A stretch of 26,247 bases of DNA from a virus, in the IMG/VR virus record IMGVR_UViG_3300025011_000172, positions 1 to 26,247 of that record. One strand, 5' to 3'. Under the pieces are notes generated by a model, which saw only the letters and a list, made by a program, of their open reading frames with translations, ran no database searches and was not told the origin of the DNA. Positions 1-26,247 of the stretch are shown piece after piece. The stretch's first letter is position 1, and each line of letters opens with the position of its first letter. The translations under genes and the position numbers were made by a program.

Positions 1-1072
1 TCTCTGCCACTACTGCACTTATCGTTGCGTCAGGCGTTACTATCGCTGGAGCCGACATGTCCGCTGTGGACTCGGCGACAACAGCATCCACAGTATACCT
101 AACATCGACTGTCGGAGTAGGTGCATCAACTGTAGTTTCGGCAACTGGAGCTACTATTGTTGCATCTCCGCTTGCGATTGAATAGCCAGTCAAATAAAAA
201 CTAACGTCAGTGTTTTCTTTGTATCCTTCTATAATTCGGTCATTATCGCACTTCACTATTGCCCAAGCGGTACCCCTAATGAATCTTACAATATTCTCGG
301 TTGATCCGTTAGGTCTAAGTCCACACTTACTGTCTCCTGATACGGCCATCTGTATAAACCCACCGGAAGCCCCCGCAGGTAACGCAGTTAAATCTACCCA
401 AGAGGCGGCAGTAGATGGAGTGATATTCGTAGCATTTGTATTAAAAACTGCACCGCTTTTTATATACCCGATTAATCTAAGTTTTACGCTCGTATCTCCA
501 ATATAACCTTGACATATCTCGTTTTCGTCTACACCTATGATGGAGCAGGCATTAAAGTATTGATTTAAGTATCTTTTAAAATCATCCGTACTACCTTTCT
601 TTCTGAGGGAGGCCTGCCTGGCAGATATAGATTCGTTAACTACGCTAAATATAGCGCCTATTGCCGTGTCCGTGCCAGTATCGGCAGAAATATCTATGTC
701 TTGGTACGAGCCTGTGGTAATTGTCTTAGCGGTATAGTTATCAAAAAATACCACCTCAGAGCCAAAATAACCTGTTAGATAGACATTAACGTTGAGAATG
801 TTAACTGTAAATATCTCAAATATCCTGTTTGCGTCAACGCCCACAAAGAAGAACTCATGGGTATTAAAATTAATCTTACCAGAATACCCATCTGTACTGC
901 CATTTTTTCTGAAAGAGATATCATATATGTCTGCAGAATTGGTACTGACGTTTTCAACATGCAGAATAACTCCCGTTGCCCCTGCTGGTATATGTGCAGA
1001 TACATCAATGTCTATCCATGATCCTATAGAACTTATAGTAAGTTGGACGGGATCAATATATGTTATAGCCAA
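1..1072 (-). CDS. Partial tail/adhesion-type virion protein with three tandem modules
   Basis: The frame is open from a TTG start at 1072 to the window edge, giving 357 codons with no stop, so the C-terminus is missing. An in-frame TAA lies immediately upstream of the TTG and AGGTGG lies about 8 nt before it, so this start is well fixed. The protein has three diverged modules at about residues 18-110, 122-210 and 224-297. Each carries an S-(W/Y)-x-D start, an NGST/KGST turn, a VxVD-N/E-x-I-like strand and an L(T/I)GY end. After residue 300 the sequence becomes a low-complexity Ala/Thr/Val/Pro stretch rich in TVDA- and APxV-like words, probably a fibrous or linker region. No enzymatic motif was seen. 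Its place at the end of the structural operon, after the tail hub and Ig-domain genes, suggests a surface or receptor-binding component. The function is inferred. Confidence 0.85.
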   Translation of the reverse strand, partial: MAITYIDPVQLTISSIGSWIDIDVSAHIPAGATGVILHVENVSTNSADIYDISFRKNGSTDGYSGKINFNTHEFFFVGVDANRIFEIFTVNILNVNVYLTGYFGSEVVFFDNYTAKTITTGSYQDIDISADTGTDTAIGAIFSVVNESISARQASLRKKGSTDDFKRYLNQYFNACSIIGVDENEICQGYIGDTSVKLRLIGYIKSGAVFNTNATNITPSTAASWVDLTALPAGASGGFIQMAVSGDSKCGLRPNGSTENIVRFIRGTAWAIVKCDNDRIIEGYKENTDVSFYLTGYSIASGDATIVAPVAETTVDAPTPTVDVRYTVDAVVAESTADMSAPAIVTPDATISAVVAE

Positions 1073-1093
1073 TTAATACCCCACCTTTCGGGG

Positions 1094-1528
1094 TTAAGAT
1101 ACGGTTACTTTAAGCATACCGTCTGCGCTCCACTGAATTAGTAATGTACCTGCCGAGGAAGATTTATCCTCACCAAAATCAATATAGCCCAATAATGGAG
1201 AAGTAGATGCTGTCCCTGTATCGTCATAAATAACTGCATATCTTGCCGTAATAGTAGATGCCGCCCAACTTGTATCGTCAGCATCAATTTTTATAACATT
1301 TGTATCGGCAGTATAACCAATTGTTTTATTGGTTAGCGTAGCACCACCAGCAGTATAACCATCACCGACTACCTCGTTAGTTACATCGTCCTTGTAGTCG
1401 TGGGCATCCTGGTCTGGTGTGTAACTTGAAGTGCAGAGCATAACTTTTATGGTGTCTGTATCAAAGTCTATTTCCTTATTAAAAGCCTTAATAAAGGCAT
1501 TTCCGTACCACTTCGCTGAAACTGTCAT
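1094..1528 (-). CDS. Small phage virion-associated protein, 144 aa
   Basis: The ATG start at 1528 follows a purine-rich site (AAGGAGCG) in the 13-nt gap after the upstream gene. The 144-residue protein is predicted to be mostly beta strand. It ends in a Gly/Asp-rich segment with YAVIYDDTGT, LLGYIDFGEDKSS and IQWSADGMLKVT motifs. I recognise this pattern from uncharacterised proteins of phage structural operons, where it follows tail or baseplate-type genes. It has no signal peptide, membrane segment or catalytic motif. It lies between the SbsA-like Ig protein gene and the large partial adhesion gene, in the same orientation, so a minor role in the virion exterior is likely. The exact role is unknown. 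Confidence 0.8.
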   Translation of the reverse strand: MTVSAKWYGNAFIKAFNKEIDFDTDTIKVMLCTSSYTPDQDAHDYKDDVTNEVVGDGYTAGGATLTNKTIGYTADTNVIKIDADDTSWAASTITARYAVIYDDTGTASTSPLLGYIDFGEDKSSSAGTLLIQWSADGMLKVTVS

Positions 1529-1541
1529 TTTAAATCGCTCC

Positions 1542-2372
1542 TTATAATGGATTTGCTTCTTTCATCGGGATTAGTTTAAACGGTAAACCTTGTGCATTTC
1601 TTAACTGACTTATCGGCATTGCTTTACATTGGATGGATGTTGGTAAACCAGTCGCAAATTTAAGTACATAGCCAGAGAATGTAGAATATGTTGCAGTAGT
1701 AATTGCATTACTAGGCAATGTGAGTGTATAATCGGCAACCACTAATAATGAAGGGGCAATATATAATACATTACCTATTATTGATTTTGCGATAGGAACC
1801 ACTACGCCACCAGTCTGTAAAACTATATTATCATAAGAATTGCCAGCGACTATACTATCATCAAAAGTTATTGATATAACCTTATTAAGTGGTACTCCTG
1901 TAGAATTATTTACAGGATCAGTGTTAGTTATATTTACAGGTATAGGAATATCGTCAATATAAGTATCAAAGTAATAACTTGACGTAAAACCTCCACCACT
2001 TTGTATAAAACCCCACTGATGATACTCTCTTAAATAGTATTTACCGTCTGCGGCAACAATGTAAAAAAACGACCTATGATCAAATAAAGTAGAACCAGAA
2101 ACATTACAAGTGTATGTTAGTGGTTGACATGGTTCGTTTGTGTCTATTGTCCTAGTACCATTGTAAGTATTAAATTTTCTCAATTTTACATTTTCAAAAG
2201 TTACAAGGTCGGTACATTCTCCCGTTTCGCTATTGTAGTATTTAGTAGACTCTGCTGTATATGATTCTATCTCGTTGTTTTCAATAACGTGCAAAGAGTT
2301 TACGCCTCGTATAATACCAGCACCAGTCCTGTAATCAGGAACCTCATAATTCGGGATTACTACCCAATTCAC
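1542..2372 (-). CDS. Virion protein with SbsA/Big_5-like Ig domain, 276 aa
   Basis: The GTG start at 2372 overlaps the stop of the upstream gene (GTGA), so translation is probably coupled. Residues 1-145 are a Tyr/Asn-rich beta region with several Cys. Residues from about 150 to 245 match the SbsA-type bacterial Ig-like fold: a TDPVNNSTGVPLN opening, an ISITFDDSI strand and a YTLTLPSNAI end. Such domains occur in S-layer and surface proteins and in phage adhesion proteins. The C-terminal 30 residues are not assigned. In context, next to a Big_2 protein and downstream of the tail hub, it is likely a decoration or host-contact part of the tail. The domain call is by motif pattern and the role is inferred. 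Confidence 0.82.
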   Translation of the reverse strand: MNWVVIPNYEVPDYRTGAGIIRGVNSLHVIENNEIESYTAESTKYYNSETGECTDLVTFENVKLRKFNTYNGTRTIDTNEPCQPLTYTCNVSGSTLFDHRSFFYIVAADGKYYLREYHQWGFIQSGGGFTSSYYFDTYIDDIPIPVNITNTDPVNNSTGVPLNKVISITFDDSIVAGNSYDNIVLQTGGVVVPIAKSIIGNVLYIAPSLLVVADYTLTLPSNAITTATYSTFSGYVLKFATGLPTSIQCKAMPISQLRNAQGLPFKLIPMKEANPL

Positions 2373-3037
2373 GGCTTAACCACCACCGTTCCACCACAAA
2401 CAGCACTAAGAGTAATATAGTCACCAGTAGAACCTGCCTCCGGTACTACAGTTATTTTCGAGTAACATAACATATCTGATATAGTTTCTTGCGTAAACGT
2501 AACGGCAGGATATTTGTTGTTACCACCAATAATAGTCGCGGAGGGGATAGGCATATCCACATAGCCATTCTCTAAAACAAACTCCACACCCGCCAAATTA
2601 AACGCCGCTAAACCATACTCGATAATACCTTCACTAGCAACCGTTGTAGTTGTCTCAACCTTCACCATATCGGCAGGTATAACCTTGAATACAACAACCG
2701 CAGTACCAGAAGTTAATCCTGACTTTGCCCCGGTTATCGTTATTTCTGCCTGTCCTTCTGCTACCGCCGTAACCAGTCCACCACTACTTACTGTTGCTAT
2801 TGCCGTATCGCTCGAAGCGTAACTCAGCGTAGCATCAGTGGGAGTTGTAGTTATCTCTAGCTGCTTAGTTTCGTCAACTCTCAGTGTCTCGTAAACTCCA
2901 GTACTATCAGGAATAGGAATATCTAAGTGAAGTAGATAATTAACGATAGACCGAATATTACCATTTATCACGTTAATCAAATTCCTATTCCCCGGAGAAT
3001 CGCCGTAAGTCAATTGAACCGTCTTAGGTATTTTCAC
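2369..3037 (-). CDS. Virion protein with Big_2 bacterial Ig-like domain, 222 aa
   Basis: The GTG start at 3037 shares its first base with the last base of the upstream TAG stop (TAGTG arrangement), a typical coupled junction. Residues 1-45 are a short N-terminal region probably used for assembly. Residues about 48-120 form a Big_2 Ig-like domain, with the signature order ETKQLEIT, ATLSYASSDTAIATVS, GLVTAVAEGQAEITI and TAVVVFKV. The remaining 100 residues form a second beta-rich region of unknown family. Big_2 domains are common in phage tail and capsid proteins, where they are thought to bind cell-surface polysaccharide weakly. No enzymatic residues are visible. Confidence 0.85.
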   Translation of the reverse strand: MKIPKTVQLTYGDSPGNRNLINVINGNIRSIVNYLLHLDIPIPDSTGVYETLRVDETKQLEITTTPTDATLSYASSDTAIATVSSGGLVTAVAEGQAEITITGAKSGLTSGTAVVVFKVIPADMVKVETTTTVASEGIIEYGLAAFNLAGVEFVLENGYVDMPIPSATIIGGNNKYPAVTFTQETISDMLCYSKITVVPEAGSTGDYITLSAVCGGTVVVKP

Positions 3038-4509
3038 TACTTCACCGCCCCGACAACTGCAGTTATGGAGCCACTTTCAAGACCGCTTATCCTGTCCGTA
3101 GCGGATAACCTCAGTGAATTATTCCTACCCTTAGTGCCGGTTATTTTCACCTCAACCGTTTCCTGCACTCCTGCCGTAAACTCAGCAGTTATGGCCGATC
3201 CTTCTGCTTCCCTATCACTTGTGGAGTAAACATCAATATCGAAATCATTATCCGGTTCGGCAGTTAACCATAATCGCTTAATTTTGGTTTTTCTACCTTC
3301 GGAACTTAACGGACCTATTACTAATTCGGAGGTAATACTTACCCCTAAATCAGTCAGACTTCCATCCAACTTAACAATCCGGTTATCGTTTAACCCTAAA
3401 TGGACGTATTCCCTGCCTGTCACCGCCCCAAAAGCACCAGCGCAGTTAATCACGAATGGGTACTCGTATATAAACCAATCCTTTAGATCATAGACGAATA
3501 CCGTTGTTTTGTTAGTAGGACTACCTGGCAACACAAGCCAAAACTCGCCGCCATTTTCAAAGGCAAACGCATTAGTAAACGAATATCCTGCGAATAATTC
3601 CTCGACATTCTGACTAACTGGAACAGCTTCACTCCCGGAATATGCGTAAACTCGATATTTTCCGTCTTCCTGAGTTAACCATAGGCAGTAGTTTCCAACC
3701 TTTGCCGCACAACGTATTTTATACATGCCGACTTTCCCGATTTCATCTGTGCTATTATTAGTCTCATCGGAAAAATAAACCCGGTAATGCCTCCTTGGAG
3801 TTAAAACGAGCATATGCCCACCTAAAGAAACAGCATCCAAAACAGGTTCGGCAGCAGAACCACTAACATCAAGCCAGAAATCTTCCGGCCAATATTCTGC
3901 GCTAACATTCTTTGCATCGGTTTCGTCATAACCGCAAAAATACATTCGGTTAGGGTAAGCTGAGTTTAGTCCCCAACCAAACATTCTGCCTTCGTGTTTG
4001 CATAGGAATTCCATGGTCGGCATAACGCCACTCATCTCAGGGGAAAAATTACTCCAAACACTTATACCTCCAGTGTCAATGCTATATACATATAGCTTGT
4101 TCGTTCCACCGCCGGCCAAGTATAGGTTACTTGAAACACTACCGTTTTCATCAACAATAGCCCATAAAACACTGCTAAACCCATAATTTGTTGATGCTGA
4201 TTGTATTGCCGACCATGCCCCTGCCTCTGTTGTCCTGTGATATATATTATTGCCTGCCTCAACGATAAGTTTAGTATCCATGCCAACCTTGGGTGCTTGA
4301 TGTATGCTTTTGATAGCGGCAGGGAAGGAAGATGTAACTAAACTGCAACCATCCCTGGTTCTCAACATACCGTTCTGCACAACAAAGTTTTTACCGGCGG
4401 AAGGTTCGCCTATCTTCCGGGTATGTTGGACATTAATTCCGCTAAATACCGGAATATTAAGAGACGCTTTTCTTGTCGTTCCCGTCCGTTTTGGTACTTC
4501 AGTTCTCAT
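3037..4509 (-). CDS. Tail hub/DNA stabilisation protein, P22 gp10-like beta-propeller
   Basis: This 490-residue protein follows the adaptor gene with its ATG directly after that gene's TAA. Its length, its position after the portal-adaptor module and its repeating beta-strand pattern fit the podovirus packaged-DNA-stabilisation or tail-hub family (P22 gp10 type). Visible features include an N-terminal IPVFSGINVQ segment followed by the DGCSLVTSSFPAAIKSIH stretch typical of the family, repeated propeller-like blades (for example MYFCGYDETD, YRVYFSDET and TVFVYDLKDWFIYEYP) and a C-terminal beta domain. In P22 gp10 closes the portal-adaptor channel and carries the tail needle and spikes. There is no tape-measure gene in the window, which agrees with a short-tailed virion. 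The family assignment is from pattern memory. Confidence 0.8.
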   Translation of the reverse strand: MRTEVPKRTGTTRKASLNIPVFSGINVQHTRKIGEPSAGKNFVVQNGMLRTRDGCSLVTSSFPAAIKSIHQAPKVGMDTKLIVEAGNNIYHRTTEAGAWSAIQSASTNYGFSSVLWAIVDENGSVSSNLYLAGGGTNKLYVYSIDTGGISVWSNFSPEMSGVMPTMEFLCKHEGRMFGWGLNSAYPNRMYFCGYDETDAKNVSAEYWPEDFWLDVSGSAAEPVLDAVSLGGHMLVLTPRRHYRVYFSDETNNSTDEIGKVGMYKIRCAAKVGNYCLWLTQEDGKYRVYAYSGSEAVPVSQNVEELFAGYSFTNAFAFENGGEFWLVLPGSPTNKTTVFVYDLKDWFIYEYPFVINCAGAFGAVTGREYVHLGLNDNRIVKLDGSLTDLGVSITSELVIGPLSSEGRKTKIKRLWLTAEPDNDFDIDVYSTSDREAEGSAITAEFTAGVQETVEVKITGTKGRNNSLRLSATDRISGLESGSITAVVGAVK

Positions 4510-5349
4510 TTACCACACCGCCCTAACCTGGAACGCATCGTTTGTGCTTGTTTCGTTCTCGTCAATCAGATTACCGATAGAGGAATAAAACTCCTGCATC
4601 CATCTCGAAGCATCAACGTCGTCCGAATCATCGGCACTTCGATAACGCGAAGCAATATATTTTGCAACCGCATACATGCAGGCATCAATCAGAGGCACAT
4701 TGTCGTTTATAGCAGTAACAGTTGGCCGCGCAACATAGGTAAGCGCATAAGTATCGGCATCATAGAAGGATATTTTGCGGTTTCTTATGGTATAGTTGGT
4801 ATAGTTAATACCAGTGTTATCCTCAGCAGGCACACTCTCGCTGTCACCTACAAGTCCTGTATCATCAAAGGTATTATCGGTAGCAGTCCCAATTAGCCCC
4901 TGCGTAGCACCGCCGGTAGTACGATATATGGCATACGATGATGCGTCCGCTACCTCCGTCCATGCCAATGCGTTGTAGTTAGTCTCAGACAGCGTTGCAT
5001 TTCCATTAGTTACTTTAACTTCGGGGCAGGCGATAGTCTCATTATCAGATGATAGTGCCGTTACTCTATACCCATACGTTGTTGCTCCTGTCGTACCCGT
5101 AGGGGTTACGGTTAAACCTGCAGGATAACCTATTGTATTTGTCAATACTACCGTTCTCACAAAATCAGTCGGCAGGTTATAGAATTTCTTTGCTGTGGCT
5201 ATGTACTGCTTAGTTGATTCCTGCCATAACTGCGTTGGTATTTTGTCCTGCAAACACTCTTTGCCCCATAGTAGCAGATCGGTATTAGACACCGATTCAT
5301 GCGTCCATGAGTCTACAAGAGTTTTGCAGTCGTTAAGGGTGAATGCCAA
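4510..5349 (-). CDS. Head-tail adaptor (P22 gp4-like) with fibronectin-like insertion
   Basis: The TTG start at 5349 has AGGTGA 4 nt upstream, which decides it. The first 70 residues are helical (KTLVDSWTHES, LLLWGKECLQDKIP, YNLPTDFVR), and residues from about 195 to 279 hold the YTIRNRKISFYDADTYALTYVARP segment plus a C-terminal helical part (VPLIDACMYAVAKYIASRYR). This matches the phage adaptor family that docks under the portal. Between them, about residues 76-190, is an inserted Thr/Gly-rich beta domain with YGYRVTALSSDNET and YAIYRTTGG strands, resembling a fibronectin type III domain. Adaptors of this family are usually about 160-200 residues, so the extra length equals the insertion. 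It would sit on the outside of the neck. Confidence 0.8.
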   Translation of the reverse strand: MAFTLNDCKTLVDSWTHESVSNTDLLLWGKECLQDKIPTQLWQESTKQYIATAKKFYNLPTDFVRTVVLTNTIGYPAGLTVTPTGTTGATTYGYRVTALSSDNETIACPEVKVTNGNATLSETNYNALAWTEVADASSYAIYRTTGGATQGLIGTATDNTFDDTGLVGDSESVPAEDNTGINYTNYTIRNRKISFYDADTYALTYVARPTVTAINDNVPLIDACMYAVAKYIASRYRSADDSDDVDASRWMQEFYSSIGNLIDENETSTNDAFQVRAVW

Positions 5350-5372
5350 AAGATCACCTACTTATGTAAAAT

Positions 5373-5391
5373 GGGAGGTTATTGACCTCCC
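5373..5391 (-). terminator. Hairpin between LamG-side gene and adaptor gene, possible weak terminator
   Basis: GGGAGGT and ACCTCCC form a perfect 7-bp stem with loop TATTG. On the minus strand it is followed by ATTTT only, so it is at best a weak terminator or a pause/processing site. A second small dyad, CTAACG/CGTTAG at 5427-5444, overlaps the stop of the upstream gene. Confidence 0.4.
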
Positions 5392-5440
5392 TGTGCTTAT
5401 CTAACTATCTATATAACTAACGGAAGCTAACGCATTTTCG

Positions 5441-5704
5441 TTAGTTGGGTAGCTCTTCGCTTTCCCATTCTTCCTTATTATCGCTGAGATACTGACGTAT
5501 TTGTTCTAAATTTCCTATAAAAATTACATGTTCTTTAAACCATGCAATTTCATCATCACCAAAAAGTCCTTCTAAAAGAAGTTTTCTGCCATCCAGACTA
5601 AATCTTTGAGAAACATTAAATTGCGGTTGCTCGTAATCAGTTCTACCTTTTATAATTGCTTCTTCAATATTCGGGGCAGTTACAACTACATATATATGGT
5701 TCAT
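5441..5704 (-). CDS. Small hypothetical protein, 87 aa
   Basis: The start is ATG at 5704. It overlaps the TGA of the LamG-like gene (ATGA) and has AGGTGG 6 nt upstream, so longer in-frame extensions into the LamG gene are not used. The protein begins MNHIYVVVTAPNIEEAIIKG and ends in an acidic tail (EEWESEELPN). It reads as a small alpha/beta protein with no signal peptide, membrane segment or zinc motif. I do not recognise the family. Its coupling to the LamG-like gene suggests a small partner or accessory of that virion protein. Confidence 0.75.
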   Translation of the reverse strand: MNHIYVVVTAPNIEEAIIKGRTDYEQPQFNVSQRFSLDGRKLLLEGLFGDDEIAWFKEHVIFIGNLEQIRQYLSDNKEEWESEELPN

Positions 5705-6459
5705 GCAAAACCACCTGCCTTTGCATGATTTAAAATTTCTGTAGGGGTTAAAATGCGTGAATACATCCCACAATAACCTGCCTTGCCTGAGTACCAACTT
5801 GGAGCAGAATCTAATACTCCCCTTCCGAAATGTGGTCCTAATGCCGGGGCAGTATCAGATATTATTATATCTGTACCAAAGTTTACACTTGTTGTTGACG
5901 CAACTACACTTCCGTTTCTGTATAATACTACGGTGTCACTTGGAATATCTACTGCGATATGTGCCATGCAAATTCCGACAGGGAGTGCTGTATTCGATAC
6001 TAACGATGAAGCAGCTTGGGATTTTCCACCCGATCTAACCGACACATTAAGAGTTTCATTTGTACCTATTTTATAGACAGCAAACCTAGCCTGTCCTGCT
6101 GTGTCAGCGTCGGATACAGATTCAGCCCATATAATTTGATTACTACCCAAGTTTAATATTTCTAATATAGCAAACCAGGTAAAGACTCCAAGACCTCTAA
6201 CACTACATCCTGCAGCAGGAGTTATTTTGTCATTAATCCCATCAAATATAGCCATTTTATTGATACGTCGATTAGGTGCATTTTGATTAAGTGTTACACC
6301 ATCATATGCCCCATGACGAGCATTGCCGGAATAATCTTTTACCTGACTGCCGGACGTTTCCTGCATTGCCCATAGAAAACGTAAATCAGGAGTATCAAGC
6401 AACTTTTGTAGCAATTGGGATTCCCAAGAATCAAAGCGAGGATATGCTTGCAAATTCAC
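5701..6459 (-). CDS. LamG/concanavalin A-like lectin-fold virion protein, 252 aa
   Basis: The GTG start at 6459 is 1 nt past the upstream TAA, and GGGGGTG serves as the ribosome site. Residues 1-40 are a short helical lead. From about residue 28 the sequence has the order of LamG-3/concanavalin A-like domains: FLWAMQETSGSQVKDYSGN, then MAIFDGINDKI, FTWFAILEI, WAESVSDADTAGQARFAVY, MAHIAVDIPSDTVVLYRNGS and a closing YCGMYSRILTPTEILNHAKAG. Such domains are common in phage tail and adhesion proteins and bind carbohydrate or act as structural beta sandwiches. It lies between the large repeat protein and the adaptor, in the same operon. The fold is well supported and the ligand is unknown. Confidence 0.85.
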   Translation of the reverse strand: MNLQAYPRFDSWESQLLQKLLDTPDLRFLWAMQETSGSQVKDYSGNARHGAYDGVTLNQNAPNRRINKMAIFDGINDKITPAAGCSVRGLGVFTWFAILEILNLGSNQIIWAESVSDADTAGQARFAVYKIGTNETLNVSVRSGGKSQAASSLVSNTALPVGICMAHIAVDIPSDTVVLYRNGSVVASTTSVNFGTDIIISDTAPALGPHFGRGVLDSAPSWYSGKAGYCGMYSRILTPTEILNHAKAGGFA

Positions 6460-6460
6460 C

Positions 6461-8470
6461 TTAGTTCACCCCCAAGTAGGAAACTCCCTCATTATTTACC
6501 GACGAATCAACATAAACAAGGTTAAGATTACTAACCGGAATGGAGACAGATTCTTCTGCTCGCAAGCGTTTGCCGTATGCGCTACTTGAAACGCTTGCGT
6601 TGCCGATATAAATAAATCCAGTATTTGTATTTAATGCTATTATAAGTACCTGCTTACATGCTTGGTCTGCTGCAAGTTGGACTCTTGTCCCGGCAGTGGT
6701 TACATTTTTTATGCCTTGCAGTAGAGCGTTGCTACCAGTTACTTTGGTAAGTAAATTACCCTGTGCATCAGTCTGGAGGGTAACTGCATCCCCCTCATCA
6801 CGAGTAGCAGGAGTAGCATTATACTTACCTGCAAACAACACGGGGTTACCATTAGCTGCGGCACTATCAGCAGCTTTACCGACTGTTATCACATCGGCAG
6901 TAAGAGGTCTAGCAACACCCACGGCAAGAGATTTGACAGTCAAACTTGTACCTGCCCCTGCTGTAGAAATTACCGCCCTCACGGATTTATAACCTGATAC
7001 GTTGGCAGAATAAATTCCTGTGGCAATTGCCGTTGTCGCTGCCACACCCGTATCAGTTTTCGTGGCACTAAAAGCCGTATAGTTTGTACCGTCAACAGAA
7101 CCTTCCCAAGTTACTGTTGCTGTGTCGGGTGTTCCGGTAATTTGAAAAGCTATCGGCCCATAGCCTGAAACCGTTGCGGCAGTACCATTGCCGTCTGTTG
7201 TTGTTGCGTTTTGGTGTGTAGTTTCCAGCGTTGTTGCCGGGATACCGCCTTGGGCTAATGTGGCTTGTACGGCCGCTAACGTTGTCTCAGTAGCCGGTGC
7301 CGCTATAATCTTAGCCAGAATCGCCGCCAAAGTTGTTTGTGTGGCAAAATCCTTTGCAATCAGAGTGTCTTGCTTTGCCTCCGTTGCTGGTGCGGCTATA
7401 ATTTTCGCTAAGACTGCCGCTAATGTGGTCTGAGTTGCAAAATCTTTCGCATTTAAAGTGTCCTGTTTAGCCTCAGTCGCCGGTGCTGCAATGATCTTTG
7501 CTAGAACTGCTGTAAGGGTAGTTTGAGTGGCCGCATCTGCCGGCAAAGTCGTTAATATAGTAGGTATAGGATTTCCTACGGCCACGTCGGCATTACCTAC
7601 TTGCAGGTTTGCATTAGCGTTTAAATTGTCATGCGCTGCCTGATCAACAGTCACCGATCCGCCGCCATCCGAGACAACATTCTTCCGCATAATCTGATAT
7701 ACGGAACCGGCGGCAACATTTACAACTGCAATACCACCAGAAAATTCAACAGGCGTAACGGTAACAGGTACAACCCCATCAGAACCCGTCATGGTTGCGG
7801 TAAATTCTGCTAATTCATCAATCTTAACCGCAACAAGAGTCGCGGTATTCTTAGCATCGTCTAATACGCCGCCAGTTTTTCCGAGATAAACCGTTAAAAC
7901 ATTATCAGCAAAAGATGCCGACAGGTTATCATTGTCCCCTGGTGCTGCCACTACTTCAGCGGTTATCGAGTTACCTGCAACTCCCTCATTTACATAGACT
8001 ACCGTAACCTCTGCTGTGTCTGGAGTACCAACCATAGCACTTGCCGCCGCACCAGGAAGGGTAGCAATTGTCAAGGTAGTTGCCGTATTACTAGCTACTG
8101 TGCGGTAATAGTCAACGCCACTAATAGTAACTTTTGTAATATGTCCGGCGAACATATTAGTTTCAAAGTTTTTAGATGTGTCGATAATGGTAGTTTTACT
8201 GCCACCAGTCGCTGTACCACCGTCAAAATTACTGTCAACTATTGCTGGATTGGTAGCAGTAAACTTCTCGTCACCATCAGCATCAACAGGAATAAACTTA
8301 CCTGCTATCGCCGTACCTGCCGCTAGTTTTGCCGTTACTGAGCCATCTGAATTTAGAACTAAACCGACTATTTTATTATCACCGTCAACGCCGCCAATAG
8401 TGACGGGATTTTGCCTTGCTGCACTTTCACCTACTGGATTTTTACCTTCTGCAATGGAAATTTCAAACAC
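6461..8470 (-). CDS. Large structural protein with 31-residue tandem repeats, 669 aa
   Basis: The frame opens at GTG 8470, but that GTG lies inside the AGGAGGTG ribosome site, so the real start may be an in-frame ATT 8 nt beyond AGGAGG or a nearby codon. The first 300 residues are Ala/Gly/Thr/Val-rich beta, with a TTIIDTSKNFETNMFAGHITKV-like segment and a DNDNLSASFADNVLTVYLGKTGG-like segment that resemble phage sheath or tail-fibre beta domains. Residues 314-395 hold 2.6 copies of a 31-residue helical repeat (ATQTTLAAVLAKIIAAPATE core). Residues 400-520 form a beta-sandwich-like region (TATVTWEGSVDGTNYTAFSA) and the C-terminus a jelly-roll-like end (FIYIGNASVSSSAYGKRL). It follows the major capsid gene behind a terminator. 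It is probably a head fibre or long adhesion protein. The role is inferred. Confidence 0.8.
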   Translation of the reverse strand: MFEISIAEGKNPVGESAARQNPVTIGGVDGDNKIVGLVLNSDGSVTAKLAAGTAIAGKFIPVDADGDEKFTATNPAIVDSNFDGGTATGGSKTTIIDTSKNFETNMFAGHITKVTISGVDYYRTVASNTATTLTIATLPGAAASAMVGTPDTAEVTVVYVNEGVAGNSITAEVVAAPGDNDNLSASFADNVLTVYLGKTGGVLDDAKNTATLVAVKIDELAEFTATMTGSDGVVPVTVTPVEFSGGIAVVNVAAGSVYQIMRKNVVSDGGGSVTVDQAAHDNLNANANLQVGNADVAVGNPIPTILTTLPADAATQTTLTAVLAKIIAAPATEAKQDTLNAKDFATQTTLAAVLAKIIAAPATEAKQDTLIAKDFATQTTLAAILAKIIAAPATETTLAAVQATLAQGGIPATTLETTHQNATTTDGNGTAATVSGYGPIAFQITGTPDTATVTWEGSVDGTNYTAFSATKTDTGVAATTAIATGIYSANVSGYKSVRAVISTAGAGTSLTVKSLAVGVARPLTADVITVGKAADSAAANGNPVLFAGKYNATPATRDEGDAVTLQTDAQGNLLTKVTGSNALLQGIKNVTTAGTRVQLAADQACKQVLIIALNTNTGFIYIGNASVSSSAYGKRLRAEESVSIPVSNLNLVYVDSSVNNEGVSYLGVN
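7286..7531 (-). repeat. 93-nt in-frame tandem repeat, 2.6 copies
   Basis: Three units code for residues 314-344, 345-375 and 376-395 of the large structural protein. The protein repeats are nearly identical, while the DNA differs at many third codon positions, so the protein sequence appears to have been kept by selection after an old duplication. Confidence 0.9.
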
Positions 8471-8485
8471 CTCCTATATGTAAAA

Positions 8486-8513
8486 ATAGGCAGAGCGATT
8501 AAACTCTGCCTAT
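8486..8513 (-). terminator. Intrinsic terminator after the major capsid gene
   Basis: ATAGGCAGAG and CTCTGCCTAT form a perfect 10-bp stem with an 8-nt loop. On the minus strand it is followed directly by TTTTT. It lies between the stop of the major capsid gene and the start of the large repeat protein gene, so it should lower expression of the downstream structural genes relative to capsid. Confidence 0.88.
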
Positions 8514-8518
8514 ACTAA

Positions 8519-9421
8519 CTAACTAGGGTTGCAACCGAAAATAAAGCTGAAATCGTCCCAACCGTAGGAGAATCTTGCAATTGTAGCATACTTGGCAATC
8601 TCAGTATCGAAGTCCTCAGCTGCCTTAAAGCCAGGTTTTCTTCTCCAAAACCAATTTAAGAACATCCTTGCTCTTTCTGAGTCCAACATGAACCATGCGT
8701 TAGCGTCAGTCAACCACGGCCATTCAATGACATTAAACTTACCCTTCCACACGTTGATGCCGTGGTCGGTTGTCCCTGGTTTCTCATCAGTACCGGCGAT
8801 AACCAAGGCAGGTTCAAGTCCCTCAGTTGGAACCACAATAGTATCCGGCATAACCAAGAACTGATTGGCCTTATCATCTTCCCAACGACGCATAAGGTTA
8901 CGAACGGTTGTTACATTGGCGGCGGTCAATTCATATGCACCAAAATTGGAGGTCAAAGAAGTACTCCCTGGTGCTTTCGGGTGCGATGCAGAGCAAAGAG
9001 CAACGCCGTCTGGACCGGCAAAAGAGGCATTAAAAGCATTATTAAACGGCAACGCTGCGTGGTATTGAATGGTTCTGTATTCAACCATGCGGAGATTTTT
9101 AACGCGCTTTTTAATCTCTCCGTATTGTTCGTCGTCAACAAGTTCGCGCTCAATCTGTGTACCTTTGGAATATTTGCGGTGAATGTAGTTGGAGGTGTGA
9201 CCCTTCTTAATGTCCTCGTAGGCAACCTTATTCCCGGTTGCGCTCCATTCTTCCATTAACCCTAAGTCACCGACACCCTGATTGGTTTCCTGCGCCTTAG
9301 TGGAATTCTCAACGTTATACATCAGACCAAGATAATCCTTTTCTTTCTTACCTGCTAAGTCAAAAATCTTTCTCAAACCCGGTTCAAGCTGCTCCGCCCA
9401 ATTCTCAGAAATCATTGGCAT
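8519..9421 (-). CDS. Major capsid protein, HK97-fold type, 300 aa
   Basis: The ATG start at 9421 has AAGGAGGG 6 nt upstream. The 300-residue length, the position directly after scaffold and cement protein genes and the terminators on both sides are what is expected for the coat protein. Visible traits are an N-terminal MISENWAEQLEPGLRKIF helix, a long basic helix with KKRVKNLRMVEYRTIQYHAA (spine-helix-like), a GPDGVALCSASHPKAPG loop, a VMPDTIVVPTEGLEPA beta/alpha segment typical of the A-domain, and a FSYGWDDFSFIFG C-terminus. Coat proteins with this FSYGWxDxRxxxG-like ending occur in several podovirus and siphovirus families. The HK97 fold is a family inference, since no structure can be computed here. 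Confidence 0.9.
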   Translation of the reverse strand: MPMISENWAEQLEPGLRKIFDLAGKKEKDYLGLMYNVENSTKAQETNQGVGDLGLMEEWSATGNKVAYEDIKKGHTSNYIHRKYSKGTQIERELVDDEQYGEIKKRVKNLRMVEYRTIQYHAALPFNNAFNASFAGPDGVALCSASHPKAPGSTSLTSNFGAYELTAANVTTVRNLMRRWEDDKANQFLVMPDTIVVPTEGLEPALVIAGTDEKPGTTDHGINVWKGKFNVIEWPWLTDANAWFMLDSERARMFLNWFWRRKPGFKAAEDFDTEIAKYATIARFSYGWDDFSFIFGCNPS

Positions 9422-9441
9422 GTGTTTCCCTCCTTAAAATA

Positions 9442-9472
9442 AAAAGACCCAGGCAAACCGCCCAAGTCTTTT
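9442..9472 (-). terminator. Intrinsic terminator between cement protein and capsid genes
   Basis: On the minus strand AAAAGACTTGGGC pairs with GCCTGGGTCTTTT, a 13-bp stem with three G-U pairs and a GGTTT loop, followed by a T-rich tract. On the plus strand the same stem is followed by TTTTGTTG, so it may act in both directions. It separates the cement gene from the capsid gene, which then needs readthrough or its own promoter. Confidence 0.85.
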
Positions 9473-9504
9473 GTTGTTTAATTTTTAATTTAATTGGTTA
9501 ATAC

Positions 9505-10197
9505 TTACTTATGGATGTGCTTACGAATCATAACGTCCATAGTCAATTTAGCAGGATCGATATTCAAAACAACTAACGGACCCGCCTCACTAGCAATTGT
9601 AGCGTTGGCATCAATGGTATTTTCATCCTTCAAGTCAACGCCAATACTGCCTTTATTGATCACATCACCAGAACCACCAGCACCAAGCAAGATATACTTA
9701 CTGGCAGTTGTCGGGGCAACTGGGAACGGTTCTTCAACAGTCAAAGTGTCGGACGAACCAGTATAGTCCTTAACTGTGCGGATACTTCCTGCTGCCGGAC
9801 CTTCGTAAATATAAAGCAATGCACCATTCCAATCATCGTCTGATGATGTACTAAGTGCGGTGTCTACTAGAGTAGTGGTTGTACCACCAGTTGCCGAAGC
9901 ATCCCTATGATCAGCGAAAGAGCAACGGAATACCGCATAGGGGTTATCGTATACCTTGCCGTATGTAGTTGCGCCTGCCGGGTTAGTTGCTGTAGTAAAA
10001 GTTTGTTGCATAACACCAAGTACATTAGTTGCATTTGCAGCGGCCTTCGCAACCTTACCTGCGGTCAATACCACCATGTCGCCCTCAGAAAAAGCGGTAT
10101 TGGGGGTTAATTCGTACTTAACGGCGTTATCAACAATGCCATTAAGTTTACTGTTTACATACTCAAACCCATTTGTGGTTCTTGCAGTTAATGCCAT
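9505..10197 (-). CDS. Capsid cement/decoration protein, DUF2190-like, 230 aa
   Basis: The ATG start at 10197 has GAAGGTAGG about 8 nt upstream. Residues about 28-70 carry the pattern of the capsid cement family (DUF2190 type): YELTPNTAFSEGDMVVLTAG followed by VAKAAANATNVLGVMQQ. The central 100 residues are Thr/Ser/Asp-rich beta (TTTLVDTALSTSSDDDWNGA and LLYIYEGPAAGSIRTVKDY), longer than the usual small cement protein, so an extra beta domain seems to be inserted. It ends in PAKLTMDVMIRKHIHK. The place between scaffold and major capsid genes matches decoration or cement proteins, which bind the expanded shell and stabilise it. Confidence 0.8.
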   Translation of the reverse strand: MALTARTTNGFEYVNSKLNGIVDNAVKYELTPNTAFSEGDMVVLTAGKVAKAAANATNVLGVMQQTFTTATNPAGATTYGKVYDNPYAVFRCSFADHRDASATGGTTTTLVDTALSTSSDDDWNGALLYIYEGPAAGSIRTVKDYTGSSDTLTVEEPFPVAPTTASKYILLGAGGSGDVINKGSIGVDLKDENTIDANATIASEAGPLVVLNIDPAKLTMDVMIRKHIHK

Positions 10198-10206
10198 TTT
10201 TTCAAC

Positions 10207-11181
10207 CTACCTTCTTTTAGATTTTTTAGGTACTACACCGGAGGCATAATCTTTTTCGGACAAACCAAGACCGGCGGCAAGTTTCTTTTGAAACGGAGTT
10301 AAAACAACCTGCTCAGCTTTACTTCCCGGCAGGTTAGCATCTTCAATATTTATTTTTTTGCGACCATTGACGTTGGCAAGAGTCTTTTGTTCGGCAGTAG
10401 TCTTGACCTTTTTGAGTAATTCGCCGGAAGCAAACTTCTGACCGATAATAAAATTCATGGCAGTTTCAAAGTCAATTGCAGCACCGTTTTGACTAAAAGC
10501 ATCAATCTCGGCGGCGTACATATTGGCATATGGAACAAGTTGAGGGTTGCCGCTTAATACTGCCTGTTTTTGCCTTTCATAGCCAGTTGATTTTCCGGTT
10601 ACCTCAACCTGCTGCGCTAAATGTGCGTTTTGCTGTTCGAGTCTAGCAATTCGCTGTTCGCGCTTAACTTCCTTAACGGCAAGTTTTTTTGCTTCTGTTT
10701 CATCAAAACCAAGATTGACGAAATACTTTTCCTGATCTGCCTGCATTTCTGACCAATAGGTTTTTGCCTCTGCCTCTGCCTCTGCTTGACGTTTTTCTGT
10801 CTGCTTGTCGGCATCAATCTTTGCTCTCTCGCGGGCAAGTCTATCAGCTAAAACTCGGTCAATTTCTGCCTGCAACTCTGCTTTGGTATACATTTTCTCG
10901 GCAGGTTTCTCAGGTTCAGTTTTAACTTCCGGTTTCTTCTTTGCATCAGACTTAACATTTTCTTCGCCTGATTCGCCATCCTCGGCATCGACTAAATCAT
11001 CGTCAGTCAACAATTCAACAAAATCAACATCGTCCTTATCCGCAATATTAGGATCGTCTACCTCGGTATCATCAACAAAACCACCACCGGTTACGCCCTC
11101 ATCACCAACCAAAAGCGAATGATTAAACTTTGCTAAAAATTTATCTTCTGCCGCCTTAATTCCTAATAAGTCTTTAAACAT
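10207..11181 (-). CDS. Phage scaffolding protein, 324 aa
   Basis: I place the start at ATG 11181, because GGGAGG lies 6 nt before it, while a longer in-frame extension lacks a ribosome site. Residues 20-95 are highly acidic (runs of Asp/Glu), followed by EVKTEPEKPAEKMYTKAELQ. Residues about 95-190 are a Lys/Glu/Ala coiled coil with YTKAELQAEIDRVLADRLAR, the hallmark of scaffold proteins of the GP20/DUF4355 kind. The C-terminal third has NFIIGQKFASGELLKKV and ends in a basic tail (VVPKKSKRR), which in known scaffolds contacts the coat protein. It lies between portal and capsid genes, exactly where a scaffold is expected. No protease motif was seen, so the scaffold may be released rather than cleaved. 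Confidence 0.88.
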   Translation of the reverse strand: MFKDLLGIKAAEDKFLAKFNHSLLVGDEGVTGGGFVDDTEVDDPNIADKDDVDFVELLTDDDLVDAEDGESGEENVKSDAKKKPEVKTEPEKPAEKMYTKAELQAEIDRVLADRLARERAKIDADKQTEKRQAEAEAEAKTYWSEMQADQEKYFVNLGFDETEAKKLAVKEVKREQRIARLEQQNAHLAQQVEVTGKSTGYERQKQAVLSGNPQLVPYANMYAAEIDAFSQNGAAIDFETAMNFIIGQKFASGELLKKVKTTAEQKTLANVNGRKKINIEDANLPGSKAEQVVLTPFQKKLAAGLGLSEKDYASGVVPKKSKRR

Positions 11182-11301
11182 GATATACCTCCCGTTTATT
11201 GCCCGTCGGCTAAATATCCTTGCACAGTTTAAAGTCTTGTGCATGTTATGGACTTTGCCATGCGGTTTTTATATCGTCTACAGCACGATTCAGACAGTTT
11301 A

Positions 11302-13311
11302 TTACTGCGGTGCTTGCTGCTCTTGCATCATTCTTACCACTTCTTCCTCTTGTAACTCTGGAGGCAATTGCTCCAAGTAATCTCTTATCTCAGGAGGAAG
11401 TGAATTTATAAACTCCATTACCGGATCGACTTCCGGCGGCATTTCTTCTTGCGGTTGACTAGGAGTAGTATTATTTTTCATTGCTTCCTGTTCCATTGCC
11501 ATTTGCTGTTGCTCTGCCTTTAACTTATTCATTCTCTCCATAACCTCAGATATTGGAGGAAATTTTCCGTATTCCATAACATAGAAAAAAGTTTCCGGAT
11601 CAATAACACTAGCAACTAACAATTCCTTTGCAATCTCCATATGATACATGCGGTCACTAGGTATTACCGATGAAACTTTGCAGTAGCAGTCGAAGTCGGG
11701 GAAGTATTCTTCAATGTTATTCTCGATGTATTCCGGCGGCAATGTCCTTCCGTCCGGCATCATAATTTCCCCTGTATCGAATTTACCTACCTGATTATAC
11801 GGAACAGTAGTACCACTTTCCCTGTCGTATACCTTTTTCATATCTCCGGCATCAAAGGTATCGTATTTGTATCCGTCCTTACCTTCATCGCTCTTACCCA
11901 TAATACGGTAGGTTCTTTGTTCGGTATAAAACTGACCGATTAAGCGGTTAGTAAACTGACCGGCATCCTCATATGAGGAATTAATTGCCTGTTCTGCTGT
12001 TCTCAATCTTATCTTTGCCTGAGAAACCAACTCAGCAATTGCCTTAAATGCGGTTACACTGCCGGGGGTACGTCCTTGACTTACATCGAAGCGACCAATC
12101 ATACCCTCCATGGACTGCTGTAACCGTCCCATTTCAGCTATTAAACTGCCGGGGATAGGTTGCCCGTGTTCCCTTTTGACTCCGCTAACATCAGCAACAG
12201 GGAACCACATACCGGGGGCAGTACCTCTTTCCTCAATCAACCGTCTTTGCTTAGGAGTTAGCGCCCTCTCGTCATACCAAGTCTGACCAATCGCACCATG
12301 AATATGACCTTCGAGTATAATCTCAGCAGTCTTATTACGGACAATCTGCGGATTTTTAAGATAAAAGGCATCACCAAATCCCCAAATACTGTTCTCCCTG
12401 GGATATCTTTGCCTTACGAAAAACGGAAATATCGGAGTTTCGCCGGGTTCAAAATACATATAGTTATTGTGTTTAAGGTAAACCCCTTGATGTTCACCTG
12501 CCCACAGGATAACGTGCAATCCTATACCTTCGTCTTTCTCTCCATCAGCCAAAATCATTGGCCTACCGATATACCATGTTTCAACTACCGGAACCTGTTC
12601 CTGATTGTATGAGCGACTAAATCCCTCAGTATCTAATTGCTCAGTATCCAGCAAATCATCATCATGTAAACCCTGTTCTTGCACTAAATTAGCACGATCC
12701 GGAAAGGTTTCTTTGATATACTCCATCGTTTTCCAGACAGGTTTATGACAACGATTTCCCTCATTAATATCCTCCCTACATCTTGCGTCAGGGACTAAGC
12801 ATAACGGGTGCAATGCTTTCCAGCGCACATCACCCTCCCAGCGGTTCGGACCTTTACCGCCTCGCCAATTGGAATCCCAGTACACATGCCAAATGCCTGT
12901 GCCGTATAAGAAAAACCACCGAAGAAACTTAATTCTCTCAGAGGTTAACTTATTCTTGTAGAAGATATACTTTTTAAGGTTAGTCATGGCATTAGACTTT
13001 TCTTCGTCGCCCGGTTCAACGCCGTAGTCGATAAGTTCAATCTCATTAGCAAACTCGGCTACAGTTCCTTCTATTAAAGAGAAGGTAATATTTTCAACGC
13101 TGTTTGGCCTGTTTTGTTGTTGCGCCTCAGTTCTCAATGGACTACCATTCGGGCCAAGTAAATCCCAGTGACGAGAGGTATATAGTTTATACATTTCTCT
13201 CATTTCATCAACATAGAATTGCCTTGCTGCCTTATCATCGTCATACCAGTCCATACATATTCTTACCGCTTGTTCTTCTTCGGGAGAGTTACCTCTTATT
13301 GATGTTTCCAT
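11302..13311 (-). CDS. Portal protein, 669 aa
   Basis: The ATG start at 13311 has AGGTGG 6 nt upstream. The length (669) is close to P22-type portals (about 725). Visible landmarks are the N-terminal RICMDWYDDDKAARQFYVDEM helix, RPNSVENITFSLIEGTVAEF, FLRWFFLYGTGIWHVYWD (wing/stem region), a TPIFPFFVRQRYPRENSIWGFGDAFYLKNPQ block that is strongly portal-like, a long helix with SMEGMIGRFDVSQGRTPGSVTAFKAI, and a Gln/Glu/Met-rich C-terminal coiled coil from about residue 590, like the P22 portal barrel. It forms the dodecameric DNA channel at one vertex and docks the terminase. The neighbouring terminase, scaffold and capsid genes support the call. Confidence 0.93.
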   Translation of the reverse strand: METSIRGNSPEEEQAVRICMDWYDDDKAARQFYVDEMREMYKLYTSRHWDLLGPNGSPLRTEAQQQNRPNSVENITFSLIEGTVAEFANEIELIDYGVEPGDEEKSNAMTNLKKYIFYKNKLTSERIKFLRWFFLYGTGIWHVYWDSNWRGGKGPNRWEGDVRWKALHPLCLVPDARCREDINEGNRCHKPVWKTMEYIKETFPDRANLVQEQGLHDDDLLDTEQLDTEGFSRSYNQEQVPVVETWYIGRPMILADGEKDEGIGLHVILWAGEHQGVYLKHNNYMYFEPGETPIFPFFVRQRYPRENSIWGFGDAFYLKNPQIVRNKTAEIILEGHIHGAIGQTWYDERALTPKQRRLIEERGTAPGMWFPVADVSGVKREHGQPIPGSLIAEMGRLQQSMEGMIGRFDVSQGRTPGSVTAFKAIAELVSQAKIRLRTAEQAINSSYEDAGQFTNRLIGQFYTEQRTYRIMGKSDEGKDGYKYDTFDAGDMKKVYDRESGTTVPYNQVGKFDTGEIMMPDGRTLPPEYIENNIEEYFPDFDCYCKVSSVIPSDRMYHMEIAKELLVASVIDPETFFYVMEYGKFPPISEVMERMNKLKAEQQQMAMEQEAMKNNTTPSQPQEEMPPEVDPVMEFINSLPPEIRDYLEQLPPELQEEEVVRMMQEQQAPQ

Positions 13312-13337
13312 ATTTCACCACCTTTTAGACATAAAAA

Positions 13338-13395
13338 ATAGGGATGAAGCATAAGACAATGCCAATAATGACACTCTCCTACGCCCCATCCCTAT
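13338..13395 (-). terminator. Long-stem terminator-like structure upstream of the portal gene
   Basis: ATAGGGATG at 13338 pairs with CATCCCTAT at 13387, and an inner GCGTA/TATGC helix extends the stem. On the minus strand the structure ends in CCCTATTTTTT, a good T-tract. The large total loop makes it a weaker terminator than those beside the capsid gene, so it may allow partial readthrough into portal. Confidence 0.6.
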
Positions 13396-13418
13396 CGTTC
13401 TCGATTCGAGATAATTAT

Positions 13419-13982
13419 TTAGTTGTCGTCGGTATGTTTAACAGCATGACAGACTATCGAAATCCAGTCTTTCGGATCGTACGACAAGACATTATCCTTC
13501 TCGCTGTCAGGAAGATGCCATTTATCTGCATCGTCAGTTTTTAGATAATCTTCTAAATCATCTTCCAATGTTTCGTAGAACTTTTGAACTGACTTCGCTG
13601 TGCGTTCTTGACGTTCTGCATGTTCTTCGGGAGTATATTTTTTTACTGGAAAGCGCGCATCCTCATACCATGATTGACTACTATACCAATTATAAAATTC
13701 TTCGTAGTTCCATTTATAGCGAGTATCTTTGTATTTATCAAGCAATCCGTTTTCATCCCAAACCATTTCCTCGACATAATCAGTTTTAGTGTCCTCGCAA
13801 GGATATGAATATTTGCCCTTGCACTTAACATTTAAACCGTCCTCGTGTTCGGAAAAGACTAATATATTATGCCCCTCATGCTCTCTTAGGAGTATAGGCA
13901 TTAGATATAAGGCATTTGTATCCTTACCAATATCATAATACTTCTTACAGTCCTCACAAACAAAAGTATAATCAGTACCCAT
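13419..13982 (-). CDS. Hypothetical acidic protein with N-terminal Cys/His metal site, 187 aa
   Basis: The ATG start at 13982 follows the AGGA-loop mini-hairpin at 13988-13999 by 9 nt. The N-terminus has CEDC at residues 9-12, followed by LLREHEGHNILVFSEHED with His at 35, 38 and 46, then Cys at 54 and 62. This looks like a small metal-binding fold, and similar Cys-pair plus HEGH patterns occur in other phage and bacterial hypothetical proteins. The remainder is Trp/Tyr/Asp-rich and helical. Its function is unknown. It sits directly upstream of the portal gene in the same orientation but is separated from it by a terminator-like hairpin, so it may belong to the preceding small-gene group. Confidence 0.82.
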   Translation of the reverse strand: MGTDYTFVCEDCKKYYDIGKDTNALYLMPILLREHEGHNILVFSEHEDGLNVKCKGKYSYPCEDTKTDYVEEMVWDENGLLDKYKDTRYKWNYEEFYNWYSSQSWYEDARFPVKKYTPEEHAERQERTAKSVQKFYETLEDDLEDYLKTDDADKWHLPDSEKDNVLSYDPKDWISIVCHAVKHTDDN

Positions 13983-13987
13983 AATAC

Positions 13988-13999
13988 ACCGTCCTCGGT
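13988..13999 (-). promoter_or_regulatory. Ribosome site presented in an ACCG-AGGA-CGGT mini-hairpin
   Basis: On the minus strand ACCG and CGGT can pair around the loop AGGA, which is the Shine-Dalgarno core, 9 nt before the ATG at 13982. An identical 12-mer precedes the gene starting at 19434. Confidence 0.6.
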
Positions 14000-14001
14000 T
14001 A

Positions 14002-14103
14002 TTATTTCATCTTCTTACCGTAACCCTTACTCATGCCCATTTCTTTCTTATCTGACTTAGGCATACCCTTCATGCCTTTACCCTTGCCTTTGCAACCTGC
14101 CAT
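14002..14103 (-). CDS. 33-residue Lys/Gly/Met-rich basic micro-protein
   Basis: The ATG at 14103 has TAGGAGG 8-9 nt upstream, and that site includes the stop codon of the preceding gene. The peptide starts MAGCKGKGKGMKGMPKS and continues with further GMSKGYGKK motifs. It has about a third Lys plus many Gly and Met, one Cys and almost no hydrophobic core. This composition suggests a nucleic-acid-binding or intrinsically unfolded internal protein. Small Lys/Gly-rich peptides near portal genes are known in other podoviruses as minor virion or unknown proteins, but I cannot assign this one. The strong ribosome site, tight packing and protein-like composition support a real gene. Confidence 0.7.
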   Translation of the reverse strand: MAGCKGKGKGMKGMPKSDKKEMGMSKGYGKKMK

Positions 14104-14115
14104 AATAAACGCCTC

Positions 14116-14244
14116 CTAGTCTAATTTATCATCCTGGGTCGTACTTAACATAACAGGCTTACCGCCCTTCATTTTAATAACAATAGTACCCCAAGGAGTA
14201 GACTTCATTTTGTCGATTACTTTCTTTTCTTTGTCAGTTAGCAT
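14116..14244 (-). CDS. 42-residue hypothetical protein
   Basis: The ATG at 14244 overlaps the stop of the upstream gene by 7 nt (ATGCTAA) and has GGAGG 6 nt before it, inside that gene. The product starts MLTDKEKKVIDKMKSTPWG and ends in STTQDDKLD. A helix is followed by a short beta hairpin (TIVIKMKGGKPVML). I do not recognise a family. Coupled to both neighbours, it belongs to the cluster of small genes between the large terminase and the portal. Confidence 0.72.
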   Translation of the reverse strand: MLTDKEKKVIDKMKSTPWGTIVIKMKGGKPVMLSTTQDDKLD

Positions 14245-14576
14245 TGCTTACCTCCGTAAACTTCTTCTGCTTCACTTTCAGTTATGACGCGACTTTCTCC
14301 CACGACCATACTTTTGTAACTAACATTGCTTTTGAATTTTTCAACTTCTTCTTTTAATGCCAATGGTATTTCTATCATATTGCTTACCCCCGGTTTCATT
14401 GCCTTATGCGTTCTTATGGCAGACATCAAGAGAGACTTAAAAGGTTTTATTATCTCATTTTCATTTCCGAATGCAGCAACAACCATGTTTTCAGTTATAT
14501 TGCTAATATCAATAACAACACCTTTTTTATATTTAGTTCCGTTTATCTCTGTTTCTGCAATAACTTTTAATAACAT
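14238..14576 (-). CDS. Hypothetical protein, 112 aa
   Basis: The start is ATG 14576. GGAGG lies 7 nt before it, while the longer in-frame extension would overlap the upstream stop and has no ribosome site. The protein opens MLLKVIAETEINGTKYKKG with a beta-barrel-like N-terminal domain. The C-terminal half is helical and basic/acidic mixed (IPLALKEEVEKFKSN). The leader contains CGG-AGGA-CCG, another version of the AGGA-loop hairpin. No family or motif recognised. Confidence 0.8.
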   Translation of the reverse strand: MLLKVIAETEINGTKYKKGVVIDISNITENMVVAAFGNENEIIKPFKSLLMSAIRTHKAMKPGVSNMIEIPLALKEEVEKFKSNVSYKSMVVGESRVITESEAEEVYGGKQC

Positions 14577-14589
14577 TTGCGGTCCTCCG

Positions 14590-14871
14590 TTAATAATTTG
14601 CTTGGTCACTCATTTCATGGATAAGCACTACATTTCTAACAGGAACTATGACACTATCGCTATATACTAATTTATCAGAAGTTTTTACTACAGCACCACT
14701 AACAAGGCAAAATTCTCCTTCAGGTTTAAAATCTTCAGAATAATATATCTCAGATCCATCAACCAATACCATGACATTTATCTTTAAACATGCCGCCACA
14801 CACTGCATATTATTTAGACTTAAACATAAGTCAAATCTTTTAAATACATGCCTGATAGTGTCTTTATTCAT
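14590..14871 (-). CDS. Hypothetical protein, 93 aa
   Basis: The ATG at 14871 follows GGAGGACCGT directly, with GGAGG 5 nt before the start. The product begins MNKDTIRHVFKRFDLCLSLN and contains a beta-rich SGAVVKTSDKLVYSDSVIVP segment. It has four Cys, but not in zinc-finger spacing. I do not recognise a family. It lies 13 nt before the next gene start and is part of the small-gene cluster downstream of the terminase. Confidence 0.78.
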   Translation of the reverse strand: MNKDTIRHVFKRFDLCLSLNNMQCVAACLKINVMVLVDGSEIYYSEDFKPEGEFCLVSGAVVKTSDKLVYSDSVIVPVRNVVLIHEMSDQANY

Positions 14872-14883
14872 ACGGTCCTCCGT
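14872..14883 (-). promoter_or_regulatory. Ribosome site in an ACGG-AGGA-CCGT mini-hairpin
   Basis: On the minus strand ACGG and CCGT can pair around loop AGGA. This is the compensated form of the ACCG/CGGT stem at 13988 and 19442. It touches the ATG at 14871 and the last base of the preceding stop codon. Confidence 0.5.
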
Positions 14884-15212
14884 TATCTATATTTAGTCCC
14901 CTCAACCACAAACCTGTCGCCATGTTTCCTGCCGATAACAACGATCTTAATCAACTGATTATCCGCTAAGTATCCGATTTCATTAGGGCAGATAGCTAGT
15001 GGTAATGAAATTTCCTGTATTTCTTCTTGTTCCTCGGCATCGTCAATAGTATCAGGATCCTCTGAAATACCATCCAATGCCGCCTTAATAATTTCACTTA
15101 TGTTATCGGTATCAGACTCCGTTGCCTGCTTCTTGCATTGCCTACAGTGATTTAGAAACTCACCCTTACCGGCAAACTCACTATCCTCCATGCCGCATGT
15201 ATTGCATTTCAC
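14883..15212 (-). CDS. Small zinc-ribbon-like protein, 109 aa
   Basis: The GTG start at 15212 overlaps the upstream TGA (GTGA) and has AAAAGGGG about 8 nt before it. Cys at residues 3, 6, 23 and 26 form two CxxC knuckles (CNTC and CRQC), a treble-clef or zinc-ribbon arrangement. A Glu/Asp-rich linker follows (EDPDTIDDAEEQEEIQE), then a C-terminal beta region (IKIVVIGRKHGDRFVVEG). It probably binds nucleic acid or a protein partner. The exact role is unknown, and a transcription or packaging accessory is only one possibility. Confidence 0.8.
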   Translation of the reverse strand: MKCNTCGMEDSEFAGKGEFLNHCRQCKKQATESDTDNISEIIKAALDGISEDPDTIDDAEEQEEIQEISLPLAICPNEIGYLADNQLIKIVVIGRKHGDRFVVEGTKYR

Positions 15213-15526
15213 GCATAAAACCCCTTTTCTTCCTCACGTTCTTTGCGTTCCTCGGCAGTTTCTACCTGTCTAACATCGTCCTCGTACATGCCTTCCGGGT
15301 ATTCAAGGGGAATGTCAACGCCATCTAGGGACAGGACTGCTCGCATAAGTTTAAGTTGTGTATCTACTAGAGTTTTGATTGTTTCGGCATCAATGTCTGC
15401 ACAGTCAACGCAGGTGTTCTCTTTCTCGCTGTAGACAGTTGATGCAAGTATAATAGTCTTATGCAATTCCCCTATCTGATCGTTAAGTATCACTTGATAT
15501 TCCAGAACAATTGGTTTTTTATCCAT
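15209..15526 (-). CDS. Hypothetical protein, 105 aa
   Basis: The ATG at 15526 has GGGAG about 9 nt upstream. It lies 18 nt after the large-terminase stop and overlaps the next gene by GTGA, so it is in the same transcript. The product starts MDKKPIVLEYQVILNDQIGE, has a helix with IDAETIKTLVDTQLKLMRAVL, a CVDC pair and a charged C-terminus (AEERKEREEEKG). The family is unknown. Confidence 0.8.
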   Translation of the reverse strand: MDKKPIVLEYQVILNDQIGELHKTIILASTVYSEKENTCVDCADIDAETIKTLVDTQLKLMRAVLSLDGVDIPLEYPEGMYEDDVRQVETAEERKEREEEKGFYA

Positions 15527-15544
15527 TATTTAGGTTCTCCCTTC

Positions 15545-18277
15545 TCACATTCCGTAAAATCCAGGCAATCCTTCTTCTTCCTCGTCGTCATCATCGTCTG
15601 CCCATTGCTCCATAGACATGGGATTAATCCTTATGCCCTTGTCCTGCCCCGGTAGAAATGGTATACTGCCAGTGTCTTTAAGTGGCATCGTCATATGTAA
15701 AAATGCAAGTATAGCAGACATTAAGATAACATCGTCGTGCTGACCACCTCTTGCCGCCTCTTTGGTATTTGGGTGCCTTATAAAGTTATTTGCTTCATGG
15801 ACAAATCTCTTAAAGTAGCACTCGAAAACACCTTCGCGTACAGTCTTTTTAATAGCATCAATAATAAGTGGTCTAGTTTTTGTATTTGTATGCCAACCCA
15901 ATTTTTGAGTAGTCGTATCTGACCTTTTATCATAAACCTTTGACCTATAAATATCATAGTAAACCTTTTTGAAATGACTAATAGTTGTACCGCCATGATT
16001 ATTTAACTCTATCGCCACAAGCGGTTTACCGTAATAAACTGCAATTTTATGTATATAGTCAGACAGTATATCCGGTTCTACCTTGCCATGATACACAGCA
16101 TCAAGTCTTAATCTATGCCTATTAAGAACTCCTACAGCGTCATAGTCACCATGCTCCAACCCTTCCGCAACGTCAGCAGATATAAGGTATTCAATCCCTG
16201 CTTCGGGATGAAACCATATTTCATAATCACCCTTTACATCAGGTTCCCAATAGACTTGATTTTTGAATTGGTTAGTCCAAACAAGATTACCACGTTCACC
16301 GTCGTAACATTTAGTTTGCATCTCATGTATTCTTTTTACATTAAAAACACATTTACCGGGCATAATAAAACGCCCATATTTCCGCGCTTCTAACTCCGCT
16401 TCATCCATAGACGCTTCAAGACGTTTCTTTTCCTTTGTAGATAGATAGGGGTTGTCATTCCATTCTACCATTATTAGAAATATTTCATCGTCACGTTTCT
16501 CAATCGGTTTTGAGTCGTTCTCATAAATATCAGAATAAACCCATGTCATACCTTGAAGTGGGGTCATTGTACCGAACAAGTCACCCTCAGTATCCATTAA
16601 GCGCATTTGTACTTCTGTATATATATCTTTGGGAGATTCTTCGTCCAACCAACAATTTGAAACCATACATGCTCCAACAAAAAACCTATGATCTTTTTCG
16701 ATTGATAAGTCATATGTTTTTTTGTTGCCTAATGGTATTAGTCCTTTTATCCTACCATATTTTTCTTTTACTCTGTTGTTTTGCTTTTTCCAGTACATAC
16801 TTTTTTCTGAATCTAAGCATTTTGCAATTCTACTTCCGCAACCGTCTTTAGATGACTTACTTTCTATGCGTCTATTTGCTTCATCGACAACAATATCAAT
16901 TGCCTTTTGCTTACCTTCTATACCTACACGTTCTGCAAATTTAATAACATGGTCAGCAGAACTAATATAAACCCACCATTGGTTGCGCCATGCTCCAGGT
17001 TTTTGACTTTTCTTTTTAGTAAAACTTGAACGTATACCTATTCTGCGCAACAACAAGCAAACATCTTCTGCTAATCTACGCGAAGTCGAGGCGTACCCTA
17101 TTGTATGTCCTGATGCCCAACCGTCTCCAGCAAATAAAAAGCGTAAAAAAAGAGCAATATGCTCGTTGTCTGAACGGAAAACCCAATCAGGTACAAACTT
17201 TTCATGCGCAAGTCCAGGAGGTACCGCATCCCAAAACTCAGGCCAATTATTAATATGCCAGTCTGGAACATGATTACAACTCTTAAACTCCTGCTTTCTT
17301 ATATATGCACCGGCAGGCAAATATTCTTTGGCAGCGGCAACAATTTCTTCACTGCCAATAGTTATTTTCTTTTCTGACGTAGTTCCTTCACTAAGAACAA
17401 GTCCTAACCACGGATAAAAACTATCAGGCATATTTTCAACTACATCAGGTTGATAGTCTAAGTCAGACAAATATACTTTATCCGCTTCATTGACTTTCTT
17501 CTTTAATTTTTGTGAAACATAAACTTCGTGATCTTCTGTTAGTTGTATCCACGGAGATTTGCCAGTAACAACATCAAAAACTGGTTTTTCTCCCATATCG
17601 TGTTTGGCAATAACTTTTCTGGTAACTGTCTTTCCGCAACCATTTTTAGTTATAACGCTATCCCCAGGCATGACATTCTGTATTGGTTTATAGGTACCGT
17701 CAGACATTAATACTCGCTGATCTTCAGCAATGCACCAGTGTTGCGATGAACCTTGAAACTTTTCCCGTCCTTGGTCATAGGACTTGAAACCTATAATCCC
17801 ACCACCAACAAGGCGTATAGTGTCGATGATACCTGTACTACGGTAAGTTATTTTTTTAATTTCTCTTAGCGGCAGAAGTCCCGGTATTCCAGTCTCAGGA
17901 TCACCCAATATTTTCTTTTGAGTAACGTCACGCTGCACCTCAAAAGATACTGAACATATCCAACCCCTTGTAGGTTTACCACCGAAACGAGTTATCAGAG
18001 GTTCGTATTTCTCCCTTAAATCCTCTGGCCAATCTTTAAGGTATGGGCGTATTCTCTCGCCTAATGCAAGGAATACCGCCCTAATTGCACCACTTTCAGT
18101 TTTTCCTGTGCGATTCCCTCCAAGTATCCAGCTATTCCTTTTATTGGATAGAAGAAACTTTTCCTGCTTATCATACGGACGAATAAAGCGAATATGTTCT
18201 TCCTTCTTCATCCGTTCAATTTCACTAAGGATCTTTTGCAGTTCTTTCTTTTCTGCTTTTGTTAACTCTTTTGCCAT
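15545..18277 (-). CDS. terL: Terminase large subunit containing an in-frame intein
   Basis: This 910-residue precursor would give a 550-residue terminase after removal of residues 182-541. The ATPase has Walker A GGNRTGKT at 53-60 and, in the second extein, Walker B-like WLDEE at 543-547, followed by the coupling motif region FGTMTPLQGMTW. The nuclease part has a RuvC-like first acid in ISADVAEG (D702), an acid in VAIELNNHG (E757) and the HDDVILMSAILAFL motif (D848/D849). The protein packages DNA into the prohead through the portal and cuts concatemers. The intein interrupts the ATPase immediately before Walker B, so the unspliced protein should be inactive. An acidic tail (DDDDDEEEEG) closes the protein. 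It follows the head-fibre-like gene by 23 nt. Confidence 0.96.
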   Translation of the reverse strand: MAKELTKAEKKELQKILSEIERMKKEEHIRFIRPYDKQEKFLLSNKRNSWILGGNRTGKTESGAIRAVFLALGERIRPYLKDWPEDLREKYEPLITRFGGKPTRGWICSVSFEVQRDVTQKKILGDPETGIPGLLPLREIKKITYRSTGIIDTIRLVGGGIIGFKSYDQGREKFQGSSQHWCIAEDQRVLMSDGTYKPIQNVMPGDSVITKNGCGKTVTRKVIAKHDMGEKPVFDVVTGKSPWIQLTEDHEVYVSQKLKKKVNEADKVYLSDLDYQPDVVENMPDSFYPWLGLVLSEGTTSEKKITIGSEEIVAAAKEYLPAGAYIRKQEFKSCNHVPDWHINNWPEFWDAVPPGLAHEKFVPDWVFRSDNEHIALFLRFLFAGDGWASGHTIGYASTSRRLAEDVCLLLRRIGIRSSFTKKKSQKPGAWRNQWWVYISSADHVIKFAERVGIEGKQKAIDIVVDEANRRIESKSSKDGCGSRIAKCLDSEKSMYWKKQNNRVKEKYGRIKGLIPLGNKKTYDLSIEKDHRFFVGACMVSNCWLDEESPKDIYTEVQMRLMDTEGDLFGTMTPLQGMTWVYSDIYENDSKPIEKRDDEIFLIMVEWNDNPYLSTKEKKRLEASMDEAELEARKYGRFIMPGKCVFNVKRIHEMQTKCYDGERGNLVWTNQFKNQVYWEPDVKGDYEIWFHPEAGIEYLISADVAEGLEHGDYDAVGVLNRHRLRLDAVYHGKVEPDILSDYIHKIAVYYGKPLVAIELNNHGGTTISHFKKVYYDIYRSKVYDKRSDTTTQKLGWHTNTKTRPLIIDAIKKTVREGVFECYFKRFVHEANNFIRHPNTKEAARGGQHDDVILMSAILAFLHMTMPLKDTGSIPFLPGQDKGIRINPMSMEQWADDDDDEEEEGLPGFYGM
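16655..17734 (-). mobile_element. Intein with LAGLIDADG homing endonuclease in terL, 360 aa
   Basis: The intein runs from Cys182 (after SSQHW) to Asn541, with Cys542 as the +1 residue. Splicing block A is CIAEDQRVLMSDGTY, block B has TEDH at 247-250, and block F is YDLSIEKDHRFF with His530. The penultimate residue is Ser540 instead of the usual His. The endonuclease has two LAGLIDADG-like helices, LGLVLSEG at 291-298 (acid E297) and LRFLFAGDG at 378-386 (acid D385), both with the expected acid, so it may be active. The reading frame is intact. Confidence 0.95.
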
Positions 18278-18300
18278 GTCCTCACCTGACTAATAACCGA

Positions 18301-18879
18301 TTAAATAACAATATATCTAATATAAGCAAACCCAACAATCCCGGCAGAAGCACCAGAGGCAACCGAACCCGTTACCCACTTAGCGGATGCCAACTTCTGA
18401 CGAGATACGCCGTTTGTACCCTTGTCGGTAATATTATCAAATACCCCGGCAGCAGAGTTAACATCTAATCCGTCAATTAAGTTATCAATCTTTGTGGTTG
18501 CAGAAGCAGCAGTAGTGCCGCAATCTAGGGTACATGCCTCGGTAGTTTTGGTAGTTACATCAAGAAATAACCCAGTAACGATAATAGAAGCACCTTCATC
18601 ATTCTGCCAGGAAAATACACCACCTGCCGTATCGACTGCGGCGAGTGCTATTTTAGCAACCTTCTCGATGCGGTCAGCATTGTCTATCTGATTTAACTCT
18701 TCTGTAGATAGCGTTGCTCCATTTAGAATATCTAACTCCGCTGCCGATGCCGCTACTGCTACACCAGATTGATATAGACCACCTGTAGACGATGCTACCT
18801 GCACCTCAGAACCGGGCGCACCTACAAATAAACCTTCTTCACCGGATGGTTTTCCGATGTGTGAGTATTCTTTTGCCAT
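18301..18879 (-). CDS. Head-fibre/decoration-like structural protein, 192 aa
   Basis: The ATG at 18879 has AGGGAGG about 8 nt upstream. Residues about 40-70 contain ASAAELDILNGATLSTEELN, the repeat-like AAELxxLxGxT pattern found in phage head fibres and tail fibres. The middle is Asp/Thr/Ala-rich beta (TGLFLDVTTKTTEACTLDCG) and the end is SAGIVGFAYIRYIVI. Genes with this pattern often encode accessory capsid fibres. It is placed unusually, just upstream of the large terminase instead of after the capsid gene. The function is inferred from the motif. Confidence 0.72.
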   Translation of the reverse strand: MAKEYSHIGKPSGEEGLFVGAPGSEVQVASSTGGLYQSGVAVAASAAELDILNGATLSTEELNQIDNADRIEKVAKIALAAVDTAGGVFSWQNDEGASIIVTGLFLDVTTKTTEACTLDCGTTAASATTKIDNLIDGLDVNSAAGVFDNITDKGTNGVSRQKLASAKWVTGSVASGASAGIVGFAYIRYIVI

Positions 18880-18891
18880 TATTATTCCTCC

Positions 18892-19434
18892 CTAGAATGA
18901 TAGTTTATTATCCTTTAGCACCTGATATAAACCTGCTTCAAGTGCCGTTATTTGCCGATGCTCCAACTTTAATTCAAGATTATGGTCAAGTGCCTCAATA
19001 ATCTCATGCAGTAAAGTTGACTCAATCTGACTTTGAGTTTTGTTTTTATTTAAGCGGATAGTATTGGTGTTTGAGTTCATACTGCCGAAATTAGATGATT
19101 CGTTATCGTCAATTAAGATAATATTAAATGAATGACCGAGGATTTTCAGTTTGCTTGGGATTTTGCCGCCAATAAAATCTCCTTGTAGTTCTGTGCTGAA
19201 AGACTTATCTGCGCCGACATCAAGAACACGATGCTTATTAATAGAATAAGGTATCTTCTTTTTATCTGCCCATGCAATCATGTCTGACAAACCAACGCTA
19301 CCCGCAAATGATGAATGTGTGTTTTTGCTTGCAATTATCTCTGCCGCAATAGTTGTTTCCTTTTCATGCTTTCTGTCAACAATAAACCATCCATTAATAC
19401 ATTTAACATAAAAGTTTGACTCATTAAATGTCAT
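18892..19434 (-). CDS. Putative metallopeptidase-like protein with HEIIE motif, 180 aa
   Basis: The ATG at 19434 is preceded by the AGGA-loop hairpin at 19442-19453. The C-terminal half carries IESTLLHEIIEALDHNLELK followed by LEHRQITALEAGLYQVLKDN, a pattern seen in phage and mobile-element proteins related to the ImmA/IrrE gluzincin group. The motif here is HEIIE instead of HExxH, so the second zinc ligand would have to be the later Asp-His or be missing, and activity is uncertain. The N-terminal 70 residues form a separate alpha/beta region. It lies between two hypothetical genes and the head-fibre-like gene. Confidence 0.7.
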   Translation of the reverse strand: MTFNESNFYVKCINGWFIVDRKHEKETTIAAEIIASKNTHSSFAGSVGLSDMIAWADKKKIPYSINKHRVLDVGADKSFSTELQGDFIGGKIPSKLKILGHSFNIILIDDNESSNFGSMNSNTNTIRLNKNKTQSQIESTLLHEIIEALDHNLELKLEHRQITALEAGLYQVLKDNKLSF

Positions 19435-19441
19435 TATCTAC

Positions 19442-19453
19442 ACCGTCCTCGGT
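19442..19453 (-). promoter_or_regulatory. Second ACCG-AGGA-CGGT ribosome-site hairpin
   Basis: This is identical to the element at 13988-13999 and also followed by TGTA. The AGGA loop is 11 nt before the ATG at 19434. Confidence 0.6.
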
Positions 19454-19488
19454 TTAATTTATCCCACTTAATTCCATAAACTCTCGGC

Positions 19489-19494
19489 ATTATA
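19489..19494 (-). promoter_or_regulatory. Possible minus-strand -10 box, TATAAT
   Basis: An exact TATAAT lies on the minus strand in the 127-nt gap upstream of the gene starting at 19434. No good -35 box was found 17 nt away, so this is tentative. It could drive the head-fibre and terminase genes independently. Confidence 0.3.
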
Positions 19495-19561
19495 GAGAGA
19501 ATTTTTTAAAATTTTGGGTGCCGATATTTTAGGTTTTCTGTTTGTGTATGGGGATGGGGGG

Positions 19562-19801
19562 TTATAATTCCGCTATCTTTAGCTCAATGCTGTTTTTAAT
19601 AATGCCTAAAATATTAGACAGATTATCATTAACCATATCTTCCCTGCCGATAGATACCGTGATACTAATGTTATATTTATTAGTAGAACAATCTTTATTA
19701 ATGGATACATCAATTGAATCTGATAGTGCTAGTTGCTTTCTCCAATAGTTGTCGAATGATGGAGATACTGTTACTTGGTCATTAATGTTATCGTTGCACA
19801 T
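19562..19801 (-). CDS. Hypothetical protein, 79 aa
   Basis: The ATG at 19801 has GGAGGTG 5 nt upstream, preceded by CCG-AGAA-CGG, a hairpin of the same design as other leaders in this block. The product opens MCNDNINDQVTVSPSFDNY and ends in a helix (LSNILGIIKNSIELKIAEL). It is Asn/Asp/Ser-rich. No family was recognised. Confidence 0.75.
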   Translation of the reverse strand: MCNDNINDQVTVSPSFDNYWRKQLALSDSIDVSINKDCSTNKYNISITVSIGREDMVNDNLSNILGIIKNSIELKIAEL

Positions 19802-19821
19802 GATAGCACCTCCGTTCTCGG

Positions 19822-20127
19822 TTAGTTAATCTTCCTAAAACTGTAACCTTTATATTCTTCAAGTTGTAGTTTAAGCATCTTAGCAACGGTTTCCTTGTTG
19901 CCTTCACTAACAATATCATTGACTACATCTTGACCATATGCCATGACAGCACCGTAAGTAAATAACGATATGACATAATCAGGACCAATAGTTTCATATA
20001 TAACCTTAGCACCTTCACTTAGTTCATCGAATGACTTTTCTTTAATGATGAATAGCAGCACTTCCCTACTATCATCTACCTGCTTTTGAAGTTCTGGAAA
20101 TAGTGTGCTTAATATTTTCTCTGACAT
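19822..20127 (-). CDS. Hypothetical helical protein, 101 aa
   Basis: The ATG at 20127 has AGGAG 7 nt upstream inside a CTG-AGAA-CAG leader. The protein is mostly helical (MSEKILSTLFPELQKQVDD, then EVLLFIIKEKSFDELSEGAK). It has no membrane segment of full length and no known motif. It is the first gene after the 358-nt gap that follows the small terminase. Confidence 0.78.
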   Translation of the reverse strand: MSEKILSTLFPELQKQVDDSREVLLFIIKEKSFDELSEGAKVIYETIGPDYVISLFTYGAVMAYGQDVVNDIVSEGNKETVAKMLKLQLEEYKGYSFRKIN

Positions 20128-20485
20128 TTCAGTTCTCCTGTTCTCAGTTAATGATTGATGATATTTGAGTGATTTTTAAAAGTTGATGATGTATGTGATG
20201 GGAGTATATACCACCCACAAGGCACCCCTGGGGTCGATTGTCCTTACCGGGGGGTCTAGCATCCATACAGGTCACGCGCACCCACAATAACTAGGCACAC
20301 ATACAACATAGTGTCACAACCCTGCGCCTGCGAATGTGGGTAGGTACGATGAAATGTCCACCAGTGCAGGACAATTGGCGTTTTTAGTACCCGTAATAGT
20401 ACCGGCAAATAGAGAAACCCAGTAAATACGCGGTCTACAGGGTTTTAGCTAGTTGACATAATATTTATTATCGGTACTTGACTAG
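20128..20485. other. 358-nt non-coding gap beside terS, candidate packaging (cos/pac) region
   Basis: No gene is supported here. The gap is richer in C and G than its flanks and full of small repeats: CACCCACAA twice with a later TGTGGGT inverted copy; the odd palindrome ACCCCTGGGGT at 20224-20234; ATTGTCC (about 20237) with inverted GGACAAT (about 20369); TAGTACC twice with an inverted GGTACT; and a 9-bp dyad TTAGCTAGT/ACTAGCTAA (20445-20453 and 20481-20489) that contains the terS stop. Terminase recognition sites are often next to or inside terS, so a cos or pac role is reasonable but unproven. Confidence 0.35.
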
Positions 20486-20926
20486 CTAATCTCCAATAAG
20501 TTCGCGCGCTCTCCGGGCCAACTCTGCGCTGCTGACTTCTACTTCTACAGGTCCACCGTCAGCGCCCGTGAGCTCCAGCTTTTGAGTGTCGGACCATCCA
20601 AAGTTATTCGTGAGGCTGAATTTTGCTCCCCTGTCGTTGCCCTCAAAAAGCTGTTCCTCGGTAAATACTTCGCATCTTGAACGGGCGCGCGAAACTGTGG
20701 GGAAATATTCGTCGTCTTGAGAGTAGTTATAGAGCGTTTTCCGGTCGCATCCTAAATAGAAAGCTAATCCGCTCAATGTATATGGTCTTTTCGCGTTCAC
20801 CGATACAACATTGCCTTGTTTTGTCACCTGCTCTATCGTTCGACTATCGCAATACGCGAAATACTCGTCAATCCTGCCTTGCAATTCCTCAACACTCGTA
20901 AATTTCAACGGTCTTCCTGCTGGCAT
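20486..20926 (-). CDS. terS: Terminase small subunit, P22 gp3-like, 146 aa
   Basis: I choose ATG 20926 (MPAGRPLKF) because GAGGTGA lies 5 nt before it. A GTG three codons upstream sits inside that ribosome site. The protein has the layout of the gp3-type small terminase: GRPLKFTSVEELQGRIDEYF, CDSRTIEQ, KRPYTLSGLAFYLGCDRKTL with a helix-turn-helix (GLAFYLGCDRKTLYNYSQ), then a C-terminal helical part with NNFGWSDTQKLELTG. The C-terminal tail is acidic (VEVEVSSAELARRARELIGD). It recognises the packaging site and recruits the large subunit, here located about 2.2 kb downstream instead of adjacent. Confidence 0.9.
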   Translation of the reverse strand: MPAGRPLKFTSVEELQGRIDEYFAYCDSRTIEQVTKQGNVVSVNAKRPYTLSGLAFYLGCDRKTLYNYSQDDEYFPTVSRARSRCEVFTEEQLFEGNDRGAKFSLTNNFGWSDTQKLELTGADGGPVEVEVSSAELARRARELIGD

Positions 20927-20987
20927 CCCCTTCACCTCGATATTTTAAGTTAATCAAAGCTATTCTTCGATAAACGGTAATAATTCG

Positions 20988-21536
20988 TTATCCTTTAGCC
21001 ATGTACGAACGATTCACATAATAACAATCGTCCTTCCTGTACGCTACACCAGCACCGGCCAAAGCTGACATTCTTCTATAGAAGTTTCGTTCCGGCATCT
21101 TCAATATACGAATCAAATCGTCTGCGCTCAGTTTTTCCTTTTTCCGCTTGTCTGTCAATGCTCCATTGTCCCAGTCAATCAACGGCGACAACTTCACCAA
21201 AAATCCCATATCTGCATCACTCAGTTTTGCGCTCAGTTCCACCAATTTCTCATTGTATAGCTTCACGTAGCCTTTTTTGTTCCCTGTACTACGCTTTTTT
21301 GGCGGTTTCAGTCCCTTTTTCGTATTCCAGAACTCGTAATAAGAATGCTCTATGTCCTTATCACGAATACTAATGTGTTCAGACTGCTTGTCCGGAGACT
21401 CTTCCCTGGTGAAAATAGTTTGCGCGACAGTAGCGCTGACTCCCAGCGGAAATATTCCTTGCTCAGGTCTATTGTGCCAAACTTCGGCCCTGCCATATCC
21501 GAAGTCATCGTCGAGAATCAAGCATCTTTTTATCAA
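20988..21536 (-). CDS. Winged-helix-like DNA-binding protein, 182 aa
   Basis: The frame opens with TTG at 21536; GTGAG lies about 11 nt upstream and an in-frame TAG is just before the start. Residues 88-182 resemble replication-initiator or MarR/RepL-like winged helices: KLYNEKLVELSAKLSDADMG, LSPLIDWDNGALTDKRKKEK, then LSADDLIRILKMPERNFYRR as a helix-turn-helix and YYVNRSYMAKG as the wing. The N-terminal 85 residues have no recognised domain. It is the first gene of the minus-strand block behind a long structured leader, so it could regulate the block or act in replication. Both roles are inferred. Confidence 0.8.
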   Translation of the reverse strand: MIKRCLILDDDFGYGRAEVWHNRPEQGIFPLGVSATVAQTIFTREESPDKQSEHISIRDKDIEHSYYEFWNTKKGLKPPKKRSTGNKKGYVKLYNEKLVELSAKLSDADMGFLVKLSPLIDWDNGALTDKRKKEKLSADDLIRILKMPERNFYRRMSALAGAGVAYRKDDCYYVNRSYMAKG

Positions 21537-21628
21537 GCTAAAAACAACTCACTTTCGTATATATATACTGCTTTTCACGCAACAAACCAGCAAAGCCTTG
21601 TCGCTCTAGGGCTAGATGCCATTTTAGC

Positions 21629-21736
21629 ACCTGCCAAATATGGCAGGTAGAAATCATTTCTACATACATAAAAACAAAACAAAAAACACCCTCTCAGGTG
21701 CTCCGTAAACGATATATCCCTACTCAAAACAGTAGG
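21629..21736 (-). promoter_or_regulatory. Structured leader with dyads and possible attenuator
   Basis: On the minus strand the transcript would pass a CCTACT/AGTAGG hairpin (21719-21736), then AGCACC-TGAGAG-GGTGTT followed by T-rich sequence (about 21676-21702), then GTAGAAA/TTTCTAC (21647-21663) and the perfect dyad ACCTGCCA/TGGCAGGT with a 4-nt loop (21629-21648). The second hairpin looks like a weak intrinsic terminator. The dyads could also be repressor operators. No gene is supported between 21537 and 21925. Confidence 0.5.
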
Positions 21737-21779
21737 TCCATAGCTAAAAAATAAGCAGGTATAAAACTCCCACACTACC

Positions 21780-21808
21780 ATTTTATCACGACTAAACCCC
21801 GAAAACAA
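21780..21808 (-). promoter_or_regulatory. Minus-strand promoter for the leftward block
   Basis: On the minus strand TTGTTT (21808-21803) and TAAAAT (21785-21780) are separated by exactly 17 nt. Upstream on the plus coordinates are GTTTTC-type repeats with a 10-nt period (21821-21845), which could act as an AT-rich upstream element. Transcription would start near 21772, giving a leader of about 235 nt before the gene at 21536. A second weaker candidate (TTGTTG, 16 nt, TATATA at 21585-21558) is too close to the start. Confidence 0.5.
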
Positions 21809-21864
21809 GCAAAACTTTCCGTTTTCGCCGGTTTTCTTGTGTTTTATGCGGAATAAAATAACTG

Positions 21865-21892
21865 TTGACTATGGGTATCCATATATGATAGT
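21865..21892 (+). promoter_or_regulatory. Early rightward promoter P1 with operator site 1
   Basis: TTGACT (21865-21870) and GATAGT (21887-21892, 16-nt spacing; TATAGT at 21892 is an alternative) flank operator ATGGGTATCCAT at 21871-21882. The transcript would start near 21900 and begin with the SD GGGAGG of the gene at 21926. Confidence 0.65.
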
Positions 21893-21925
21893 ATAGTAAA
21901 AATAAATTAAGCGGGAGGAATACTA

Positions 21926-22144
21926 ATGAAAATTCAATATATCGGAGAAGTACCTGATAGCGCAAGAACAATAGTGAAAGGATATATCAGCGATATTCTG
22001 AAAGGCACAGAAAATGATAAATTTCTAGTCTGTCCTGAATATACTAAGTCGGATGAATTAACAAACTTCCTAAAAAACTTCAACGGCGAAGATAATTTAG
22101 TTTACGACAATGAAACATGGTATTATATCTACCCTAAAAACTAA
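21926..22144 (+). CDS. Hypothetical early protein, 72 aa
   Basis: The ATG has GGGAGG about 7 nt upstream. The product starts MKIQYIGEVPDSARTIVKG and ends YDNETWYYIYPKN. It appears alpha/beta and acidic. It is the first rightward gene, transcribed from an operator-bearing promoter and followed by a strong terminator, so it forms a single-gene unit. Early, repressed, single small genes in phages often encode host-takeover or anti-repressor functions, but nothing in the sequence identifies one here. Confidence 0.78.
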   Translation: MKIQYIGEVPDSARTIVKGYISDILKGTENDKFLVCPEYTKSDELTNFLKNFNGEDNLVYDNETWYYIYPKN

Positions 22145-22170
22145 CCGCCTAAACATGGCGGTTTTTCTTT
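22144..22170 (+). terminator. Strong intrinsic terminator
   Basis: ACCGCC and GGCGGT form a 6-bp GC-rich stem with loop TAAACAT, followed by TTTTTCTTTTCTTT. It starts at the last base of the preceding stop codon. Confidence 0.92.
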
Positions 22171-22184
22171 TCTTTAGAGCTGGG

Positions 22185-22214
22185 TTGCCATATGGGTATC
22201 CGTTATAGTATACT
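22185..22214 (+). promoter_or_regulatory. Promoter P2 of the RHH gene with operator site 2
   Basis: TTGCCA (22185-22190) and TATACT (22209-22214) are 18 nt apart. Operator ATGGGTATCCGT is at 22192-22203 within the spacer. The expected start near 22221 coincides with the SD, giving a very short leader. Confidence 0.7.
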
Positions 22215-22235
22215 ATCCCTGGAGGTGATTTTAAA

Positions 22236-22436
22236 ATGTCAGCAAAAAGAAAAGAAAAATATAGAGACGGTTGGGAAAGTTTCAACCTGCGCCTGTCAAC
22301 CGAGGATAAAGCAAAACTAGCCGAAATGTCAGCAAATACGCGGGTTCCGGCATCCGAAATAGCTAGAAACGCTATCAAAAAAGAACTTGCGGAACTTCAA
22401 AAAACGCTGAAAAAGGCAGATACAGCTAGTATCTAG
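22236..22436 (+). CDS. Ribbon-helix-helix (Arc/CopG-type) regulator, 66 aa
   Basis: The ATG at 22236 has GGAGGTGA 7 nt upstream. After a basic N-terminus (MSAKRKEKYRDGW) comes the DNA-contacting strand ESFNLRLS at residues 14-21, helix 1 TEDKAKLAEMSANTR at 22-36, the VPASE turn and helix 2 SEIARNAIKKELAELQ. This is the full ribbon-helix-helix order of Arc, MetJ and CopG, which bind DNA as dimers at short palindromic operators. The repeated ATGGGTATCCAT sites overlap its own promoter and the two neighbouring promoters, so autorepression and control of the early genes are the likely job. The partner of a toxin-antitoxin pair was considered, but the next gene does not resemble a toxin. Confidence 0.88.
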   Translation: MSAKRKEKYRDGWESFNLRLSTEDKAKLAEMSANTRVPASEIARNAIKKELAELQKTLKKADTASI

Positions 22437-22449
22437 TAGGCATGTTAAG

Positions 22450-22461
22450 CTGGATACCCAT
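22450..22461 (-). promoter_or_regulatory. Operator site 3 (inverted copy)
   Basis: On the minus strand it reads ATGGGTATCCAG, matching 11 of 12 bases of site 1. It lies 49 nt upstream of site 4 and may allow cooperative or looped binding. Confidence 0.65.
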
Positions 22462-22490
22462 AGATAGCTGAATATAAGGTTATTTGAGGC

Positions 22491-22520
22491 TTTACGGCAT
22501 GGGTATCCATAAGCTATACT
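22491..22520 (+). promoter_or_regulatory. Promoter P3 with operator site 4
   Basis: TTTACG (22491-22496) and TATACT (22515-22520) are 18 nt apart. ATGGGTATCCAT lies at 22499-22510 between them. It would transcribe the accessory block from 22582 rightward, with a start near 22527. Confidence 0.7.
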
Positions 22521-22581
22521 AAGCACATGGAACACAACAACAAAATAACAAACGCCCACAGAGGCGAAGGAGGATAATAAA

Positions 22582-22980
22582 ATGACAATGACAATTCAAA
22601 ACTTCATCGAGCAGAATAAAATTAAAATGTCCTGCGAGTATGCAGACAGCAACCCAAACATGGCAGACTCCGCAAACATGAACCATTATAAGTGTCAACT
22701 TCGCAGAAGCGGAAAGCAACTAACAATTAACTTTTCACAGGGTTATGGAATATCAGGAGATCCGGAAGTTGAATCAGTATTAAGTTGCTTGGCATCAGAT
22801 TCAATAGGGGTAGAAAATGCAGGAAATTTTGAGGACTGGGCGCAGGAATACGGATACGACACAGACAACAGGAAGGCAGAAAAAATATATAAAGTGTGCG
22901 AAAGACAGTCGCAAAAATTAAAGAATTTCCTTGGAGAAGAATTATACGGTAAATTATTATGGGAAACCGAGCAATACTAA
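22582..22980 (+). CDS. Conserved phage/plasmid-type hypothetical protein, 132 aa
   Basis: The ATG has GGAGG about 8-9 nt upstream. The protein starts MTMTIQNFIEQNKIKMSCEY and has the pattern DSNPNM, MNHYKCQLRRSGKQL, FSQGYGI, LSCLASDSIGVENAGNFEDW, EYGYDTDNRKAEKIYKVCER and a LGEELYGKLLW end. I recall this combination from many phage and mobile-element genomes as a protein without assigned function. It appears soluble, alpha/beta, with a conserved SQGYG motif. It is the first gene of the rightward accessory block. Confidence 0.85.
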   Translation: MTMTIQNFIEQNKIKMSCEYADSNPNMADSANMNHYKCQLRRSGKQLTINFSQGYGISGDPEVESVLSCLASDSIGVENAGNFEDWAQEYGYDTDNRKAEKIYKVCERQSQKLKNFLGEELYGKLLWETEQY

Positions 22981-23035
22981 CCCACCTGACGAGTGCCGGA
23001 CGGTAACCGGTCGAATCCCCGAAAGGGGAAGTGGG
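22981..23035 (+). ncRNA. Hammerhead-ribozyme-like three-way junction
   Basis: The element begins at the base after the stop codon. CCCAC (22981-22985) pairs with GTGGG (23031-23035) as stem I. The core CTGACGA (22986-22992) fits CUGANGA. Stem II is G-C plus GCCGG/CCGGT with one bulged T and loop ACGGTAA. GAA (23013-23015) follows, then stem III TCCCC/GGGGA closed by GAAA. In known hammerheads the 15.1-16.1 pair is A-U; here it is T-A, and the base before the cleavage position is A (23030). Whether it cleaves is therefore uncertain. Confidence 0.5.
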
Positions 23036-23066
23036 AAACCAAACTAAATACGAGGAGGATGCACAC

Positions 23067-23222
23067 ATGAAATATCAAGGATTAGTAGTTGACAGTTTAA
23101 AGTCACTGGATACCAAAAAAACCAAATCTTACGACACCTACAAAGAGGCACACGATGCAGCCGAAAAACTCTGTAAGCGCACGATGGGAGATAGAGGTAA
23201 GGTCGAAGTCGAAACCCGCTAA
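23067..23222 (+). CDS. Small hypothetical protein, 51 aa
   Basis: The start is ATG 23067, because GAGGAGG lies 8 nt before it. An upstream GTG would lie in the ribozyme-like stem and has no ribosome site. The product starts MKYQGLVVDSLKSLDTKKTK and is Lys-rich with a DAAEKLCKRTMGDRGK helix. Short proteins of this kind (YKSYDTYKEAHDAAE) occur in phages and mobile elements with unknown function. Confidence 0.75.
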   Translation: MKYQGLVVDSLKSLDTKKTKSYDTYKEAHDAAEKLCKRTMGDRGKVEVETR

Positions 23223-23427
23223 GTCTACTCCGTGAAGGCCGGAGCAGGAGGCCAAAAACCTCCTGACAGTTCAAGGGTTATCATTAGACCCAGCGCACCG
23301 ACAGCAACAAACTACCAACAGAATACGAAAAACCCCACAGCGCAACCCGGTGAAGTCTGCATGATGCGGATCAAAGGGAGCGAACACTGGATACGAGGCT
23401 AACGGTGCTAGATATGCAGAAAAGGGG
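23223..23427 (+). ncRNA. Unidentified structured RNA region of about 200 nt
   Basis: No gene is supported in 23223-23499. First domain: GTCTA (23223-23227) pairs with TAGAC (23285-23289), extended outward by GCT/AGC, enclosing CTCCG/CGGAG (23228-23244) and AGGAGG/CCTCCT (23246-23264, loop CCAAAAA). Second domain: CCCC (23333-23336) with GGGG (23424-23427), enclosing TCTGCAT (23356-23362) with ATGCAGA (23414-23420). The alternative TCTGC/GCGGA hairpin (23356-23370) would exclude the last helix, which would allow switching. I do not recognise a known riboswitch, intron or tRNA. Confidence 0.5.
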
Positions 23428-23429
23428 AA

Positions 23430-23483
23430 GTTTAGGTTTTATCCAAACGCCTTCGATAGAGGGAATTTCGATAAAACTTAAAC
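23430..23483 (+). promoter_or_regulatory. Long intercistronic hairpin, family 1 copy A
   Basis: TTTAGGTTTTATC (23431-23443) pairs with GATAAAACTTAAA (23470-23482), 13 bp with one G-U. The helix then continues inward through AAA/TTT and CCTTC/GAGGG to a GATA loop. It ends 3 nt before the SD AGGAG of the gene at 23500. No T-tract follows. Confidence 0.75.
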
Positions 23484-23499
23484 AAAGGAGATTGATAAC

Positions 23500-23784
23500 A
23501 TGAAAAACATGACAGTTAGAGAATTATTACCGACCATTGGGATCATAGAAAGCGTTATCGATGAAGTTATCGGAAACCTTGAAATGTCAGTATCGAGAGG
23601 TTACGACATCAAATCCAGAGGAATCAGAACAGATAATAAAGTCCAAGTAGTAACGGTTTCACCGAATGTAAAATGGACAGATGGAACCTGCAGACCAGCT
23701 TATGGCGGTAGGGAATACGAGGTAACGATTTACCTAAACAAATTAACAGATGTAAATTTAAGGAGGGTTTTTGATTTACAGTAG
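23500..23784 (+). CDS. Hypothetical protein, 94 aa
   Basis: The ATG at 23500 has AGGAG 9 nt upstream, right after the long hairpin at 23430-23483. The product starts MKNMTVRELLPTIGIIESVI and has a beta region with KVQVVTVSPNVKWTDGTCRP and REYEVTIYLNKLTDVNLRRV. It is a soluble alpha/beta protein of unknown family. The stop is followed by the second family-1 hairpin. Confidence 0.78.
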   Translation: MKNMTVRELLPTIGIIESVIDEVIGNLEMSVSRGYDIKSRGIRTDNKVQVVTVSPNVKWTDGTCRPAYGGREYEVTIYLNKLTDVNLRRVFDLQ

Positions 23785-23789
23785 AACCT

Positions 23790-23839
23790 TTTTAGGTTTT
23801 ACCTCTGCATCCTGCCGGGTGTGGAGTTAAAATCTAAGG
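23790..23839 (+). promoter_or_regulatory. Long intercistronic hairpin, family 1 copy B
   Basis: An almost continuous helix of 23 pairs with one mismatch joins TTTTTAGGTTTTA (23790 on) with the segment ending TTAAAATCTAAGG (23827-23839), and runs up to CATCC/GGGTG and a TGCC loop. Its 3' arm reaches the first GG of the GGAGG used by the gene at 23852, so it could mask the ribosome site. It shares TTTAGGTTTTA with copy A. Confidence 0.78.
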
Positions 23840-23851
23840 AGGATGATAATT

Positions 23852-24112
23852 ATGAATTATGAAAAATTAACAAAGTTAATGAACGGCGAAACTGTTAAAG
23901 TTGGTAAGAAAAATAATCAAATATACCTCGATAAAGCAACAGACTTGTTTGTAGTTGAAATGTATGAGTTTACAAGTGATTTGGAAGGTGAGATGTTTAG
24001 TATTGGTGATAGTTTTGAAAACATTGAAGTTGCCGTAGCAGTAGCCACTAGATATACATGCGAGACTTATAACTATGAGGTACAGCAAAGATTATTAAAA
24101 CAGTTTGCATAA
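23852..24112 (+). CDS. Hypothetical protein, 86 aa
   Basis: The start is ATG 23852: GGAGG at 23838-23842 abuts an earlier ATG at 23843, which is too close, and has 9-nt spacing to this one. The product begins MNYEKLTKLMNGETVKVGKK and contains YLDKATDLFVVEMYEFTSDL and SFENIEVAVAVATRYTCETY. It is acidic, alpha/beta and of unknown family. Confidence 0.76.
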   Translation: MNYEKLTKLMNGETVKVGKKNNQIYLDKATDLFVVEMYEFTSDLEGEMFSIGDSFENIEVAVAVATRYTCETYNYEVQQRLLKQFA

Positions 24113-24122
24113 AATAACCATT

Positions 24123-24171
24123 AGGGACTCCGGTCCCTGCTTCGCCAAAACTCCTTTAGAGAGGGGTTTTG
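24123..24171 (+). promoter_or_regulatory. Two-hairpin intercistronic element, family 2 copy A
   Basis: Hairpin 1 is AGGGAC-TCCG-GTCCCT (24123-24138). Hairpin 2 is CAAAACTCCT-TTAGAG-AGGGGTTTTG (24146-24171), 10 bp with one G-U. SD AGGAGGGG follows 9 nt later. The same two-hairpin layout and much of the sequence recur at 25865. Confidence 0.8.
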
Positions 24172-24194
24172 TTGAGGTAAAGGAGGGGTTAGCC

Positions 24195-24386
24195 ATGATG
24201 TTCACATTCGCCGCATCGATCTGGCACAACAGCACCAAGAACGAAATCATGGGCCACATTATGAACAATATCAAGGGTAGTGAGTTTAAAATCACCGAGG
24301 AACCAGACAATAAGATTAAGAATGTCGGCAAATTTGAGTATGAGAGTAGCGAGGGACTTGACTATCACATCTACAAAATTAAGTAG
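24195..24386 (+). CDS. Hypothetical protein, 63 aa
   Basis: The start is ATG 24195, with AGGAGGGG 6 nt before it. Upstream in-frame codons lie inside the two-hairpin element. The product begins MMFTFAASIWHNSTKNEIMG and ends in a charged beta segment (KFEYESSEGLDYHIYKIK). No family recognised. It is followed after 12 nt by the next gene without a hairpin, the only tight junction in this block. Confidence 0.72.
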   Translation: MMFTFAASIWHNSTKNEIMGHIMNNIKGSEFKITEEPDNKIKNVGKFEYESSEGLDYHIYKIK

Positions 24387-24398
24387 GAGGATAAAACT

Positions 24399-24668
24399 AT
24401 GAAAAAAGGCGACATTGTAGAAATTAAAGGCGGTTATTTCAAGGCAGACAATGGACTTTTCCGTGTAGAGCAAGCACCGGGAGATCCGGGTTGGTTAGGC
24501 AATGACTGGTGCCTATACCGAGTCAATAAAGATTATACCTACTCCAAGAGTAAACACAGAACAGCATTTTGGCCGCTTATGGTTACGGTATCAAGTCGCG
24601 AAAAACGCATAGAAGCAAAAAAGCACAACGCCGAACATGCAACGATTGAAGTTATAAGACCAGCTTAA
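24399..24668 (+). CDS. Conserved phage-type hypothetical protein, KOW/SH3-like, 89 aa
   Basis: The ATG has AGGAGG about 8 nt upstream, starting at the preceding stop. The product starts MKKGDIVEIKGGYFKADNG, followed by LFRVEQAPGDPGWLGNDWCL, SKSKHRTAFWPLMVTVSSRE and a helical end. The KxGDIVEIKGG opening and beta order look like an SH3/KOW-like barrel. I recall related sequences in phage and plasmid accessory clusters without known function. Confidence 0.82.
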   Translation: MKKGDIVEIKGGYFKADNGLFRVEQAPGDPGWLGNDWCLYRVNKDYTYSKSKHRTAFWPLMVTVSSREKRIEAKKHNAEHATIEVIRPA

Positions 24669-24717
24669 TTTCTGGTTTATCCTAACCTTAAACGAGTTAG
24701 GATATGCGAGGGATTAA
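24665..24717 (+). promoter_or_regulatory. Long intercistronic hairpin overlapping a stop codon
   Basis: ATCCTAAC (24679-24686) pairs with GTTAGGAT (24696-24703) around a 9-nt loop. An outer helix TTAATTTCT/AGGGATTAA (24665-24673 and 24709-24717, with two G-U pairs) extends it, giving about 20 pairs with two mismatches. The SD AGGGAGG lies a few nt downstream. The stem contains the TAA of the preceding gene. Confidence 0.7.
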
Positions 24718-24736
24718 ATAAAGGGAGGAATAAATA

Positions 24737-25363
24737 ATGAAAACTTTATATTTTGAAGGTGCCGGAAGTGTACCGCGCGGAATGGTTGAAAACTGCCGCA
24801 TTAGAACAGCTTTTCATAATGACAAGGGAGAGGCCATCTACTTAGAAATGTCTGGTTTTGAAGTAACTAAAAACAGTCCCAGAAGTATCAAGCAGTTTAC
24901 TTGTGCCGGATTCGTTGACCATTGTCATTATATTATGGGTGACGATGATTGTAACAAGCACAGCATTGTAGATATGAGGCACAAAACATTTGAATACAAC
25001 AAATCCGAAATACTTAGTATTGTAAATTCTCTGGGATGCAGTTTTGACGAGGTTGTTATTCTTCCCGACTTAGCCGGTTATCGCGTTTTTAAGGATCGCG
25101 AAGGTCACAACTTCGGTGATGAATTTCAATTTAACGCAGAACTCGCCGCACGCGCAGAAGAAATCAGGGTCCATTTTTACGCACTAGAAAAAAGCGAGGG
25201 TAAGAAATACCCTAACTTTTCACTATGGGTTGACCAGGATAACAAGGAAATGCTTCACTTGTTGCGACATTTTAACGGCTATAACAAGCACTGGTCAATA
25301 GTAAATAGCGAAAACTGGCAGGAAAGCATAGTCGAAACCGTATTTGGAAAGTACGCCTGTTAA
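24737..25363 (+). CDS. Hypothetical protein, 208 aa
   Basis: The ATG has AGGGAGG about 8 nt upstream. The product opens MKTLYFEGAGSVPRGMVENC, with RIRTAFHNDKGEAIYLEMSG, a Cys/His-containing middle (AGFVDHCHYIMGDDDCNKH), an EILSIVNSLGCSFDEVVILP segment and a C-terminal NFSLWVDQDNKEML part. The FxGAGxVPRGxVENCRIRTAF pattern is known to me from phage and mobile-element hypothetical proteins. The Cys and His residues might bind metal. No catalytic family can be named. Confidence 0.85.
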   Translation: MKTLYFEGAGSVPRGMVENCRIRTAFHNDKGEAIYLEMSGFEVTKNSPRSIKQFTCAGFVDHCHYIMGDDDCNKHSIVDMRHKTFEYNKSEILSIVNSLGCSFDEVVILPDLAGYRVFKDREGHNFGDEFQFNAELAARAEEIRVHFYALEKSEGKKYPNFSLWVDQDNKEMLHLLRHFNGYNKHWSIVNSENWQESIVETVFGKYAC

Positions 25364-25377
25364 TATACAAATTAAAA

Positions 25378-25414
25378 CTCCCCGGTAGCTGTTGCGAGCA
25401 GTAAAACCGGGGAG
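25378..25414 (+). promoter_or_regulatory. GC-rich intercistronic hairpin
   Basis: CTCCCCGGT and ACCGGGGAG form a perfect 9-bp stem, with an inner GCTG/CAGT helix and TTGCGAG loop. There is no plus-strand T-tract, but on the minus strand it is followed by TTTTAATTT, so it could terminate opposing transcription. The SD of the next gene is about 35 nt further on. Confidence 0.75.
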
Positions 25415-25463
25415 CAGGGAAAATATTTAAGTCACACATATTATAACATAGGAGGGCGACTAA

Positions 25464-25863
25464 ATGAGTGCTTATGTAGTAGACAAGGAAACCATTGACC
25501 GTATTGTAACTTATATCCACAGACAACACATTGATATTGACATTATTTGCAGTTATTATCCAGAAATGGCGGAAGCATACAAAAGGCGACTGCAACAAAC
25601 TAGGCCAAAAGATGCTGACAATGAACAATAAGGCGGTTGACTATCGTTATAATGAGAATAACCCCATTGAGATTTACAAGTATAGTTATGTCGTTGCTAG
25701 TTTAGTACAGGTTTATAAATCCTTGCAATGCTTTTTATACCAATGCAGTGAGGGAGATATTCCGAAGTCGAAACTTTTCCAAGGTTTACGCAGACTAGAG
25801 CATAATATAGCTAATCAAATTATCTCCAATATGCCGGAATACAACAAGGCACAATGGGGTTAA
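25464..25863 (+). pseudogene. Conserved phage-type protein split by a +1 frameshift
   Basis: The first part (ATG 25464, AGGAGGG about 7 nt upstream, TAA at 25629-25631) starts MSAYVVDKETIDRIVTYIHR and ends out of register after a TACAAAAGG run. The second part lies in the +1 frame to TAA 25861-25863 and contains NKLGQKMLTMNNKAVDYRYN, VQVYKSLQCFLYQCSEG and the end NMPEYNKAQWG. I recall a family in which an MSAYVVS-type start and the LGxxM..MN..AV..RY, YKSLQCxLYQCSEG and LPEYxxAxWG motifs are in one protein of about 130 residues. Moving frame by one base near 25580 (AAAA run) restores this layout. Alternatives are two coupled genes (the second from ATG 25621) or programmed frameshifting. Confidence 0.72.
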
Positions 25864-25864
25864 T

Positions 25865-25910
25865 AGGGACACACGTCCCTTGCCTAAACTCTCTAGTAGG
25901 AGGGTTTAGG
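25865..25910 (+). promoter_or_regulatory. Two-hairpin intercistronic element, family 2 copy B
   Basis: Hairpin 1 is AGGGAC-ACAC-GTCCCT (25865-25880). Hairpin 2 is CCTAAACTCT-CTAGTAGG-AGGGTTTAGG (25883-25910), 10 bp plus two more possible pairs with one or two G-U. It is followed by GAGGGG and later GAGGGAGG. It matches the design of the element at 24123, with conserved stem 1 sequence and compensated changes in stem 2. Confidence 0.8.
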
Positions 25911-25949
25911 GAGGGGATCTCCAATATTATGAGGGAGGTTTTACTTATT

Positions 25950-26219
25950 ATGAATTTCATAGGTGGAAGAAATGTCGATTTAAACAACGTGAAAATTACT
26001 TTTGACGATGCACCCGGCGAGTTAGAATTAGGCACAGTCTGGAAAATTGACAGCGACATGAATTTACTACAGATTATCACCGACACCGACCACGAGGACG
26101 GAATTGCCCAATTTGCCGATTGTGAAAGCATTGCTAGATATATCAGCGACTTTTACTTCTATGACTACAAAAAACCGGAAGGATTAACCGAATTTCTTGA
26201 AAAAGTCAGAAAATTATAG
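25950..26219 (+). CDS. Hypothetical protein, 89 aa
   Basis: I choose ATG 25950 with GAGGGAGG 11 nt upstream; an in-frame ATG at 25929 has only a distant GAGGGG. The product starts MNFIGGRNVDLNNVKITFDD and is acidic, with a beta region (VWKIDSDMNLLQIITDTD) and a C-terminal helical part (PEGLTEFLEKVRKL). The family is unknown. After its stop the window ends in CCTGCCGTGTCAGG, possibly the start of another intercistronic hairpin. Confidence 0.72.
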   Translation: MNFIGGRNVDLNNVKITFDDAPGELELGTVWKIDSDMNLLQIITDTDHEDGIAQFADCESIARYISDFYFYDYKKPEGLTEFLEKVRKL

Positions 26220-26247
26220 TCTTTCGTTATCTCCTGCCGTGTCAGGG

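Follow-up and report, generated by a model that had tools for sequence, protein, structure and literature searches.

The gaps between the small accessory genes of this phage probably act as RNA-processing punctuation of one polycistronic accessory mRNA and double as homology for cassette exchange. The first gap contains a type-I hammerhead ribozyme variant, an identity well supported by sequence comparison with related phages, and the gaps downstream carry long hairpins that nearly all recur in those relatives.

The window (W), the whole 26,247-nt stretch of DNA analysed, is a 26-kb virus record. Its leftward late genes encode a P22-like portal, a Mu-like gpT head protein and terminase. The small-gene block reads rightward from 21926; most of its genes have no family match, and the clearest match, itself weak, is to a ribbon-helix-helix regulator. 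A distant blastn search with the 5.7-kb right end of the window matched no GenBank phage. The close relatives (related phage loci numbered L003, L052, L106, L110 and so on) are metagenome contigs from a few projects, to which a search with the narrow gene at 25464-25863 added none. Gene calls were made by script. The elements of the block are as follows.

22981..23040, plus strand: type-I hammerhead ribozyme core variant (U15.1-A16.1, A17), from covariation and core motif
23041..23055, plus strand: leader AAACTAAATACGAGG running into the Shine-Dalgarno, conserved in L003 and L052 behind other ribozymes
23208..23216, plus strand: GTCGAAACC, apparent 5' remnant of a type-II hammerhead, from sequence comparison
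23223..23291, plus strand: two-hairpin module (CTCCG..CGGAG, AGGAGG..CCTCCT)
23332..23428, plus strand: structured branched RNA of about 97 nt, without Rfam match
23430..23483, plus strand: F1a hairpin, 22 bp, directly before the Shine-Dalgarno
23787..23842, plus strand: E3 hairpin, 25 bp, one C.U mismatch
24123..24178, plus strand: small GGGAC-UCCG-GUCCC hairpin, then a 17-bp hairpin with a conserved C.U mismatch
24665..24718, plus strand: 21-bp hairpin with two 1x1 mismatches
25356..25419, plus strand: E4, CUCCCCGG..CCGGGGAG hairpin with internal loop and CCUG/CAGG closing, also in L003 and L052
25866..25919, plus strand: small GGGAC-ACAC-GUCCC hairpin and a long hairpin with a G.G mismatch, also in L113 and L115
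26220..26247, plus strand: E7 hairpin, 5' half, cut by the window end

The original prediction listed eight gaps between 22981 and 25949 and placed a strong fold in each except the 12-nt gap at 24387. All named gaps exist, each running from a stop codon to the following Shine-Dalgarno; seven of the eight hold real RNA structures, and the gap at 24387 has no fold, as claimed. When minimum free energies were compared with dinucleotide shuffles, six gaps fell far below the shuffled energy: 23785-23851 (z about -6 to -7), 23223-23499 (z -4.2 to -5), 25864-25949 (z about -4.4 to -5), 25364-25463 (z about -3.6 to -3.8), 24669-24736 (z about -3.2 to -3.5) and 24113-24194 (z -2.4 to -2.9). Forty 70-nt segments within the same genes, used as a coding control, are neutral (mean z -0.03, 0/40 below -2). 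The seventh gap, 22981-23066, is not significant (z about -0.9 to -1.3), yet has the best covariation support of all gaps. Because the plain z-score missed the hammerhead, energy alone is a poor test.

The plus-strand T-tract said to be lacking after the stems is indeed absent throughout 22981-25949, and intrinsic terminators were rejected as candidates for lack of a U-tract. Specifically, 22981-25949 contains no terminator-like plus-strand site, and the sole one in 21500-26247 is at 22143. No promoter-like plus-strand site was found within the gaps from 22981 to 25949, most of which are too short past the hairpin.

The first-gap segment 22981-23035 reads CCCAC CUGACGA (stem II) GAA U CCCC GAAA GGGG A A GUGGG. 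CCCAC and GUGGG form the open stem I, CUGACGA and GAA the core, and CCCC-GAAA-GGGG stem III, while the 3' AAACC pairs with the stem II loop. The core strands fit CUGANGA/GAA and are the same in L106, L105, L107 and L009 up to N7. In place of the canonical A15.1-U16.1 pair and NUH cleavage triplet, the window has the pair swapped, U15.1-A16.1, with A17. A natural U15.1-A16.1 hammerhead is reported to self-cleave, more slowly in vitro than the canonical form (PMC3088659); because of this example, and because the swapped pair occurs in four other phages, the window ribozyme is classified as a core variant and not as canonical. Cleavage is predicted between 23030 and 23031, 36 nt upstream of the AUG at 23067, and we infer that the ribozyme is active and cleaves in vivo.

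Helices and pseudoknot of this hammerhead covary across 5-7 phages. A covariance model trained on W, L106, L105, L107 and L009 scores these five at 77-87 bits; it also finds L115 and L113, from outside the training set, at 51-54 bits. Ten of 16 pairs are double-compensatory over seven sequences (0/500 shuffles), as are 6 of 14 in a smaller alignment, and 98.6-99.1% of helix cells are paired across both; some alignments in this study are fitted to the same structure that they test. The 15.1-16.1 pair is U-A in five sequences and A-U in two. The distal tertiary contact is present as a 3-bp pseudoknot between loop II and the 3' segment, GGU:ACC, with a covarying AGU:ACU in L009. L115 has a canonical A15.1-U16.1 core and L113 an altered CUGANGA strand. 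In L106 and L115 the segment adopts the hammerhead as its fold of lowest energy; in the window this fold is about 2 kcal/mol less stable than the minimum.

The Rfam hammerhead model reaches its threshold nowhere in the window, and an Rfam search of the whole window gave zero matches. When 1.95 Mb of sequence was searched on both strands with a hammerhead descriptor, the U15.1-A16.1 form turned up only twice, once in the window and once in L009, a distant relative to which gene H had led. A scan of viral contigs with the common core returned five matches, of which L009, L105, L106 and L107 are real and one is due to chance. The swapped pair is common to W and these four, as are a similar loop on stem II and a 3' AAAC(C/U). 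The variant model matched nothing in 391 Clostridia genomes, a scan run without a positive control.

In related phages the first junction is occupied by a hammerhead or a Pistol. Pistols there in L003 (50 bits), L110/L111/L112 (67 bits) and L114 (57 bits) score above the Rfam RF02679 gathering score and are bona fide members of that class (PMC4604425), whereas the window has a hammerhead instead. L052 has a hammerhead with one altered core base (A9G); the hammerheads of L052 and L113, both with altered cores, may be inactive. Fifteen related records contain six Pistols, all within the block near gene H, and distant gene-H relatives carry Pistols in the same neighbourhood (L005, L006, L008 and, twice, L009); L005 also has a Twister-P5. 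A close form of the leader AAACTAAATACGAGG is found in L106, L113 and L114, and the leader is absent from L110 and L115. Because unrelated ribozyme classes swap before the same leader, and these interchangeable E1 modules share RNA scission, scission of the polycistronic mRNA is most likely the selected function there.

A type-II hammerhead lies in the next gap of L003 (37.4 bits), L106 (44.8 bits), L052 and, by sequence, L114; it is intact in the first three and visible in L114. In the window GTCGAAACC is joined to CGCTAAGTC, and in L106 the latter sequence is placed one gene further along, consistent with an apparent loss from the window of the type-II hammerhead and a gene by deletion between AAACC repeats.

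Where a phage carries them, elements E1-E7 follow one and the same order in W, L003 and L052, and E1-E3 do so in L106 too. Best local identities of the elements are mostly 86-100%; one E1 pair is at 78%, in which the ribozyme classes differ and the alignment is mainly leader. Structural genes are about 71-85% identical to relatives at the DNA level (L003 and L052 versus the window about 71-82%; in other relatives as much as 89% over short stretches). The portal protein is 84% identical. The non-coding elements are thus among the best conserved parts. Genes flanking E1, E2, E3, E6 and E7 show no similarity above shuffles save two weak cases (z 3.2 and 3.8), while E4 and E5 have one flanking gene common to some pairs. 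The small genes between elements are mostly unrelated across phages and move independently. For example, gene H lies behind the 24665 hairpin in W and behind E3 in L003, L052_2466 and L110_7059 (84% identical) lie behind different hairpins, and the KVRYYELEG gene follows the type-II hammerhead in L106 and precedes E1 in L114 and L115. Since RNA order is kept while genes swap, the RNAs resemble a fixed scaffold for RNA processing into which exchangeable genes are set. The original prediction had noticed neither this retention, nor the hammerhead variant, nor the Pistol and type-II hammerhead ribozymes of the relatives.

Conserved, colinear elements between exchanged genes, together with the apparent deletion between AAACC repeats, are also what would be seen if the elements were mainly recombination patches kept for gene shuffling, with folds that matter little. 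The promoter-stem-loop cassettes (PeSLs) of T4-type phages, cited in PMC4503421, are mobile regulatory cassettes of this kind, namely stem-loops between small genes, tied to gene shuffling. The block resembles PeSLs in both respects and differs from them in having no early sigma-70 promoter and no terminator-type stem-loop, in containing ribozymes and in its conserved element order. Compensatory changes, sense-strand G.U pairs and true ribozymes indicate selection on the RNA, and the gaps are without promoter or terminator; we regard a primarily recombinational role as unlikely.

The 24 hairpins of the class have 14-25 bp, mostly 16-25, and a single 1x1 mismatch and a short loop are common among them; they are imperfect helices of roughly two turns, the form expected of RNase III sites. 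Double-compensatory changes were found in 6/22 pairs of E3 (nine sequences), 5/23 of the 24113 element (five sequences), 3/26 of the 25864 element (three sequences) and 3/16 of F1a (eight sequences). Opposed bases include 79 G.U pairs versus 2 A.C, and the sense fold is more stable than the antisense in 24/24 hairpins, a test biased toward sense because the hairpins were chosen by sense folding. DNA-level palindromes serving replication, packaging or integron-like recombination would likewise appear as inverted repeats between cassettes. We strongly disfavour such a role given the sense-strand G.U bias, the single orientation, the ribozymes and, by inspection, the absence of attC-like AAC...GTT ends. 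Integron attC sites were rejected on the same inspection, as the stems end in GTT...AAC, opposite to attC. For the remaining hairpins, Twister, HDV-like and hairpin ribozymes were considered and set aside; no Rfam match was obtained.

Among the individual elements, the 23223..23291 module is near-identical in L106 and L113, and L003, L052 and L114 have the type-II hammerhead instead. The 97-nt RNA also occurs in L106, L003 and L110/L112, and its model independently recovered L005 at 41.8 bits; its covariation is suggestive only, because there were four training sequences, and an 18-base scan for it returned mostly chance matches. No homologue of the 24665 hairpin was found among the relatives. 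A pattern search for E4 returned only two relatives, both already known, and a scan for GTTTTACC hairpins, a pattern able to match E5 only, mostly chance matches. The hairpin start suspected at the right window end is real: the half hairpin at 26220-26247 is complete in L003 (9113-9176) and L052 (4064-4131). Overall, nearly all elements recur in related phages, most with compensatory changes, and coding sequence has nothing of the kind.

E3 is found in all the close relatives recovered, and its 3' arm continues into the Shine-Dalgarno. In W, L106, L110 and L115 the arm runs into AAGGAGG, with which an upstream CUCC/CCUU can pair, as would be expected if the hairpins hid or exposed the next gene's Shine-Dalgarno, either unaided or together with an RNA-binding protein of the phage. 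We consider such translational control quite improbable: the Shine-Dalgarno is free in E3 of L003, about 12 nt away, and is unpaired in most other elements, and the identity of the mismatch varies (C.U, G.G, C.C, U.C), which argues against a single protein site.

A further alternative is that the hairpins only stabilise mRNA ends and that cutting occurs at the few ribozymes only. The hairpins adjoin ribozymes or sit directly before the Shine-Dalgarno, and in W, L106, L003 and, by inspection, L005 the 97-nt RNA has a long hairpin on its 3' side. An own long hairpin at every junction, however, exceeds what would be needed to protect a few cut products, and we give this alternative a limited chance. 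The two-turn hairpins appear to fit RNase III processing and 5' stabilisation best, better than a translational regulator. The original interpretation is partly upheld: a post-transcriptional system serving the whole block is supported by compensatory changes, sense-strand stability, colinearity and the known self-cleaving ribozymes among the elements.

In the T7 early region, RNase III sites are two-turn hairpins with internal mismatches, located between early genes and without a T-tract. The hairpins here are similar in being two-turn, mismatched and intergenic with no T-tract, and dissimilar in that the sequence families are unrelated and ribozymes are present.

In the processing reading that we prefer, the ribozyme would cut the mRNA as it is being made, 36 nt ahead of the following start codon, and leave a 5'-OH end. 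The long hairpins may be processed by a double-strand RNase, e.g. host RNase III, or cap new ends against exonucleases, roles suggested by their size, their place and the missing U-tract. Each small gene would then obtain its own mRNA, regardless of which gene occupies the place. The conserved elements would also provide homology patches for exchange of single-gene cassettes, and recombination at them would account for the gene exchange. More tentatively, every junction could be an autonomous RNA-cutting module in a plug-in platform that gives any inserted gene its own mRNA. Under this doubtful extension, ribozyme classes would be interchangeable, the 97-nt RNA and perhaps E4 would be undescribed ribozyme classes, and the phage lineage would conserve RNA, not genes.

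Phage hammerheads and Pistols, T7 RNase III sites and T4 PeSLs are already known. Clustered hammerheads of phages and prophages flank single small phage genes of changing identity, for which cutting of long transcripts was suggested, and include an active U15.1-A16.1 core (Perreault et al. 2011, PMC3088659). The block resembles those clusters in having several self-cleaving ribozymes around single small genes. In contrast to them, ribozymes here alternate with hairpins that are conserved but not ribozymes, one junction changes its class of ribozyme, and RNA order is kept as genes turn over. New are the replacement of one ribozyme class by another at a single junction and an RNA scaffold whose genes are exchangeable. 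The block also links ribozymes with conserved hairpins and with the turnover of small accessory genes. For the question of why phages have self-cleaving ribozymes at all, the block is a natural comparative test, with W, L106, L115, L110 and L114 as ready comparison pairs for experiments.

E4, one of the colinear intergenic RNA elements, is nearly invariant in sequence, internal loops included, across the window and two related viral loci, L003 and L052:

Window 25356-25419, E4
L003 6555-6617, E4
L052 2895-2945, E4

The 5' side of E4 has an A-rich strand. E4 may have tertiary structure. The gene MSAYVV... (25464-25863) is broken into two overlapping frames in the window and forms a single frame of 130-131 aa in L003 and L052; the split is a frameshift or a sequencing error.

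A further ribozyme-like site is found in the related contig L105:

L105 4232-4281 (-), Twister-P1-like match scoring 37.4 bits, short of the gathering threshold (67.2)

This site lies ~750 nt downstream of a hammerhead variant, and a strong hairpin adjoins it. In the distant relative L009, the loop UAUAACA(G) recurs in many intergenic stems (gaps 6667-9722), and its carriers include both stem III of the hammerhead and the Pistol loop.

Two features lie on the late strand:

13312-13418 (-), highly stable long hairpin, one mismatch, z -7.8
15545-18277 (-), terminase large subunit gene split by an intein with Hint and LAGLIDADG domains

The hairpin precedes the portal gene and is followed by a U-tract; it may be a terminator or a late-gene counterpart to the early-block hairpins.

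The ribbon-helix-helix gene is surrounded by four identical copies of ATGGGTATCC:

21871-21880, repeat
22192-22201, repeat
22236-22436, ribbon-helix-helix gene
22452-22461 (-), repeat
22499-22508, repeat

Sigma-70-like promoters adjoin the copies in the window, and the homologous gene in L003 is likewise surrounded by similar sites. The copies are likely operators for an autoregulated early promoter.
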